Positions 1 through 64,000 of a stretch of DNA of 64,000 nt are shown here, piece by piece. Below the pieces are notes generated by a model. That model ran no database searches. It was not told where the DNA came from and saw only the letters and a program-made list of their open reading frames with translations. Where the stretch lies: positions 310,001 through 374,000 of the forward strand of contig JAVJVK010000001.1 of NCBI GenBank assembly GCA_040221175.1, written 5' to 3'. The stretch is from Phycisphaerales bacterium. GTDB lineage: Bacteria; Planctomycetota; Phycisphaerae; Phycisphaerales; UBA1924. Both the position numbers and the translations under genes were made by a program. Numbering within the stretch: position 1 is the first letter of the stretch; every line of letters starts with the position of its first letter.

Positions 1-48
1 TTCTGGTGCGTCCGAGCGTCCGCCGGGCGACCGTCGCGAGGCCTTGCC

Positions 49-624
49 ATGATCGAGAGCATGCTCCAGTCGTTCCAGGACCCGCACAGCCGCCACGCCG
101 TGCTGGTGCACTTTCCCATCGTGCTGGGGGCGTTGGGGCTCATCCCCGTGGCCGCGCTGGCGGTCCTGCGGTTTCGATCGCGCGTGGCGAGCGCGGTGTG
201 CATCGCGTGGTTCGTGCTGGCGATGGCCGGGCTGGGCCTGGCCTCGGGCGCGGGCGAGGAGGCGTACGAACGCGTCGAAGAGGCCCAGCCGCCGCTGACC
301 CAGGCCGAGCACGACGCGCTCGAAGAGCACGAGTCGCTGGGCGAGGGGGCGTGGCTGTGGGCCCTGCCGGTGGTCGTACTGGCGGCGGCCACCCTCGTAC
401 CCCGCGCGCCGGTGCGCATCGCAGCGGGCGTGCTGCTGGTGGCCGCGGCGGGCACGCTCAGCGGCTTCGTGGCCGTCACGGGGCACACCGGCGGCAAGCT
501 GGTCTACGAGCACGGCTTGGGCGTACCGCAGCGCGCGAGCGGCGCCGCGACGACGGCCGGCGCAGGTCGCGCATCGGGTTCCGAATCGCGCGAGGGTGAG
601 TGGCACGACGACGACGACCATTGA
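49..624 (+). CDS. DUF2231-like four-helix membrane protein
   Basis: A 191-residue predicted inner-membrane protein. Hydrophobic segments lie at about residues 20-42, 46-66, 100-118 and 122-142. The first is preceded by an H-A-V-L-V-H-F-P stretch, and the last is followed by G-H-T-G-G-K-L-V-Y-E-H-G. Both are characteristic of the DUF2231 family of membrane proteins, whose histidines are thought to bind a metal or haem; the function is unknown. The C-terminus is acidic and His-rich (H-D-D-D-D-H). The start at 49 gives the family's usual N-terminus; no strong ribosome site is visible. It is convergent with the acetyltransferase at 649. Confidence 0.75.
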   Translation: MIESMLQSFQDPHSRHAVLVHFPIVLGALGLIPVAALAVLRFRSRVASAVCIAWFVLAMAGLGLASGAGEEAYERVEEAQPPLTQAEHDALEEHESLGEGAWLWALPVVVLAAATLVPRAPVRIAAGVLLVAAAGTLSGFVAVTGHTGGKLVYEHGLGVPQRASGAATTAGAGRASGSESREGEWHDDDDH

Positions 625-648
625 GCCCGGGCCGAGTCGCCCGTACGC

Positions 649-1188
649 CTACACCCCATCCCCATACAGCGGATCGCCCTCGAACGCCTCGGCGGCGTCG
701 CCCGTCGGCTGGGGCGGGGCCTGGAGCACCATCTTGCGGTGGCCGATGCCCGCTTCCTCGAAGGGCTCGCCCTCGGGCGTCCAGCCGAGCTTCTCGTAGA
801 AGCCGATGGCGCGGTCCTGGGCGTGGCAGTAGAGGCGGCTCAGGCCAAGCTCGCCGAAGGCCCTCGCCTCGGCGGCGACAACCAGGCGGCGGCCCAGCCC
901 CTCGCCCTGGCGCTGGGGGTCGACGGCCATCTGCATCACTTTCGCCTGCGTCTGGCCGCCCTCGCTGGGCTTCTCGTCGGTCAGCAGCAGCAGGCAGCCA
1001 ACGACTCTCGGGCCGGTCGGATGGTCCATGACGGCCACGAAGTGCTCGGCACGCTCGTCGACCCTGGGATACTCGGTGGTGAACTTCTCGTGCGTGTAGC
1101 CGATGGGCTCGAGCAGCACGCTCTCGCGCAGGGCGACCGAGCTCGAGTAGAGCGGGCTCGTGGGCGTGATGCGCTCGATCCTGATCAC
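649..1188 (-). CDS. GNAT family N-acetyltransferase
   Basis: A 179-residue acyl-CoA N-acyltransferase. The acetyl-CoA binding motif A is clear at about residues 90-108 (M-A-V-D-P-Q-R-Q-G-E-G-L-G-R-R-L). It is followed by the C-terminal Y-C-H-A-Q-D-R-A-I-G-F-Y-E-K-L-G-W segment typical of the ElaA/YjdJ branch of small GNAT enzymes. The acceptor substrate cannot be told from the sequence. The last 30 residues are an extra acidic tail beyond the usual fold. The gene stands alone between two oppositely arranged neighbours. Confidence 0.85.
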   Translation of the reverse strand: MIRIERITPTSPLYSSSVALRESVLLEPIGYTHEKFTTEYPRVDERAEHFVAVMDHPTGPRVVGCLLLLTDEKPSEGGQTQAKVMQMAVDPQRQGEGLGRRLVVAAEARAFGELGLSRLYCHAQDRAIGFYEKLGWTPEGEPFEEAGIGHRKMVLQAPPQPTGDAAEAFEGDPLYGDGV

Positions 1189-1227
1189 GGGGGCAGGATA
1201 GGCGGGAATGCGGGGGCGGCGCTGGGC

Positions 1228-2124
1228 CTAGCGCACGCCCCGGCCGCCGGTGATCGCGTGGAACGCCTCGCCCCACAGCCGCTGCTCGACGCTCTGGCGG
1301 GGCGTCGCCAGGCGGGCCGAGCCGTCGAGCATGATCATGGCGGCCGCCCCGCCGGAATGGGCGCGGCCCATGGCGTTGATCTCGGTCGCGCCGCGGCTGG
1401 TCAGGGCCTCGCCGAAGCGGGCGTTGTCGGTGAAGACGTCATCCACCTCGGGGTAGGCGAAGGGAGCGTCGCCCGCGCCCGTACCCGCGCCCGAGGTCGG
1501 CTCGCGCTCCGGGCTGCGGCCGGCGGTGACGCCCACGAAGGGAACGATGGGCCGGTGGCTCATGATGGTCGGGCCCTGGGCGAGCGCCGCGTAGCCGTCG
1601 CTCACGAGCCACTCGGTGACCAGCAGCGTCCGGGCGGGGTCGATCGCGTCGCCACGTCGCACGAGCCGCGATCCCGACTGCAGCGACGCTGCCGCGTGGC
1701 GGACGAGGCGGTAGTGGCGGTCGGTGCCCGAGTACGCCAGCGGCTCGGGCGGCATGATGGCGCCGTTGACGGTGAACGCGGTGCGGTCGACCTGGGCGAC
1801 GTGGTCTCCGGCCGCGGGCGCGCCCCCATCGGGCGCCAGCGGGCTGGTGAAGTCGGCCGCCGCCGCGTAGCCACCGGCGACGAGCACGGCCGAGTGGTGC
1901 GTGATGGACCCATCGAGCGCGGTGCGGAAGGCCGGCGCGTACACGCCCGCGTCGAAGGCCATGGCCTCGATGCCCAGCGCCACCGAGCGGGCCTGCAAGA
2001 GGGCGGCGTGGCTGGCGGTGTTCGACCGCGTGAAGCCCAGCATCGGCAGGGCGATCGCCACGGCGACGGCGAGCGTTCCCGTGGCGGCCAGGGCGTTCGC
2101 GAGCGTTCGGGCCGGGGTGGGCAT
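1228..2124 (-). CDS. Pseudopilin-like secreted protein with H-x-DG tail
   Basis: A 298-residue protein with one N-terminal membrane segment (about residues 10-30). The C-terminal A-H-S-G-G-A-A-A-M-I-M-L-D-G resembles the H-X9-DG signature of the abundant planctomycete prepilin-type proteins, but here there are ten residues between H and DG. The middle is rich in Ala, Gly and Val and has no recognised domain. The start at 2124 is chosen because AAAGGAG lies just upstream at good spacing; a longer frame to 2628 would run through the divergent gene at 2227. The role in a type II secretion or pilus-like system is inferred from the family only. Confidence 0.6.
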   Translation of the reverse strand: MPTPARTLANALAATGTLAVAVAIALPMLGFTRSNTASHAALLQARSVALGIEAMAFDAGVYAPAFRTALDGSITHHSAVLVAGGYAAAADFTSPLAPDGGAPAAGDHVAQVDRTAFTVNGAIMPPEPLAYSGTDRHYRLVRHAAASLQSGSRLVRRGDAIDPARTLLVTEWLVSDGYAALAQGPTIMSHRPIVPFVGVTAGRSPEREPTSGAGTGAGDAPFAYPEVDDVFTDNARFGEALTSRGATEINAMGRAHSGGAAAMIMLDGSARLATPRQSVEQRLWGEAFHAITGGRGVR

Positions 2125-2226
2125 GCGTTGGGCTCCTTTCGACGCGCGTACGGCGGTCCCGGGGATTTGTGCTCGCCGGGCGGATAGGGTTCGCACGAGG
2201 GGGGACGAAGCGGACAGGAGGTTCGC

Positions 2227-2682
2227 ATGTCCCAGCAGATGCACGACTCGGATCAGGCGCACGGTAGCAGCGGCGGCGCGGGCTCGGCCGGCGATCGCGT
2301 GGCCGAACTGGAAGCCCGCATCGCGGCGCTCGAGGCCCAGGTCGCCCAGGCCATCCAGACGCAATCGCTGCGATTGGTGGACTCGACCGGGGTCGAGCGC
2401 GCCCTCGTTCGGGCCGACCCCGATGGGCCGTCCCTGGTCTTCCTGGACGACGCCGGCGCGGTGCGGCTGAAGGTGGCGCTCTCGGCCTCGGGCCCGGGGC
2501 TCACCCTGGCCGACGACATGGGCCACACGCGCGCGTGGCTCGGGTTCACCAAGGAAGCCCTGCGCATCGGCTTTGCCGACGAGAACGGCAACAGCCGGGC
2601 GTTCTTCGGCGTGATGCGCTCGGGCCAACCCGTGGCGAAGTTCTACGACGAGGCGGGCAACGTGGTGTGGAGCGCCGAGTAA
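2227..2682 (+). CDS. Hypothetical protein with N-terminal coiled coil and repeats
   Basis: A 151-residue soluble protein. Residues 20-45 form a short heptad-like coiled coil (V-A-E-L-E-A-R-I-A-A-L-E-A-Q-V). The rest is a series of about 20-residue units rich in D-x-x-G-x-x-R and ending in hydrophobic strands (R-L-V-D-S-T-G-V-E-R, V-F-L-D-D-A-G-A-V-R, G-F-A-D-E-N-G-N-S-R, F-Y-D-E-A-G-N-V-V). That pattern suggests a repetitive beta structure. I know no family. A strong AGGAGG at 2215-2220 sits 6 bases before the ATG. It is divergent from the pseudopilin-like gene. Confidence 0.7.
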   Translation: MSQQMHDSDQAHGSSGGAGSAGDRVAELEARIAALEAQVAQAIQTQSLRLVDSTGVERALVRADPDGPSLVFLDDAGAVRLKVALSASGPGLTLADDMGHTRAWLGFTKEALRIGFADENGNSRAFFGVMRSGQPVAKFYDEAGNVVWSAE

Positions 2683-2692
2683 CGCGTCGGCG

Positions 2693-3661
2693 TCAACCCG
2701 GCGCCGGATGCTCGGGCTTGCGGCCCTCCAGCACCGCCACCACGTCTCGCACCACCCAGCTCATGTTCAGCCGCGCGGGCGCGGTGGCGGCGGCGATGTG
2801 GGGGGTCAGGTGGGCATTGGGCAGGCCCAGCAGCGGGTAGTCCGCGTCCAGCGGCTCGTGGGGGTCGTGCACGTCGAGCAGGGCCCGGGCCTTGGGATTG
2901 GCCTTCAGCCAGCCGGCGAGCGCGTGCGGATCGATCACCAGGCCCCGGCTGGTGTTGACGACGATGCACCCCGGCCGCAACCGATCCAGGAAGCCGGCAT
3001 TGACCAGGTGATGGTTGCCGGCGGCCCAGTCCACGTGGATCGTGAGAACATCCACGCTCTCCTGTAATTCAGAAAGCGACACCGGGGTGCAGCCGTGGTG
3101 CTGGCCGTTCGGTATGTCCTTGATGTCGTGGAAGAGCACCGTGCAACCCAGCGCCGTCAGGGCCCTGCCCACGCGGCTGCCGATGCGGCCGAAGCCCAGG
3201 ACGCCAATGGTCAGGTCGGCAAGGTGGACCTCACCCTGCAGATCGTTTCGGGCGTCGTGCCAGGCCCGGCCCTCGAGCGGTCCTTCGAGGAAGACGCGTG
3301 GCCTCAGGGCGTCCAGGAGCAGGCACAGGACGAACTCGACGACGGCCTGGGTATTGGCGGCTGGCGTGTGGACGACCTCGATGCCGCGGGCCCGGCAGGC
3401 TTGGATGTCGATGTTCTCGAGCGCCACGCCCGCTCGACCGACGACCTTGAGACGCGGCGCTCGTGCCAGCAGCGCATCGTCGACGCGGGTGTAAGTTCGG
3501 ACGACCAGGCCTTCGGCTCGTGGCAGCAGATCGACGAACTCCGGGCTCTCGTGAGGGCAGACCCGAAGGTCGGCGTGCTCGCGCAACCAGGCCTGTGCGG
3601 TGGGGTCGAGCGTTTCGGTCTGGATGACCATGGGGCGGTCTGGCATGGTAAGTTTCATCAT
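2693..3661 (-). CDS. D-isomer-specific 2-hydroxyacid dehydrogenase
   Basis: A 322-residue NAD-dependent dehydrogenase related to 3-phosphoglycerate dehydrogenase. It has the Rossmann glycine motif G-F-G-R-I-G at about 156-161. The catalytic triad is visible as Arg239 (N-T-S-R-G), Glu269 (in D-V-H-D-P-H-E-P) and His288 (L-T-P-H-I-A-A-A-T). It lacks the C-terminal ACT domain of full-length SerA, so the exact 2-hydroxyacid substrate is uncertain. Several in-frame Met codons lie within the first 11 residues; the first is given. It is convergent with the gene at 2227, with only 10 bases between them. Confidence 0.88.
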   Translation of the reverse strand: MMKLTMPDRPMVIQTETLDPTAQAWLREHADLRVCPHESPEFVDLLPRAEGLVVRTYTRVDDALLARAPRLKVVGRAGVALENIDIQACRARGIEVVHTPAANTQAVVEFVLCLLLDALRPRVFLEGPLEGRAWHDARNDLQGEVHLADLTIGVLGFGRIGSRVGRALTALGCTVLFHDIKDIPNGQHHGCTPVSLSELQESVDVLTIHVDWAAGNHHLVNAGFLDRLRPGCIVVNTSRGLVIDPHALAGWLKANPKARALLDVHDPHEPLDADYPLLGLPNAHLTPHIAAATAPARLNMSWVVRDVVAVLEGRKPEHPAPG

Positions 3662-3842
3662 ACCTCGGACGCCGTGCCAGACGCGGTGGCCTCCGCGGGC
3701 TCGTCGGCGCCAATGCGGGAAAGCGTCAGAATAGTTTCACCTTACGGGATTGTGGCACCGATATCCGATCCCAGGAATGCAAGACAGTAATGCAGCGATG
3801 ACCTGTGTGTTCCCCGGGCAGCGCCGAAGCGGAGCCTGCTTT

Positions 3843-4178
3843 ATGAACAAGAGCCACCTCGTCGATCATGTCGCCGCAAGCCTGGGCGTGACCCGAAGCG
3901 ACGCCACCGTATACGTCGATGCGGTGCTGGAAGGAATCACCCGCGGCCTGGTCGAAGACGGAAGAGTCAAGATTACTGGTTTCGGCGCGTTTACCCGTCG
4001 GCATCGCGAGCCACGTCGCGGCACCAATCCGCTGACGGGCGAGCCCATCCGCATTCCCGCCAGCGAGACGTGTCGCTTCAAGGCCTCGCCCGCTTTGCGG
4101 GATCGCCTCCAGCCCGATCGGCCGGCCGGCCAGATCGAGCACAAGCACCGAAGCCCGCAGCGTACGCCCGGACGTTAA
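3843..4178 (+). CDS. HU/IHF-family DNA-binding protein
   Basis: A 111-residue nucleoid protein of the HU/IHF type. The N-terminal helical part (N-K-S-H-L-V-D-H-V-A) matches the family start. The beta-arm region has the signature G-R-V-K-I-T-G-F-G-A-F followed by the R-x-x-R-R-G-x-N-P-x-T-G-E-P arm that inserts into the DNA minor groove. The last 20 residues are an added basic tail. The start at 3843 is chosen because it begins exactly at the family N-terminus, with GGAG about 10 bases upstream; an upstream in-frame ATG at 3750 adds unrelated sequence. It is convergent with ispF. Confidence 0.9.
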   Translation: MNKSHLVDHVAASLGVTRSDATVYVDAVLEGITRGLVEDGRVKITGFGAFTRRHREPRRGTNPLTGEPIRIPASETCRFKASPALRDRLQPDRPAGQIEHKHRSPQRTPGR

Positions 4179-4190
4179 GCCGCGCGGCGA

Positions 4191-4739
4191 TCATGTGCCG
4201 CGGCTGAGCAGCACGACAGCGTGCGCTTCGATGGCCCGGCCCTCTCCCACCGGCCCCACGTGTTCGCCCGTTTTTCCCTTGAGATTGACCCGATCGGGCG
4301 GCAGGCCCAGCAGTCGTGCCAGGCGATCGCGGATCGCCGCCTTGTGCGGTCCGAGTTTCGGGCGTTGCAGCAGCACCGTCAGATCGACGTTGGCCACCTC
4401 CCAGCCGCCGCTGCGCACGAGGCGAACCGCTTCGGCGAGGAAATCCGAGGAGTCGCGTCCCTCGTTGGCAGGATCGTCGTTCGGGAAGAGCTGGCCGATG
4501 TCCGGCAGGCCCGCGGCCCCCAGCAGCGCGTCGGTCAGCGCGTGCAGCAGGGCGTCGCCGTCGGAGTGTGCCACCGGGCCGCGGGGCTCCTCGTCGTCCC
4601 AGGGCAGGACCACGCCCGCGATGATCAGCGGCTTGCCCGCCCCCCGGGGGGCGACGGGCTCCAGGCGGTGGAGGTCGTAGCCGTGGCCGATGCGAAAGGG
4701 CAGATCGTCGGATGCAAAGCCGGGTATTGTTTGGGTCAT
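4191..4739 (-). CDS. ispF: 2-C-methyl-D-erythritol 2,4-cyclodiphosphate synthase
   Basis: A 182-residue enzyme of the non-mevalonate isoprenoid pathway. It cyclises CDP-methylerythritol 2-phosphate with loss of CMP. The N-terminal G-H-G-Y-D-L-H-R-L supplies the metal ligands Asp22 and His24. The H-S-D-G-D-A-L-L-H-A segment supplies the third histidine, and P-D-I-G-Q-L-F-P-N-D-D-P is the usual substrate loop. The C-terminal K-G-K-T-G-E region is also present. The start at 4739 gives a normal-length enzyme; longer upstream extensions have no similarity to the family. No ispD neighbour is visible here. Confidence 0.95.
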   Translation of the reverse strand: MTQTIPGFASDDLPFRIGHGYDLHRLEPVAPRGAGKPLIIAGVVLPWDDEEPRGPVAHSDGDALLHALTDALLGAAGLPDIGQLFPNDDPANEGRDSSDFLAEAVRLVRSGGWEVANVDLTVLLQRPKLGPHKAAIRDRLARLLGLPPDRVNLKGKTGEHVGPVGEGRAIEAHAVVLLSRGT

Positions 4740-4921
4740 GTGGGGCCTTCTTGATGATTCTTGGGCCCGTTGGTATGAGTTCGGCGGGCTGTCCTGACGA
4801 TAGAGGAGAGATACGGTTGGGGGCCAGTGGGACTCCTCGAACCTATGGCAATGCCCGTCGTACTTCGATCGGGTTGTGGAGCCGGATTTGTGTACCCCCG
4901 CCCTTCCTTGCGGAGCCTTCG

Positions 4922-5398
4922 ATGAAGACAAGCCCCAGTTGCTCGCGTATCGCCCTCGTTGCCGCCCTGTCGCTCGCCAGCGGCGCCGTGTTGCTCGGTG
5001 GCTGCTTTGGCAACTCGAAGGACAGGCATCCCTACGTCAGCCGGACGTTCAGTCCCAAGACCCTCGTGCTGGTCGACACACGCACGGGCGATGAGCTGTG
5101 GCGATACGAGCTAGGCGTGGGCAACTCAATGAAGATCACCTTCCACGATGGCGACAAGGGCAACATCGTCATGCCCGACGAAATGCGCTGGGAGGTCAAG
5201 TCGGGCCAGAGCGGCGAGATCATCGAACAGGATGCGATGCCGTGCCCGCCCGAGGGCGTGCGCCGCATCGATTGGTTCGAGCGCAAGACGCCCGAGTATC
5301 CACGGCCCGACGCCCCGCGCGGCGAGCCGGCGCCGCTTCCCGACCCCGTGGATTCCGGCGAGAGCGCGTCGCCCGACGATGATGACGACGAGGGCTGA
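4922..5398 (+). CDS. Predicted lipoprotein, acidic tail
   Basis: A 158-residue exported lipoprotein. The signal peptide ends in L-L-G-G-C, a good lipobox, with the lipid-modified cysteine at about residue 28. The mature part has a predicted beta-rich core around residues 40-110 (T-L-V-L-V-D-T-R-T-G-D-E-L-W-R-Y-E-L, then M-K-I-T-F-H-D-G). It ends in a Pro-rich and then poly-Asp tail. I do not recognise a family. The start at 4922 is chosen for the lysine-containing signal peptide. A terminator follows at 5428. Confidence 0.75.
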   Translation: MKTSPSCSRIALVAALSLASGAVLLGGCFGNSKDRHPYVSRTFSPKTLVLVDTRTGDELWRYELGVGNSMKITFHDGDKGNIVMPDEMRWEVKSGQSGEIIEQDAMPCPPEGVRRIDWFERKTPEYPRPDAPRGEPAPLPDPVDSGESASPDDDDDEG

Positions 5399-5427
5399 CC
5401 GCGAACGACATGACTTCGAGACCATGG

Positions 5428-5456
5428 ACCCGGAGCAATCCGGGTTTCTTGTTTCT
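5428..5456 (+). terminator. Rho-independent terminator after lipoprotein gene
   Basis: A 7-bp stem ACCCGGA/TCCGGGT (428-434 with 439-445 in 5 kb coordinates) closes a GCAA loop and is followed by TTCTTGTTTCT. It sits 29 bases after the stop of the lipoprotein gene, and the thrS stop lies just beyond it on the other strand. Confidence 0.75.
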
Positions 5457-5461
5457 CTGGC

Positions 5462-7552
5462 TCAAGCGGTGGCTGGCTCTGCAAATCGGTTTCGGACCGA
5501 TTCGGTCCCCTTGCTCTCGCGTTCCTCGGTCAGCGCCTGGATGAACTCGTCCAGCCGCAGCGCGCCCAGGTCCTTCTGCACGCCTCGAGCGCGGATGGAG
5601 ACCTGGTTGTTCTCTGCGTCGCGCGGACCAACGACCGCCAGGTAGGGGATGCGCATCTCGGCGGCGTGCTTGATCTTGGCCTGGATGCGACCGTCCGAAT
5701 CGTCCACGGTGGCGCGGATGCCCGCGGTCTTGAGGGCGGTCAGCACGTTGTGGGCGTACTCGCTGCTCTTCTCGCTGATGGGCAGCACGCGGACTTGTTC
5801 AGGACTCAGCCACAGGGGAAAAGCACCGCCGAAGTGCTCGATCAGGACGCCGATGAAGCGTTCCATCGATCCGAAGGGCGCGCGGTGGATCATCACGGGG
5901 CGATGCGGCTGGTTGTCGGGGCCGATGTAGGTCAGGTCGAAGCGCTCGGGCAGGTTGTAATCGACCTGGACGGTGCCGAGCTGCCACTCGCGGCCGATCA
6001 CGTCGCGCACGACGAAGTCGATCTTGGGCCCATAGAACGCGGCCTCGCCGGGCTCCTCGGTGAAGGGCACGCCGAGCGACTTCGCGGCCTGGCGGCAGGC
6101 CTCCTCGGCCTTGTCCCAGTTGGCCGCGTCGCCGGTGTACTTGCCGCTGTCGGGGTCGCGCAGGCCGACGCGCACGCGGTAGTCCTCCATGCCCAGCGCG
6201 CCGAAGATGATCTTGACCAGCTCGAGGCAGCCCTGGACTTCCTGGCCGACCTGTTCTGGGGTGCAGAACAAGTGGGCGTCGTCCTGGGTGAAGCCGCGCA
6301 CGCGGGTCATGCCGTTGAGCTCGCCCGATTGCTCCCAGCGGTACACGGTGCCGAACTCGGCGAGCCGCAGCGGCAGGTCGCGGTAGCTGTGCGGCTGGCT
6401 GTCGTAGATCTTGATGTGGTGCGGGCAGTTCATGGGCTTTAGCATGAAGCCCTCGATCTGGCCGACCTTGAGATTGTTGCTCAGCTGTGCGCAGGTGCAG
6501 CCCTCCTCGCTGAGCTTGTGCATGTGCTCGCGATCGACCAGCGGCGGGAACTGGCTGTCGGCGTAGTACGGGAAGTGCCCGCTGGTGCGGTAGAGGTCGA
6601 GCTTGCCGATGTGCGGGGTGAAGACCTCGTGGTAGCCCTGTCGAGTCAGTTCGGCGCCGATGAAGCGCTGCAGTTCCTGGCGGATGGTTGCGCCCGCGGG
6701 GGTCCAGAGGACGAGCCCCTGGCCGACGGTCTCGTCGATGTGGAAGAGCCCCAGCTTCTTGCCCAGCACGCGGTGGTCGCGCTGCTTGGCCTGTTCCAAC
6801 CGATCGAGGTATTCGTCCAGGTCCTTCTTGCTGAAGAAGCTGGTGCCGTAGACGCGGGTCAGGCGGTCGCTGTTCTCGTCGCCGTGCCAGTAGCTGCTGG
6901 CGAGCGACATGACCTTGAACGCGCCGATGCGGCCGGTGCTGGGCACGTGCGGGCCGCGGCACAGGTCCTCCCAGTCCTTGCCCGGCTCGCCGGTGGCGTA
7001 GAACGAGAGCTTGAGGCTGCCGGCCTCGTGGGCGCGGTGGGCGTTGTCGAGCTTGTACTTGCTGCCCTCTTTCTTGAGCTTCTCGAGGCCCTCGCTGTAC
7101 TCCAGCTCGTACCGGGTGAAGGGCCGGTCTTCCTTGACGATCCTGGCCATCTCGGCCTCGATGGCCTCGAAGTCGCCCTCGCGCAGGGGGCGGTCCTCGG
7201 GGAAGGCGATGTCGTAGTAGAAGCCGGTCTCCAGCGGCGGGCCATAGACCAGCATCGCCCCGGGCACGATGCGCTGGATCGCCTCGGCCATGACGTGGGC
7301 GGTGGAGTGCCGCAGCAGGTACATCGCGCCCTCGTCGGGCTTGCCGCCCTTGGTCTTTTCGGTGAGGATGGCGAGCTTGCAGCTCGCGACGATGGGGGTG
7401 TTCAGGTCGGCCAGCTCGCCGTTGATGCGGGCGCCCACGGCGGCCTTCGCGAGCCGATCGCCGATGCTCCGGGCAACTTCCAGGGGCGTCACGGGGGCGT
7501 CGAAGTGCTTGTGGGAGCCGTCGGGGAGGGTGATGGTGACTTGATGGCTCAT
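5462..7552 (-). CDS. thrS: Threonyl-tRNA synthetase
   Basis: A 696-residue class II aminoacyl-tRNA synthetase that charges tRNA-Thr. In order it has a TGS domain (residues 1-65), the editing domain with H-x-x-x-H at His82/His86 (R-H-S-T-A-H-V-M-A-E), and the catalytic core. The core contains the zinc Cys in M-N-C-P-H-H, motif 2 (Y-R-W-E-Q-S-G-E) and motif 3 (G-S-M-E-R-F-I-G). A C-terminal anticodon-binding domain begins near V-R-V-L-P-I. The start at 7552 matches the family N-terminus; extensions upstream run through a terminator. Confidence 0.97.
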   Translation of the reverse strand: MSHQVTITLPDGSHKHFDAPVTPLEVARSIGDRLAKAAVGARINGELADLNTPIVASCKLAILTEKTKGGKPDEGAMYLLRHSTAHVMAEAIQRIVPGAMLVYGPPLETGFYYDIAFPEDRPLREGDFEAIEAEMARIVKEDRPFTRYELEYSEGLEKLKKEGSKYKLDNAHRAHEAGSLKLSFYATGEPGKDWEDLCRGPHVPSTGRIGAFKVMSLASSYWHGDENSDRLTRVYGTSFFSKKDLDEYLDRLEQAKQRDHRVLGKKLGLFHIDETVGQGLVLWTPAGATIRQELQRFIGAELTRQGYHEVFTPHIGKLDLYRTSGHFPYYADSQFPPLVDREHMHKLSEEGCTCAQLSNNLKVGQIEGFMLKPMNCPHHIKIYDSQPHSYRDLPLRLAEFGTVYRWEQSGELNGMTRVRGFTQDDAHLFCTPEQVGQEVQGCLELVKIIFGALGMEDYRVRVGLRDPDSGKYTGDAANWDKAEEACRQAAKSLGVPFTEEPGEAAFYGPKIDFVVRDVIGREWQLGTVQVDYNLPERFDLTYIGPDNQPHRPVMIHRAPFGSMERFIGVLIEHFGGAFPLWLSPEQVRVLPISEKSSEYAHNVLTALKTAGIRATVDDSDGRIQAKIKHAAEMRIPYLAVVGPRDAENNQVSIRARGVQKDLGALRLDEFIQALTEERESKGTESVRNRFAEPATA

Positions 7553-7610
7553 ATTGGTGCTTCCGTGGGGGCTGGTTCGGCGGGACAGGGTCAAGGGTAG
7601 GGGATGGCCA

Positions 7611-7636
7611 AACAAAAACCCGGCCGTGCGGCCGGG
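7611..7636 (-). terminator. Terminator or attenuator upstream of thrS
   Basis: On the minus strand, CCCGGCC-GCAC-GGCCGGG (a 7-bp GC stem with a 4-nt loop) is followed directly by TTTTTGTTT. It lies between the Fn3-like gene (ends 7839) and thrS (starts 7552). The simplest reading is the terminator of the Fn3-like gene. Because it sits about 60 bases before thrS it could also act as a leader terminator. I see no T-box specifier or antiterminator sequence to support control by tRNA. Confidence 0.8.
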
Positions 7637-7838
7637 CTCGGGAATCGTGTGTGGGCACGCCGAGGCTAGCCGCGGGGGCGGTTCGCGGGGGTGGTCGTCG
7701 TGGTCGTAGTCAAGAGAACCGGGCGTGCCATGGCGAGAGTATATCGGCTCGCATCGACCCGGGCTGAATGCAACGCGGCGGACGGTCCCATGCCCATCCG
7801 CCGCATCGCAATCGCACGATCGCTCGTTCCTGATCGGT

Positions 7839-8600
7839 TCAGCCGGCCTGGCCCTTGCCCTTGGCGGTCTGGGCGTCCTTAAGGGCCTGTGCGTCCTCGA
7901 TGGTGACGCCGCCATCGGGCTTCGCGCCCGTCGTGGCCCGGGCGGTGGCGCCCGAACCGCCGCCAGTCCCCAGATAGAAGGGCACCGGGAAGCTCCACGG
8001 GCTGAGCACGCCGTTGGTGGTCTGGGCACGCACGCGGTAGTTGAGTTGGCGGATGCCGGTGGGCACATTCTCGTCGAGGAACTGCTTGTCGCTCAGCGTG
8101 GCCAGGTCGGCCCAGTCGCCGATGGTCCCGCCCTCGCCGACGACCTGGCGCTGCAGCAGGAAGACCGTGCCCGGGCCCTTGTTGGCCTCGAAGGTCACCA
8201 GCACCGAGCCGTCGGTCTGGCTCTGGGTCGCAAGGTCGCTGGGCGTGTCGGCCTCGCTGCGGGGCGTCTTGGGCGCCGGCTCGGGGATCTGGGCCTTGGC
8301 GTACACGCTCTGGTCCTTGGTGGCCTTGGCGAAGCCGTCGACCTGGGTGACCAGGCCGCCGAGTGTGCCGCGGAGCGCGTCGACCTTCTGGTCCTTGTCC
8401 TGGGTTTTTGCCAGGCTCTGCGCCCTGATAGTTTCCGCGGCCTGGAGCGCCGCGGATGCCTGGTCCAGCTCGAGCTGCGCGGCCGCCACCTGTTCGGGTG
8501 TCATGCCGATGGTCGGGGCCACGCCCTGCCCGGCCCACAGGGCCAGGTGGTAGGCGGCCCAGCTGATCATCCCGGCCTCGTCGTTCGGAATCCGTGGCAT
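7839..8600 (-). CDS. Hypothetical protein with Fn3-like domain
   Basis: A 253-residue protein without a signal peptide. Residues 35-95 are a helical, Gln/Ala-rich region. Residues 115-220 look like one fibronectin type III-like beta domain: hydrophobic strands G-S-V-L-V-T-F-E-A, G-T-V-F-L-L-Q-R-Q and L-N-Y-R-V-R-A-Q-T-T-N-G-V, then S-P-W-S. The C-terminus is Gly/Thr/Lys-rich and disordered. The start at 8600 has AAAGGG upstream. The pattern is common in planctomycete proteins of unknown role. A strong terminator follows. Confidence 0.65.
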   Translation of the reverse strand: MPRIPNDEAGMISWAAYHLALWAGQGVAPTIGMTPEQVAAAQLELDQASAALQAAETIRAQSLAKTQDKDQKVDALRGTLGGLVTQVDGFAKATKDQSVYAKAQIPEPAPKTPRSEADTPSDLATQSQTDGSVLVTFEANKGPGTVFLLQRQVVGEGGTIGDWADLATLSDKQFLDENVPTGIRQLNYRVRAQTTNGVLSPWSFPVPFYLGTGGGSGATARATTGAKPDGGVTIEDAQALKDAQTAKGKGQAG

Positions 8601-8927
8601 TGGTATGCCCTTTCGTTGCGGCGACGCGCCCGGTGGCCCGCCCCCATGTCCGTGCTCGGTCGGCCGCTCGATTCGTTCGAGCGAATGCCGCCGGGCTCGA
8701 AAGGGTCATCGCCGCGATCCGCGATCCACTCCAGCCGTCGGCCACGAAATCGCGACACTTTCTGGCGGTGAGCGTCCGATCACGCCGCGGGTGCGGCCTG
8801 GGAGACCGTCAGGGCCGTTTCGTGATGGGACCCGCTCCGCGGGGGGCCACGCCATGGCGGGGCTACTCCGTAGAGGATCCCGGCCGAGCCGCGCTGCGTG
8901 AGCACGCGGGCGATGCTGCGCAGGCAA
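8601..8927. other. Intergenic stretch, nothing recognised
   Basis: I find no convincing gene, RNA or terminator here. The open frames in it are arginine- and proline-rich shadows without ribosome sites. It separates the Fn3-like gene from the inverted-repeat element at 8928. Confidence 0.5.
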
Positions 8928-9016
8928 TGGGGACGAGGCAATGGGCAATGGGTCCCAGAACGGACGCACGCCCCCGCTCCGACCCCATTGCCCATTGCCC
9001 GGCGGCTATTGCCCTC
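8928..9016. repeat. CAATGGG intergenic inverted repeat, copy 1
   Basis: On the plus strand, GGCAATGGGCAATGGG near 8934-8951 faces CCCATTGCCCATTGCC at about 8984-9000, which can form a long hairpin with a GC-rich loop. The element ends in attgccctcttac, where the last bases are the stop codon of the gene at 9017. A second copy with the same arms and the same junction (attgctctcttac) is at 12,870-12,971. The shared position directly after stop codons suggests a 3' element, such as a terminator or a small repeated element. Confidence 0.7.
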
Positions 9017-10399
9017 TTACGCGCACCCCGCGTCGAAGGCCGTCTGGAAGGCCAGGAAGTCGAAGATGGTCAGCTCGCCGTCGCCGTCGAAGTCGGCCTG
9101 GGCGTCGCCGTCGTCGAAGAGGTTGAAGAAGAGCAGGAAGTCGAAGACGGTGAGCGCGCCGTCGGCGTCGAGGTCGGGGGGGCAGAGGTAGCAGGTGAGA
9201 TCAAAGACGTGGGCCGCACCCAACGGAGAACCTTCAACCCCCTCGTTTTCCGCGCCGGCCACGATCCGGCGACCATTGGTCGCGACGGCAACGCCGAAGG
9301 GCGAGGAGAGCGTTTCAGGGATCAGTCGGGCTCGCTGTGACCATTGGCCGTCGACGCCGCGCTCGAAGACGTAGACCACGCCGAACGTCGTGGGCGTGCG
9401 CTTCAGGTGGGCGCTGACGGCCAGTGTGTCGCCGTGTAGTGAGATTGCGCTGCCGAAGTAGTCGCCCCGGTCCGGATGATCATCATGAGTGATCTCCTGG
9501 CGCAACACCCACAGCCCATCGACCAGTTCAAAGTGAAAGACTGCGCCCTCCGCCTCGAAAGCGCCATCGGCGGTCGGACCACCAATGAACAGGTCGTTGC
9601 CTTCGGTCGCGATGGACGAGCCGAACCGCGGGGTCCGGCCCGGATCGGGCGCATCGATCTTCTGGTGGAAGACGAAGTCGGTCGGCCCGTCGCGCCGGAA
9701 GACGTACACCGAGCCCACGTTCACGGCGATGCTGTCGTCAAATGGCGTCCCCACGAATAGCCAGTCGTCGGTCAGGGCGTTCGAGTGTCCGCCGAAGTAG
9801 CCGCCCTCGCCATCGGGCGACACCAACTCGTCCCTGAGAACCCACTGGCCCGTTATCTGCTCTTGGTATACATACAGCGTCCCTCCCTGCTGCACGAGGG
9901 CGACACCGCCCTCGATGACGACCTGGCGGCCAAACCCGGCGAACGCCCGGGGCCTGGGCGACGGTATCCGTCCGGTCTCGACCCACTGCGCGCCGTCGAA
10001 GTCGTAGATATATGCCCCGCCGGTCTCCGGGCCGGCCAAATCAGCTCTCGAAGAACCGACGATGAGCCTGTCGTCGCGAAGGTCCATGGACGATCCATAG
10101 AAGTCCCCGGCCTGGACGTCGTCCGGCAAGATGCGCTGCACGCGCTCCCACTGACCAGCGACGAGTTGGAAGAAATACACCGCCCCGGTTCCGCATCCAA
10201 AAACAACCGGACACAAGGTCGCCGCCGAACGGTCGGCGATGAGTATGCTCTCGCCATGAAAGGCTACTCGGTTTCCAAAGTCCCCACCGTTGGGCCCCAC
10301 CGGCGGCGTCAGCCGCTCGATATCGCACTGGGCGAAAGCCGAACCCGAAATGAGCACAAGGCAGGCGATGGAGGGCAGGATGGCGATAGGTCGTCCCAT
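9017..10399 (-). CDS. Secreted FG-GAP-type beta-propeller with dockerin-like tail
   Basis: A 460-residue exported protein. The signal peptide ends in S-G-S-A-F-A-Q. The body is a run of about 55-residue units with D-x-F-G-S-S-x-x-L-x-x-D-x-L-x-V-G and V-Y-V-F elements, typical of FG-GAP/integrin-like propellers. The C-terminal 60 residues hold two EF-hand-like repeats (D-L-D-A-D-G-A-L-T-V-F-D-F-L and D-F-D-G-D-G-E-L-T-I-F-D-F-L). This is the dockerin-like tail common in Phycisphaera-group exported proteins. The start at 10399 is set by the signal peptide. Cell-surface binding is inferred. Confidence 0.8.
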   Translation of the reverse strand: MGRPIAILPSIACLVLISGSAFAQCDIERLTPPVGPNGGDFGNRVAFHGESILIADRSAATLCPVVFGCGTGAVYFFQLVAGQWERVQRILPDDVQAGDFYGSSMDLRDDRLIVGSSRADLAGPETGGAYIYDFDGAQWVETGRIPSPRPRAFAGFGRQVVIEGGVALVQQGGTLYVYQEQITGQWVLRDELVSPDGEGGYFGGHSNALTDDWLFVGTPFDDSIAVNVGSVYVFRRDGPTDFVFHQKIDAPDPGRTPRFGSSIATEGNDLFIGGPTADGAFEAEGAVFHFELVDGLWVLRQEITHDDHPDRGDYFGSAISLHGDTLAVSAHLKRTPTTFGVVYVFERGVDGQWSQRARLIPETLSSPFGVAVATNGRRIVAGAENEGVEGSPLGAAHVFDLTCYLCPPDLDADGALTVFDFLLFFNLFDDGDAQADFDGDGELTIFDFLAFQTAFDAGCA

Positions 10400-10576
10400 G
10401 CCCACAGTATGACCGAAACGCCGGGTCAATGCAAGGCAACTTGCAGGTATTGCATTGTGTCGATCTTGCGACATCATGCCTAGCCACCCCAAAATGGCCT
10501 TGTGCCGTGGCGGGGGTCTCGGGTACATTGTCTCGTCGATGACCATCCACCCTGGCAAGGAAACGGAGAACGACAA

Positions 10577-12373
10577 ATGCGAACATGCACGACCCTTGGC
10601 CCCGCCGCGATCGGCCTGCTGGCCGCCCTGGCCACGCCGCTGCACGCCCAGGTGCACCAGACCGCCTTCACCACCGACGACGATGAGACGGAGGGCTGGC
10701 GGGCCACCGACGCGGGCATCGGTGTCAACGCCGACGCGGTGGTGGTCACCAGCAACATGAGTGTCTCACTGTTCGCGCGCACGGGCGGCTCGCCCCTGGC
10801 GACCTTCCAGGTGGGCGACACCTCGAACTTCCCGTTCAAGAAGTTCGATGCCACCTACGGCCGCCTCTTCGATCCGCAGGTCGATTACGACCCGATCGAC
10901 AACCGCCTGTGGATGATCTACAGCGAGGACAACACACGAGACCCATCCAGCGCAGGCGGAGGGAGCATGGCCCGCATCCACATGGCGGTCTCGAGGCTCG
11001 AAAACGGCACGATCGACGACTTCAGCAGCGACCACTGGTTCTACTTCACCGGCAACGCGTCGGCGTCGCCGCCGACCGTGCGCGATGGCGAGCCATTCGA
11101 CTTGCGTTCAACGGCCTTGCTTCCGTATCAGGGCGAACCCGGGCACACCGGCTACATCAGGCTCGCCGATCGTCCCACCCTCGCGTTCGACGAGCGTGCG
11201 GTGATCATCGCGTCCTGGGGAGCGTTCGGCTTTCCAGACAACGCGAATACGCTCACCATCATCCCCAGGACGCACGACGGAGCCACCAAATCCATCCTCG
11301 CGGGCGATCGCCCGGACGAGTCGGACATCACGTTCGTGCGGTTCGACGGAGACGAGCTGGAAGAAGATCGGTCGACGTACTACATGTCCGTGCAGGAACC
11401 CTTCGAGCAGTTCGAGAACAAGACCTTCTTCATCAACGACCCCGACGACATCTCAGGAGTGAGCACGGGCATCCGCCTCTGCGGGCTGTATTGGGACGAG
11501 GAACTGGAGCCCGACCCGGACTGGCAGGTCCGCCAGAAGACCGTCGGGGCCAGTCTGGACATCCTCCTCGGCGACGCAGCAGACCACTACCATATTTCCG
11601 GCCCTAACCCGCGCACGCCGGACAGCGGCTGGAGCCCACCGGTCCCCGAGGGCCACATCCATACCGCCGTGCTGGTGCGAGACGCCAACAACGACCCGCG
11701 CATTTTCGCCGCCCACGCGGTCAACCCCGATGATGACGGCACGCCCGTCGACCAACTCGTCGTGCAGTGGTACGTCATCGATCCGGACTTGACCAACTTC
11801 GAGACCACGAGCTGGAACCCCACCTTCGACGCCGTCGGTCGCATCGACCACGGCGACACCACCGGCGACCATTACCACCCGGTCATCGGCGTGACCGAGC
11901 AGGGCGTGGCCTACATCGAGTACACCTATTCCGACGCCAACACCTGGCCGCAGGTGCGGCGCGTTACTCTCAACAGCACCTACGACGGCATCGTGCCCAA
12001 CAGCGAGGTGATCGTGAAGACGGGCCCGTCCTACGCCTACACGGGCTCGGCCAACGCGTGGGCCGACTTCGCCGAGATGCAGGCCGATCCGGTCACGGGC
12101 TGTTCGTTCTGGTCGGTACACACGCTGGTCCACGACGTCGCCGACGGCCCGACCGTGCTCGATCGGCGCGACGTGTGGCTCTTCCAGAGCGTGTTCAACT
12201 GCGGCAACTCGAACCTCAACTTCGATGAGGGCACCGACCTCTACGACATGGCCATGTTTAACGACCTGTTCAACGCCGGCGCCCGCCGCGTGGACATGAA
12301 CACCGACGGCACGACCGACGCGACCGACGCCATCTTGTACCATGACGCCTACGACGCAGCGACGGGGCCGTAA
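10577..12373 (+). CDS. Large secreted protein with dockerin-like C-terminus
   Basis: A 598-residue exported protein with a signal peptide ending A-T-P-L-H-A-Q. The body is acidic, rich in Asp, Thr and Trp, with no domain I can name. Sections such as R-L-F-D-P-Q-V-D-Y-D-P-I-D-N-R-L-W hint at a propeller-like fold. The last 60 residues carry a degenerate pair of dockerin/EF-hand repeats (D-L-Y-D-M-A-M-F-N-D-L-F and D-M-N-T-D-G-T-T-D). It is divergent from the FG-GAP gene and shares its type of tail, so both may be targeted alike. GGAG lies 8 bases before the ATG at 10577. Confidence 0.75.
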   Translation: MRTCTTLGPAAIGLLAALATPLHAQVHQTAFTTDDDETEGWRATDAGIGVNADAVVVTSNMSVSLFARTGGSPLATFQVGDTSNFPFKKFDATYGRLFDPQVDYDPIDNRLWMIYSEDNTRDPSSAGGGSMARIHMAVSRLENGTIDDFSSDHWFYFTGNASASPPTVRDGEPFDLRSTALLPYQGEPGHTGYIRLADRPTLAFDERAVIIASWGAFGFPDNANTLTIIPRTHDGATKSILAGDRPDESDITFVRFDGDELEEDRSTYYMSVQEPFEQFENKTFFINDPDDISGVSTGIRLCGLYWDEELEPDPDWQVRQKTVGASLDILLGDAADHYHISGPNPRTPDSGWSPPVPEGHIHTAVLVRDANNDPRIFAAHAVNPDDDGTPVDQLVVQWYVIDPDLTNFETTSWNPTFDAVGRIDHGDTTGDHYHPVIGVTEQGVAYIEYTYSDANTWPQVRRVTLNSTYDGIVPNSEVIVKTGPSYAYTGSANAWADFAEMQADPVTGCSFWSVHTLVHDVADGPTVLDRRDVWLFQSVFNCGNSNLNFDEGTDLYDMAMFNDLFNAGARRVDMNTDGTTDATDAILYHDAYDAATGP

Positions 12374-12857
12374 CGGCTGGGGCCATCATCCTCTCAGGAG
12401 CGGCCCGCACGTGCGGGCCGCTTGCGTCATGGCCGTGCCGTGGGCGCAGCAGCGGATGCGCGCACCGGGGCGTGGCGTGGCGGCACGACATGCGCCCCTC
12501 ATCGGCCCCAACCCCACCCGCGCCGGGCTTTCCCGCACCCCGATCGGCCCCGGCGGGGGCTTGATCGGCCTTCCCGGCACCAGCATCCGCCTCGGACCCT
12601 GCTGCATCCACCCCGGACCCACCAGCATCCGCCCTGGCCCCTGCTGCATCCGCGTTCCTGGCAGCCGCATCCGCCCTGGACCCTGCTGCATCGGCCTTCC
12701 GGGCACCTGCATCCGTCCTGGAAGCACCAGCATCCGCCCTGGGAGCACCTGCATCGGCCCTGGATCCTGGTGCATCCGCCTCCGACGCTGGTGCTTCCGG
12801 GACCGATGATGGACGGTGGTACGGCTGCGGTTCGACGTTGGGTAGGTCGATGTTCAT
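12270..12857 (-). CDS. Possible repeat protein (7-residue ADA repeats)
   Basis: This minus-strand frame begins M-N-I-D-L-P-N-V-E-P and then encodes about ten 7-residue units of the type x-x-A-D-A-x-x, before an Arg-rich tail. The repeat region is open in more than one frame, because a 21-bp unit keeps phase. The C-terminal part overlaps both the palindrome at 12,400 and the end of the convergent secreted gene. No ribosome site is clear. It could be a real low-complexity protein or simply a frame left open by the repeat; I lean to the latter. Confidence 0.3.
   Translation of the reverse strand: MNIDLPNVEPQPYHRPSSVPEAPASEADAPGSRADAGAPRADAGASRTDAGARKADAAGSRADAAARNADAAGARADAGGSGVDAAGSEADAGAGKADQAPAGADRGAGKPGAGGVGADEGRMSCRHATPRCAHPLLRPRHGHDASGPHVRAAPERMMAPAVTAPSLRRRRHGTRWRRSRRSCRRCSCPRGGRRR
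12400..12421 (+). terminator. Perfect 22-bp palindrome after secreted gene
   Basis: GCGGCCCGCAC/GTGCGGGCCGC is an 11-bp perfect palindrome 27 bases after the stop at 12,373. It is followed by TTGCGT rather than a full U tract. It is probably a transcription terminator usable in both directions, though a protein-binding site cannot be excluded. Confidence 0.55.
12580..12795. repeat. 21-bp tandem repeat array
   Basis: About ten consecutive units of 21 bp share the core GCATCCGCCCTGG, with variation mostly in the last 8 bases (for example ACCCTGCT, AAGCACCA, GAGCACCT). The period is a multiple of three, so long frames stay open on both strands. There is no spacer diversity of the CRISPR kind. 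Confidence 0.85.
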
Positions 12858-12869
12858 ATGCGGGCTAGC

Positions 12870-12971
12870 CCGTGGGTGGGCAATGGGCAATAGGCGATGG
12901 GCAATGGGTTGGCAGGGGCCAAGCTCCACGTATCCGGACCCATTGCCTGGTGCCCGGTCCCCATTGCTCTC
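12870..12971. repeat. CAATGGG intergenic inverted repeat, copy 2
   Basis: GGGCAATGGGCAATAGG and GGGCAATGGG at 12,876-12,907 face CCCATTGCC and CCCCATTGC at about 12,940-12,966. As in copy 1, the element stops at the stop codon of a minus-strand gene (12,972). The loop sequence differs between the copies, so the arms and the junction are what is conserved. Confidence 0.7.
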
Positions 12972-13913
12972 TTACTCCAGGTGCACCTCGCCCACGCCCT
13001 CGCAGATCGTCTCGCGCGGCGACCAGATCTTCTTGAGCCGCTCCAGCGGCTGGCCCACCGGCTCCACGGCGTCATGAAACGTGCTGTGGTGGATGGGCAT
13101 GAGGCGGGCGGCGCCCATGCGCTGGGCCATGGCGGCGGCCTGCTCAGGAGTTGCGTGCACCGCGTCCCAGGGCTCGTAGCTGTTGCCGATGCCCAGGATG
13201 GCGGTGTCGATGGGGTTCGATTCGTCCGCGAGTGAATCGAACGCGTCGGTATCCGCGGTGTCGCCGGCGAAGAGGAGCTTGCGGGTGTCGTCCTCGATGA
13301 CGTACGCGTTGTAGCCGCGGAAGCGGTCGATCAGGTACCGCGCGCCCCAGTGCTTGCAGGGCCAGGCGGTGACGCTGAAGCCGTTCAAATCTTCCGTCTC
13401 CTGCCAGCGCAGCTCGATGACGTGCCTGAAGCCGCGGCCGCGATCGGGCAGCAGCTTGCGGGTGTGCTTGGGGACGACGACGGTGGTGGTGGGGCGGACC
13501 AGTTGGCGGAGGGTCGGGGTGTGCCAGTGGTCCATGTGGGCGTGGGTGAGGACTAGAACGTCAATCGGCGGCAGGTCGTCGACGGTCGCGGGCAGGGCGA
13601 TCGAGCGGCGGCGGCCCGTCGGCTTGCCGCGCAGGCCGACGCCGGCGTGCTCGGCGAAGTGGGGGTCGGTCAGGATCGTCTGGTTGCCGACCCGCAGCAT
13701 GGACGTCGCCTGGCCGAACCAGAAGGCGCCGAACGTCGCCGCCTCCCATTGATCACGGTCGGGCAGCGAGCCCGCGGGGGCCATGGGCTCGCTGGGGGCG
13801 CCCAGGCCCGTCCGCTCGCGGACGCGCTCGGCGACGATGGGCGTCCACTGGCGGGCCAGGGCCCGGGCCGAGCGCCAGAAACCGCGGCGGGGCGTGTCGT
13901 CGGATGCCATCAC
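12972..13913 (-). CDS. Metallo-beta-lactamase fold hydrolase (NAPE-PLD-like)
   Basis: A 313-residue hydrolase of the UlaG/NAPE-PLD-like branch. The dinuclear zinc motif H-x-H-x-D-H appears as T-H-A-H-M-D-H-W at about 128-135. Further ligands are likely His190 region (P-C-K-H-W-G-A-R-Y), Asp in L-L-F-A-G-D-T-A, and His in M-P-I-H-H-S-T-F. Related proteins cleave phosphodiester or lactone bonds; the substrate here is unknown. The first 50 residues are a basic extension. It is divergent from hppD. Confidence 0.87.
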   Translation of the reverse strand: MMASDDTPRRGFWRSARALARQWTPIVAERVRERTGLGAPSEPMAPAGSLPDRDQWEAATFGAFWFGQATSMLRVGNQTILTDPHFAEHAGVGLRGKPTGRRRSIALPATVDDLPPIDVLVLTHAHMDHWHTPTLRQLVRPTTTVVVPKHTRKLLPDRGRGFRHVIELRWQETEDLNGFSVTAWPCKHWGARYLIDRFRGYNAYVIEDDTRKLLFAGDTADTDAFDSLADESNPIDTAILGIGNSYEPWDAVHATPEQAAAMAQRMGAARLMPIHHSTFHDAVEPVGQPLERLKKIWSPRETICEGVGEVHLE

Positions 13914-13965
13914 ACAAGCCTAACGCCCGCGGGGCGGGGATTCATCCGATTCCGGCCCGTTCGCG

Positions 13966-13971
13966 TATAAT
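13966..13971 (+). promoter_or_regulatory. Candidate -10 element for hppD
   Basis: A perfect TATAAT in an otherwise GC-rich divergent region, 113 bases before the hppD start. A weak TTCATC lies 19 bases upstream as a possible -35. This is position and consensus only. Confidence 0.45.
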
Positions 13972-14083
13972 GCCCCGACGCGGCCTCCCGCATCGGCCGG
14001 CCTTCGCGTAGACCCGGGCAATCGATCCGGCGAGCGTGGCCGGCCCACCGGGCGCGGGGTGAGCCGATCACGGAGACTTTCCC

Positions 14084-15280
14084 ATGACCTCCGCCGCCAC
14101 CAGCACCAGCTCGAGCAAGGTCGTCGACCCGCTCGACCTGATCGACATCGACCACGTCCGCTTCTACGTCGGCAACGCCAAGCAGGCGGCCGTCTTCTAC
14201 GCCCAGCTCTTCGGCTTCCAGGTGCAGCAGGTCTCGGACCTGACCACCGGCAGCCGGCGCACGGCCGACTACCTGCTGACCCAGGGCAACATCCGTCTCC
14301 TTCTCACCACCCCGTTGACGCCCGATGACCCCATCAACGACGAGCTGCGGGCCTATGGCGACGGCGTGAAGGACGTGGCCCTCACCGTCGCCGACGCGAC
14401 CGCCGCCTACGAGCAGGTGCTGCGCAACGGCGGCGAGAGCGCCTACGAGCCGGTGACCTACAGCGACGAGAACGGCTCGGTCACCATGGCGGGCATCAAG
14501 ACCTACGGCCGCTCGGTGCACAGCTTCGTCAGCCGCGAGGGGGCGTACGCGCTCGACAAGATCAAGAGCGGCGGCGAGTTCGCCCCGGGCTTCCGCACGT
14601 ACGTCAACTTCGCGCTCAACGACTACAACAAGCAGCATCCCTGCGGCTTGCGCTTCGTCGACCACTGCGTGGGCAACGTCGAAGAGGGCAAGATGAACCA
14701 CTGGGTGGAGTGGTACGAGAAGGTGATGGGCTTCGCGATGTTCAAGCACTTCGACGACGCCGACATCTCGACCGAGTACAGCGCGCTCATGTCGAAGGTC
14801 ATGGCCAGCGGCAACAACCTCATCAAGATGCCCATCAACGAGCCCGCCCCGGGCAAGAAGAAGAGCCAGATCCTCGAGTACCTGGAGTGGCACAGCATGA
14901 CGCCGGGCGTGCAGCACCTGGCCCTGCGCACTGACGACGAGCTTCACTCGGTCGCCGAGCTTCGCCGCCGCGGCGTGGACTTCCTGAGCCTGCCGGACAC
15001 CTACTACGAGCTGGTCTGGGACCGCGTGAACACCATGCTCACCGAGAACGGCCACGAGGCGGTGAAGGAAGACCACGAGAAGATCAAGGACCTGGGCATC
15101 CTGGTGGACGCCGACGACGAGGGGTACCTGCTGCAGCTGTTCACCAAGCCGCTCCAGGACCGCCCGACCCTGTTCTTCGAGATCATCAGCCGCAGGGGTT
15201 CGCAGAGCTTCGGCAAGGGCAACTTCAAGGCGCTGTTCGAGGCGTTGGAGCTGGAGCAGGAGAAGCGGGGGAATCTGTAG
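14084..15280 (+). CDS. hppD: 4-hydroxyphenylpyruvate dioxygenase
   Basis: A 398-residue Fe(II) dioxygenase that turns 4-hydroxyphenylpyruvate into homogentisate in tyrosine breakdown. It has two vicinal-oxygen-chelate domains. The iron ligands are visible as His near 192 (V-D-H-C-V-G-N-V), His near 277 (G-V-Q-H-L-A-L) and Glu near 366 (F-F-E-I-I-S-R). The final G-N-F-K-A-L-F segment is also typical. The length matches the family. A good terminator follows, so it is probably expressed alone; no homogentisate dioxygenase is in the window. Confidence 0.96.
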   Translation: MTSAATSTSSSKVVDPLDLIDIDHVRFYVGNAKQAAVFYAQLFGFQVQQVSDLTTGSRRTADYLLTQGNIRLLLTTPLTPDDPINDELRAYGDGVKDVALTVADATAAYEQVLRNGGESAYEPVTYSDENGSVTMAGIKTYGRSVHSFVSREGAYALDKIKSGGEFAPGFRTYVNFALNDYNKQHPCGLRFVDHCVGNVEEGKMNHWVEWYEKVMGFAMFKHFDDADISTEYSALMSKVMASGNNLIKMPINEPAPGKKKSQILEYLEWHSMTPGVQHLALRTDDELHSVAELRRRGVDFLSLPDTYYELVWDRVNTMLTENGHEAVKEDHEKIKDLGILVDADDEGYLLQLFTKPLQDRPTLFFEIISRRGSQSFGKGNFKALFEALELEQEKRGNL

Positions 15281-15307
15281 GGACCGCTCCTGGACGGACG
15301 CTTTCGC

Positions 15308-15333
15308 GCCCCGCCCATGCGGGGCATCTTTTT
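15308..15333 (+). terminator. Terminator after hppD
   Basis: GCCCCGC-CCAT-GCGGGGC forms a 7-bp stem with a 4-base loop and is followed by ATCTTTTT. It lies 27 bases after the hppD stop. Confidence 0.85.
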
Positions 15334-15373
15334 GCCCATCCCATCGGTCTGAGTTTTTGTTCACGGCACGCGC

Positions 15374-16318
15374 ATGGATGCACGCATGAAAACCACCTCC
15401 GCGAAGAAGTCCATCTCCAAGCTCGCCTTCCTTCACTGGCCGCTGATGGACTACCGCACCAGCGTCGACCTCACCGAGCCCAACGAGGGCCTCACCGAGC
15501 ACATCGGAAGCGCGCGGTACAGCCTGCGGCTGCAGCGCTACTGGTGGGCGGCCCGGGCCATCCAGGACGGCGCCCGCGAGGCCGCCAGGCAGGGGCGCGA
15601 GTACGTCGTGGTCGACCTGGGCTGCGAGCGCGGGTGGATGAAGCGGTTCACCGAGGGTGAAGACGGCGCACCGACGAACATCCGCTGGATCGGCCTGGAC
15701 GGCAACCTCGACCACCCCTCGCTGGTGGCCTCCAAGTACGACCAGACCCACGCGTGCGACTTCCTCAAGGCGCTGCCCGTTGACGACAACACCGCCGACG
15801 CGGTCGTGTGCCTGCACGTGTTCGAGCACCTCAAGGACGTCGAGGGCCCGGCCAGGGAAGTCGCGCGCATCCTGAAGCCCGGCGGTGTGTTTCTGGCGGG
15901 GACGCCCGTCGGCCCCACGCCCATCGCGAAGGTGCGCACGAAGCAACTCATCGAGCGCGACCGCCGGGGCCGCAACCGCCACTGGGGCCACGTGCGCAAG
16001 TTCTGCCCCGCCGCCTGGCGCACGCTGTGCCAGCACGCGGGGCTCGAGATCGAGATGATGACCGGCTCGCATGCGATCCGGCAGACCAGGAGCCCGCTGG
16101 AGAACCACGGCTGGTGGATCCGCCTGAACCAGCTCTGGGGCGCACTCTTTCCCAGCCTCGGGCAAGAGGTCTACCTGGCGGCGCGCAAGCCGGCCGCGGG
16201 CGAGCGGGTCCACAACCCCGGCCCCCTGGCGCGGTTCTGGGGCTACGCCGACTGGGCCCTGCCCCTGGCTGCGGTGATCGTGCTGATGGTGCTGCCGCTG
16301 TTGATCGTGCTGGACTGA
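15374..16318 (+). CDS. Class I SAM methyltransferase with C-terminal membrane anchor
   Basis: A 314-residue protein. The SAM-binding motif I is V-V-V-D-L-G-C-E-R-G near residue 75. The family post-motif A-D-A-V-V-C-L-H-V-F-E-H-L and I-L-K-P-G-G-V-F-L match Methyltransf_11. Residues 285-312 form a single transmembrane helix at the C-terminus, so the enzyme is probably tethered to the membrane and may act on a lipid or quinone-like substrate; that is inference. The start could be 15,374 or the Met codon at 15,386. It lies downstream of the hppD terminator. Confidence 0.8.
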   Translation: MDARMKTTSAKKSISKLAFLHWPLMDYRTSVDLTEPNEGLTEHIGSARYSLRLQRYWWAARAIQDGAREAARQGREYVVVDLGCERGWMKRFTEGEDGAPTNIRWIGLDGNLDHPSLVASKYDQTHACDFLKALPVDDNTADAVVCLHVFEHLKDVEGPAREVARILKPGGVFLAGTPVGPTPIAKVRTKQLIERDRRGRNRHWGHVRKFCPAAWRTLCQHAGLEIEMMTGSHAIRQTRSPLENHGWWIRLNQLWGALFPSLGQEVYLAARKPAAGERVHNPGPLARFWGYADWALPLAAVIVLMVLPLLIVLD

Positions 16319-16349
16319 CGCCCGCGGATCGAGTCGCATAGCGTCCCTC

Positions 16350-16547
16350 ATGGGCCTCGTCCTCATCATCGGCGGCTTGGTCGCGGCGGCTCTGGGGATC
16401 TTCGCGTGGCCCGCGATGGAGAAGTTGCCCACCCATCGGGTGCGGTCGGCGCTGTTCGGCAGCAAGGCGGCTCGGGCCTTGTTGGTCGGCGGCGGCCTCG
16501 TTGCCGCGGGTGCGGGGGTGCTCGTGTTGTTCGTTTCCGACGGCTGA
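16350..16547 (+). CDS. Small two-helix membrane protein
   Basis: A 65-residue protein made almost wholly of two membrane helices (about 2-20 and 42-62) with a short basic link containing H-R-V-R. It follows the methyltransferase after 31 bases and precedes the propeller gene by 36, so it is probably co-transcribed. No family is recognised. Confidence 0.5.
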   Translation: MGLVLIIGGLVAAALGIFAWPAMEKLPTHRVRSALFGSKAARALLVGGGLVAAGAGVLVLFVSDG

Positions 16548-16583
16548 GCCGGTCCGGCGCGTCCTTGTTCGCGGAGGCCCGCC

Positions 16584-17561
16584 ATGCCAGCCGCATCCGC
16601 TGCGATCATCCTGAGCGTCCTTCGCCTGCTGCCGCTGTCGGCCGCTCCCCACCCCGGCTCGGGGCTCGAGGTCGCCGCCGATGGCGCCGTGTACCTGGCC
16701 GACGTGGGCAGCGAGACCATCTGGCGGATCGCGGCGGACGGCTCGATCGGCCCGGCCGTGCTTGACTCATGGACGCACGAGTTCCAGCTCGAATCCGACG
16801 GCACGCTGGTCTACGAGCGCGAGCACACCGGCTCCGAGCAGGCGCCCCAGTCGCTCCGCACGCTGGCGCCCGACGGCGAGCGGCGCGTCCTCATCCCCGC
16901 CCCGCCCGATCGTGGACGCTTCGGATCCAGCGCGTTCGCCCGCATGGCCGACGGCTCGGTCGTCTTCGCCCACACCGTGCGCGGCGAGGACGGCCGGTGG
17001 CGCGCCATCATCCGCCGGCGCGATGCCGACGACCACGATGGCTCGCGCGTCCGCACCATCGCCGGGGCGCTCGCGGGCGAGCTGTACCTCGACGGCCCGG
17101 GCAACGAAGCCACCTTCCGCATGATCGTCAACATGCGGCCCATGCCCGACGGCTCGGTGCTATTGCTCGACCGCGACCGCGTGCGTCGGATCGCCTTCGA
17201 TGGCGACGGCGCGTGCACGGTGACCACGCGGGGCCCGAGCCTCATCGACGCCGACCCCGCCGACCCGCCCTTCCGCTCGGGCCCCGAGACGACGTGGAAC
17301 CGCCTCTACGGCCTGGCGACCGACGGGGATGGCAACGTGCTGGTGACCTACTTCGCCGGGCGACGCGTCATGCGCATCGCGCCCGAGGGTGCGGTCGAAA
17401 CCATCTACGCCAGCGACCGCGGCTGGTCGCCCATCGGCGTGGCGATCGGCCCCAGGGGCTGCGTCCACGTCAGCGAGATCAGCGACCGCGGCGGGCGCTT
17501 GCGGGTGCTGGTGCTCGAAGGAGATGGCGCGAGCGTGCTGGCGGCGATCCCGGCCGAGTAG
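16584..17561 (+). CDS. NHL/SMP-30-like beta-propeller protein
   Basis: A 325-residue exported protein with a short hydrophobic N-terminus (about residues 5-20) that may be a signal peptide. It contains recurring units such as V-A-A-D-G-A-V-Y-L-A-D-V-G, M-P-D-G-S-V-L-L-L-D-R-D-R-V-R-R-I and T-D-G-D-G-N-V-L-V-T-Y. That pattern is the NHL/gluconolactonase-like six-bladed propeller. No catalytic metal residues can be assigned safely. It ends facing phoU. Confidence 0.7.
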   Translation: MPAASAAIILSVLRLLPLSAAPHPGSGLEVAADGAVYLADVGSETIWRIAADGSIGPAVLDSWTHEFQLESDGTLVYEREHTGSEQAPQSLRTLAPDGERRVLIPAPPDRGRFGSSAFARMADGSVVFAHTVRGEDGRWRAIIRRRDADDHDGSRVRTIAGALAGELYLDGPGNEATFRMIVNMRPMPDGSVLLLDRDRVRRIAFDGDGACTVTTRGPSLIDADPADPPFRSGPETTWNRLYGLATDGDGNVLVTYFAGRRVMRIAPEGAVETIYASDRGWSPIGVAIGPRGCVHVSEISDRGGRLRVLVLEGDGASVLAAIPAE

Positions 17562-17607
17562 CGCGATCGAAGTTGAATTCCACGCCTAGGCCTCAGTAGA
17601 TACCTCT

Positions 17608-18366
17608 TCACTTCGTTTCTTCGTCTCTTCGTCTCTGCATTGCTTCTCCCCCAACCTCAACCTCCTGCCACCGGCCCTCCACGTGACGCACGATCGTGCC
17701 GGTGTAGAGGTAGAGCAGTTGCTCGGCGATGTTGGCCGCGTGCTCGGCGATGGCGTGGGTCGTGGTTGCGATCTCGAGAAGGAGGAACGCGGCGGTGGCG
17801 TCCAGGTCGCCCCCGCGCAGCTTGGCCTCGCACTCGCGCATGAGGGCGGCCTTGAAGGCCTCGACCGCCTCGTCGCTCTGCAGCACGACCCTGGCCAGCC
17901 GCGCATCGCGCGAGCCCATCGCCCGCATCGCGTCGCGCACGATGCCCACCACGCTGTTGGTCAGCACGCGGAAGGTCGTGGGGGGTGAAGAACCGGCGTC
18001 GGCCAATCGCTGGCCCAGCGTGGCGCAGGCGAGCGCCGCGTCGGCGATGCGCTCCAGCTCGTTGTTGACCTTCACGATGGTCAGCAGCCGGCGAAGGTCG
18101 GCGTCGGGCAGGCGATCGACCCCGCCGCGGGCGGCTGGCCCCTCGACCACGTCGGTCGCGTCGCCCAGCAGCGTGACGGCGGCCTTCTCGATGCCCACGT
18201 CGGCCGCGTCGACCGCATCCTCGGCGGCCTTGAGGGCGTCCAGCCCGTCCTGGCCGGGGGCGAAGAGGTGGTCGAAGCCTCCCTCGACCATCTGCAGCAC
18301 GAGCTCGCCCTGATCGATGATGCGGGCGGCCAGGGCGTCCAGGCGATCGGCGAAGCTATTGGGCAT
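17608..18366 (-). CDS. PhoU-like phosphate regulator
   Basis: A 252-residue all-helical protein of the PhoU/DUF47 type. It has two repeated three-helix halves, with the conserved N-N-E-L-E-R-I-A-D segment near residue 95 and a second E-x-x-x-H-A-A-N-I-A-E near residue 225. These are the metal-binding E-x-x-x-D-like signatures of the family. PhoU proteins modulate phosphate uptake and PhoR signalling. No pst transporter lies nearby, so it may instead pair with a low-affinity Pit transporter. The start at 18,366 gives the family N-terminus. It is divergent from eno. Confidence 0.8.
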   Translation of the reverse strand: MPNSFADRLDALAARIIDQGELVLQMVEGGFDHLFAPGQDGLDALKAAEDAVDAADVGIEKAAVTLLGDATDVVEGPAARGGVDRLPDADLRRLLTIVKVNNELERIADAALACATLGQRLADAGSSPPTTFRVLTNSVVGIVRDAMRAMGSRDARLARVVLQSDEAVEAFKAALMRECEAKLRGGDLDATAAFLLLEIATTTHAIAEHAANIAEQLLYLYTGTIVRHVEGRWQEVEVGGEAMQRRRDEETK

Positions 18367-18508
18367 GGAACGACTCCCAGGTTCGTGACGACGGCATCGG
18401 AGCAAGCGGCGGGGCCGGGGGACCGATAGCAAGAGGATACCGTCCAGGAAGGGCCTAGCCTGTCCCCAAGGCCCGATTTCGACCCCGGCCAGAGGAGTCC
18501 CCGCGCCC

Positions 18509-19813
18509 ATGAACGAGTTCTGCGTCGACAGCCTGAGCGCCCGTTGGGTGCTCGATTCGCGTGGCAACCCCACCGTCCGCGTCGCCGTCGAGCTGGCCGG
18601 CGGGGCGGTTGGGGTGGCGATGGTCCCCAGCGGGGCCAGCACGGGCGAGCACGAGGCCGTGGAACTCCGCGACGGCGACCGGAGCGTCTTCGGGGGCAAG
18701 GGCGTCAGCGCCGCGGTCCGCAACGTGGGGGAGAAGCTCGCCCCGGCGATCATCGGCCTGGACGCCCGCGACCAGGCGTCGCTGGACCACGCCATGCTCG
18801 CCGCCGACGGCACGGCCAACAAGGGCTCGGTGGGGGCCAACGCCATCCTGGGCGTCTCGCTGGCGGCGGCCCACGCCGTGGCGGCCGAGGCGGGGCTTCC
18901 CCTGTACCGCTCGGTGGGCGGGGCGGGCGGGCGCACGCTGCCTGTGCCCATGCTCAACGTCATCAACGGCGGCAAGCACGCCGACAACAACCTGGACTTC
19001 CAGGAGTTCATGGTCCAGCCCTGGGGCTTTGACGACTTCGAGACGGCGCTCCGCGCGGGCGTGGAGATCTACCACGCGCTCAGGGGGCTCTTGCACGAGG
19101 CCGGCCTGAGCACGGCGGTGGGCGATGAGGGCGGCTTCGCGCCCGACTTCAAGAGCGCCGAGGAGGCGCTGCAGTACCTCGAGAAGGCCACCAAGAAGGC
19201 CGGGTATTCGTGGGGCCAGCAAATCTTCATCGCCCTGGACCCCGCCGCCAGCGAACTGGCAAACGAGGCGAAGAAGGACAAGAAGGAAGGCTACAAGCGG
19301 TTCAAGAGCGACCAGGCGATCATCACCAGCGACGAACTCATCGACACCTGGGCAACCTGGTGCGACAACTACCCGGTGCGGAGCATCGAGGACGGCCTGG
19401 ACGAGAACGACTGGGCCGGCTGGAAGAAGCTGACCGAGCGGCTGGGTAGCAAGGTCCAACTCGTGGGCGACGACCTGTTTGTCACGAACATCAAGTTCCT
19501 CCAGCGCGGATTGAACGAGGGCTGCGCCAACGCGATACTGGTCAAGCCCAACCAGATCGGCACGCTCAGCGAGACCCTCGAGGCAGTCGATCTGGCGAGG
19601 CGCAACGGCTACGGGGCCGTGATGAGCCACCGATCGGGCGAGACCGAGGACAGCACCATCGCCGACCTGGCCGTGGCCACCAACTGCGGGCAGATTAAGA
19701 CCGGCGCCCCCTGCCGTAGCGATCGCAACGCCAAGTACAACCGGCTGCTGGTGATCGCGCAGGAGCTGGGAAGCAGCGCGCTCTTCGCCGGACAGCCCGC
19801 CGGGAAAGCATAA
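18509..19813 (+). CDS. eno: Enolase
   Basis: A 434-residue glycolytic enzyme that interconverts 2-phosphoglycerate and phosphoenolpyruvate. The signature S-H-R-S-G-E-T-E-D is near residue 372, with [11 protein letters not shown] and V-G-D-D-L-F-V-T-N supplying Mg ligands and L-V-K-P-N-Q-I-G the catalytic lysine. The N-terminal S-R-G-N-P-T-V and G-A-S-T-G-x-x-E motifs are intact. It opens a long plus-strand gene run in which the next start follows the stop at once. Confidence 0.98.
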
Positions 19814-20389
19814 GTGGGCGGGTCCGACACAACGCCGCAGCCCATCGACACCCGGGTCATCTACGAGGGCAAGAAGTTCAACGTCGAGTTGTTGACGCTG
19901 CCCGGCGATGGCGATGCCACGCGCGAGATGGCGGTCGTCCGCCACGGCGGGGCCTGCGCCATCCTGCCGATCCTCACCGAGGCGACCGAGCACGATTGCG
20001 CCACGCTGATCATGATCCGCAACCAGCGGCCGGCCGTGGGCGGCACGCTCTGGGAGATCCCCGCTGGCACGATCGACCCCGGCGAGGAGCCAATGGCCTG
20101 CGCCGGGCGCGAATTGATCGAAGAAACCGGATACGAGGCTGCAACATTGGAGCCCGCCGGCCGGTTCTACACCACGCCGGGCATGACCGACGAGGTGATG
20201 CACGTGTTCATCGCCCGGGGCCTGACCCACGTGGGCCAGGACCTGGACGAGGGCGAGCACATCGAGGTCCATGAAGTGAAGGCCGACGAGGCGCTGCGGA
20301 TGATCGAGGACGGCCGATTGCAGGACGCCAAGAGCGTGATCCCCATCGTACGGGCCCATGCGGCGGGCCTGCTGGGGGGGCGCGAGTGA
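19814..20389 (+). CDS. Nudix hydrolase, ADP-ribose pyrophosphatase type
   Basis: A 191-residue enzyme with the full Nudix box from about residue 83 (G-T-I-D-P-G-E-E-P, then R-E-L-I-E-E-T-G-Y). The upstream W-E-I-P-A-G and downstream Y-x-T-P-G-M-T-D-E are typical of ADP-ribose/ADP-sugar diphosphatases. It starts at a GTG immediately after the enolase stop and overlaps the next gene by 4 bases (GTGA), so translation of the three genes is probably coupled. Confidence 0.9.
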   Translation: MGGSDTTPQPIDTRVIYEGKKFNVELLTLPGDGDATREMAVVRHGGACAILPILTEATEHDCATLIMIRNQRPAVGGTLWEIPAGTIDPGEEPMACAGRELIEETGYEAATLEPAGRFYTTPGMTDEVMHVFIARGLTHVGQDLDEGEHIEVHEVKADEALRMIEDGRLQDAKSVIPIVRAHAAGLLGGRE

Positions 20390-21432
20390 GCGAGCACTGG
20401 CGGGGAAACGGCCCGCGCAGCTGGCTGGCCCGCGTCTTCGGCGAGGGCGACAACCCCATGCGCTGGGCCGTGCCGCTCTATCGGTTGTGGGGCATTACCG
20501 TTAAGCTCCACGTCATCTTCATCATCTTCGTGCTCATCTGGCTCATCCGCTCGCTCTCGCCAGACTCGATTGGCTTCGCTCCCACGCTGATCATGCTCAC
20601 CAGCGTCTTCGGTCTGGTGCTGCTGCACGAGTACGGCCACTGCTTTGCCTGCCGATGGGTCGAGGGCGAGGCCGACGAGATCATGCTCTGGCCGCTGGGT
20701 GGGCTGGCGTTCTGCCGGCCGCCGCATCAATGGAAGGCCGAACTGATCACCGTGCTGGGTGGGCCGGGCGTCAACGCCGTGCTGCTGCCCATATTGGGGC
20801 TCGCGGTGCTGGCGATCACCGGCGACTGGCGCAACGTGGTGTTCAACCCCTTCGTGCCCAACTGGCCCACCAGCAGCAGGCTGCTGTTCGACGTCGCCGG
20901 CATCCCCGTAGGAGCCTACCTGACGTGGACGGTCTTCTGGCTGCACTACATCAACGCCGTGCTGCTTGCTTTTAACATGCTGGTGCCCATGTACCCCATG
21001 GACGCCGGCCGGGTGGTGCAGAGCCTGCTGTGGCGAAAGCTGGGCTACGAGAAGAGCCTGTGGATCACCTGCAACATTGGTATCGCGGCGGCCGTGGTGC
21101 TTACGATCGTGGCCTTTGCCTTCAGCGAGATGCTGTTGTTCGGTATTGCCCTGTTTGGCGGATTCAGCTGCTGGCAGCAAAAGCAGGGACTGAAGATGAT
21201 GGGCTTCGAGCCCCAGTACGCGGCCGCCTATCCATCCGAAGATGAGCGACCGCAGCGAAAGCGCCCGACGCGGTCGCAGATGGCCGCGATCCGCAAGCGA
21301 CAGCAGGAAGAGGCCCGGGTCGAGACGTTGCTGGCCAAGATCGCCGAAGAGGGTATGGGCTCGCTCACCCCGCGCGAACGGAAGTTCCTCGACCGCGTAT
21401 CCCAGAAGAAGCGACAGGATCGAGCCGGGTAG
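20386..21432 (+). CDS. M50 site-2-type intramembrane metalloprotease
   Basis: A 348-residue polytopic membrane protease. The zinc motif H-E-x-x-H appears as L-L-H-E-Y-G-H-C near residue 82. The second metal motif is Y-P-M-D-A-G-R-V-V-Q near residue 204, a variant of L/N-P-x-D-G. About six membrane helices are visible. The cytoplasmic C-terminal 70 residues are charged and end with I-A-E-E-G-M-G-S-L-T-x-x-E-R, a motif shared with the rhomboid gene downstream. It starts at a GTG that overlaps the Nudix stop. Confidence 0.9.
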   Translation: MSEHWRGNGPRSWLARVFGEGDNPMRWAVPLYRLWGITVKLHVIFIIFVLIWLIRSLSPDSIGFAPTLIMLTSVFGLVLLHEYGHCFACRWVEGEADEIMLWPLGGLAFCRPPHQWKAELITVLGGPGVNAVLLPILGLAVLAITGDWRNVVFNPFVPNWPTSSRLLFDVAGIPVGAYLTWTVFWLHYINAVLLAFNMLVPMYPMDAGRVVQSLLWRKLGYEKSLWITCNIGIAAAVVLTIVAFAFSEMLLFGIALFGGFSCWQQKQGLKMMGFEPQYAAAYPSEDERPQRKRPTRSQMAAIRKRQQEEARVETLLAKIAEEGMGSLTPRERKFLDRVSQKKRQDRAG

Positions 21433-21501
21433 GCCATAGGATGGCCCTACGAACTGGTCGATTCGTTTCAGTGGACAGCATCAAGGACGGACCAACGCAC
21501 G

Positions 21502-22395
21502 ATGGGCCTGCACGATCGAACGTACATGCGAGGCGACCGGGCGCCGCCGGGCCTTCGGCCGGGTCGGACGGGGGGACTGCCCTTCTCGATGTGCACGCTC
21601 GTCATCGCGGTGAACGTGATCATCGAACTGGTGAAGTACGTCGCCCCCGGCGTGTGGCAGGCGTTCTTCATCTGGGGCCACTTCTCGACGACCGAGGCCA
21701 TCTTCCACCTGGGCTTCTGGCGGTTCCTGACGTTCCAGTTCCTCCACGGCAGCCTGCTCCACCTGGCCTTCAACATGCTGGGCATCTGGTTCCTCGGCCG
21801 GCTCGTGGAAGACCAACTCGGGCCCAAGAAGTTCCTGGCCTTCTATCTGGTGTGCGGCATCTTCGGCGGGCTGATGTACCTGCTGCTGAACCTGCTCGGG
21901 GGGGTGCTGGGGCTCCGCGTGCCCGGCCTGCTCATGAACGACCCGGCCACCCCGCTCATCGGCGCTTCGGCCGGCGTCTTCGGCGTGGTCATGGCCTGTG
22001 CATACATCGCGCCCAATGCCACTGTGCAGTTGCTGTTCCCGCCCATCCCGATGAAGATGAAGACGTTTGCCTATGGCTTCGTGGCCCTGGCATTGCTCAT
22101 GCTGCTGCTGGGCAGCAACAACGCCGGGGGCGAGGCGGCCCACCTGGGCGGCGCCATCGCAGGCTTCTACTTCATCCGCAACACGCATCACCTCATCGAC
22201 TTCTTCGATGTGCTGGGCGATTCGCGCAAGCCCAAGACACCCAAGCGGGGCCGCACGCCCAGGGGCGGTGGCGGTGCGAGCCAGGCCGAGGTCGATCGCG
22301 TGCTCGAGAAGGTCCAGGCTTCGGGCCTGGGCAGCCTGACCGACGCAGAGCGGGCCACGCTCCGCCAGGCGACCGACCGGCAGCGCCACGGCTAG
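21502..22395 (+). CDS. Rhomboid family intramembrane serine protease
   Basis: A 297-residue membrane protease. The catalytic serine lies in G-A-S-A-G-V-F-G near residue 156 and its histidine partner in A-A-H-L-G-G-A-I-A-G near residue 214. The conserved H-x-x-x-N-M-L helix is present as L-H-L-A-F-N-M-L-G. Six membrane helices are expected. The C-terminal tail ends V-Q-A-S-G-L-G-S-L-T-D-A-E-R, close to the tail of the M50 protease just upstream. Substrates are unknown. The tgt gene follows after 3 bases. Confidence 0.92.
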   Translation: MGLHDRTYMRGDRAPPGLRPGRTGGLPFSMCTLVIAVNVIIELVKYVAPGVWQAFFIWGHFSTTEAIFHLGFWRFLTFQFLHGSLLHLAFNMLGIWFLGRLVEDQLGPKKFLAFYLVCGIFGGLMYLLLNLLGGVLGLRVPGLLMNDPATPLIGASAGVFGVVMACAYIAPNATVQLLFPPIPMKMKTFAYGFVALALLMLLLGSNNAGGEAAHLGGAIAGFYFIRNTHHLIDFFDVLGDSRKPKTPKRGRTPRGGGGASQAEVDRVLEKVQASGLGSLTDAERATLRQATDRQRHG

Positions 22396-22398
22396 CCG

Positions 22399-23664
22399 AT
22401 GGCCATCACCTTCGACATCTCGCAGCGCAGCCGCGTGACGGCCGGCCGGGTGGGGACGGTCACCACGCCCCACGGCACGTTCGACACGCCTGCGTTCATG
22501 ACCGTCGGCACGCGCGCCACCGTGCGCGGCGTGACAAACGAGCAACTGCGTCAGGTGGGGGCGCAGGTCGTGCTGAACAACGCCTACCACCTCTGGCTGC
22601 GGCCCGGTCCCGAACTCATCGACCGCATGGGCGGTACACACCGCTTCATGGGCTGGGACGGTCCGATCCTGACCGACTCGGGCGGCTACCAGGCGTATTC
22701 GATGGCCGACACCAACGCCATCGACGAGGACGGCGTGACCTTCCGGTCGATCATCGATGGGCGCAAGCTGCGGATGACGCCCGAGGTGTCGATGGAGATC
22801 CAGAACAAGATCGGCGCCGACATCATCATGGCCTTCGATGATTGCCCCCCGGCGGTCGATCTTGGGGAGGGCCCGGTTTCGCAGACACGCCTGAAGCTCC
22901 AGGCCGCCCACGAGCGCGACCGCATCAAGGGTAACTACGACCATGCCCAGCGGCTTAAGACCGCCAACGAGCGGACCATTCGCTGGCTCGAGCGTTGCAA
23001 GCAGGCCCACGCCAGGTCTGACGCCCAGGCCCTCTTCGGCATCGTCCAGGGCGGCACCGACGAGGACGCCCGCCGCTGGTCGGCAGAGCGCGTGACGGGC
23101 GTGGACCTGCCCGGCTACGCCATCGGCGGGGTCAGCGTAGGGGAAACCAGCGAAGACATCGCCCGCATCGTGCGCTTCACTGCGCCGCTGCTGCCCGAGG
23201 CCAAGCCTCGATACCTCATGGGCGTGGGCTACCCCCGGGACATCGTCGCCGCCGTGTGCGCGGGCGTGGACATGTTCGATTGCGTGCTGCCGGGCAGGAA
23301 TGGGCGCAACGCCAATGCATTCGTGCCCGAGGGCCAGATCCGGCTGCGGAACGCAAAGTTTGCCGAGGATCCCGAGCCCCTGGAGCCCGGCTGCGATTGC
23401 CCCGCCTGCCAGCCCACCGCCGGGCGGCCCGCGAGCCGGGCATATATCAGGCATTTGTTCATGTCTCAGGAGATGCTCGGGCCGATCCTGGTGTCGCTGC
23501 ACAACCTGAGGTTCTTCCAGCGGCTGATGGGCGAGCTGCGAAAGACCATCGCCAGCGACGATTGGGCCGCCTTCGCGGTTCGCTGGCCCGGTGCGGCGTC
23601 GGGCATCCCGCAGGCCGCTTACCATGCCCCCCGCGTCGGCCCGTCCGGCGTTGGTGAGGAATGA
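22399..23664 (+). CDS. tgt: tRNA-guanine transglycosylase
   Basis: A 421-residue enzyme that swaps guanine-34 of Asn, Asp, His and Tyr tRNAs for preQ1. It shows the substrate loop S-G-G-Y-Q, the F-D-D-C-P-P loop, the nucleophile region D-M-F-D-C-V-L-P-G-R-N-G-R and the zinc site C-D-C-P-A-C-Q with a following H-L. The length is slightly over the bacterial norm (about 375-390) through insertions near residues 160-185. It lies just before yajC-secDF, the classic bacterial tgt-yajC-secDF order. Confidence 0.96.
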   Translation: MAITFDISQRSRVTAGRVGTVTTPHGTFDTPAFMTVGTRATVRGVTNEQLRQVGAQVVLNNAYHLWLRPGPELIDRMGGTHRFMGWDGPILTDSGGYQAYSMADTNAIDEDGVTFRSIIDGRKLRMTPEVSMEIQNKIGADIIMAFDDCPPAVDLGEGPVSQTRLKLQAAHERDRIKGNYDHAQRLKTANERTIRWLERCKQAHARSDAQALFGIVQGGTDEDARRWSAERVTGVDLPGYAIGGVSVGETSEDIARIVRFTAPLLPEAKPRYLMGVGYPRDIVAAVCAGVDMFDCVLPGRNGRNANAFVPEGQIRLRNAKFAEDPEPLEPGCDCPACQPTAGRPASRAYIRHLFMSQEMLGPILVSLHNLRFFQRLMGELRKTIASDDWAAFAVRWPGAASGIPQAAYHAPRVGPSGVGEE

Positions 23665-23710
23665 TCCGTCCGGCACTCGCCGGGCCCAGAAACGAACAGG
23701 ACCGCGCTCC

Positions 23711-24253
23711 GTGGAAGGCTTGCTCCCGCCGAATTCTCTTTCCGTGACCGACCTGACGGGCTTCTCGTTGGGCCTGGCGTATCAGGAGGCTTCTCCGCTG
23801 AGCGGCGAGGCGCCCGCGGGCGCAACCGGCCAGGGCGCCACGGGCCAGGGCACGACCGGCGCGCCGGGGACCGGTACGCAGCCCGCCCAGCCTGCACGAC
23901 CGGGCGGGTTCGATCCCATCATGATCCTCATGCTGGGCATGGGCGTGTTCCTGGTGATGATGATTTTCACCAGCGGTCGCCGCCAGAAGAAGGAAAAGCG
24001 CGAGCGTGACGAAATGCTCAATGCCCTGAAGCGCGGGGACAAGGTCCAGACCATCGGCGGCATCATCGGCACCGTTGCCGAAGTACGCACCGACGAGGTT
24101 GTGCTGAAGGTCGACGACGCGGGCCAGAACCGCGTCCGCTTCGCCCGCAGCGCCATTCAGCAGGTGCTTTCTTCGCGCGGCGGCTCGTCCGACGCCCAGC
24201 CGGCCGAGACCGAGACCGAGACCGAGACCGAGCCGGCGCCTTCCAACCCCTGA
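23711..24253 (+). CDS. yajC: YajC family Sec-associated membrane protein
   Basis: A 180-residue form of YajC, a small partner of SecDF at the protein export channel. The core starts with one membrane helix (about residues 70-92, I-M-I-L-M-L-G-M-G-V-F-L) followed by the family's L-K-R-G-D-K-V-Q-T-I-G-G-I-I-G-T-V. It carries a Pro/Gly/Thr-rich N-terminal extension and a Glu-Thr repeat tail made by a short GAGACC microsatellite at 24,207-24,232. The start is uncertain: GTG at 23,711 clears the tgt stop and is preferred, while in-frame ATGs at 23,591 and 23,624 lie inside tgt. Confidence 0.85.
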   Translation: MEGLLPPNSLSVTDLTGFSLGLAYQEASPLSGEAPAGATGQGATGQGTTGAPGTGTQPAQPARPGGFDPIMILMLGMGVFLVMMIFTSGRRQKKEKRERDEMLNALKRGDKVQTIGGIIGTVAEVRTDEVVLKVDDAGQNRVRFARSAIQQVLSSRGGSSDAQPAETETETETEPAPSNP

Positions 24254-24323
24254 ACTGATAGAGAGATCGGCACGCGCCCGGATCGCCGGGCGAGCGAGCA
24301 CGCTCGACGAGGAATCGCGACAC

Positions 24324-27300
24324 ATGATGCGTAACCGACTGGGATGGGGCCTGCTGGCGATGGCGATGCTCGCCTTCGCGATCTGGGGCTTCATGCCCCC
24401 CAAAGAAAAGCTGCGTCTGGGCAAGGATCTTGCAGGTGGCGTCACGCTCACCTATGCCGTGCAGATCGAGCCTGGCCAGAATGCCCAGGAGATCCTTAAC
24501 CAACTGGCGACCGTGCTGGGTGAGCGCATCGATCCGGGCAACCAGATGGACATCAGCATCGTGCCGGTGGGGCGTGACCGCCTCGAAATCACGATGCCGC
24601 TGCCCACCGAGACCGTCAAGCAGCTTCGGCGAGACTTCGAGGCCGAGCTCGAGCGGATCGAGCAGTACACCATCGATCCGGTGCGCTTCGAGCGGTTGAT
24701 GGGCGAAGAGCCCGACGCCCGCGCGGCGGCGATCGAGCGCATCCGCGAGAACAGTCTCGAATTGGCCGATCGCCTGCAGAATGCCGCTCGAGCCTACGAC
24801 CGCTTGGTCGCAGCCGAGCAGGCGTATCGCAACCTCCTCAGCCAGGAATCGCCCGATGAGTCGGCGCTCGACGACGCGGAGACCGAAGCCGCGTTGGCGT
24901 CATTGGATTATGACGATGCCCGTAGCGAGGCGCTGAAGCTCTCGATCACGCCCGCCGAGGTGCGCCGCGTGCTGGAGTTCAGCCGCACGCCCACGCGCAA
25001 GATCGACTCGGAGCTCAAGGAAGTCGTCGAGCTTCCCAGCCCCTTCGAGCGGGCGTGGACGTCGCTCATGGAGCGGGCCGCTCCGGCCGACGGCCAAGGC
25101 CAAAGCTCGTTGCAGGCCGAGCTGGAACGTGTGCTGGCCGCCTACACCACGTACACCGAAGAGCGCCGCTCGCTGGACGATCCGCAGGACCTCAAGCGTC
25201 TGCTGCGAGGCTCGGGCGAGCTTGACTTCCGCATCACGGTCGAGGCGAACAGCCGGGCGGACGAAACCGCCCTTCGCGAAGAACTCCGAGAGGTCGGTCC
25301 GCGCAATGCCAACCCCGAGGGTGCGGTGTGGCTGCGGTTGGCCAAGGTCGAGTCGTGGTTCGACACGCTCGCGCAGGCCGAGGCCCTCGAGGCCGACCCC
25401 GTCTCGTTCTTCGCATCGCGGGGCTTCGTGGTCGAGCCCTACGACGGCATGTACTGGATGCTGGTGTGGGACCAGATCGGCAACCGCCTGACCAGTGCCG
25501 AGGGCGAGTGGCAGGTCTCGAGGGCCTACATGGGCCGCGACGAGATCGGTCGGAACAACATCGTCTTCAACATGGACACGCTGGGCGGCCAGCGGCTTGG
25601 CGAGCTGACCGGCGAGCACGTGGGCGACAACATGGCGGTCATCCTCGATGATCGCATCATCACCGCCCCCACGCTGCGGGGCCGCATCTCGACCAGCGGC
25701 AGCATCTCGGGCGATTTCTCGCTGGAAGAGCTCCGCGACATCATCCAGATCTTGAACGCAGGCGCCCTGCAGGCACGGTTGAGCCCCGAGCCCATCAGCG
25801 AGAACACCATCGGCCCGAGCCTGGGCCAGGACAACCTGGAGAGCGGGCTGCGTGCGGGCGTCTATGCGCTGATCGCCGTCAGCATCTTCATGATGCTCTA
25901 CTACTTTGCGTACGGCGCCGTGGCGGTCATCGCCCTGGGCTGCAACGCGGCTCTGATCCTCGGGGCCATGGCGCTCAACCAGTCGGCGTTCACCATGCCC
26001 GGCATCGCCGGCGTGGTTCTGACCTTCGGCATGGCGGTCGACGCCAACGTGCTCATCTTCGAGCGCATCCGCGAAGAGCTTCGCAACGGACTCGACCTGG
26101 CCCAGTCGGCCAAGCTGGGCTACCAGCGCGCCTTGTCGGCCATCGTCGATGGCAACGTGACCAATCTCATCGTCTGCGTCGTGCTCGTGGGCGTGGGCAC
26201 GCAGGAAGTGAAGGGCTTTGCGATCACCCTGGGCGTGGGCGTGGTGTGCACCATGATCTCCGCCCTGATCATCAGCCGGCTGCTGCTTTCGGTGCTGGTG
26301 GACGACGCCAACATCAAGGCGTTGGGCAAGCCCAGGACGGCCATGCTGGCAACGGCGCTGCCGATCATCGACCGCGTGCTTGAACCTAACTTCGACTGGA
26401 TCAAGGCCCGCTACGTGTGCTGGGCGATTTCGCTGTTCGCCGTGCTCGCGAGTGTGGCGCTCATCGTCAATCAGCGCGACCGCATGCTCGACACCGAGTT
26501 CGTGGGCGGTACACAGGTGGTGCTGCGCTTCGGCGAGAACGAAGCGGGCGAGCCCAAGATGCTCACCCGCCAGGACGTCCTTGATCGGGTCATGGGCGTC
26601 GCCGAGGAAGCGCCCGACGGAAGCCAGCTCAAGCTCCTGGAACAGGCCGACATCGTGCCGCTGGACCCCGAAGACGATGGGGTCACCAGCGATACGTTCC
26701 AGATCAAGACCCTGGCGACCAATTCGGATGAAGTCCAGGACGAACTGGCCCGTGCCTTTGAAGACGTGCTGGACGTCCAGGCCGCCGTTACCTTTGACCA
26801 GGCGGATGTCGCCGATGCCCGCCGCGGCCCGGTCTATCCCATCACCGGTCCGGCGCCGCTTGGCTCGCACATCGGTCGGCCGCAGTACCGCGACGAGATT
26901 GACGGCTACGTTGGCGGTGCGGCCGTCGTGCTGGAAAACATCACGCAAGGCCAGACGCTCACGCAGATCGAGCAGCGCATCGACCTGTTGCGCGGGCAGG
27001 CCGACTTCTCATCGACGCTCGGACGCCCGCGTGAGCTGCGCGTACTGGAGCGGTACGAGGATGACAGCGTTCGCTCGGCCGTGCTCCTCACGATCGACCC
27101 GATGACTAGTTACTTCAGCGATCGCGATCGCTGGTGGCAGGACGTGGGGCAGCTCGAGTGGGACCTGGTGCGCGGTGCGCTGACGACTTCGACGACGCTG
27201 GCGAGCGTCAGCAACTTCAGCCCGGCCATTGCCGAGGAATTCCGCGGCCGCGCCGTCTTCGCGGTGGTGATCAGCTTCGTCCTGATCACGATCTACATCT

Positions 27301-27890
27301 GGGTGCGATTCGGCTCGGTCCGCTACTCGCTGGTGGCGCTCACGGCGCTGGCGCACGACGTGATCCTGGCCCTTGGCATGATCGCCATGGCCGAGCTAAT
27401 CTATGAGTTCCCCACGGGTGCTCGGGTGGCCAGCTTCTTCAACGTGCTTCCGTTCCGCATCGATCTGAACACCGTTGCCGCGTTGCTGACGATCATCGGC
27501 TACTCGCTGAACGACACGATCATCATCATGGACCGCATCCGCGAGAATCGCGGCAAGCTGCCGTACGCCAACCGGCGCGTGGTGAACCTGTCGGTGAATC
27601 AGACGCTCAGCCGAACGGTCATTACCTCGGGCACCACGCTGTTCGCCGTCATCGTGCTCTACTTTGCCGGCGGCGAGGGCCTGCGCCCGTTTGCCTACGT
27701 GCTGCTGGTGGGCATGGTGGTCGGTACGTACTCGTCGGTGGCCGTGGCAGCTCCGCTGGTGTGGTCGCGGAAGGCCGATCCCTCGGCAAGGGGTACCGAT
27801 CGTGGCGGTGCTTCGGATGGAGACAACCCGTTCTCGGGCCCCCAGCCGGGTTCCACGACAGCCAAGGACCCGGACCAGCCGATGAGGTAG
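24324..27890 (+). CDS. secDF: SecDF fusion, protein export membrane protein
   Basis: A 1188-residue fusion of SecD (about 1-690) and SecF (about 700-1165), which pull exported proteins across the membrane using proton flow. The SecD motif D1 appears as L-G-K-D-L-A-G-G, and the SecF counterpart as L-D-T-E-F-V-G-G. Twelve membrane helices are expected, with the conserved D-A-N-V-L-I-F-E-R-I-R-E-E and Y-S-L-N-D-T-I-I-I-M-D-R-I-R-E-N helices in the two halves. A long insert at about residues 110-300 (helical, Glu-rich) is larger than in most SecDs. It follows yajC in the usual order. Confidence 0.95.
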   Translation: MMRNRLGWGLLAMAMLAFAIWGFMPPKEKLRLGKDLAGGVTLTYAVQIEPGQNAQEILNQLATVLGERIDPGNQMDISIVPVGRDRLEITMPLPTETVKQLRRDFEAELERIEQYTIDPVRFERLMGEEPDARAAAIERIRENSLELADRLQNAARAYDRLVAAEQAYRNLLSQESPDESALDDAETEAALASLDYDDARSEALKLSITPAEVRRVLEFSRTPTRKIDSELKEVVELPSPFERAWTSLMERAAPADGQGQSSLQAELERVLAAYTTYTEERRSLDDPQDLKRLLRGSGELDFRITVEANSRADETALREELREVGPRNANPEGAVWLRLAKVESWFDTLAQAEALEADPVSFFASRGFVVEPYDGMYWMLVWDQIGNRLTSAEGEWQVSRAYMGRDEIGRNNIVFNMDTLGGQRLGELTGEHVGDNMAVILDDRIITAPTLRGRISTSGSISGDFSLEELRDIIQILNAGALQARLSPEPISENTIGPSLGQDNLESGLRAGVYALIAVSIFMMLYYFAYGAVAVIALGCNAALILGAMALNQSAFTMPGIAGVVLTFGMAVDANVLIFERIREELRNGLDLAQSAKLGYQRALSAIVDGNVTNLIVCVVLVGVGTQEVKGFAITLGVGVVCTMISALIISRLLLSVLVDDANIKALGKPRTAMLATALPIIDRVLEPNFDWIKARYVCWAISLFAVLASVALIVNQRDRMLDTEFVGGTQVVLRFGENEAGEPKMLTRQDVLDRVMGVAEEAPDGSQLKLLEQADIVPLDPEDDGVTSDTFQIKTLATNSDEVQDELARAFEDVLDVQAAVTFDQADVADARRGPVYPITGPAPLGSHIGRPQYRDEIDGYVGGAAVVLENITQGQTLTQIEQRIDLLRGQADFSSTLGRPRELRVLERYEDDSVRSAVLLTIDPMTSYFSDRDRWWQDVGQLEWDLVRGALTTSTTLASVSNFSPAIAEEFRGRAVFAVVISFVLITIYIWVRFGSVRYSLVALTALAHDVILALGMIAMAELIYEFPTGARVASFFNVLPFRIDLNTVAALLTIIGYSLNDTIIIMDRIRENRGKLPYANRRVVNLSVNQTLSRTVITSGTTLFAVIVLYFAGGEGLRPFAYVLLVGMVVGTYSSVAVAAPLVWSRKADPSARGTDRGGASDGDNPFSGPQPGSTTAKDPDQPMR

Positions 27891-27894
27891 GAGC

Positions 27895-28635
27895 ATGTCC
27901 GACGCGCCCAAGGCCAACCAGGGCTCCCTGCGGCAGACCGCGATTGGGCTGCTCGCCCTGGCTGGCTTATGGAACGCGGTCTACTGGCTTTGGCCCGTGC
28001 ATCGCGAGGCGCCGGTGGTGATGGCCAGCACGAACGAGCCGCCCACGCAGGATGCCGGTGAAGCCACGGACGATGTGTCCGCGATCGCGGCGTTGCCGCC
28101 TTCCGATCCCGTGGAATACGCGGAGGCCTTGGATCCCGAACCGCCGGCCGATGAACCTCCCGCCATCGTCGACCCGATCGTTCACGATTCGGGCGTGCTC
28201 GGCGTGCTTCCGCCGCGGTTCCATCTGCATACGACGACGGCCAGCGATCGGAATCTCGGCGATGTCGCCAGTCGGTACTACGGGGACAAATCGCTGGCGC
28301 CCATCATCGCCCAGGCGAATCCCTACAAGGATCCTCGTCGCCTGACTCCGGGGCAGGTCTGGCGCGTTCCAGTCGACCCGGACAACGTGCAGGGGTTGCT
28401 CGTCGACGCCGATGGCAATCCTACTACGGCGCCGCCCGCCGACCCGCCCGAGGCTGAGTACACCGAGTACGTGGTGCGGAATGGCGACACCCTTGGCGGC
28501 ATTTCCCAGCGGTACTACGACACCACCCGTCACGCCGAGTTCATCTATGCCTACAACCGCGAGCGACTGGGCCTCAAGTCGATCCGTGGCATCCGGGCTG
28601 GGCAGGTGCTCCATATTCCCGCGGAGCCGAAATAG
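27895..28635 (+). CDS. Membrane-anchored protein with two LysM domains
   Basis: A 246-residue protein. A single membrane helix at about 14-33 is followed by an acidic Pro-rich linker. Two LysM-like domains follow, at about 110-160 (N-L-G-D-V-A-S-R-Y-Y-G-D) and 188-243 (V-V-R-N-G-D-T-L-G-G-I-S-Q-R-Y-Y). LysM domains bind peptidoglycan sugars, so it may tie the inner membrane to the wall. Planctomycete walls are thin, which makes the wall role an inference. It begins 4 bases after secDF with TAGGAG just upstream. Confidence 0.85.
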   Translation: MSDAPKANQGSLRQTAIGLLALAGLWNAVYWLWPVHREAPVVMASTNEPPTQDAGEATDDVSAIAALPPSDPVEYAEALDPEPPADEPPAIVDPIVHDSGVLGVLPPRFHLHTTTASDRNLGDVASRYYGDKSLAPIIAQANPYKDPRRLTPGQVWRVPVDPDNVQGLLVDADGNPTTAPPADPPEAEYTEYVVRNGDTLGGISQRYYDTTRHAEFIYAYNRERLGLKSIRGIRAGQVLHIPAEPK

Positions 28636-28662
28636 CTGGCTTTACGACCTACCCTTGGCTCC

Positions 28663-29690
28663 ATGAGCGAGCCATCCACCTACATCGTCACCGGCGGGGC
28701 CGGCTTCGTGGGTTCCAACTGCTGCGCGGCGCTCTCGCGTGCCCGGCCCGACGCCCAGGTCATCTGCATCGACGACTTCCGTGTCGGTTCGTTCCGAAAT
28801 CTCATCGAGGCCTACGAGCGGCATGACCTGGGCCCGGTCTCGTGCGAGGTCATCGCCCAGGATTGGTCGTTCCTCCACACGCTTCTGGGACCTCGGCCGG
28901 TGGGCATCGTGCACATGGCGGCCATTACGGACACCACCGTCGAGGACGAGGCCCAGATGCTCGACGAGAACGCAGGCCCGGCATGGGACGGACTGCTCGA
29001 GTCGGCGAGCGAAACCGGCCATCGGCTCGTATACGCCAGCAGCGCGGCCACGTATGGCACGCCGCCGCAGGCAGCCCAGCGCGTCGCGTTCTCCCTCGAC
29101 GCCGCGGGCACGCCCGACAACATCTACGGCTTCAGCAAGTGGGTCATGGAAAACAGCCATCGGCGCGTGCAGGCACGCGATCCGGCCGCGCACATCGTGG
29201 GCCTGCGCTTCTTCAACGTCTTCGGTCCGGGCGAATCGAACAAGGGGCCGATGGCGTCGATGGCCTACAAGCTCGCCCAACAGATGCTCGAAGGAAAGGC
29301 GCCGCGGCTGTTCACACCCGGTGATCAGGCGCGAGACCAGGTGTACGTGGACGACGTGGTCGACTGCGTGCTTGCAGGCCTTGGCCTGGGCGACTTTAGG
29401 AAGCCCACGCCCGGCGTGTACAACCTCGGCAGTGGCAAACCCACGACCTTCAACGAATTGGCCGACGCCGTGCGTCGCGGGCTGGGGTTGGGCGAGGCCG
29501 AACTGGCCACCGAGTACTTCGAGATGCCCGAGAGCGTGCGACGCTTCTACCAGGACTTCACGCTGGCCAATATGAGCGAGACGGCTCGGGGGTTGGGGTT
29601 CACGGCACAGCACGACCCGGTGCGAACGATCGAGGCCTACGCCGCGTACCTCAAGCAACGCCACACGACCACGCCCGCGGGAGCCACGCC

Positions 29691-29694
<4 letters not shown>
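28663..29694 (+). CDS. NAD-dependent epimerase, HldD-like
   Basis: A 343-residue short-chain epimerase. It has the Rossmann motif G-G-A-G-F-V-G (11-17) and the catalytic Ser-x-Tyr-Lys set in Y-A-S-S-A-A-T-Y-G and I-Y-G-F-S-K-W. The segment [16 protein letters not shown] resembles ADP-glyceromanno-heptose 6-epimerase (HldD) more than GalE. Such an enzyme makes ADP-L-glycero-D-manno-heptose for lipopolysaccharide core. No other heptose genes are visible, so the substrate is a family inference. Its TGA overlaps the TTG start of the next gene. Confidence 0.75.
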
Positions 29695-30662
<968 letters not shown>

Positions 30663-30673
30663 GAATCGCCGCG

Positions 30674-31132
30674 ATGGCCATCGCCATCAAGCCCGCTACA
30701 CGCACGGACGCGCCGCACTGGCTTGCGATGCGGAAGGCCCTTGGCCCCGACTGGATCACGCCCCACGCCGAACGCATGGTCGCCGAGTACTTCGACTCGG
30801 GCACCATTGATCACCTTCCTCACGTTGTGCTGATTGCATGGCGGGGCGAAAAGCGCGTTGGCATGACCGAGGTTTCCCTCCGCCAGTTCGCCGAGGGCTG
30901 CGAGACTTCGCCTGTGGGCTACCTAGAAGGTTGGTTCGTCGACGACAATTGCCGCGGCGGGGGCGTGGGTAAGGCGCTCGTCGAGGCGGCCAAGCACTGG
31001 TCGCGATCGCAGGGCTGCACCGAATTCGCCTCCGACGCCGAGATGGACAACCTCGCCAGCCAGGCCGCTCATGAGGCCCTCGGCTTCGAGCCCGTCTGCG
31101 ACATCCGCTGCTATCGCATCGCTCTCGGCTAG
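30674..31132 (+). CDS. AAC(6')-like GNAT acetyltransferase
   Basis: A 152-residue acetyltransferase resembling aminoglycoside 6'-N-acetyltransferases of the AAC(6')-I type. The line-up is close: E-V-S-L-R, then T-S-P-V-G-Y-L-E-G-W-F-V, the CoA motif R-G-G-G-V-G-K-A-L, and finally F-A-S-D-A-E-M-D-N with A-H-E-A-L-G-F-E. Chromosomal relatives often act on unknown cell amines, so drug acetylation cannot be assumed. It lies 11 bases after the UDP-xylose synthase and overlaps the sirtuin stop by 4 bases, tail to tail. Confidence 0.8.
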   Translation: MAIAIKPATRTDAPHWLAMRKALGPDWITPHAERMVAEYFDSGTIDHLPHVVLIAWRGEKRVGMTEVSLRQFAEGCETSPVGYLEGWFVDDNCRGGGVGKALVEAAKHWSRSQGCTEFASDAEMDNLASQAAHEALGFEPVCDIRCYRIALG

Positions 31133-31893
31133 CCTCGCACGCGCCGCAGCAACTCGGGCAGCACCACCCCGCTCGGCCCGCGCAGCGCGTGCGTCACCGA
31201 GCCCGTCATGGGCGTTGCGTCGGGGTTGATCTCCACAGTTGGCACGCCGCGCGAGATCGCCAGGTCGATGTACCCCGCCGCCGGGTACACCACCGCGCTC
31301 GTGCCGATGGTCAGGAACACGTCGCACGACATCACCGCCCGCTCAGCGGCCTCGAGTGCATCTATCGGCAGCATCTCGCCAAACAGCACGATGTCGGGCC
31401 GCAGCACGCCGCCGGCCTCGGAATTGGGGGGGAAGTCGGAGAAATCGACTTCCTGGATCGGGCGCATGTCGCCGGTCTTCTGGCAACGCCAGCGCAGGAT
31501 CGAGCCGTGCAGTTCCACGACGTCCTGCGCTCCGCCGGCCTGGTGCAAACCATCGATGTTCTGGGTGAGAACGTCCACATCGCCGCCAGCAGCACGCTTG
31601 ATGCTCTGCAACTCGGCGAGCGCTCGATGGCCTTCATTGGGTTCGGCCCGGGCGCAGCTTGAAAAGCGCCAGTGGTACCACTGCGTGACCATCTTCGGGT
31701 CACGCTGAAGGGCTTGAATGCTCGCCAGTTCCATCGGGTCGTATCGGGCCCAGAGCCCGGTCTGGGGCTGGCGGAAGGTGTCAATCCCGCTCTCGGCCGA
31801 GACGCCGGCGCCGGTAAGCACGGCCACGCGTTCGGCTTGCTTCAGCAGATCGGCAACGGCCTGAAGGTCCGAGCATTGGTGGTTGGCAGGCAT
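31129..31893 (-). CDS. Sirtuin-family NAD-dependent deacylase, zinc site missing
   Basis: A 254-residue Sir2/CobB-like enzyme. NAD-binding motifs are intact: G-A-G-V-S-A-E-S-G-I-D-T-F-R near residue 25, T-Q-N-I-D-G-L-H, the catalytic His in V-E-L-H-G-S, and G-T-S-A-V-V-Y-P-A-A. The segment that normally holds four zinc cysteines keeps only one (R-W-R-C-Q-K-T-G-D) before L-R-P-D-I-V-L-F-G-E, so the zinc ribbon is lost or replaced. The start at 31,893 gives the family N-terminus; upstream sequence has a frame but no similarity. Confidence 0.85.
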   Translation of the reverse strand: MPANHQCSDLQAVADLLKQAERVAVLTGAGVSAESGIDTFRQPQTGLWARYDPMELASIQALQRDPKMVTQWYHWRFSSCARAEPNEGHRALAELQSIKRAAGGDVDVLTQNIDGLHQAGGAQDVVELHGSILRWRCQKTGDMRPIQEVDFSDFPPNSEAGGVLRPDIVLFGEMLPIDALEAAERAVMSCDVFLTIGTSAVVYPAAGYIDLAISRGVPTVEINPDATPMTGSVTHALRGPSGVVLPELLRRVRG

Positions 31894-31993
31894 CGCAGAG
31901 AGAGTAGAAGAAAGCCCCGTTCTGGACGAATCCAGCCCGGGACTTTTGGTGGGTCTTGATGAGCCCCCCGAGAAGAGGGGTGCCGGCTCGCAA

Positions 31994-32800
31994 TTAGCGA
32001 CGGCGACGGGCAGCGGCGAAGCCACCCAGGCCCAGCAGGGCCAGCGAAGCCGGTGCGGGCACCGGAGCGACGCTGATGGTCAGGTCGTCGCTGATGTCGA
32101 TCCAACGGCCCTCGGTGAAGCCAACGCCCGAGACTCCACGGCCGGAGATGACCAGCGAGTCGCCATCGGCAAGCGTCACGTCGGACAGGTTCACCATCGA
32201 GCTGGCCGTATCACCAACGCTCACGCCAGCGGTGGGCTTGCTCAGCACGTCGCTGAAGATGACGTCGAATTCACCCGAAGCGCTCTCTCGAGCGATGACG
32301 AGCTCGACGTCGATGTCAGTGCCACGAAATTCGTTTCCGGTCCACAGCACATCGAACTGGCCGTTGATGTCGACCATCAGTTCGGGCGTGCCGCTAGGCA
32401 GCATCCAGCGAACGATGGGCGCCTCGTTGTAGTCCGAGCCCACGAGGTTGTGGGTCATCTTGCCCTGGCGGATGGGGGGGTTCACGTCGTTGCCCTGGCT
32501 CCAAGCGCCAAAGCCGTGGCCCCACCAGTTGTTGTCCCAACTGAGCATCGTGGTTTCCTGGGTATACCAGGGGCTGTCGCTTCCGAGGCCGTCGCCGCCC
32601 TCGGCATACTCGTACTGCCACACGCCCACGCCGTCAAAGCCGGGGCCGGGGTTAAACACGGTGCCGCCGGGCACCACGCCGGGCACCCAATCGCTGGCGC
32701 GATGCCAACTGTCGCCAGTGTCGTACTGAGCCATGGCAGCCTGGGAGGCCGAAAGGGCCACGCCCGCCGCAAGCATCAGGAACATGTTCGGTGTCTTCAT
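31994..32800 (-). CDS. PEP-CTERM secreted protein
   Basis: A 268-residue exported protein. The signal peptide ends in S-Q-A-A-M-A-Q. The C-terminus has the PEP-CTERM sorting layout: V-P-A-P-A-S-L-A-L-L-G-L-G-G-F plus A-A-A-R-R-R-R, a proline motif, one helix and an arginine cluster. Such proteins are sorted by an exosortase, typically with exopolysaccharide. The middle is a beta-rich domain of about 220 residues without a name. GGAGA lies 7 bases before the ATG. An Asp/Trp-rich face (W-D-N-N-W-W-G-H-G-F) may bind sugar. Confidence 0.85.
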   Translation of the reverse strand: MKTPNMFLMLAAGVALSASQAAMAQYDTGDSWHRASDWVPGVVPGGTVFNPGPGFDGVGVWQYEYAEGGDGLGSDSPWYTQETTMLSWDNNWWGHGFGAWSQGNDVNPPIRQGKMTHNLVGSDYNEAPIVRWMLPSGTPELMVDINGQFDVLWTGNEFRGTDIDVELVIARESASGEFDVIFSDVLSKPTAGVSVGDTASSMVNLSDVTLADGDSLVISGRGVSGVGFTEGRWIDISDDLTISVAPVPAPASLALLGLGGFAAARRRR

Positions 32801-32976
32801 AGTCAATCTCCCGCTCTCTTCTCTTGATAGAGACTCACCTTCAACATGCCCCGGAACTGCGGGATCGCCAGCAAATTCACAAAAAATACTGAAGTCCGGA
32901 CGTGCATTGGCTCCGAACGGATGCTCGCCGGATTCCTGCGGCAGCCAGCACGCCCCGGTCTGCCGATAATCAGCCC

Positions 32977-33666
32977 ATGGCACCAGTCCACACTTCAAAG
33001 AAAACCCTCGTCCTGTGTGATGGCGACCTGCCGGGCATGGTCGCCCTGAGCCTGATCCAGGATGCACAGCGGTCTGCCGACGCGATCGGCGTGCTCGCGG
33101 CCCCGGTCGCCGCCGACCACGCCGAGGCGATCGCCGCCCGGATTCGCCTGCTGGCCGAGTCCCAGGCCGTCGAATGCCTGGACTTTCCGGCCGTGGCGCC
33201 CGCCACGCTCTCGAGCGGGCACCGCCGCACCAGGTATCTCACCGAGGCGGTGCATCAGGCTCTGTCAAACGGCTACGCGGCGCTGGTGTGTCCCTGGCAG
33301 GCCGGTACTTTCGATCTGGAGAAGCCCGCAGGCATCGACGACGTGCCCGGCGTAGAAAGCCTGGCACGAGAACTCGACCGCGCGTTGCTGGTCTCCCGGC
33401 TGGTGACCCTCGATGCGGTCGAGCACGGCGTAAGCGTGTTCGAGATACAGACGCCGCTGATGGACCTGAGCGATGTACAGGTGGCCGAGATGGCGCTGGA
33501 TCTGGACGTACCGATCTGGCGTGCGTGGTGGTGGGAGGCCGCGGCTGGAAAGCGGGCCAGGGACCCGGGCGTGGCCGACCGGGCCAACGCCTGCCGCGAA
33601 CGGTGGTGTGCGGCGCTCGAGTCGCTTGGTTGGTCGGTCGATGCCGAGTTGGCCGCCGCCAGATGA
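32977..33666 (+). CDS. Degenerate QueC-like protein
   Basis: A 229-residue protein whose ends resemble 7-cyano-7-deazaguanine synthase (QueC), an ATP pyrophosphatase-fold enzyme. The C-terminal T-P-L-M-D-L-S-D-V-Q-V-A-E-M-A matches the QueC helix that precedes the zinc site. The ATP P-loop (S-G-G-x-D-S) is replaced by C-D-G-D-L-P-G-M, and the four zinc cysteines are absent apart from two scattered Cys residues. It is therefore probably not a working synthase. A distant QueC paralogue with another task is the best reading. The start is the ATG at 32,977. Confidence 0.5.
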   Translation: MAPVHTSKKTLVLCDGDLPGMVALSLIQDAQRSADAIGVLAAPVAADHAEAIAARIRLLAESQAVECLDFPAVAPATLSSGHRRTRYLTEAVHQALSNGYAALVCPWQAGTFDLEKPAGIDDVPGVESLARELDRALLVSRLVTLDAVEHGVSVFEIQTPLMDLSDVQVAEMALDLDVPIWRAWWWEAAAGKRARDPGVADRANACRERWCAALESLGWSVDAELAAAR

Positions 33667-33702
33667 TCGTTGTTCGCTGCCAGCCCCTCCAATGATCGAA
33701 AC

Positions 33703-34665
33703 GTGCCTTCGCCCAAGCTCATCGTGCAGAAGTTCGGCGGCACGTCCGTGGCCGACGCGGCTCGAATTCGCTTGTGCGCCCAGCGTGCCGTCGACGCGTC
33801 CCGCGCGGGTCACCAGGTCGTGGTGGTGGTATCAGCGATGGGGCGCACGACCGATGCGCTGCTGCGTACGGCCATGGAGATCGACGCACACCCGCCGGCT
33901 CGTGAACTCGACCAACTGCTCGCGGCCGGAGAGCAGGTCTCCGTCGCCCTTACAGCCATTGCCATCGATACGCTGGGGGGAGCCGCGGTCGGGCTCGACG
34001 CACGGCAGGCGGGCATCTCGGCCGATGGTCCGCACGGACGCAGCCGTATCGGACGCATCGACACCAGCCGGGTGCGGGCGGTGCTGGACAGCGGCCGCAT
34101 CGCCGTCATAGCGGGTTTCCAGGGCGAACTGGAGAGCGGCGACCGCGCCACGATCGGACGTGGCGGATCGGATACCACGGCCGTCGCGATGGCCATCACG
34201 CTGGGCGCCGAACTCTGCGAGATCTACACCGATGCCATGGGCGTGATGACCGCCGACCCGGCCCTGGTGCCCGAGGCTCGGTGCATTGCGGAACTGGGCT
34301 GGCCTGCCATGTCGGCGTTGTCAAGGCACGGGGCTCGCGTGCTCTCGATCGATGCGGCCGAGATGGCCCAGGGCGCCCGCTTGCCCGTTCGCGTTCGGCA
34401 TGCCGCATTGGCTGGTGAGGGCACGCTGGTGGCTTCGGATGCCTGGCCCGCCGGACCGGTCGCCTGCGCCACGACACGCAACGACAAGGGCTCGACCATC
34501 GCGCTCGTCGGGCTCGATATGCCCGCGACCGTTCGAGCCGAGGCGCACGAGACGCTCGGGCCGGGCGCGAACGATGAGGCAGACGCCATCGTGCTCCACA
34601 GCGTGCCCCACGAACGGACAGCGAGCCTTCTGCGTGAATTGCACGCCGCGGTTGGTCTGGCCTGA
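33703..34665 (+). CDS. Aspartate kinase-like amino acid kinase, short C-terminus
   Basis: About 320 residues. The kinase domain is complete: K-F-G-G-T-S-V near residue 8, V-V-V-S-A-M-G, T-I-G-R-G-G-S-D-T-T near 147 and T-D-A-M-G-V-M-T-A-D-P. Aspartate kinases make aspartyl-4-phosphate for lysine, threonine and methionine. After the kinase domain there is room for only about one ACT-like unit (about 80 residues), where most bacterial forms have two. The start is uncertain: GTG at 33,703 begins at the family N-terminus, and TTG at 33,670 would add 11 residues. Confidence 0.85.
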   Translation: MPSPKLIVQKFGGTSVADAARIRLCAQRAVDASRAGHQVVVVVSAMGRTTDALLRTAMEIDAHPPARELDQLLAAGEQVSVALTAIAIDTLGGAAVGLDARQAGISADGPHGRSRIGRIDTSRVRAVLDSGRIAVIAGFQGELESGDRATIGRGGSDTTAVAMAITLGAELCEIYTDAMGVMTADPALVPEARCIAELGWPAMSALSRHGARVLSIDAAEMAQGARLPVRVRHAALAGEGTLVASDAWPAGPVACATTRNDKGSTIALVGLDMPATVRAEAHETLGPGANDEADAIVLHSVPHERTASLLRELHAAVGLA

Positions 34666-34683
34666 GAGTGGCCCAAGGGTTCG

Positions 34684-35223
34684 TCAGGAAGTCTCGGGGC
34701 TCGCTTCGGCGCGCTCGCCCGACGCAAAGTCGTAGGTGCCCATCTGCTTGATGGGCGGTGAATAGATGTGCAGGGTGATGAGGTCGATGCCCTTGGCCTG
34801 CATGTTGGCGACCTGGTGGATGTCGTTGTCCTCGGCGGCGCACACCATGCCCGGCTCGAGCATCCGGCGGCCCGTCGGGCACACCATGCCACAAGCCGTG
34901 GGTTCGTAGCGGATCTCCGTGCCCCGGCCCTCGATGACCTTGAACGCGCAGCTCGAACCCTCATGGTCGTGGATGGGCGTGCAATCGCCGCTTCGCCAGC
35001 ACAGTGCCAGCAGTTCGAACCAGCGCCCGCTGGCGATGGTGTTGCGCCGATACCCACGCGAACCGAACACGCAGGCCGGTGCGATGTCGTGCCGGGTAAT
35101 GTCGACGGCTTCGAGCAGCCGCGCGAGCTCATTGAGATCGGCACGGCCATCCAGCGATGCCAGATAGCCCGCCAGATCGGCGAGCTTGGGCGGCACGGGG
35201 CATGTGGCTTCGGGCGTACTCAT
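34684..35223 (-). CDS. Cysteine dioxygenase
   Basis: A 179-residue cupin enzyme that oxidises cysteine to cysteine sulfinate. The iron ligands are visible in C-T-P-I-H-D-H-E-G-S-S-C near residue 85 (two His), and a third in N-D-I-H-Q-V-A-N. The cysteine in the Cys-Tyr crosslink position may be the one in G-S-S-C-A-F-K-V. The length is normal for bacterial forms. It is followed on the same strand by no close partner; the class V aminotransferase gene lies 26 bases upstream on the same strand, so the two are probably co-transcribed. Confidence 0.9.
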   Translation of the reverse strand: MSTPEATCPVPPKLADLAGYLASLDGRADLNELARLLEAVDITRHDIAPACVFGSRGYRRNTIASGRWFELLALCWRSGDCTPIHDHEGSSCAFKVIEGRGTEIRYEPTACGMVCPTGRRMLEPGMVCAAEDNDIHQVANMQAKGIDLITLHIYSPPIKQMGTYDFASGERAEASPETS

Positions 35224-35249
35224 GGGTCAGACGCGTCAGTATACGGGGC

Positions 35250-36605
35250 TTATGCCACCGTGCGGTCCTCTGCGGCAAGCTCGGCCTTCAGTGCGTCGGC
35301 CAAGTATCCGTATTGTTCGGGGCTGTTGTAGAGCTGGGCCGAAACCCGGACGCAACGAAGCGGGCCCTGGGACGAGTTGTCGCCCGGGGGGTGGATGACG
35401 GGCACCTGTACGCGCCAATTGGCGATTAATGCGTCCTGGAGCGCGTCGGCATGCTTCGTCGGCCGCTGCGAAAGCCGCGACCATGCTTCCGAAGACAACG
35501 AGGGCAGCGAGACCATGGCGATGCACGCGGTCATCGACTCGGGAACGGGAGCCGAAGTCCCAAGTGCATCGCTCAGAAGTTGCTGGGCTTCAAGTGCGAG
35601 CGTGCGATTCCGCTTGCGAATCGTTCCCCACGCCGCATCCAGCGCGTCGGTCTCCCGGGACGTATCGAAGGGCTCGGCTGCGAAGCGCCTTGGCGGGTCC
35701 CCCTGCGCGATCCTTGCCATCACACGAAGCGCGGCGGGCACGGTCAACACGGCTGTGGGGTCGTTGGTTCCGACGTAGTCGAACTCGGTGTGCAGGTGCG
35801 GCCGTCCTTCGATGGGCTTGTTGGCCAGATTCGACAGGATCATCGGTCGGCATCGAGCTCGTTGCTCGGGATGCACCCAGAGCACGGCCGAACCCTTGGG
35901 CGAGCACACCCACTTGTGGAGGTTGGCCGCGTAGTAGCTGGGCGAGAGCGCGCCGACGTCTAGCTCGACGTGCCCGGGTGCATGGGCGCCATCGACAACG
36001 ACGCGCACGCCGCGAGATTCGAGCGCCTCGACCAACTCGGCGATCGGCATCACCATCGCGCTTGCGCTGGTGATGTGGCTCAGCAGGGCGATCCGGGTCT
36101 GCGGCGTGACGGCCGCGAGCACCGCATCGATGACGCCTTGCTCGGTGGCGTCGGGGAACGGCAACGCCGCCATGACCACGCCCAGCCCGGCGGCCTTTGC
36201 CATGTGACGCACGTTGTTGAGGCACGCGGGATACTCGTGATCGGTCACCAATATCTCGCTACCCTGGGCCGCCTGCCCGCTGGCGATGAGGTTATGGATG
36301 GCCGTGGCCACCCCGGTCGTCGCGTTGGGCACGAAGACCAGGCCGTCCCCGTCGCACCGCAGGAACCGCGCAACATCGGCGCGGGCCCAATCGATCAGGC
36401 CGAACAGGTCCTCGGCGAAGAACCGCACCGCTTCGCCCTCCAGCCGGGCCCGCCACGCGGCCTGGGACTCGAGCACGGCCTGCGGGCACCCTCCGAACGA
36501 GCCATGATTGAGGAAGGTGACGCCCGGCTCGTGGATCCACCATCGAGCGGCGGGCGCTGGTGGTGGTGGGGACTCTTGGGACTGCCGTGGATCGTCGTGA
36601 GTCAT
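35250..36605 (-). CDS. Class V aminotransferase, isopenicillin N epimerase-like
   Basis: A 451-residue PLP enzyme. It starts with the family's L-N-H-G-S-F-G segment, has V-D-G-A-H-A-P-G-H for the PLP ring contact, and the Schiff-base lysine in N-L-H-K-W-V-C-S-P-K-G near residue 234. Relatives include isopenicillin N epimerase, cysteine desulfurases and ergothioneine lyase EgtE. With cysteine dioxygenase directly downstream, a sulfur amino-acid substrate is a fair inference. The start at 36,605 is set just past the divergent lipoprotein gene. Confidence 0.85.
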   Translation of the reverse strand: MTHDDPRQSQESPPPPAPAARWWIHEPGVTFLNHGSFGGCPQAVLESQAAWRARLEGEAVRFFAEDLFGLIDWARADVARFLRCDGDGLVFVPNATTGVATAIHNLIASGQAAQGSEILVTDHEYPACLNNVRHMAKAAGLGVVMAALPFPDATEQGVIDAVLAAVTPQTRIALLSHITSASAMVMPIAELVEALESRGVRVVVDGAHAPGHVELDVGALSPSYYAANLHKWVCSPKGSAVLWVHPEQRARCRPMILSNLANKPIEGRPHLHTEFDYVGTNDPTAVLTVPAALRVMARIAQGDPPRRFAAEPFDTSRETDALDAAWGTIRKRNRTLALEAQQLLSDALGTSAPVPESMTACIAMVSLPSLSSEAWSRLSQRPTKHADALQDALIANWRVQVPVIHPPGDNSSQGPLRCVRVSAQLYNSPEQYGYLADALKAELAAEDRTVA

Positions 36606-36624
36606 ACGCGGGTATCGTTGCGGC

Positions 36625-37209
36625 GTGAGAGGCCGTGGTCTTGCAACGTGGCTGATGATCTCCGGGGGCAGCGCCGCCTGCCTGGTAGGCTGTGCCGCGC
36701 CCGAGCAGCCGTGGAGCGAAGGGCTCTGGACCAAGGCTCCACCCGATTACCCCTTCGTGCCCAACCGCGTGCTGGTGCATCCGCTGACCCGAGCCGCGAC
36801 ATCGCGCAATGGCGATTGGCGACTGCGCGTCCACTTCCTCTTCCTGGATGCGTGGGACGACCAAGTAAAGGGGCTGGGCCTGGTGCAGGTCCAACTGCTC
36901 GCCTCGGGAGACGTGGACGGAGAGCGCATCTCGCCCGTGGCGTGGGAAGAGATCAACCTCAATGATCTGGCCACTAACCGGAGCCACTACGACAACGTGA
37001 CCCGAACCTACGTGCTGGAGGTGCCCCAGCAGGCCATGCCCGCCTGGCTGCCGCAAGCCCTCGACGAACTCGAAGCCGCCCGGCAGGACGGCAACGTGGC
37101 CTACCGCAGCTTCGCGGGCAAGCTCACGATCCGCGTGGTCTACCGCGCCACGATGGCCGACGGGCAGGAGGTCGTGGCCAGCAACGACTTCGTGCTGGCC
37201 CCGGGCTGA
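36625..37209 (+). CDS. Predicted lipoprotein of unknown function
   Basis: A 194-residue exported protein beginning at GTG. The signal peptide ends in the lipobox C-L-V-G-C at residue 23. The mature part is a mixed alpha-beta domain with W-R-L-R-V-H-F-L-F-L-D-A-W-D-D and a final strand F-A-G-K-L-T-I-R-V-V-Y-R-A. No named family comes to mind. It is divergent from the aminotransferase and faces the amidohydrolase pair tail to tail. Confidence 0.7.
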   Translation: MRGRGLATWLMISGGSAACLVGCAAPEQPWSEGLWTKAPPDYPFVPNRVLVHPLTRAATSRNGDWRLRVHFLFLDAWDDQVKGLGLVQVQLLASGDVDGERISPVAWEEINLNDLATNRSHYDNVTRTYVLEVPQQAMPAWLPQALDELEAARQDGNVAYRSFAGKLTIRVVYRATMADGQEVVASNDFVLAPG

Positions 37210-37212
37210 CGT

Positions 37213-38559
37213 TCAGTTGTCGTCACCGTCGATGATGCCCTCGCGGCGATACTTCTCGCGGTAACGGTCCCGCAGCACGGTCTGCTTGTTGCCAAGGTCG
37301 ACCGGGGCGCCGTCGATGAACGCCGCCTCGATCGTCGTGGTCATCTCCAGCGGCGTGCCGTCGGTCAGCAGCAGCGTGGCGCTCTTGCCCACCTCGATCG
37401 TGCCATAGTCCTCGCCGATGCCCAGGATTTCGGCCGCGTCGCACGTGATCGAGGCCATGGCGTCGGCTTCGTCGAAGCCCAAGTCTCGGCCATACGCCAC
37501 GGCCATCGCCGCCTCGTAGGGCAGGTTGCGGACGTTCTCGTCGACGTTGCCCGGCGCCAGGCACCACCGCAGGCCCGCGGCATCGAGCCTGGCCGGCAGC
37601 GTGAACGCTTCGTCGTAGTCGCTGTCGTTGCGACGCGGGAAGGTGTGCACGCCCTCGGCGATGACCGCCACGTCGTGCTTCTTGAGCAACTCGGCCAGCA
37701 GCGGCGCATCGCGACCACCCTGGATGATGACCTTCAGCCCGCGTCCGGCCGCCCACGAGACCGCCGACTGGATCCGCTCGACGCTATCGGCGTTGATGAT
37801 CAGCGGCTTCTGGTCCTCGGCGCCGGGCAAGACGGCCTGCATCGCCTCGAGCCTCAGATCCACGGGCGTGGCCGGGTCGGCAGCCCGCGCGTCGCGGTAA
37901 GCCTCGGCCGTGTCGAACAACTCGTCGACGCGGAGGATTCGCTCGCGGATGTCGTCCTGGGAGAGATTTCGACCGCCGCCGAAGGGGCTGTGTCGATCGC
38001 GCACGCTTGGCCAGTTGAGGATGATGCCCGCGTTGGCGTTGGCGGTCATGTCCTCCCACGTCCAGCCGTCGAGCTTGATCACGCCCGCCTGCCCGCTCAC
38101 CAGCCCGCCGGTGGGAAAAGTACCCGCCAGCAGGATGCCGTTGCTACGCGCGACGGGCAAGAGGGTCGAATCGGGATTGACCGCGACAACGGCACGAACC
38201 TCGGGCTTCACGCTGCCGGTCTCGTTGTAGTCTCGCATGGCGCGGACCGAGCCGATCTCGGTCAGCCCCAGCCGCGTGACGGCGGCAATCATGCCGGGGT
38301 ACACGTGCTTGCCCGTGCCGTCGATGATCCGAGTCGTCGCGATGAACATGCGCTCGCCCGAACCCACGCCGGTGATCTTGCCGTCCTGGAACATCACCCA
38401 GCCGTCCTCGATCGGCGCCTCACCCTCGACCATCGTGTGAATGGTCGCACCCGTGATGGCGATGGGGTGGTCGGGCACCTCGCCGCGGGGCGTGAGGTCC
38501 TGGGCCAAGCCGGCGGCCGCCAGCGCGAGGGTCGTCAGTGTTGCGATAGCCGTGCGCAT
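37213..38559 (-). CDS. Secreted amidohydrolase-like protein, metal site degenerate
   Basis: A 448-residue exported protein with signal peptide (A-L-A-A-A-G-L-A-Q). The fold is imidazolonepropionase-type amidohydrolase: G-V-G-S-G-E-R, then V-Y-P-G-M-I-A-A-V-T-R-L-G, where active family members have P-G-x-I-D-x-H-x-H. The H-x-H metal site is therefore missing. The C-terminal I-E-V-G-K-S-A-T-L-L-L-T-D-G-T-P-L strands are kept. Its start overlaps the stop of the 1073-residue gene upstream (TAATG), so the two are made together. Confidence 0.85.
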   Translation of the reverse strand: MRTAIATLTTLALAAAGLAQDLTPRGEVPDHPIAITGATIHTMVEGEAPIEDGWVMFQDGKITGVGSGERMFIATTRIIDGTGKHVYPGMIAAVTRLGLTEIGSVRAMRDYNETGSVKPEVRAVVAVNPDSTLLPVARSNGILLAGTFPTGGLVSGQAGVIKLDGWTWEDMTANANAGIILNWPSVRDRHSPFGGGRNLSQDDIRERILRVDELFDTAEAYRDARAADPATPVDLRLEAMQAVLPGAEDQKPLIINADSVERIQSAVSWAAGRGLKVIIQGGRDAPLLAELLKKHDVAVIAEGVHTFPRRNDSDYDEAFTLPARLDAAGLRWCLAPGNVDENVRNLPYEAAMAVAYGRDLGFDEADAMASITCDAAEILGIGEDYGTIEVGKSATLLLTDGTPLEMTTTIEAAFIDGAPVDLGNKQTVLRDRYREKYRREGIIDGDDN

Positions 38560-41500
38560 TAGCGGGCCTCCCGTTCCATCATCTCGAGGTACTCGGTGGG
38601 AATCACCCCGCACGCGCCGCACATGCTCGCGCCCGCGCCGGCGTGCCCGTTCTGGCCGTAGAACCAGGCGTAGATGCCCGGCCGGCCCGGCTCGTCTTCC
38701 TGCCGCTGGGGCTCGTCTTCCTTGGGATCCAGGCCCTCGACATCGTCATCGCCGTCGGCCTGCTTCTTCTTCAGCCTGGCCTGCTCGCGCATCAGCTTCT
38801 GGATCAGCCGCTCGCGCTCGCTGGCAATGCGCTCGCGGTGGGCCTTGTCCTTCTCGATGCTGAAGTACTCGCGCCCATCGACGAAGACACGCTCGGCCCG
38901 GCTCATGGTCGAGAGCGGATCGCCGCTCCAGATCACCAGGTCGGCATCCTTGCCCTTCTCCAGCGAACCGACGCGGTCGTCGATGGCCAACTGGATGGCC
39001 GGATTGATCGTGACGAACTTGATGGCTTCCTCGGGCGACAGCCCGCCATACTTGACGGCCTTGGCCGCCTCGACGTTCATGCGCCGCGCCAGTTCGTCGC
39101 TGTCGCTGTTGAAGCTGACGTTCACGCCCGCCTCGTGCAGGATCGGCCCCGCGTACGGAATGGCGTCCTGCACCTCGACCTTGTACGCCCACCAATCAGT
39201 AAAGATGCTCGCGCCGATGGCGTGCTCCTTCACAGCCTCGGCCACCTTGTAGCACTCCAGCCCGTGCTGGAACGTGCCGATCTTGAAGCCGAACTCCTCG
39301 GCCACGCGGCAGAGCATCAGGATCTCGTCCTGCCGGTAGCTGTGGCAGTGGATCAATCGCTCACCCTTCAGGATCTCGGCCAGCGCTTCCAGCTCGGTGT
39401 CGGTGCGGCCGCTGGCGGTCTTCATGCCGTTGTCGGCATACTCCTTCGCCGCCACGAACCGATCGCGGATGAGCGTCTCGACGCCCATGCGCGTCTGCGG
39501 GTAGCGGCTGTTGAAGTCGCTGCCCCAGTTGCTCTGCTTGACGTTTTCGCCAAGGGCGAACTTGATGCCCGGCTTGGCGCCTTCGAAGTGCATGTCGGTC
39601 GGGTGCACCGCGCCCCAGCGGACCTTTTGGATGACGTTCTGCCCGCCAATGGGATTGGCCGAGCCGTGCAACGTGTTCACGGTCGTCACCCCGCCGGCAA
39701 GCTGGCGGTACCAGTTCACCGGGTTCGGGTCGGTCGTGTCGCCCATGCGGACCTCGGCGGTCACCGCCTGGCCGCTCTCGTTCGTGCCGGCGCTCCACGT
39801 GCCGGTGTGGCTGTGGGCGTCGATGAGCCCGGGCGTGACGTGCTTGCCCTTGGCGTCGATCACCGTGGGGTTGCCACGCCTGGGCGCCAGGCCCTGGCCG
39901 ACCGCCAGGATCTCGCCGCCTTCGATGGCGATCCACCCGTTCTCGATGATGCCGCGGTCGCTGGCAGTCCAGATCGTGGCGTTGGTAATGAGCACCGCGC
40001 CTTGTTCGGGAATCTCGGCCACCGAATACGCGCCAAACGGATAGCCGCCCAGGTCCTCGGGCGGCCACTCGGTTTCGTCGGCCTCGTCCTTCTTCGCTTC
40101 TTCCTCGCCGTTCTCGGCTTGGTCATCGGTCGCCAGGCGCGAACCAGAAAATTCGAACGGCCGGCCGTCGGGCCGGGCGCCTGCGCCCATGATCTCGTCG
40201 CCGCTGACCGTGCCCGTCAGCGTGAACACGCCCTCCATGCCGAAGGGTTCGTGATCGAACAGTACCGTCAGCGTGTCGACCGACCGCTCCAGCACGGCCT
40301 TGGTGCTGGGCTTGTCCTCGCCCTCGGCCACCTCGGCTCCCGGGTCGGTGATGGTGCCCTTGCCCTTGTCGTCGATGGTCAGGTCAAGCCGGAACCGGCC
40401 GGCGAGCGTCAGTTCCCACGTGCCTTCCAGCGTGTCGGCCTCGGGCAGGCTGATCTGGTGACGCCGCCCCTCGACCCACAGGTCCAAAATCTTCGAATCC
40501 TGCTCGAAGATCGGCCCGGTCGAGACGATGACGTTGGCCAGCTTCTCGGGCTCGATCGTGCCAACCTCGTCGGCAATGCCGAGCAGATCGGCAGGACGCG
40601 TGGTGATGGCGGCCAGCGCGTCTTGCTCGCTCAGCCCCATCTCGATGGCCTGGCGAAGCAGCTTGTGGAAGCCGTTGCGGCCGCCGATGCCGCCAGGAAT
40701 CTTGCTGCTGGTCAGCACGATGTCGAAGCCCGCTTCCTGCAACCGACGCGGATTGGTGGGCGCCTGCTCCCACTCCATCAGCGTGTTGAGGTCGATCGCC
40801 TCGGTGTCGGCAATCGCTTTCACGGTGGGCGCCTTGGGGAACCGCAAGGGCACGACGAGCGTCAAGTCGCCTTCTTCGGCTTCATGCTTCAACGCATCGA
40901 GCCGCTGGTACTCGGTGCCGCTACCGATGATGACGGCCGGTCGGTCGAACTCTCGCGCCATCGAAATCCCGCGCAGCGCTTCGAGCTCGCCGGGCACGTC
41001 AAACCAGAGCGCCACGCCGGCATCCTCCAAGGGTGTCAGCGCGTTGGCGGGCGCATCGTCCTGTTCGGCCTGCCAACGCGCGTCCAGCAGCGTCTGCCGG
41101 ACGAGCGCAATCGAGCCCATCTGGCTCGTTGGGTACGCTCGGCTGCCCCAGCCGCTGCTCTCGAAGGCCAGCACCTGACCGATGTTCTCGCGGAGCACGC
41201 TGGGCCGGTATCCGCTCGCGTCGCCCTGCGGCTCTGCCAGCGAGACTGCCGAGTTCGAGCCGCGGAAGATGCCGCGCTGCGGAGCAATGCCCACGGCGCC
41301 GAATCCCAGCTTCCGCAAGCTCTCCCGAGAGCCCGAGTCGATCCAGGGCGCATCGAGTGCCGATCGCTGGGGCGTCACCAACGAACTCCAGTGCACGCCC
41401 GGCGTGCCCGGTTCGCCCGGCGACGGAACGTCGACCTCGTAGTAGGCCTCGACGAATGCCGGATACAGGTGCAATCCCTCGGCATCCACGATCGCAAAGC

Positions 41501-41780
41501 CCGCGGGTGGCGCTCCGCCGTCCCGATCGACCAGCGTGATCCGCCCGTTCTCGATGTACACCGTGCCCTTGAAGGGCGCCTCGTCCGGCCGGGCATGCAC
41601 TGTGCCGCCAACCAGCGCAAATCGGCCAGGCTCAGCATGCCGCGGACCGTTGGGCCGGTCGGCAAGGGGTGAGTCACTCGTGGTTTGCTGGGTCGGCTGT
41701 GCCAAGGCCGCTGCGCCGGTGGCAAGCGCCACGCCCGCGGCGACCAGGCGATGAAAGGCAAGTCGCAGGGTTCTGTTCAT
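38559..41780 (-). CDS. Double-domain secreted amidohydrolase
   Basis: A 1073-residue exported protein with a signal peptide ending A-A-L-A-Q. Two amidohydrolase units are fused. The N-terminal one (about 50-430) lacks the metal histidines (L-Y-P-A-F-V-E-A-Y-Y replaces the H-x-H strand) but keeps D-L-L-G-I-A-D-E-V-G-T-I-E. The C-terminal one (about 590-1010) has H-x-H in G-L-I-D-A-H-S-H near 655, further His in I-H-C-H-S-Y and F-Q-H-G-L-E, and an Asp in S-F-N-S-D-S-D. A charged tail with a Lys/Arg coiled stretch ends the protein. Substrate unknown; peptides or cyclic amides are typical. Confidence 0.85.
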   Translation of the reverse strand: MNRTLRLAFHRLVAAGVALATGAAALAQPTQQTTSDSPLADRPNGPRHAEPGRFALVGGTVHARPDEAPFKGTVYIENGRITLVDRDGGAPPAGFAIVDAEGLHLYPAFVEAYYEVDVPSPGEPGTPGVHWSSLVTPQRSALDAPWIDSGSRESLRKLGFGAVGIAPQRGIFRGSNSAVSLAEPQGDASGYRPSVLRENIGQVLAFESSGWGSRAYPTSQMGSIALVRQTLLDARWQAEQDDAPANALTPLEDAGVALWFDVPGELEALRGISMAREFDRPAVIIGSGTEYQRLDALKHEAEEGDLTLVVPLRFPKAPTVKAIADTEAIDLNTLMEWEQAPTNPRRLQEAGFDIVLTSSKIPGGIGGRNGFHKLLRQAIEMGLSEQDALAAITTRPADLLGIADEVGTIEPEKLANVIVSTGPIFEQDSKILDLWVEGRRHQISLPEADTLEGTWELTLAGRFRLDLTIDDKGKGTITDPGAEVAEGEDKPSTKAVLERSVDTLTVLFDHEPFGMEGVFTLTGTVSGDEIMGAGARPDGRPFEFSGSRLATDDQAENGEEEAKKDEADETEWPPEDLGGYPFGAYSVAEIPEQGAVLITNATIWTASDRGIIENGWIAIEGGEILAVGQGLAPRRGNPTVIDAKGKHVTPGLIDAHSHTGTWSAGTNESGQAVTAEVRMGDTTDPNPVNWYRQLAGGVTTVNTLHGSANPIGGQNVIQKVRWGAVHPTDMHFEGAKPGIKFALGENVKQSNWGSDFNSRYPQTRMGVETLIRDRFVAAKEYADNGMKTASGRTDTELEALAEILKGERLIHCHSYRQDEILMLCRVAEEFGFKIGTFQHGLECYKVAEAVKEHAIGASIFTDWWAYKVEVQDAIPYAGPILHEAGVNVSFNSDSDELARRMNVEAAKAVKYGGLSPEEAIKFVTINPAIQLAIDDRVGSLEKGKDADLVIWSGDPLSTMSRAERVFVDGREYFSIEKDKAHRERIASERERLIQKLMREQARLKKKQADGDDDVEGLDPKEDEPQRQEDEPGRPGIYAWFYGQNGHAGAGASMCGACGVIPTEYLEMMEREAR

Positions 41781-41840
41781 GCGGCCAGCATAGCAAGACC
41801 ACGCACGTCCGGTGTTCCACGATTTCCCGTATACCCGTCG

Positions 41841-43289
41841 CTAACCCGCGACGCCCGGATCCGCCGGAAGCTCCCGGGCAAACCGCCGCTCGGCCTTGCG
41901 CGCCTGGCGAACCCCGCAGGTCTCGCTCACCCTGAGCGTGAGCAGCAGGCCGCCGGCAAAGAAGCCGGCCAGCAGCAGCAGCGACCATGCATCGCCCAGG
42001 AATCGTGCGACCAGCCCGAAGCTGACGATGCCGATGCCCCCGGCCAGCTTGTACACCATGCCCCAGAGCCCGAAGAACTCCGCCGTGCGGTGCGCCGGGG
42101 TCAGCCGCCCGACCATCGACCGCGATGCCGTCCCGATGCCGCCCAGGGCAAAACCAAGACCGTTGCCCACGACCCACAAGGGCCACTTGGGTCCGCCGTG
42201 TGGCCAGACCACCGCGATGCCGACCATGGCCAGGCAACTGACCACCCAGACGATCAGGTAGATCACCACGGTCACCTTGGCGCCCACGCGATCCTGGAAC
42301 GTGCTGGTCGCGATGGCGGCAATGCCCGCCGTGACGGTAATCTGCGCCACGAACAGCACCAGGTCCACGTCGGTGAAGCCGAAGTCCCGCGCAATGATCG
42401 ACGCAAAGCCGATGATCGTCTGGACGCCAAACGCGTAGACGAGGAAGGCGATCAGGAACCGCCGCAATTCGCCAAACTCGCCCGCGCCCGCCAGCGACGA
42501 GCGTACACGCCGTGCCGCCTCGCGGATCGGATCGGTCAAGTCGGACGCTGGCTGCTGGTCCTTGCGAAGGAACAACCCCGCCGGCACGATGCCAAGCAGG
42601 AACCACACCCCCGCGAACACGAAGAACGCCCGCCACGACTGCGGCTCCTTCAGCCCGGCGGCGAGCATCACGCCGAACACCACCACCAGCAGCGCCAGCG
42701 CCCCGACGTAGCCCATCGTCCACCCCAGCGCACTGATGCGGCCGATCGTCCTTCGGCTGGAGACGTCGGGCAGGAACGACGCCAGGAAGTTCTCCCCGAC
42801 CTGGTAACAGATGTTCGCCGGAACGTACAGCAAAGCCGCCAGGAGCACCATGCCAGGCCCCACGAGCCCGAGCGCACACGTCAGCGTGCCGGCGATCACG
42901 CCCGTGCTCATGAGCAGCAGCTTCCGCCTGGCGCGAACGTCCCCGTAGGCGCCAATCAGCGGGCTCACCATCACCACCACGAACATCGAACCGCCGTGCA
43001 TGAGCGACCACACGAACTTGCCGCGTCTCTCGGCCGCCTGCGCCTGGTCGTGGGCAGCTTGCACCTCGGGCGGAGCGTCGGCGTGGTCCAAAGAGCCCTG
43101 CTCGATCGCCTGCACGGCTTGTGTCGTCGATTCGTCAAACACCGGCTGCGGCACGACGACCCGCGTCACGTAGATGCTGAACAGCAGCGTGATAATCAGC
43201 AGCGTGAAGCTCTGATTGGCGAAATCGAACATGCCCCAAGCCCACACCTCGCGCGGGTTGGGCAGGCCATGGAACGGATTGAACTTCAT
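41841..43289 (-). CDS. MFS transporter, UMF1/Atg22-like
   Basis: A 482-residue membrane transporter with about 12 helices. The N-terminal W-G-M-F-D-F-A-N-Q-S-F and the S-P-L-I-G-A-Y-G-D loop followed by A-R-R-K are hallmarks of the vacuole effluxer/UMF1-like MFS branch. A hydrophilic loop of about 55 residues (Gln/Ala-rich) after helix 1 is unusual. Amino-acid export is the activity of eukaryotic relatives; here it is not known. Its ATG overlaps the stop of the hydrolase gene upstream (ATGA), the last of three coupled genes. Confidence 0.85.
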   Translation of the reverse strand: MKFNPFHGLPNPREVWAWGMFDFANQSFTLLIITLLFSIYVTRVVVPQPVFDESTTQAVQAIEQGSLDHADAPPEVQAAHDQAQAAERRGKFVWSLMHGGSMFVVVMVSPLIGAYGDVRARRKLLLMSTGVIAGTLTCALGLVGPGMVLLAALLYVPANICYQVGENFLASFLPDVSSRRTIGRISALGWTMGYVGALALLVVVFGVMLAAGLKEPQSWRAFFVFAGVWFLLGIVPAGLFLRKDQQPASDLTDPIREAARRVRSSLAGAGEFGELRRFLIAFLVYAFGVQTIIGFASIIARDFGFTDVDLVLFVAQITVTAGIAAIATSTFQDRVGAKVTVVIYLIVWVVSCLAMVGIAVVWPHGGPKWPLWVVGNGLGFALGGIGTASRSMVGRLTPAHRTAEFFGLWGMVYKLAGGIGIVSFGLVARFLGDAWSLLLLAGFFAGGLLLTLRVSETCGVRQARKAERRFARELPADPGVAG

Positions 43290-44122
43290 TCGCCCGGGCC
43301 CAGCAGGTGCTTCTTGAAGAAGTCAACCTGGATGTTCTTGGCCTCGTGCGCGTGGCGGCCGAAGCCCAGGTGCTCCTGCGGCGCACCAGTCTCAGGCCAC
43401 GTCACAAGTTCGACCAGACTCGGATCGGCGCCCCTGGCTTCATAGTGCTTCCGCAGTTGCTCGATGAATTCCCGCTGCACCGAAAAGGGCACCAACTCGT
43501 CCGCTTCGCTGTGCATCGCCATGAGCGGCAAGGGCTCGAAACCATCCAGATGCGCCATCGGGTCAACCGCTTCGACGGCCGCTTGGGAGTGATCGACCGG
43601 CCACCTTCCGCCGTTGCCTCCCTTAGGAAAGTACAGGCCTTCGAGCCACCCCGTCGTCGCCTCGACGGCCGCGCACGAGAACCCGTGTGGCTCGCACAGC
43701 CGCCGCAACGTCACCATGCCGCCGGCCGAGATCCCGCCGATGCCCAGCTTGTCGCGATCGAATACGCCGCCGTGCTCGCCATCCAGCAACGCTTCGATCG
43801 CGACGTCAACTTCCGGCTGAGCGAGCCGCAACATCTCGACGGTGCCGTCGGCGGCCTGCAGCGCCGCGTCGGGCCTGTCGCCGTGCCCGGGCAGGTCGAT
43901 CGCACACACGGCAATGCCCGCCCTGATGAGCCGCAGGTACCGCCCCGAGTCAATCTCCTTGCGGCTCGTTCGCCCGTGCATCCAAAGCACGAGCGGTGCG
44001 GCCGCTTCCCAGTCTGGGTGGGCCACCAGCGCCGGAATGCTCTCGGCCAGCGTCACGCGCGTGGTGCGCTCCTCGAGCGCGCTGGCAAGCTTGAGTGCCG
44101 AGCCCGGAAACGATGCGCTCAT
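43286..44122 (-). CDS. Alpha/beta hydrolase
   Basis: A 278-residue serine hydrolase. The nucleophile elbow is G-I-S-A-G-G near residue 141. The oxyanion region is V-L-W-M-H-G-R-T near 46, an acid residue is in H-S-E-A-D-E-L-V, and a late His lies in Q-E-H-L-G-F. The set matches dienelactone-hydrolase/BAAT-type esterases. It starts within TGATG at the stop of the UAP1-like gene and overlaps the transporter start by 4 bases. The three genes form one operon. Confidence 0.85.
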   Translation of the reverse strand: MSASFPGSALKLASALEERTTRVTLAESIPALVAHPDWEAAAPLVLWMHGRTSRKEIDSGRYLRLIRAGIAVCAIDLPGHGDRPDAALQAADGTVEMLRLAQPEVDVAIEALLDGEHGGVFDRDKLGIGGISAGGMVTLRRLCEPHGFSCAAVEATTGWLEGLYFPKGGNGGRWPVDHSQAAVEAVDPMAHLDGFEPLPLMAMHSEADELVPFSVQREFIEQLRKHYEARGADPSLVELVTWPETGAPQEHLGFGRHAHEAKNIQVDFFKKHLLGPGE

Positions 44123-45558
44123 CAGAGCACCACGGCCTGACCGGCCTGCAGCGGAGTGGCCGGGGTGTAGTCGAGCCCCGCGGCGTCCGCCCATGCCGCA
44201 GCGCCAGAGAGTTCGAGCGTGCAACCAGCCGGCACGTCGTGACCGCGCTCACGCAGCCATGCCTCGGCCCGCTTGCTCTGCATGTGCCTGGCGCTCTCCA
44301 CGCTATCGACGCCGGTGGGGTTCTTCGTGGGCGCAAACTCGCGGTCGCGCTCCACCCGCAGCACCATCGACGTCTTGGCGACCGGGATGGCGTCAAAAAC
44401 GAATCGCTCGAGCTTCACCGCGTTCGGCTCGCCCGGTTCGATATGTTCACCCGTCTGCACGTCGATGTGCGGCACCTTCTTGAAGGCGCGATGGAAGGGC
44501 AACGCCGCCTCGCCCGCGTCCTCGACCGAGCGGAGGAACGCCACCGAAGCCGCGTGGATCGCCACCGATCCGGCCTCGAACCGGAGCCGGCCCTGCACGT
44601 CGGTTGCGCTGGCCAGTTCCTCGGGCAGGTCGGAGTACTCGACCACACGCGTCCGACCATCGCTGCGGGCAAAGACGCCGACCTTCTCGCCTGGGTTGGC
44701 CTTGGCCACCATCTTGCTCGAAAACTCGCCCGAGCTCACGGTGCCGCCGGCGCCCGCGTGGCCGCCAAGAAACACGGGGTCGATCGGCGTGACCAGCGGG
44801 TTGTCGACCTGGAAGTAGCTCAGGTGCTCCACGCCTTCACGCTCCAAGCGGTCGAGTTCCTGGCTTCGGACCAGCGCCCGAATGACGCCGCCGTGGCCGT
44901 CCGGATTCGTCGCCAATTCGCCCTTGCCGGCAAGCAGCAGGCGGCCTGTTTGCGGGCAAAAGCTCGGCATGACGCCCTGCTGGAAGAAACGTAGCTGGTC
45001 GCGATCGAGCCCCAGCCAGTCACGATCCTCGAAGAACGAGAGCGTCTGCTGGTGGTTCTGTGGGCTGGTCATGATCAACCAGGGGATCGGCCGCCCCGAC
45101 CATTCGCCGGCGGCGCGGAGCTGGTCGGCAAAGATCTCGAACAGCGTTCGGCCGCTGGCCGGCCCGATTGGCAGCGTGCCCTTGGGCCCCTCGAAGCCCA
45201 GCCGCGTGCCCTGACCGCCCGCCACCGTCAGCGCCGCAACCTTGCCGGCCTTCACCATCTCGAGCCCGGCGGCTCGAGCTTCGGCGGCGTCCAGTGCGTG
45301 GTCGCCAGAGATCCCATTCACCCCACACACCAGCGGCGGCTCGAGCCCGTCCAGCACCTCTGCCGCCCCGGCTTGTCGATACCGCTCGATGACCCCTGGG
45401 AGCGCTTCCCAGTCCACGCCGGACAGCTGACATGCAAACGCTGCCTTGCCCTCACGGCTTAACTCGCCCACGAACGTCAACAGGTGGCCCTGCCCGGCCG
45501 ACTCGATGGCCGGGGCAAGGTCTTCGAGCGTGGTCTGCGCAGGCGGGGAGGTGGTCAT
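44122..45558 (-). CDS. UDP-sugar pyrophosphorylase, eukaryotic UAP1 type
   Basis: A 478-residue nucleotidyltransferase of the UDPGP family. The signature is V-A-G-G-Q-G-T-R-L-G near residue 113, followed by P-K-G. Further landmarks are N-P-D-G-H-G-G near 217, Q-V-D-N-P-L near 248 (metal Asp), N-A-V-K-L-E-R-F-V-F-D near 375 and K-N-P-T-G near 408. This is the UDP-GlcNAc/GalNAc pyrophosphorylase layout of eukaryotes, not the bacterial GlmU. It may use GlcNAc-1-P or glucose-1-P with UTP. It heads a three-gene coupled operon and is divergent from rpe. Confidence 0.88.
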   Translation of the reverse strand: MTTSPPAQTTLEDLAPAIESAGQGHLLTFVGELSREGKAAFACQLSGVDWEALPGVIERYRQAGAAEVLDGLEPPLVCGVNGISGDHALDAAEARAAGLEMVKAGKVAALTVAGGQGTRLGFEGPKGTLPIGPASGRTLFEIFADQLRAAGEWSGRPIPWLIMTSPQNHQQTLSFFEDRDWLGLDRDQLRFFQQGVMPSFCPQTGRLLLAGKGELATNPDGHGGVIRALVRSQELDRLEREGVEHLSYFQVDNPLVTPIDPVFLGGHAGAGGTVSSGEFSSKMVAKANPGEKVGVFARSDGRTRVVEYSDLPEELASATDVQGRLRFEAGSVAIHAASVAFLRSVEDAGEAALPFHRAFKKVPHIDVQTGEHIEPGEPNAVKLERFVFDAIPVAKTSMVLRVERDREFAPTKNPTGVDSVESARHMQSKRAEAWLRERGHDVPAGCTLELSGAAAWADAAGLDYTPATPLQAGQAVVL

Positions 45559-45641
45559 CGCGTCGGTCTTCCTCTCTCGTCGGGGTCACTTTGCTCGGCT
45601 CGGGCGATGGTAGAGCCCCGTGGGTGGTTTACGATCTTCGC

Positions 45642-46367
45642 ATGCCCACCCACGCCCACACGCAGACCCAGGCCACCAACCCCATCACGCATCCCTCGCG
45701 GCTGCCCCTGATCGCCCCGTCCATCCTGGCCGCCAACTACGCCAGGCTCGGGGACGAGTGCCGAAACGCCCTGGAGGCCGGCGGTGACCTGCTGCACTAC
45801 GACGTCATGGATGGGCACCTGGTGCCCAATCTCGCCCTGGGCGTCGACATGCTCGCCTCGCTCAAGGCCGACCTTCCCGACGCCTTCTTCGACGTCCACC
45901 TGATGATCGAGCGTCCGGACTTGTTCGCAGAACCCTTCGCCAGGGCCGGCGCGGGTCACCTGACCTTCCACATCGAGGCCTTCGACGGCAACGAGGCGCG
46001 GGCGCTCTTCGACAAGGTCCGCGGCCTGGGCATGTCCGTCGGGCTGGCCATCGACGGGCCCACGGCGATCGAGAAGGCCGACGATTTGCTGCCGCATTGC
46101 GATCTGGTGCTGATCATGGCGATCCGGGCGGGCTTTGCCGGCCAGGCATTCGATCCCGCAGCCCTTCAGAAGATCCGCTACGTGCGTGAGCGGGTGCCCG
46201 AGGCGACCCGGATCGAGGTCGACGGCGGCGTGGGGCCGGCTCAGGCTCTGGACCTCTTGGAAGCGGGGGCCGACGTGCTCGCCGCGGCCTCAGCGGTGTT
46301 CCGGGTTTCCCCGGATCGTCGGTCGGCGGTCATTACCCAGATGCGGGAGCCAAAAGGCAAGCCGTAA
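45642..46367 (+). CDS. rpe: Ribulose-phosphate 3-epimerase
   Basis: A 241-residue TIM-barrel enzyme that interconverts ribulose-5-phosphate and xylulose-5-phosphate. Family strands are present: A-P-S-I-L-A-A-N, H-Y-D-V-M-D-G-H-L-V-P-N (catalytic Asp and metal His), D-V-H-L-M-I-E, and E-V-D-G-G-V for the second catalytic Asp. The phosphate loop reads M-A-I-R-A-G-F-A-G-Q, a variant of the usual V-x-P-G-F-G-G-Q. An extra 20-residue Thr/His-rich leader precedes the barrel. The start is the ATG at 45,642. Confidence 0.92.
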   Translation: MPTHAHTQTQATNPITHPSRLPLIAPSILAANYARLGDECRNALEAGGDLLHYDVMDGHLVPNLALGVDMLASLKADLPDAFFDVHLMIERPDLFAEPFARAGAGHLTFHIEAFDGNEARALFDKVRGLGMSVGLAIDGPTAIEKADDLLPHCDLVLIMAIRAGFAGQAFDPAALQKIRYVRERVPEATRIEVDGGVGPAQALDLLEAGADVLAAASAVFRVSPDRRSAVITQMREPKGKP

Positions 46368-46568
46368 CGATCAAAACGACGGCCGACGAGGTTATACGGT
46401 CGTACGCACCGCATTCGGCGATCAGGAATCGCGAGGAATGCGATGCTTGAACACTGGGCCGAGCGTATTGACACGGTACAGTTTGGGTTCCCGAGGTTGC
46501 GATCGGGACCCCGCCGGGGACGGCATCGGGCGCGTGCCCGCGGCCACCACCGGCTCTGCGAGGAATGC

Positions 46569-47177
46569 ATGGCTACGCCATCGGAAGTGCAACTGCTGCT
46601 GGTGCGGTGCTCTCGGACCGAATGGGACGAGAACGGCCGCTTGGGCGGTGATTGCGACCTGCCCGCCTGCAAGGCCTGGGGTGAGGAACTCACCGCCGCG
46701 CTGCGGGACCAGGACCTCAGCGCCATCACCGGCATCCTGACCAGCCCCGACGAGGCCTCGAGCCAGACGGCCCACCACATCGGGAAGCTGACCGACCGCA
46801 AGGTCCGCACCATCGACGACTTGCGCGAGATCGACCTGGGCCTGTGGGAAGGCCAGCGGATGGACGAGTTGAAGGACCGATTCCCGGGCGCCTTCAAGCA
46901 GTGGAAGGAAGACCCCACGTCGGTGGTCGCCCCCGAGGGCGAGTCCTTTGCTGATGCCGAGATCCGACTGCTCAACGCGCTGGCCAAGGGCCTGGACAAG
47001 CTCAACGGCAAGGGGCGCAACGTCGCGGTGGTGGTCCGGCCGATGGCCTTCCACGTGTTGCTTAACCGACTCCAGGGCCGCGACGTCGTGGAAGGGTGGG
47101 ACTCGACCGCCGCCGGCCCCAAGCTGGCGTCGCTGCGGGTCAGGCGAGACGAGATCGTGCCCGCCAAGGCGGTGTAG
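46569..47177 (+). CDS. Histidine phosphatase-fold protein, catalytic residues lost
   Basis: A 202-residue protein with the phosphoglycerate mutase/SixA fold. The first strand is L-L-L-V-R-C-S-R-T-E-W, where active enzymes have R-H-G; the phosphorylated His is a Cys. The second motif, S-H-G in active forms, is V-V-V-R-P-M-A-F. The S-x-x-x-R-A-x-Q-T-A element reads S-P-D-E-A-S-S-Q-T-A, so its Arg is also gone. The remaining fold is well kept (E-I-D-L-G-L-W-E-G). It is probably a binding protein rather than an enzyme. GAGGAA precedes the ATG at 46,569; accD follows after 52 bases. Confidence 0.82.
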   Translation: MATPSEVQLLLVRCSRTEWDENGRLGGDCDLPACKAWGEELTAALRDQDLSAITGILTSPDEASSQTAHHIGKLTDRKVRTIDDLREIDLGLWEGQRMDELKDRFPGAFKQWKEDPTSVVAPEGESFADAEIRLLNALAKGLDKLNGKGRNVAVVVRPMAFHVLLNRLQGRDVVEGWDSTAAGPKLASLRVRRDEIVPAKAV

Positions 47178-47229
47178 CACGACCCGCCCGGGCACGTCCG
47201 AGAACAAAAACTGAATCTCCGGAGCCTCG

Positions 47230-48099
47230 ATGGCCAACAATCGGTCCATGGCATCTTCCACGACCGCCAAGCCGCGCACCTGGTCTGACCTGAGACCCGA
47301 ACGCCGCAGCCAGGTGCCCGAGGGCCTCTGGCTGCGCTGCCCGGGCTGCGAGCAACTGATCTATCGCAAGCAGATGGAGGCCAACCTCCATGTCTGCCCC
47401 GAGTGCGGACACCACTACCGCATCCAGGCCGGCGAGCGCATCAGCCAGCTGGCCGACCAGGGCAGCTTCGAGGCCATGTTCGAGGACCTGCTGCCCAAGG
47501 ACCCATTGAAGTTCGAAGACCTCAAGCCTTATGCCGGCCGGTTGCAGGCCGAGCAGAAGCGCACGGGCCGGCACGACGCGGTGGTGGCCGGGGTTGGCTT
47601 CATCAAGGGCCGTCAGGCGGTGCTTTGCTCGCTCGACCTTGGCTTCATGATGGGCTCGATGGGCAGCGTCGTGGGCGAGACCGTGACGCGGTCGATCGAA
47701 CTGGCTACCGAGCGCAAACTTCCGGTGATCGTGGTAAGCTGCTCGGGCGGCGCCCGCATGCAAGAGAGCACGCTGAGCCTGATGCAGATGGCCAAGAGCA
47801 GCGCCGCCCTGGCGCGCCACGACAAGGCGGGCGGGCTGTTCATCAGCGTGCTGGCCGACCCGACGACCGGTGGCGTCACGGCGTCGTTCGCCATGCTGGG
47901 CGACGTCATCATCGCCGAGCCGGGCGCGCTCATCGGGTTTGCCGGTCCCCGCGTCATCAGGCAGACCATCCGCCAGGAATTGCCCGAGGGCTTCCAGCGG
48001 TCGGAGTTCTGCCTGGCGCACGGGCTGATCGACAAGATCGTGCACCGGGCCGAGCTGCGCAACGAACTCGCACGCCTGATTGACTACGCCGGCCTGTGA
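47230..48099 (+). CDS. accD: Acetyl-CoA carboxylase carboxyltransferase beta subunit
   Basis: A 289-residue subunit that, with AccA, passes carboxyl from biotin to acetyl-CoA for fatty acid synthesis. The N-terminal zinc ribbon is C-P-G-C near residue 38 and C-P-E-C near 57. The crotonase-type core shows C-S-G-G-A-R-M-Q-E near 172 and P-T-T-G-G-V-T-A-S-F near 215. GGAG lies 7 bases before the ATG; a second Met is 18 bases in. The lnt gene overlaps its stop (GTGA). Confidence 0.96.
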   Translation: MANNRSMASSTTAKPRTWSDLRPERRSQVPEGLWLRCPGCEQLIYRKQMEANLHVCPECGHHYRIQAGERISQLADQGSFEAMFEDLLPKDPLKFEDLKPYAGRLQAEQKRTGRHDAVVAGVGFIKGRQAVLCSLDLGFMMGSMGSVVGETVTRSIELATERKLPVIVVSCSGGARMQESTLSLMQMAKSSAALARHDKAGGLFISVLADPTTGGVTASFAMLGDVIIAEPGALIGFAGPRVIRQTIRQELPEGFQRSEFCLAHGLIDKIVHRAELRNELARLIDYAGL

Positions 48100-49859
48100 C
48101 CGCCCAGGCTCGCAGCGCCGCACTCGTGCGCCCGAGCAAGGGGTTGCACTGGGCGCTCTTTGGCGGCGCCGCCGGACTCGCGTACGCCATCTTCGGCTTG
48201 ATGGCCGGCGAGCCCCTGGCATGGTGGCCGTTCGCGCTGCTCGCGCCCGTGCCGCTGATGGCCATCGCCATGTTCGCGGCCAAGGCTGGACGACGGGCCG
48301 TGTGGCGCACCGCGGCGGGCGCGTGGGTGGGCTCGCTCCCGCTCTGGGTCATCACGCACGCCTGGATGTTCCAGGTGTCGCCGGTGGGTTTCTTCCCTGG
48401 CATGCTGCTGCAAGGCGCCTGGACGGGCGTCTTCGTGCTCCTGGCGGCCATCGCCGTGCGCGGCCGAGGCGGACTGGTATGGACGTCGTTTGCGCTTGCG
48501 GTGACGTGGTCGTTCGTGGAGGTGTTCCGCGGCAGCGTGCTCTTCGGCGGCTATGCGTGGTTGCTCCTGGGCCATCCGATCATCGACGCACCATTTGTTT
48601 CGGCAAGCGGTGCGGTGGTGGGGGCCTACGGCGTGGGCTTCGCCCTTGCGCTGAGTGCCGCGGCGTTGACGCTGCTCTTGCGTTCCCGGGAAGAATGGCC
48701 CCGGCTCGCAACGGTCGCGCTCGGCCCGTGGGTGGCATTGGTGCTCCTGGCTTTCCTGGCTCCCCAACCAGGCTCGCCCCTTGACGCCCGCGTGGCCATC
48801 ATCCAGACCAACGTGCCGCAGGACAATCGGATGGCCTGGTCGATGGAGGACCAGGTCCGGCTGTTCGACGAGTTCGCGGCCATGACCGCGTCGGCGCGAG
48901 ACCGGGCGGACCTGGTCGTGTGGCCCGAGACCATGCTGCCCGGCCCGCCGCTCAGCCCGCAGGCCCTCGACGAGATGCGTCGCTTCGGGCTGGTGTACGT
49001 GGTTGATCTTCCCGGCCGGGACCGACTGGAGGCGACCTACTTCGCCGATGAAGCCATCGCGCTGCACAGGGCGTTGGGCGTCCCCATGATCGTGGGCGCC
49101 ACCGGCATCGACAGCCTCAGGCTCTCGACGGCCCCAGATGGTTCGGTCATGCAGGAAGACGACGGTCTGTACAACAGCGCCCATCTGCTCGTCGGTGGTG
49201 GGCTCGCCGCATCACGATACGACAAGCTGCGTCTGACTATTTTCGGAGAAGTCCTGCCGCTGGTCTCGCGTTGGGACTGGCTCGAGGAGAAGCTGCTGCT
49301 CATCGGCGCCGGCGGCATGCGATTCGACCTCGATGCGGGGAAGCAGCCGACGTGGTTCGACGTACCCATGCAGGATGGCAGCCTGCGCATGGGCACGCCG
49401 ATCTGCTTCGAGGTGGCGTACGCGGGCGTGTGCCGGAAGTTGGCGCGCGGCAACGGCGATCGGGTGGATGCATTGGTCAACCTGACCAACGACGGCTGGT
49501 TTGCGACCAGCGATGCCGGCCGGGCGATGCACCTCAAGCTTGCCCGGTGGAGAGCGCTCGAGAACGGCGTTCCCATCGTGCGGGCTGCCAACACGGGCAT
49601 CTCGGCGATCATTGATGCCCGGGGCGGCATCGCAGACGCGCAGATCGACTACCCGGGCGGTCTCGGGCGGCATTCGGTCGCCACGGCCGGGCAGACGTTC
49701 GCGACGCGGACGCCGCAGATTGTGATCGGTCAGATGCCCGGCCGGACGGTTCGGGCCACGCCCTTTTCTGGGCTGGGGTTCCTGACGCCGTGGCTCTTGT
49801 TCCTCCTGGGGGTCGTGGTGCAGGTGCGCGGCCTGGGTTCGGGGCGTCGGCCCGCATGA
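48096..49859 (+). CDS. lnt: Apolipoprotein N-acyltransferase
   Basis: A 587-residue inner-membrane enzyme that adds the third acyl chain to lipoproteins. About six N-terminal helices (10-220) precede a nitrilase-like domain. The catalytic triad fits Glu near 277 (V-W-P-E-T-M), Lys near 375 (Y-D-K-L-R) and Cys near 436 (T-P-I-C-F-E-V-A-Y). The final membrane helix is at about 560-580. It starts at GTG inside the accD stop. The window has several lipoproteins (4922, 36625, 49946) that it could modify. Confidence 0.93.
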   Translation: MTAQARSAALVRPSKGLHWALFGGAAGLAYAIFGLMAGEPLAWWPFALLAPVPLMAIAMFAAKAGRRAVWRTAAGAWVGSLPLWVITHAWMFQVSPVGFFPGMLLQGAWTGVFVLLAAIAVRGRGGLVWTSFALAVTWSFVEVFRGSVLFGGYAWLLLGHPIIDAPFVSASGAVVGAYGVGFALALSAAALTLLLRSREEWPRLATVALGPWVALVLLAFLAPQPGSPLDARVAIIQTNVPQDNRMAWSMEDQVRLFDEFAAMTASARDRADLVVWPETMLPGPPLSPQALDEMRRFGLVYVVDLPGRDRLEATYFADEAIALHRALGVPMIVGATGIDSLRLSTAPDGSVMQEDDGLYNSAHLLVGGGLAASRYDKLRLTIFGEVLPLVSRWDWLEEKLLLIGAGGMRFDLDAGKQPTWFDVPMQDGSLRMGTPICFEVAYAGVCRKLARGNGDRVDALVNLTNDGWFATSDAGRAMHLKLARWRALENGVPIVRAANTGISAIIDARGGIADAQIDYPGGLGRHSVATAGQTFATRTPQIVIGQMPGRTVRATPFSGLGFLTPWLLFLLGVVVQVRGLGSGRRPA

Positions 49860-49945
49860 ACGGCTGAACCGGGTGGGGCGCCAGGCCGTAGGGTCGGGTT
49901 CGTGGACTCAAGAACGACTGCACGTGCGAAGGGACGGTGAACTCG

Positions 49946-50980
49946 ATGGGGCGGACGGCGACGCTGGCAGCGTGTATCGGGATCTCGGTGGCCATCGGCG
50001 TGGGCGGTTGTGCCGGCGGAGGCGGTGGGCGGGCCGCAGATCAAGGCGTTGCGCCGGACTCGGTCGAGCTGTCACAGGCACGTGAGGCCGCCATCGAGCA
50101 ACTCGAGCAACTTGCCGCGCATGCTGACCCCGTCATCCGAGGCAACGCCCTCGAAGCGTTATTGGATGCTCCGGGACGAGCCTCGCCCTTGCTCGAACGG
50201 GCGCTCGGCGACCCCAGCCCCGGCGTCCGGGCGACGGCGCTGACGGGCATTGGCCGTGCCCAGCGAGCTGAATTGGCCCAGTCGGCCAAGCCCCTTTTGC
50301 GGGATCAATCGCCGTGGGTTCGCCTCAGCGCGGCCTATGCGCTGGCGGCCAATGGGGACTCGAGCGGCACGCAGGAGATCGTGCGAGCGTTGATGAACTC
50401 AGACGACCCTCGCCTGCGCGCTCAGGCGGCGTTCGTGCTGGGCGAGTTGGGCAATCCGTCAGCCCTGCCCCTGCTTCGCGAAGCGGCCGCTCGCCCGATG
50501 CCCCTGGCCCCGGAGGGTCGGGTGCGATTGATGAGCCTCCAGTTGAGCGAGGCGATGGTGAAGCTGGGAGACCAAGAGCAGATCCAGCCGATCCGGGCGG
50601 CGCTCTATCCGGCTAGCGCCCAGGAACTGGAAGCCACGGCGTTGGCGGCTCGGATCCTGGGCGAAGTGGGCGACCATGCGTCGGAGACGCAGTTGGCATT
50701 CCTGACTGCCCGGCTGGACGAGCGAGGCAACATGCTCCCGCCTGAGGTTCGTCTGGCGGCGGTGTATGCCTTGGCGCAGCTCGGCAAAACGCAGGGCGAC
50801 GCCATCGCCATCGCGTACCTGGATGATCCACGGGCATCGGTTCGGGGTTTGTCGGTACTCGCGCTGGGCGAGATTGGTAAGACCCGTCACCTGGACAAGA
50901 TGGGGTTGCTGCTGGCAGACCCAGATCCCTCCGTGCGGGTTCATGCCGCGGCTGCTGTTGTCCGGCTGACACGACCGTGA
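49946..50980 (+). CDS. HEAT-repeat lipoprotein
   Basis: A 344-residue exported protein. The signal peptide ends in the lipobox V-G-G-C followed by Ala-Gly-rich residues. Residues 50-340 are seven or more HEAT-like repeats (for example A-V-Y-A-L-A-Q-L-G, S-V-L-A-L-G-E-I-G-K, D-P-D-P-S-V-R-V-H-A-A-A-A-V). These are protein-binding scaffolds. The ATG at 49,946 is preferred because AAGGGA is 11 bases upstream; a GTG at 49,937 would put it only 2 bases away. Confidence 0.85.
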   Translation: MGRTATLAACIGISVAIGVGGCAGGGGGRAADQGVAPDSVELSQAREAAIEQLEQLAAHADPVIRGNALEALLDAPGRASPLLERALGDPSPGVRATALTGIGRAQRAELAQSAKPLLRDQSPWVRLSAAYALAANGDSSGTQEIVRALMNSDDPRLRAQAAFVLGELGNPSALPLLREAAARPMPLAPEGRVRLMSLQLSEAMVKLGDQEQIQPIRAALYPASAQELEATALAARILGEVGDHASETQLAFLTARLDERGNMLPPEVRLAAVYALAQLGKTQGDAIAIAYLDDPRASVRGLSVLALGEIGKTRHLDKMGLLLADPDPSVRVHAAAAVVRLTRP

Positions 50981-51406
50981 TAACCTGTGCCCTCTCCGGG
51001 CGAACCACGTGGTGAGTGCCGGGGGCATGGGTAGCGCCGGAAACGGCCCTGCCGGCCTGCTCGGATGGAGCCGCAGGCAACCTTGCAGGCCCCGGGGGCG
51101 TATCGACGCTCACCTCGGGCCTTGTGGGTGCGGAAGCGTCGGCTCGCTCGTTCGGGCGGGCCTATGAGGAATTGGTTGGCAAGACACGGGCTTGCATTCG
51201 ATCTGGATCGAATCGAGAGTTGAGCGAGCAAGCGAAGGGCGTGGGATTGCGCCCGAGGGAATGGGACCGACGGAAACGGTCGCCGAAGAACGAACGTAGC
51301 GGGCGAACACGGCACGAATCTCGGTGGCCGGTCACACGGAAACGCCGGGCGAGCACATCGGCCATCACACGGGCCTACGAACGGCCAAAACACGGGTTTT
51401 CACACG
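50981..51406. other. 426-bp gap, nothing certain
   Basis: No open frame has a ribosome site or family look. Several short GC-rich hairpins are possible in the first 120 bases. I compared it by eye with SRP RNA, RNase P RNA, tmRNA and common riboswitches and found no match. The second half probably holds the promoter and leader of the coiled-coil gene at 51,407. Confidence 0.4.
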
Positions 51407-52252
51407 ATGCACACTGTCACGAAGTTCCTCGTACTCCTGGCCGCGGTTGCGGGCATCGCGCTTTCCTCGCTGACCATCGCCTTTGCGGTGAATAACCGCG
51501 GGGTGCTGGCCGACTACGACCGCCTGCAAGCCGCCAACGAGGCGTTGCAGGCACGTGAGCAGGAAGCGGCCGCCAGCGCTCAGGCTGAGGCCGATCGCTT
51601 GCGTCGCGAGCAGGACGCCCTTCGTCAGCAGATCAGTGCGAGCGAGAGCGAGTTGCTCCGCCTCCGCGGTGAGGTCGGTGAACTGCGTCGCGATAAGCTG
51701 ACGGCCAACCAGCAGGTGACCACCCTGCAGAACCAGATCTCGCAGCTGAACGAGACCACCCGCATGCTCACCGAGCTGAGCGATCGCTTCGCCGAAGAGG
51801 TCAATGAGCTCCGCGGCACCGAGCTTGCCCTGCGTCAGAACGAGATCGACCTGCTGGACCGCATCGCCGACCTGCAGAGCAACAACGAGTCGCTGACGGC
51901 CACCGTTCGCGGCCTGCGTGAGCAGATTGCCCGCATGGAGAACGACGAGGGCGGCCAGGGCGAGGCTCTCGCTGGCGCCGACGTAACTACGTTCGTTACC
52001 GGCCAGATCATGGAAACCGAGCGTGACGCCTCGGGCGCCACGCTGGCCCGCGTTGACCTGGGCTCGCAAGACGGCCTGGCCCGTGGCAAGCGTCTCTTCA
52101 TCATCCGCAACGAGGGCGGCAACCGTCGCCTGGTGGGTCACTTCAACGTCCAGTCGGCCGACCTCCAGTTCGCCGAGGGCGTGGTGGACACGCTGGGCCT
52201 GGGCCTGACCCCGCGTCGCGGCGACATCGTCGTGTCGGACATCCGCCGCTAA
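51407..52252 (+). CDS. Membrane-anchored coiled-coil protein
   Basis: A 281-residue protein. One membrane helix (about 6-28) is followed by a long coiled coil (about 34-180) with regular Leu/Ile heptads and E-R-x-x-L-R spacing. A compact beta domain of about 85 residues ends it (V-D-L-G-S-Q-D-G-L-A-R-G-K-R-L-F-I), which resembles the C-terminal domains of MreC-like or secretion periplasmic proteins only in general shape. A structural or scaffolding role at the cell envelope is inferred. A small membrane protein follows 23 bases later. Confidence 0.75.
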   Translation: MHTVTKFLVLLAAVAGIALSSLTIAFAVNNRGVLADYDRLQAANEALQAREQEAAASAQAEADRLRREQDALRQQISASESELLRLRGEVGELRRDKLTANQQVTTLQNQISQLNETTRMLTELSDRFAEEVNELRGTELALRQNEIDLLDRIADLQSNNESLTATVRGLREQIARMENDEGGQGEALAGADVTTFVTGQIMETERDASGATLARVDLGSQDGLARGKRLFIIRNEGGNRRLVGHFNVQSADLQFAEGVVDTLGLGLTPRRGDIVVSDIRR

Positions 52253-52275
52253 CGAAACCTGCAGGGAGCACACGC

Positions 52276-52476
52276 ATGAGTCAGTACGGAATGCAGATGC
52301 CCGGCGGGCGTTCGTCTCGCGGTCCCAGCCTTGGCGTCATCGACGCGCTACTGCTGCTTGCGGTCGTGGCGATGGGCTTTGCCATCTTCTTTATGTGGAC
52401 CGCCGCAGCCGCTGTGAGCCCCGATGGCAAGCCCTGGCAAACCCACGGCGACGGCCCCATCGTCTTGCCGGAATAA
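52276..52476 (+). CDS. Small single-helix membrane protein
   Basis: A 66-residue protein with one membrane helix at about 21-45 and a short Pro-rich tail. GGGAG is 8 bases before the ATG, and the gene follows the coiled-coil gene closely, so the two are probably co-expressed. No family is recognised. Confidence 0.65.
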   Translation: MSQYGMQMPGGRSSRGPSLGVIDALLLLAVVAMGFAIFFMWTAAAAVSPDGKPWQTHGDGPIVLPE

Positions 52477-52520
52477 CCGGTAGAATTGGCCGGTGTGGGC
52501 GTTCGGGCAAGGCCTCGGTC

Positions 52521-52548
52521 TTGACCGCCGAAGCCTAACGGCTATTCT
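52521..52548 (+). promoter_or_regulatory. Candidate promoter for tRNA-Asp
   Basis: TTGACC at 52,521-52,526 and TATTCT at 52,543-52,548 are separated by 16 bp. Transcription would start about 33 bases before the tRNA. This is consensus and position only. Confidence 0.55.
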
Positions 52549-52587
52549 TGTCTCGCTCGTGAGAGCAGCGGGAAACCGCGACAATCT

Positions 52588-53974
<1,387 letters not shown>

Positions 53975-53988
53975 CGCTGGTCCTCAGG

Positions 53989-54306
53989 CTATCGGGATCC
54001 GCCCTCCTGATCCACGTCCGAGGCGGACGGGCGGCGGTATCGCTCGGTCTGCTCGATCACGAACCGATGCAGCTCGGCACGTGCGAATCGGTTGCTTCTG
54101 CCCACGCGACAGGGTCGGATGCGGCCGGCTTTGACCAGGTACTCAAGTGACTTGAGGGCGTCGGCCATGTCGCGATCGCCCTCATCGAGCCTGAGGTAGA
54201 CGACCGCCTCCTGTGCGGTCATCAATGTCGGCGCAACACGTGGCGGCTCCGTCGGCAGCCATTCGGTGGAGCCGAGGTGGGCGAGGTGTCCCCGTGCCTC
54301 GGTCAT
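53989..54306 (-). CDS. Excisionase-type HTH DNA-binding protein
   Basis: A 105-residue protein whose C-terminal 65 residues match the winged-helix HTH_17/MerR-like excisionase fold: M-T-A-Q-E-A-V-V-Y-L-R-L at the start and V-K-A-G-R-I-R-P-C-R-V-G-R-S-N-R-F at the wing. Such proteins direct integrases toward excision. The start at 54,306 is favoured because its ATG overlaps the stop of dam upstream (ATGA). The integrase ATG follows after 14 bases. Confidence 0.8.
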   Translation of the reverse strand: MTEARGHLAHLGSTEWLPTEPPRVAPTLMTAQEAVVYLRLDEGDRDMADALKSLEYLVKAGRIRPCRVGRSNRFARAELHRFVIEQTERYRRPSASDVDQEGGSR

Positions 54307-54791
54307 GCGGGCCACCGTTTGCTGCGTCGGAAGAAGGCGGCGCGAGACCAGTTGGTCGACCTCGGAGGCTTGCCTCGGAAGATCACGATCGCTGAGGGGA
54401 ATGGTGCCGAGTTGCTCGCGTCGCCGAAGCGAAGCCTTCCACGAACGAATCTGATCTCGTCGGCATGCACGATGTCGGCGTGCCACCACGAGGTATCCGT
54501 GCGTGCTGGGATGAGGCAGACCACTGTGGCGCCGCACGCCGCGCTCTCACGCGCCTTACGGACCCACTGGCCGATCTCGCGACCATACGGCGGGTTCATC
54601 CAACACACGCCGGACCAGTCTTGATCGAGGCCGTTCTCACGTTTCGTGAAGTACGCGTTGCACTTGGCGTTCGCCTTCGTCGCGCATACGTCGAGCGTGA
54701 AGCCAAACTCCGCGTCGAGCTCTGCGAAGAGATGGTCCGGAGTGGCCCAGAGGTCGGTCTCAGAACTGAAGTGGACGGACATTCTTGCCAT
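54303..54791 (-). CDS. Phage-type N6-adenine DNA methyltransferase
   Basis: A 162-residue enzyme of the phage Dam family (DNA_N-6-adenine methyltransferase). The N-terminal W-A-T-P-D-H-L-F-A-E-L, then D-V-C-A-T-K-A-N-A-K-C, and the catalytic N-P-P-Y-G-R at 66-71 are characteristic. It has no restriction partner nearby, so it probably protects or marks the element's DNA. The start could be Met1 (54,791) or Met4. Its stop overlaps the HTH gene start. Confidence 0.9.
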   Translation of the reverse strand: MARMSVHFSSETDLWATPDHLFAELDAEFGFTLDVCATKANAKCNAYFTKRENGLDQDWSGVCWMNPPYGREIGQWVRKARESAACGATVVCLIPARTDTSWWHADIVHADEIRFVRGRLRFGDASNSAPFPSAIVIFRGKPPRSTNWSRAAFFRRSKRWPA

Positions 54792-54845
54792 CGTGCTTCT
54801 CCGTGTCAGCGGACATGTGAACAGTGCTGGGAAAAAGGGGGCCGA

Positions 54846-55595
54846 CTACGCGTCGGTGCCCGCTCGGGTGGTCCTGGGGACTGGAAGGCCGCCTCGAACA
54901 GTGAAGTCGTCGGGAGAGGTGGCGTCTGTGCGCAAAAGGCGCTGCTGGAAACGCGGCGGGAGCACCGGCCGGCCGTCGGGCAAGCGGAGCTCGGTCAATC
55001 GATGCACCATCGCGGCAAGTGACACTTCAAAGGCGGTCGTGAGCCGGGGAAGCACGCGGTGCCGCCAAAGCCATTCGGACTCGCTGCAATCCTCTGAGAG
55101 AATGACGGTGCAGACAAAGGGGTCGAGATCGAAGTAGTTCAACGCTTGAGTGACCGAGGGCATCACATGGTCCAGAGGCATCAGGAATGCCGCGGCGAAC
55201 CGGTCGGCCTGCCGCTCGATCTGCAGCGGTGAGCCCGGACCGACTGTTGCCGTCTCGTGGAAGCTGGTTCGAATGCTGCCGTGCAACCTGAAGTGGCCCA
55301 GTTCGTGTGCCGCTGTGAACCGGAGACGAGCCGGTGACTTCAACAGAGTCTCGCTCACGAGGATCTCATTCGACTCGATGAACGTCGCGCCGAGCACGTC
55401 GGGTCCGTACGCCGAGAGGTCGGAGATTCCATACTGGATACCCAGCGGATGCTCGATCCAACGCTCTACCGGGACCGGAAGAGCAACGCTGTCCGCTCCG
55501 AGTTGTTCGACGCACTCTTCGATGCACTCACGAGCCGCCTGCTCGACCCGGCGAACCGTCGGACTCGGCTCAAGCTGCACATTGATGCCGCTCAC
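54846..55595 (-). CDS. ImmA/IrrE-family metallopeptidase
   Basis: A 249-residue zinc peptidase with H-E-L-G-H at 97-101 and a third ligand region in E-R-Q-A-D-R-F-A-A-A-F-L-M-P, the usual ImmA layout. Family members cleave a partner XRE repressor to induce mobile elements. The partner is the gene just upstream, whose TGA overlaps the GTG start here (GTGA). The C-terminal 90 residues are an extra domain with two Arg-rich helices. Confidence 0.92.
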   Translation of the reverse strand: MSGINVQLEPSPTVRRVEQAARECIEECVEQLGADSVALPVPVERWIEHPLGIQYGISDLSAYGPDVLGATFIESNEILVSETLLKSPARLRFTAAHELGHFRLHGSIRTSFHETATVGPGSPLQIERQADRFAAAFLMPLDHVMPSVTQALNYFDLDPFVCTVILSEDCSESEWLWRHRVLPRLTTAFEVSLAAMVHRLTELRLPDGRPVLPPRFQQRLLRTDATSPDDFTVRGGLPVPRTTRAGTDA

Positions 55596-55993
55596 CGAGC
55601 ACCTCCTTGGGGCTCACCACCGTCTGCTCTTCGCTTCGCTTCGGCGATGAGCGCATCCCAGTCCTCAGCCGACAGGCTCCTGGCGGTGCGGAGGAACTCG
55701 GGGACCTTGGCCGCAGACGTCGCGTCTTGCGTTGCGATCTCACCGACGACGGCATCCGGTCGCTGCCAGCCCGCGCGGAGGATCGCCTCATCGATGCGGT
55801 AAACCTGAGCGATTCGGAGCAAGAGGGCTTCCGACGGGGTCCTTCGGCCCTTCTCGAGATCGGTGATGTAGGCTGGGGCGACGTCCAGGATCCGGGCGAC
55901 ATCGCGGAGTCCCAAATCGAGGACTTCGATCCGCTGTTTCCGGAGCACGTCGCCGATGGCGGGTGAGTTCTGCTGTGAGCGTTCTGCGGGCAC
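55592..55993 (-). CDS. XRE-family transcriptional repressor
   Basis: A 133-residue regulator. The helix-turn-helix is at about 25-65 (L-R-D-V-A-R-I-L-D-V-A-P-A-Y-I-T-D-L-E-K). It is paired with the ImmA peptidase, so by analogy with the ICE systems of Bacillus it would keep the integrase operon silent until cleaved. It heads the minus-strand operon, which makes self-repression likely. The promoter would lie in 55,994-56,120, but no clear consensus was seen. Confidence 0.9.
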   Translation of the reverse strand: MPAERSQQNSPAIGDVLRKQRIEVLDLGLRDVARILDVAPAYITDLEKGRRTPSEALLLRIAQVYRIDEAILRAGWQRPDAVVGEIATQDATSAAKVPEFLRTARSLSAEDWDALIAEAKRRADGGEPQGGAR

Positions 55994-56229
55994 GCGAAAC
56001 TCCCTGTGTACGCTGACATGTTAACAGCCATTCTCGGTCCAGGCAAGCGTCAATCGTCTGGAATTCGAGTACGGGTCCTGATAGGATCGGCCGTCGCCTC
56101 GGGAGGGGCGATGGCGTCGTCCTGACGCCGACGCTTACAGCGTCGTCAGAACGAGGCAGCACACCCGGTAAACCAGCGCCAACTGGCTAAGGGCGAGGAC
56201 TTCATCAACCTCGGCGTGCTGTTCTCGTA

Positions 56230-56263
56230 GAGCCGGATGCGTGGAGACGCGCTTGTCCGGTTC
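56230..56263 (+). ncRNA. Group II intron domain V
   Basis: Exactly 34 nt: a 9-bp lower stem beginning G-A-G-C (the AGC catalytic triad, with the G-U wobble), a 2-nt bulge (UU at 56,253-56,254), a 5-bp upper stem and a GAGA tetraloop (56,244-56,247). This is the standard 9+5+4+5+2+9 architecture. The bulge is UU where AC or CG is more common. A stem at 56,151-56,163 with 56,215-56,229 leads directly into it. Confidence 0.85.
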
Positions 56264-56330
56264 GACGGAGGCTCGTCAGCGTAATCCCCTCCCGCCACGG
56301 CATATGCCCGTGAGTCTGCGAGGGAGTAAT

Positions 56331-56439
56331 CCTGGCGTTCGATCCGATGGTCGCGTCCGGTGAGGCCGGGCGACAGGGACACACGAAGGGCTGGGTATAG
56401 CAATGCGTTGCCGCTCTTCGCCGTGATGGATCGAAGCGG
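56331..56439 (+). other. Predicted RNA circle (exon) of permuted intron
   Basis: It lies between the putative 3' splice site after GTAAT at 56,330 (9 nt after bulged A56321) and the 5' splice site before GTGTG at 56,440. If the intron splices in permuted order this 109-nt piece is joined end to end. A second GTAATCC at 56,281 is an alternative 3' site, so the circle could be about 154 nt. The sequence has no frame of note. Confidence 0.45.
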
Positions 56440-57413
56440 GTGTGAATCCCGTCCGTGGGGCTCGGTCTACGGGCGAAGGCCTAAGACCGTTCAACGCGGC
56501 TGGCGTGGGGAGCTCTCGAACTGGTGACAGTCGGGACCGCGTCCGTGACCGGACGCGGCGATCGGCCGAAACAGCCGACGGTGAAAAGCTCAACCATGAG
56601 AGGCCCGAAAGGGCTTGCCAGTGAGTCTTGACAGAGACGGTGCCGAACCGCGAAGAACCGTTGCCGACGGGTAGAGGGGAGCTTTCGGTTTCTGCCCCTC
56701 GAAATCCGAGTGTTCAACTCGGGAAACTATGCCGTTGCGGGAGCACGGACATACGGCAAGGGTCCGCCGGGTCACACCGGCTAGCGACGTGACTGTCAAC
56801 ACGAAGACCATCATTAACCTGGGAACCTCTGCGGCCGCCGGGGTGATGCCCGGTGCCTGACGCTCGCAAGAGTTGGTCAGTCAGGTGCTTGAAACGCCGC
56901 AGAGGGGGAGTGTGCTCCAAGTAGAAGCCGGCTCGAAGCCGGGCGGAATCCGCTGCAAGGCAGTGGCGGGTCGTTCGCGCGCTCCGGGTGGCACCGGAGG
57001 GTCTTGCGACGACGAAAGGAGCGACGAGATGACTCGTTCTGACGATCGCAGACGCTCGGGGGAGGAGACTCCCCCGGCGTCGATCGACGAGTCGGGTAAT
57101 GCGGCCAGGCCTGACCGATTCGGGAGAATCGGTTGGGCGTGGCGGCGAACGGACGGCTCGTGCATCGGCAAGACTGTAAAGGGTGCTCGATGCACGGCCA
57201 GGGGTTCGACTCGCCGGCCCGCTATGGATTGGGGACGGCCTATTGGGAAACCGATAGGCCGGTACACCACCCAGTCAGCGGGCCAAGCGAGTCACACGAG
57301 AGGAGGTATTCCAGAGGTTTGCAGGCTTCGAGGGATGTGCCATGAACATCCCTCATCTTGGAGCGAGTACTCGTTCGCTGAAGCAGTGCCATTAACCCAC
57401 CAGATTGGTGGGC

Positions 57414-58037
57414 ATGTACAAGTGCGTCGCGACATCGATCGAAGGCTTCGTCCAGCAGGTGGCGTGCAGCTACCTGGTGCATGGCTATTTGTTCTATGTC
57501 CGCGGCGTTGTGCCTGGGTACAAGGATCCAATCGCTGTGGATGCCAAGCTCATTGAGAAGTACGCCGTGGATATGTCGAAGTGGGCTCGGTCCGTCGATG
57601 CCACGAATGGCGTTGCCCGGATGCAGTACATCCGGCACAAGCGGACCTTCCTACTCATGGCTACCCACGGGACGCACCGCTTCTTCGATGATGAGCGCGG
57701 CTCAATGAGAGACGCGAGGAAGTCACCCATCAAGTACGGTGGCTACAGCATCAGCTACCGGCGCGGGCAGGATGGAAAGTACCATCCGCATGTCCGTATC
57801 GAGCGGGGGCAGCTCGCTATACTCAAGCAGCACTTCCGGCAGTTGGCACTGCGGACATCAACCGATGCGATTGCTCGGGAATTCGCTGATTTGCCGTTCG
57901 AGCCATACGCACCAATTCGACGGCAGCTGTTCGAGTTGCTCAGAGCCACGAACCGGATCAGGAAGCAGCACGCCCATCCCGAGGTGCCAGCGCAAGCACT
58001 GCGCATGCGCCGCCGTGTCGTCTCGCCGTTCTCTTGA
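57414..58037 (+). CDS. Basic protein of unknown function, linked to intron RNA
   Basis: A 207-residue, strongly basic protein. It has no reverse transcriptase, maturase, HNH or LAGLIDADG motif. Landmarks are M-Y-K-C-V-A-T-S near the start, H-G-Y-L-F-Y-V-R-G, L-I-E-K-Y-A-V-D-M-S-K-W, F-L-L-M-A-T-H-G-T-H-R-F-F and Y-G-G-Y-S-I-S-Y-R. The last 50 residues are helical and Arg-rich. I have seen similar uncharacterised proteins in planctomycetes but know no function. ATG at 57,414 is preceded by a CCCACC/GGTGGG hairpin (57,396-57,412) instead of a ribosome site. It sits where a group II intron would place its own protein in domain IV. Confidence 0.8.
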   Translation: MYKCVATSIEGFVQQVACSYLVHGYLFYVRGVVPGYKDPIAVDAKLIEKYAVDMSKWARSVDATNGVARMQYIRHKRTFLLMATHGTHRFFDDERGSMRDARKSPIKYGGYSISYRRGQDGKYHPHVRIERGQLAILKQHFRQLALRTSTDAIAREFADLPFEPYAPIRRQLFELLRATNRIRKQHAHPEVPAQALRMRRRVVSPFS

Positions 58038-58088
58038 AACGCCCGTGGTTCGGCTCCAGATGCCCTGGCGCTGCGTGCGCCTATCGAG

Positions 58089-58094
58089 TACAAT
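58089..58094 (+). promoter_or_regulatory. Candidate -10 element for drmMII
   Basis: TACAAT 28 bases before the drmMII start, in a short non-coding gap. No -35 of good match is seen at 16-18 bp. Position and partial consensus only. Confidence 0.3.
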
Positions 58095-58121
58095 CGCTCC
58101 TCTGCCTGAGGACCTGCCACG

Positions 58122-59321
58122 ATGACTTCGCGACCAACTCCACACAGCACCATCGGACTCTTTGCCGGCATTGGCGGCATCGAACTCGGGCTGGAACGAG
58201 CCGGTTTTCAACCGGAGCTGTTGTGCGAGTTCATGCCTGAGGCTAGATCTGTGCTTCAGCGCCGCTTTGTGGATGTCTCAATTGCGAGGGATATTCGCGA
58301 ACTCGTGTCTCGTCCAAACTATCGGCTCCCGGATGCGGAGGTCGTCGCGGCCGGTTTTCCGTGCCAGGACCTCAGTCAGTGTGGTCGAACGAGGGGCATT
58401 CGCGGCGAGAAGTCTGGGCTAGTCGATTGTGTGTTGGAACTGCTCGGAAGACGCAAGCGCGGGCCGAAATGGCTGGTGATCGAGAACGTCCCGTTCATGT
58501 TGCGACTTCAGCGCGGGCAAGCGATGCGGTATCTGACGCGATCACTGGAGTCCCTGGGGTTCGACTGGGCGTATCGAGTCGTCAATGCTCGTGCCTTCGG
58601 CCTGCCGCAGCGGAGGGAACGAGTCATCTTGGTGGCCTCGCGCACCGAGGATCCTCGAGAAGTCCTGTTTGCGGACGAGGCTGGTCCGCGCCCCGATGAT
58701 GTAGAATTGGACGATCGTCCCCGTGGGTTCTACTGGACGGAGGGTAACCGGGGTTTGGGATGGGCAGTGGATGCCGTGCCAACGCTCAAGGCCGGCTCCA
58801 CAGTTGGCATCCCATCTCCGCCCGCGATATGGCTTCCTGCGTTCGACCTGGTAGTGACCCCGACGATCGAGGACGCCGAGGCCATGCAGGGTCTTCCGCG
58901 AGGCTGGACGTCGCTCTCGCATGTCTCGCCGCGCATTTCTCCGAGGCTGCGGTGGCGACTGGTAGGGAACGCCGTGCCCGTACCTGTAGCACAGTGGGTT
59001 GGTGAGAGACTCCGCGAGCCGGGCACTCCGTTGGAGCTAAAGCGCCATTTGTTGCGTTCTGGTGATTCTTGGCCGACTGCCGCGTGGGGTAACTCGCGCG
59101 AGCGTTGGGTCGTCGAGATCTCGAAGTGGCCGTTTCGGCGCAGGTGGCATGCTCTATCGGAGCGATATGGTGATCGCGGTGAACGCCTGATGGACCGACC
59201 GAGGCTTTCCCATCGAGCGGCCAGCGGCTTCTATCGGCGGATTCGACGTAGCTCGCTACGTACCGATGAGAGATTCGTGCCTTCGCTTGGTCGCTATGTC
59301 GCGAGTGTGGAAAGTGAGTGA
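58122..59321 (+). CDS. drmMII: C5-cytosine DNA methyltransferase, DISARM DrmMII-like
   Basis: A 399-residue enzyme that methylates cytosine at C5. It has F-A-G-I-G-G (14-19), the catalytic G-F-P-C-Q-D (Cys81), E-N-V at 121-123, and Q-R-R-E-R at 163-167; the target-recognition region lies at about 210-300, followed by L-V-G-N-A-V-P. In class 2 DISARM a C5 methyltransferase marks host DNA. The C-terminal 85 residues are an Arg/Trp-rich extra domain. The symbol is given because of the drmCBA cluster facing it. A Vsr gene follows after 12 bases. Confidence 0.85.
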   Translation: MTSRPTPHSTIGLFAGIGGIELGLERAGFQPELLCEFMPEARSVLQRRFVDVSIARDIRELVSRPNYRLPDAEVVAAGFPCQDLSQCGRTRGIRGEKSGLVDCVLELLGRRKRGPKWLVIENVPFMLRLQRGQAMRYLTRSLESLGFDWAYRVVNARAFGLPQRRERVILVASRTEDPREVLFADEAGPRPDDVELDDRPRGFYWTEGNRGLGWAVDAVPTLKAGSTVGIPSPPAIWLPAFDLVVTPTIEDAEAMQGLPRGWTSLSHVSPRISPRLRWRLVGNAVPVPVAQWVGERLREPGTPLELKRHLLRSGDSWPTAAWGNSRERWVVEISKWPFRRRWHALSERYGDRGERLMDRPRLSHRAASGFYRRIRRSSLRTDERFVPSLGRYVASVESE

Positions 59322-59333
59322 AGGTCGGAGGAA

Positions 59334-59777
59334 GTGGTGCCACGCACTCAAGCGAAGAGTCCAGCGGCTTCATCTGCAGCAGCCCGTCGTCGCATGCAGG
59401 CGAACCGATCGCGGGACACTCAGCCGGAACTTCTCATTCGCTCCACGCTCCACCGGCGAGGCCTCAGATTCCGCGTCGATCGGCAGCCCGTCGAAGGCGT
59501 GCGCCGTCGTGCCGATCTAGTCTTTCCACGAGCTCACATCGCTGTGTTCATCGATGGTTGCTTCTGGCACGGCTGCCCGGAGCATGGGACTTGGCCAAAG
59601 TCAAACGCCACGTTCTGGCGCGAGAAGATCAAAACGAATCAGCGGCGAGATGCGGACACGGATAGGCGTCTGCGAAAGGCGGGTTGGGAGGTCATTCGTA
59701 TCTGGGAGCACGAAGAGCCGTCCAAAGCCGCCGATAGGATCGAACGTCGCGTCCGGAGAGTCATGGCATCCGGGTAG
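59334..59777 (+). CDS. vsr: Very short patch repair endonuclease
   Basis: A 147-residue Vsr-type nuclease that nicks next to T:G mismatches made by deamination of 5-methylcytosine. Key residues are Asp61 (R-R-A-D-L-V-F), the I-D-G-C-F-W-H-G-C-P-E-H zinc and catalytic block (His79, His84) and F-W-R-E-K. It starts at GTG with GGAGGAA just upstream. Its place behind a C5 methyltransferase is the normal pairing. It ends 12 bases from the stop of drmC on the other strand. Confidence 0.93.
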   Translation: MVPRTQAKSPAASSAAARRRMQANRSRDTQPELLIRSTLHRRGLRFRVDRQPVEGVRRRADLVFPRAHIAVFIDGCFWHGCPEHGTWPKSNATFWREKIKTNQRRDADTDRRLRKAGWEVIRIWEHEEPSKAADRIERRVRRVMASG

Positions 59778-59789
59778 TCACTCGACCGA

Positions 59790-60587
59790 TCAGGCTGAGT
59801 CCCCAAGCCGTCGAATAACCTTGGTCTCGATGAGCCGCACGAAACGGTCCGCGAGCCACTGTGGGTGAGGGCCGTCACGGACGATGATTCCCACCTCGAT
59901 GTTTCGTTCGAGAGCCGCGCCGGAGAGATTGGCGCTCGTCACGAACATGGCCCGCCCATCCACGACGATCGCCTTCGCGTGCATGAGGCCGGGATTGCCA
60001 TTCGAGTCGACGTCGCGCTTGTCGATGGGCCAATGATAGAGGGTCGCAGCTTGTCGGACGGTCTCGTCGAATGCCTCGAACCCGTTGTATCGAAGCGCGC
60101 CCCCGCAATCCTGTGTCCGTTCCAAGAGGAAGTTCAGCCGGACGCCGCGATCAAGGGCCGAAGCGAGCGACTCTTGAATCCGGGCCACTGAGCCCACCGA
60201 GAAGGACGCCATCCATATCTCTTCGGATGCCTCATCGATGAGATCGACCCAGGCCCTGTCGGTGCGACGAAACGTCGACTGAGCCTGGCTAGGGCCAGAC
60301 CACACGAGCTCGACTGTCTGCTGTTCTAGTGCTTGCGCCCTGGAGAGACCAGCTGCTTCGATCGCAGAGGCGAGGATTCCGAAGTCGATCGAGCCACCAT
60401 CGCGACGTGCTAGCTCTATGACTCGTCGACCGGCTCCCCTAAACCCATCAGGAAGAAGCTCGACAACCGAGTCGAGGACTTCGTGTTCCGCCGTGCCTTG
60501 GCGTCGTAGGGCGAGGATGAAGCCGTCCAAGTGATCTCTTGGAGCGGCCGAGAGGTGCGAGATTGCGGTTGCGAGCTCGCGTGACAT
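59790..60587 (-). CDS. drmC: Phospholipase D-like nuclease, DISARM DrmC
   Basis: A 265-residue protein with a single HKD motif: His202 and Lys204 in M-H-A-K-A-I-V-V-D-G, then S-A-N-L-S-G. Single-motif PLD nucleases act as dimers. In DISARM, DrmC is the third core protein. The first 120 residues form a helical domain, as in other DrmC proteins. The ATG at 60,587 lies 2 bases after the drmB stop, so it is coupled to drmB. Confidence 0.85.
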   Translation of the reverse strand: MSRELATAISHLSAAPRDHLDGFILALRRQGTAEHEVLDSVVELLPDGFRGAGRRVIELARRDGGSIDFGILASAIEAAGLSRAQALEQQTVELVWSGPSQAQSTFRRTDRAWVDLIDEASEEIWMASFSVGSVARIQESLASALDRGVRLNFLLERTQDCGGALRYNGFEAFDETVRQAATLYHWPIDKRDVDSNGNPGLMHAKAIVVDGRAMFVTSANLSGAALERNIEVGIIVRDGPHPQWLADRFVRLIETKVIRRLGDSA

Positions 60588-60589
60588 CA

Positions 60590-62476
60590 CTAGTCCAATG
60601 CTGACTCGAAGAACGGGCGAATACCAGCCCCGATCGTCTCGACGAGAAGCGAACGATCCAAGTACTTGTTGCCGCGCTCGCAGGACGTCTCGGACACGAA
60701 GCTGCAGGCATGGCAAGCTGCGCCATGAAGATCGCGGCCTTCTCGATCCGGTTCGTGTTCGGAGCACAGCGGATCGGACGAGCACAGTCGCGCTCTCTCC
60801 AGAGCTTGCGACAGGTGCCGAACGAATAGCTCTGGGCGGGAGAGGTTCACAAGTCCTCCGAGGGTTCCCTCGCTATCTGCTGCGGCAGTCATCAGAAGGA
60901 CACCGCACATCGGTTCGTGCTCACCGATGGCAGGCGAGGCATAGATGCGCTCCTGAATGCTCGCTGCAGAGTATCCACACTCGATCGCGAACTGGCGAAT
61001 GAGGGTGTGTGACAGGGAATGGACGAGTGAGTATCGAGCGACATCGAATCCGTCATCAGCGGGGTCGATTCCGCGAGTCGATCGGAATGCGATGTGGCTG
61101 GCACGGAGTGCCGACTCGCGAGCGGTGACGGTCGGATCCTGGCGCCACTTCGCAAGTGCCGACTCCTTGAGCCGGATGAAGATGCCCTCGCCGCGCACTT
61201 CGAAGGCAGGTATCCAATCGGGCGGGTTCCTGCCGAGGCGAACTCGTTGGACGTCGGGAATCTCAGACAAGTCTGCGTAGTCCCCCGGCGAGTCGATTCG
61301 CGTAAACCCCGTGAGGGCTTTGACGACTCGAAGACGTTCGACCGCCACGATTTCTTCGATCCAGGTGGAGAAGGCGGTTGGAACGGTGCGGCGTTTGAGC
61401 TCGAAGTCGCCCGTGCGCGGAGCGTTATCCGGATCAGTGAGCAGATTCCACTCTTCTCGCTTGAGTTCGTGAGTGCTCTGTGGCTGTACGCCGCCAGCGC
61501 CGCTTCGTTTCGATTCCACCGCGTTCCATATGTCGGCATCGGAGAATTGCGAGAAGGCTTGCAGCTGTCCGACTCTGCGAAGGACTGCAAGCTCGGACTC
61601 ATTGTGGATGTTTTGCAGCATTGACCAGTGGGCGTCGATCAGGGTGGACAAACGACCCGTGGACGACGGGATCGACAAGGCCGACACGATCATCGGAAAC
61701 CACTGGTTCGATGCTCCAAGGAGCATCGCACGCGGTTCTCCATTGTCGCAGGTGTCGTCTGCAGCAACACGCCCAAGATGCGGATGCTGCCGGGGGCAGT
61801 CACCGAGATTGACTGGGCCTTCTTCACCAAAGGCCTGGGTCATCGGCCGGGACGCATTGCATTGGTCACAGCGAAGCCAGAGGTCGGCCACCTCGCTCGA
61901 AACGCCTCGCTCCTGCAGGCGATATGGCCCACAGGGAGAGCTTCGTCCGCCGCAACCCTGAGACGATGTCTGGATGTAGCGTTTCCAGGGAAAGTCGGAG
62001 ATGTGTCCGTTGCGGCACGCGAACACGAATCGGACGGGATTGACCGGCGGCGATGTGCCCGACGCCTTGGAGCAGTTCTCATGCACGTAGTGAGTCTCAT
62101 CCGGTCGTCGGGGGTTCGATCGCAGCTTGAACACGCCGAAGTCGAGAGGCGCCAGGAGTTCGCATCGGGGGCAGCGAGCCCAGTGCGGGAACGTCCGCAC
62201 TGGGATCCCGTGTGGCTGCAGATCGTCTCCTGAGTCATCGCTGGTAACCGGAGGTCCGGTCAGCTGCTTCAGCTGCGGCCCGACGAACGTGCGAACGAGG
62301 GCGAGCAATCGTTCCTCGTCGATTGCATTAGCTGGACTCGTCGGATCCCAATCGGGCTGAGCCCAGTCCTCGAGCCCAAGCACCGTCGCCGTGAAGTGTG
62401 GAAGATCGACGGAACTGCCGATCCCGAAGGTATGCACGGCCTGGCTACGTCGGAGATCTCCAACTGGCTGTCTCAT
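60590..62476 (-). CDS. drmB: DUF1998 protein, DISARM DrmB
   Basis: A 628-residue protein. An N-terminal zinc ribbon appears as R-C-P-R-C (about 101-105). The C-terminal DUF1998 domain has L-V-H-S-L-S-H-T-L-I-R, then G-V-L-L-M-T-A-A-A-D-S-E-G-T, and a late Cys set (D-P-L-C, A-C-H-A-C, S-C-E-R-G-N). DrmA and DrmB form the DNA-binding complex of DISARM. The start is the ATG at 62,476, because AAGGAG lies 6 bases upstream; a TTG at 62,491 is also in frame. Confidence 0.9.
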   Translation of the reverse strand: MRQPVGDLRRSQAVHTFGIGSSVDLPHFTATVLGLEDWAQPDWDPTSPANAIDEERLLALVRTFVGPQLKQLTGPPVTSDDSGDDLQPHGIPVRTFPHWARCPRCELLAPLDFGVFKLRSNPRRPDETHYVHENCSKASGTSPPVNPVRFVFACRNGHISDFPWKRYIQTSSQGCGGRSSPCGPYRLQERGVSSEVADLWLRCDQCNASRPMTQAFGEEGPVNLGDCPRQHPHLGRVAADDTCDNGEPRAMLLGASNQWFPMIVSALSIPSSTGRLSTLIDAHWSMLQNIHNESELAVLRRVGQLQAFSQFSDADIWNAVESKRSGAGGVQPQSTHELKREEWNLLTDPDNAPRTGDFELKRRTVPTAFSTWIEEIVAVERLRVVKALTGFTRIDSPGDYADLSEIPDVQRVRLGRNPPDWIPAFEVRGEGIFIRLKESALAKWRQDPTVTARESALRASHIAFRSTRGIDPADDGFDVARYSLVHSLSHTLIRQFAIECGYSAASIQERIYASPAIGEHEPMCGVLLMTAAADSEGTLGGLVNLSRPELFVRHLSQALERARLCSSDPLCSEHEPDREGRDLHGAACHACSFVSETSCERGNKYLDRSLLVETIGAGIRPFFESALD

Positions 62477-62487
62477 GGAAGTCTCCT

Positions 62488-64000
62488 TCAACCGTGTGGG
62501 CGAGTGGCATCCTCGATGAGGATCAAACGAGAGCTCGGTTCGACATCACGCAACGAGTTCAAGCAGGTGAACGGCTGCCAATCCTGTTCTTCCGGCGCTC
62601 GGAGCAGTGGAACCGAGACGTCGTCTCGGCCACGCCGTCGGTACACGAGCGTTGGCGTGTTGCTGGCCTGGCTCGCCCATTCGTGAGCCAGATTGCCAAG
62701 GCGTGCCTTCACCACTTCGGCGAGGGCTGCATCTTCGATGTTCTCGACCCTCCTGCGGATCGCCTGGATCGCCGTCTCGGCAAAGCCAGGCAGCCCATCA
62801 ACCTCGCGTGCGGCCAGGTTCGGATTGAGCTGTTGCTCGCCATGTCGGACGAGAGTGACAAGCAATGCCGCTAGGCCGCGGTCGATGGCTCGCGCAGCAA
62901 ACGGGGTGACCGAGAGTGCCTCGACGTGCTGGTAGAACGTGGCGTGGTAGTGCCGAAATCGCTCATAGTGCGACAAGTCGCGAGGACGGGCCCAGTTGTA
63001 TACGGTACAGACGAGACCGGGATGTCTGCGGCCAACACGGCTCGTAGCTTGGATGTACTCCGATGTCGCCTTCGGTTGGCCGCCGACCACCATCAGACCC
63101 AATCGGTCGATGTCTACACCGACGGAGATCATGCTGGTCGCCAGCATGACGTCAATCGGACGCGGAATCGGCTCGAGCCCCTCCTTAGCGTTCTTCTCAC
63201 GAAGACGATCTCGCTCTTGAGAGAACTTCGTCTCGAGTCGATCGAGGATGAACGGTATGTCGGCGGAGTGCTTGCGTGAGGTGAGCTCTTCGATCTTGTG
63301 GAGTATGCGCCGCGACAGCCCGCGACGATCCATGTGGCGGAGTCGATTCCGCACATCCTCGTCGATCATCCGACGCATGCCACCGAGCTCACGGAGGGAA
63401 TTGAAGTACCCCACGGCCGTAAGCCATGCATCTGCATCCGTGTCGTACTTCTCGTAGAGGTGAGCACCAGCCGAGAGGAAGGCAACGAACGTGCGGATCA
63501 AGGAGGCCTTGAGGCTGCGTCCGGGCGCACAGATACCGATGTACTGTCGTCCCGGCAGCTCTGACACCTCTCGACGCTTCGAGAAGAAGTTCCCTGAGGC
63601 GTCGATACCCGGTGGAGGAAAGACACTGAGCCGGCGACAGAACAGCTCGTGAACCTGCTGTTTTGCATTGCGGACCGTTGCCGTAGAGGCCACGACTTTG
63701 GGGCGCACTCGCTGACCATCGACCTCCCATGAGCAGAGTTCGTCGATTGCCGTCTCGTAGAGGCCCACCATGCTGCCGAGAGGACCGCTGATGAGGTGCA
63801 GTTCGTCTTGGATGATGAGATCCGGTGGGCGAAGCTCGGCGTGTGGAACGGAGTTCGTTGCGGGAAGCGGGCCTCGACGATTGTGCCGGTCCTTGTCATC
63901 GGTATCCGGCGATCGGTACCCGTGACGCGGACAGAACTTGTCCACGCGCCCGAAGAGCATCTCGGTCAGTCCGTTCCAGGGCATCTGAGCGAACTTGTCG
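62488..64000 (-). CDS. drmA: Helicase, DISARM DrmA (partial, 5' end outside window)
   Basis: The visible part is about 500 residues and runs on past the window edge with no stop. Motif II is I-I-Q-D-E-L-H-L-I-S-G, motif III is A-S-T-A-T-V, and motifs V/VI are S-M-I-S-V-G-V-D-I-D and Q-A-T-S-R-V-G-R-R, so it is a superfamily 2 helicase. The ATP-binding motif I should lie outside. The order drmA-drmB-drmC and the C5 methyltransferase facing it mark a class 2 DISARM. The stop codon overlaps the ribosome site of drmB. Confidence 0.88.
   Translation of the reverse strand, partial: DKFAQMPWNGLTEMLFGRVDKFCPRHGYRSPDTDDKDRHNRRGPLPATNSVPHAELRPPDLIIQDELHLISGPLGSMVGLYETAIDELCSWEVDGQRVRPKVVASTATVRNAKQQVHELFCRRLSVFPPPGIDASGNFFSKRREVSELPGRQYIGICAPGRSLKASLIRTFVAFLSAGAHLYEKYDTDADAWLTAVGYFNSLRELGGMRRMIDEDVRNRLRHMDRRGLSRRILHKIEELTSRKHSADIPFILDRLETKFSQERDRLREKNAKEGLEPIPRPIDVMLATSMISVGVDIDRLGLMVVGGQPKATSEYIQATSRVGRRHPGLVCTVYNWARPRDLSHYERFRHYHATFYQHVEALSVTPFAARAIDRGLAALLVTLVRHGEQQLNPNLAAREVDGLPGFAETAIQAIRRRVENIEDAALAEVVKARLGNLAHEWASQASNTPTLVYRRRGRDDVSVPLLRAPEEQDWQPFTCLNSLRDVEPSSRLILIEDATRPHG

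Follow-up and report, generated by a model that had tools for sequence, protein, structure and literature searches.

The window analysed here, a 64,000-nt stretch of genomic DNA from a Phycisphaerales bacterium, carries a circularly permuted (CP) group II ribozyme followed by the gene acpG, and we consider it likely that the two make up a whole permuted retroelement borne by mobile elements, with AcpG as a maturase partner descended from a reverse transcriptase (RT). With somewhat less assurance we favour a more specific reading, in which AcpG would be a dead, fingerless group II RT and the dedicated maturase of the CP ribozyme, a bacterial counterpart of Prp8, and in which RNA and acpG would form a complete retroelement permuted at domain IV (D4), its retromobility lost, that has become a standing component of plasmids and of islands with defence genes. 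When Roth et al. (PMC8637638) described CP group II ribozymes in 2021, two questions were left, namely the nature of AcpG and whether CP RNAs need a protein; an RT-like fold, if true, answers the former and makes the latter testable. The features of the window are collected in Table 1.

Table 1. Features of the window, in window coordinates (D, domain).
Feature	Coordinates	Strand	Evidence or remark
tRNA-Asp, integration site	52588..52662	+	45-nt repeat 52618-52662 recurs at G000:C1:412149-412193
Tyrosine integrase of the island	52607..53974	-	PF00589, E 6.8e-21
Possible excisionase-like protein	53989..54537	-	TIGR01764, 20.2 bits, below cut-off 28.8
ImmA/IrrE-type M78 peptidase	54846..55595	-	PF06114, E 3.9e-15
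Predicted CP group II ribozyme, order P1/P2-D5-D6-circle-D1-D2-D3-D4	56165..57360	+	Outer ends approximate, from conservation (63-sequence alignment)
P2 loop	56199..56208	+	CATCA 56203-56207 pairs with D2 loop
Domain V, catalytic AGC triad	56230..56263	+	RF00029; 13 D5 pairs, 44 sequences
Domain VI, predicted branch A 56342	56264..56348	+	10 D6 pairs, all changed on both sides at least once
Predicted excised circle, 19 nt	56349..56367	+	Gap between 3' and 5' splice motifs
IBS1 GAGGCC	56362-56367	+	Pairs with EBS1
5' splice motif GGGCG, start of D1	56368..56372	+	60 of 63 homologs; motif as in PMC8637638
EBS1 GGTTTC, D1 terminal loop	56687..56692	+	IBS1 pairing 6/6, two G-U
D2 loop	56842..56850	+	TGATG 56844-56848 pairs with P2 loop
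acpG, 207-aa basic protein, predicted degenerate RT fold, predicted maturase	57414..58037	+	AcpG homology, AF2 model, fold search, profile match
C5 cytosine DNA methyltransferase, cargo	58122..59321	+	PF00145, E 4e-41
Vsr endonuclease, cargo	59334..59777	+	TIGR00632, 125.5 bits, cut-off 97.85
DISARM drmC, cargo	59790..60785	-	NF038319, 178.4 bits, cut-off 133
DISARM drmB, cargo	60590..62491	-	NF038324, 663.7 bits, cut-off 240
DISARM drmA, partial	62488..63984	-	NF038325, 679.6 bits, cut-off 950, profile positions 671-1165 only

The evidence supports a CP group II ribozyme, a known but rare kind of RNA, as the original prediction had proposed. In a 63-sequence RNA alignment, conserved blocks run from ~56165 to ~57355, with D5 and D6 before D1 and with D1-D4 after, which is the CP order (the D2-D4 borders are approximate). 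The domain V of the original prediction was recovered by Rfam model RF00029, which matched 56228-56348 on the plus strand (48 bits, cut-off 40, E 1.9e-7). The domain VI hairpin placed behind it also held up, its pairs covarying and its predicted branch A56342 bulging from a helix with a conserved internal loop, and the long stem-rich RNA further downstream coincides with the conserved blocks and with an extensive predicted D1 fold. The AU at 56347-56348 that precedes the 3' splice site is kept in 63 of 63 homologs. Since this AU ends at 56348 and GGGCG starts at 56368, the predicted circle is 19 nt long, inside the range of 15-86 nt that marks CP circles; across the 63 homologs as aligned, circle length varies from 12 to 142 nt. 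The GC within GGGCG is near-invariant, so that the epsilon-epsilon' contact could hardly covary.

Covariation was assessed domain by domain. Among the 23 predicted pairs of D5 and D6, 18 showed changes on both sides (44 sequences). The EBS1-IBS1 pairing, proposed from the start as a check, was found in 296 of 372 cells, where shuffling gave a mean of 249 (sd 6.5) and never reached 296 in 5000 rounds; the signal, obtained from 62 of the 63 sequences (the remaining one is gapped there), stems from the last three, variable positions. EBS1 falls in a terminal loop of the predicted D1 fold; a guess by eye that had put it near 56473 was abandoned, as the scan pointed to 56687. The P2-D2 pseudoknot, a loop-loop contact unique to CP RNAs according to PMC8637638, had at least five contiguous pairs in 51 of 58 homologs versus a shuffled mean of 33.9, with a mean pairing length of 5.81 versus 4.79 that was reached by none of 1000 shuffles. 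Misplaced segments gave no such excess and corrected segments did. These shuffles overstate significance because the aligned RNAs are mutually related. The predicted D1 fold comprises 126 pairs, 95 of them with both-side changes, and 6490 of 7089 cells are paired (58 sequences), figures biased in the fold's favour, since it was derived from the same alignment used to score its pairs. The D1-D4 folds and the P2-D2 tests used 58 of the 63 sequences, omitting L033, L014, L037, L056 and L067.

To check that the RNA belongs to this family, we used a covariance model (R1) of the segment from D5 through D6 and the circle to the 5' splice site. Removal of five named outliers and of over-long sequences had reduced the 63 aligned RNAs to 56 references, of which R1 uses 44; L037, L056 and L067 were left out for a misplaced D5, nine others merely to shorten the list, and the window stands for L034. 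R1 scores 124.6 bits on the window (56224-56380), which is among its own sequences. Of the plasmids named as CP RNA carriers in PMC8637638, two were compared with R1 and both match, pPNAP05 of Polaromonas at 40.1 bits and pTT8 of Thermus weakly, at 22.8 bits (E 0.0008). Overall, 10 of 14 AcpG-bearing plasmids of Thermus and Proteobacteria were matched (E <= 0.004), and R1 found nothing in the other four. Across Planctomycetota genomes, hits at E <= 0.001 occurred in 37 of 294; because those below ~50 bits may be ordinary group II introns, we count as clear the 7 of 294 with at least 70 bits. As a separate observation, one planctomycete genome (G248) has 15 group II RT matches, 10 of which contain exactly one in-frame TGA.

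Three other readings of the RNA have to be weighed. The original prediction had set the 5' splice site at GTGTG 56440, giving a circle of ~109 nt and a junction from 56,439 to 56,331. GTGTG does resemble the canonical GUGYG start, but it lies within D1, whereas 60 of 63 homologs retain the GGGCG found at 56368, which follows a covarying IBS1; a boundary at GTGTG is thus very unlikely, and the splice motifs put the predicted junction at 56367-to-56349. A conventional group II intron, or a broken one, with its main part elsewhere could likewise offer a D5 and D6, which are typical of such introns. Yet RF00029 at its gathering score had no second match in the window or in the whole 3.44-Mb genome, no group II RT was matched in that genome (TIGR04416, E <= 0.001), and the permuted order is maintained throughout the 63-sequence alignment, which leaves this reading next to no credence. 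Finally, the window copy might be a decayed, inactive relic: for the Polaromonas RNA, the text of PMC8637638 reports that no spliced product was seen. We find this improbable, as the window retains intact positions for splicing, branching, D5, EBS1-IBS1 and P2-D2, and acpG has an uninterrupted frame, with identities of 81% and 70% to the two nearest relatives among 163 family genomes.

The most informative part of the locus had been missed by the original prediction, namely acpG itself, which starts ~60 nt past the last conserved RNA block. Its product belongs, by homology, to AcpG, which the text of PMC8637638 presents as an orphan family beside CP RNAs, with no homology known. Of 163 genomes in the window's family, 18 contain a homolog, and counting from the best 80 of 92 hits (one locus a duplicate), homologs are present at no fewer than 79 named loci. 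Within those best 80 hits the loci are mostly Planctomycetota, a few belong to Acidobacteria, Hydrogenedentes, Proteobacteria, Verrucomicrobia and others, and the closest named relative is a Phycisphaerales bacterium (81% identity). The AcpG profile matched proteobacterial plasmid proteins, that of pPNAP05 included, at E 1.7e-21; proteobacterial AcpG in turn matched the Thermus TTHC007 group at 5e-14, and window-type AcpG matched that group directly at 5e-6. These are matches between alignments, and TTHC007 as a single sequence gave no match to the AcpG profile. All 87 AcpGs measured have a pI above 9.7, a basicity that an RNA-binding protein might show. Searches of AcpG against Pfam, NCBIfam, PADLOC, PHROGs and PDB sequences returned nothing usable; the 16 Pfam families hit by 76 AcpGs at E up to 10 include no RT or maturase model, and no acpG was found in viral contigs or phage records.

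The gene and the RNA are co-inherited. Among 78 loci from the best 80 of 92 hits, the CP RNA precedes acpG by 1133-1794 nt (median 1304) and shares its strand in 61; close linkage was counted within 2.1 kb. In three more the distance is 3-6 kb, and in nine the contig extends less than 1.5 kb upstream. The remaining five gave no strict RNA hit; in three of these (L050, L062 and L083) a weaker D5 aligns with the conserved splice motifs. Moreover, RNA and AcpG distances correlate across 52 loci (r 0.74, a value reached in 0 of 2000 permutations). Tandem order is not universal: planctomycete-type loci have RNA and acpG in tandem, and in nine of the ten R1-matching Thermus and proteobacterial plasmids, an E. 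coli plasmid included, the RNA is divergent from acpG, the only tandem case being Pseudoalteromonas pMtBL. Second complete or partial acpG copies were seen within ~10 kb of the first on the same contig in three loci (L114:16588-17100, L038:19531 and L050:14798).

Structure prediction suggests what AcpG may be. The AlphaFold model of the window's protein (pLDDT 96.5, pTM 0.89) was compared with solved structures using VIA-align, and ranks 1-14 were all group II intron RTs, two of them the group II-like G2L4. Their Z-scores run from 10.2 to 8.2; values of 7-8 can arise even for models that lack a clear match, and a Z of ~10 exceeds these by a modest margin. The model aligned to 8h2h_D over 189 of its 207 residues at 3.9 A, and to residues 106-425 of 8t2r_D over 178 residues at 3.6 A. 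Next in the ranking came DRT9 (Z 8.2) and Prp8 (8.0), with retrons and telomerase further down. A second AcpG, 36% identical to the window's and modelled at pLDDT ~96, gave a similar picture: the first seven ranks again fell to group II intron RTs (Z 9.6 to 8.2), DRT9 came next, and the best match covered 194 of 214 residues. For the window model, Foldseek's top hit was the retron Eco8 RT (E 6.9e-4, probability 0.96), with a group II RT in fifth place; for the second model, retron Ec86 came first (probability 0.97, E 5.9e-3) and unrelated folds appeared from rank 4. The TM-scores of the two top Foldseek hits were 0.27 and 0.40. A viral structure library held no AcpG match at E <= 0.001, its weak rows including RNA-dependent RNA polymerases. 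AcpG is thus predicted to have an RT palm- and thumb-like fold, an assignment that derives mainly from structure prediction, replicated once within the family, and for which sequence support is weak.

The sequence signal came from hhalign, which aligned AcpG to a planctomycete group II RT profile at E 0.002 with a score of 31.2, setting AcpG R-(H/Y/F)-G-R-F on RYADD and FAGYS on FLGF. This score exceeded those of all 78 other neighbour families (maximum 25.4), a control whose lengths were not matched to the RT profile and which includes doubtful ORFs; column shuffling of the RT profile equalled the AcpG score in 3 of 150 cases. The proteobacterial AcpG profile alone scored 26.4 against RTs, the Thermus profile 16.7, and the reversed RT profile 17.3. 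AcpG lacks the YxDD catalytic motif in this alignment, its commonest residues at the aligned positions being H/Y/F, G, R and F, so that R and F stand where an RT has its two catalytic Asp residues. Given the predicted fold, AcpG is probably an RT that has shrunk and lost its catalytic activity, a Prp8-like maturase, which suggests a role in helping the RNA to fold or splice.

The cassette sits in an integrated island with defence genes beside the RNA, both as first proposed. The island measures ~49.5 kb (window 52588-64000, G000:C1:362588-412193 in the window's genome) and has an exact 45-nt copy of the tRNA end at its far end. In a same-genus genome the two island flanks meet at the tRNA end; another ~2.3 kb differ further along the right flank, past its initial 0.7 kb. 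The first 74.9 kb contained no tRNA repeat of at least 14 nt, the att repeat lying further on. DISARM drmA, drmB and drmC are present next door, adjacent to one another and separate from the RNA cassette, drmA only partly within the ORF examined; in the other loci compared, DISARM lies near acpG in full at L110 and in part at L050. The C5 methyltransferase fits a type II model (PDLC03324, E 2.7e-125) much better than the DISARM methyltransferase model (E 4e-23), and the methyltransferase/Vsr pair (58122-59777) may therefore be separate from DISARM.

Mobile-element genes also accompany the cassette elsewhere. Clusters resembling ParA, ParB, integrase or TraD lie upstream in 38 of 51 loci, namely those of 88 with at least 6 kb upstream, each cluster being identified by one representative. 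HTH and/or M78-peptidase genes are found in 12 loci, nearly always on the opposite strand, and 10 of these have an integrase and none has ParA. An M78 peptidase-like protein like that of the window occurs in nine other loci. In the window, 54846-55993 on the minus strand holds an XRE HTH (recognized by DNA similarity to L017) and the ImmA/IrrE-like peptidase, divergent from the cassette, which the two may control; an ORF at 55570-56046 considered as the HTH protein was discarded, being in the wrong frame and matching nothing. A family of ~100-aa proteins without a Pfam match was seen near the cassette in 27 loci (for example, L013:1163-1468, minus strand).

To gauge the link with defence, we chose 248 ORFs within 6 kb downstream at 64 loci and scanned 188. 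Two sets of 93 and 95 scanned proteins matched 322 and 144 PADLOC models, respectively (E <= 1e-15), and 100 control proteins matched 8 models, one protein each; these controls were 100 of 149 ORFs from elsewhere in cassette-bearing genomes of the window's family, not from the genomes of most loci. The nearest long ORF matched defence models in 6 of 20 loci drawn at random from 62, two of them via PD-T4-6. A link between cassette and defence is suggestive, and the cargo varies by locus.

Two rival accounts concern what AcpG is and what the cassette does. AcpG could have no kinship with RTs and be a basic protein that binds nucleic acids, its palm-like fold a mere resemblance, for instance a plasmid maintenance or replication accessory protein that travels with the RNA by chance. 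The modest Foldseek E-values, the weak sequence signal and the lack of a Pfam RT hit speak for this, as do the many acpG copies near ParA/ParB genes and the presence of some copies on plasmids. However, VIA-align ranks group II intron RTs first for two models, across nearly the whole chain, thumb included, none of the 78 control families scored as high against the RT profile, and the partner RNA that is co-inherited with AcpG is itself a group II ribozyme; we therefore hold the unrelated-protein account to be unlikely. A second account makes the cassette an anti-invader weapon, in which the branched RNA and AcpG would cut foreign RNA or DNA at short IBS-like targets, an idea raised in the discussion of PMC8637638. 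Several kinds of defence gene within 6 kb downstream, the PADLOC matches well above control and the nearest-ORF result agree with it. But the model counts are inflated, as one protein matches many PADLOC models; PD-T4-6, which gave two of the six nearest-ORF hits, also hits kinase models and may be generic; the control proteins come from genomes other than those of most loci; and the defence genes differ among loci, on islands and plasmids that carry such cargo anyway. We regard a weapon as doubtful.

If the RNA acts by the published chemistry, the 2'-OH of the bulged A56342 in D6 would attack the downstream 5' splice site before G56368, and the freed 3' end, its IBS1 held by EBS1 (56687-56692), would then attack the upstream 3' splice site after U56348. 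This would release the 19 nt of 56349-56367 as an RNA circle and leave a branched RNA shaped like a T. AcpG would be the miniaturised descendant of a group II intron-encoded RT that kept the palm/thumb-like fold and lost the YADD residues, and would most likely bind the ribozyme as a maturase, as the dead Prp8 RT domain does on the spliceosomal RNA core. Against a need for a maturase counts the report that CP ribozymes self-splice without protein (PMC8637638), and the same text mentions genomes with CP RNA that lack acpG. As for origin, a canonical group II intron houses its protein ORF in D4 (PMC8637638). Opened just 3' of that ORF and closed through the exon, such an intron would read D5-D6-exon-D1-D2-D3-D4-ORF. 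Because the tandem order seen here is that of an intron opened 3' of its ORF, we infer that RNA and acpG are probably one whole permuted retroelement. This cassette would be carried by mobile elements, here the tRNA-Asp island with its DISARM cargo.

The window RNA resembles the CP group II ribozymes of Roth et al. (PMC8637638) in its D5-D6-circle-D1-D4 order and NU/GGGCG motifs, its EBS1-IBS1 pairing and P2-D2 pseudoknot, the absence of an internal ORF and the nearby AcpG. It differs in length (~1.2 kb versus ~900 nt in that text) and in having acpG directly downstream on the same strand, where PMC8637638 reports all orientations. The relatives found here are mostly Planctomycetota, a word absent from the main text of PMC8637638, the only directly relevant source on CP group II RNA and AcpG in the literature collection searched, whose supplement may list such members. 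With the AcpG/TTHC007 family the window's protein shares profile homology and linkage to CP RNA, and the predicted RT-like fold assigned here is the difference. With group II RTs and maturases (8h2h, 8t2r, 6me0 and GsI-IIC) it shares the predicted palm/thumb and a group II RNA partner, but it has only 207 aa, the match starts ~100-155 residues into the RT chain, and the catalytic Asp pair is missing. The RT-like domain of Prp8, which is catalytically inactive, likewise sits on a group II-like RNA core and matches AcpG at Z 8.0 (rmsd 4.8, 199 aligned); the likeness is one of fold, and AcpG is a small free-standing protein. If the assignment is true, AcpG is another dead RT on a group II-type active site besides Prp8, and the cassette exemplifies a route from retroelement to circle-making RNA.

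Since the family occurs on E. coli plasmids, it is amenable to study in a laboratory host. All RNA-acpG matches in E. coli were on plasmids (22 records in 21 of 5426 genomes, 15 covering at least 80%), and the listed carrier plasmids measure 27-34 kb. One E. coli plasmid, pFHI_NMBU_11_03 (L120:4677-6690), has a CP RNA match of 43.9 bits with a divergent acpG annotated as a hypothetical protein, and also carries type IV secretion genes.
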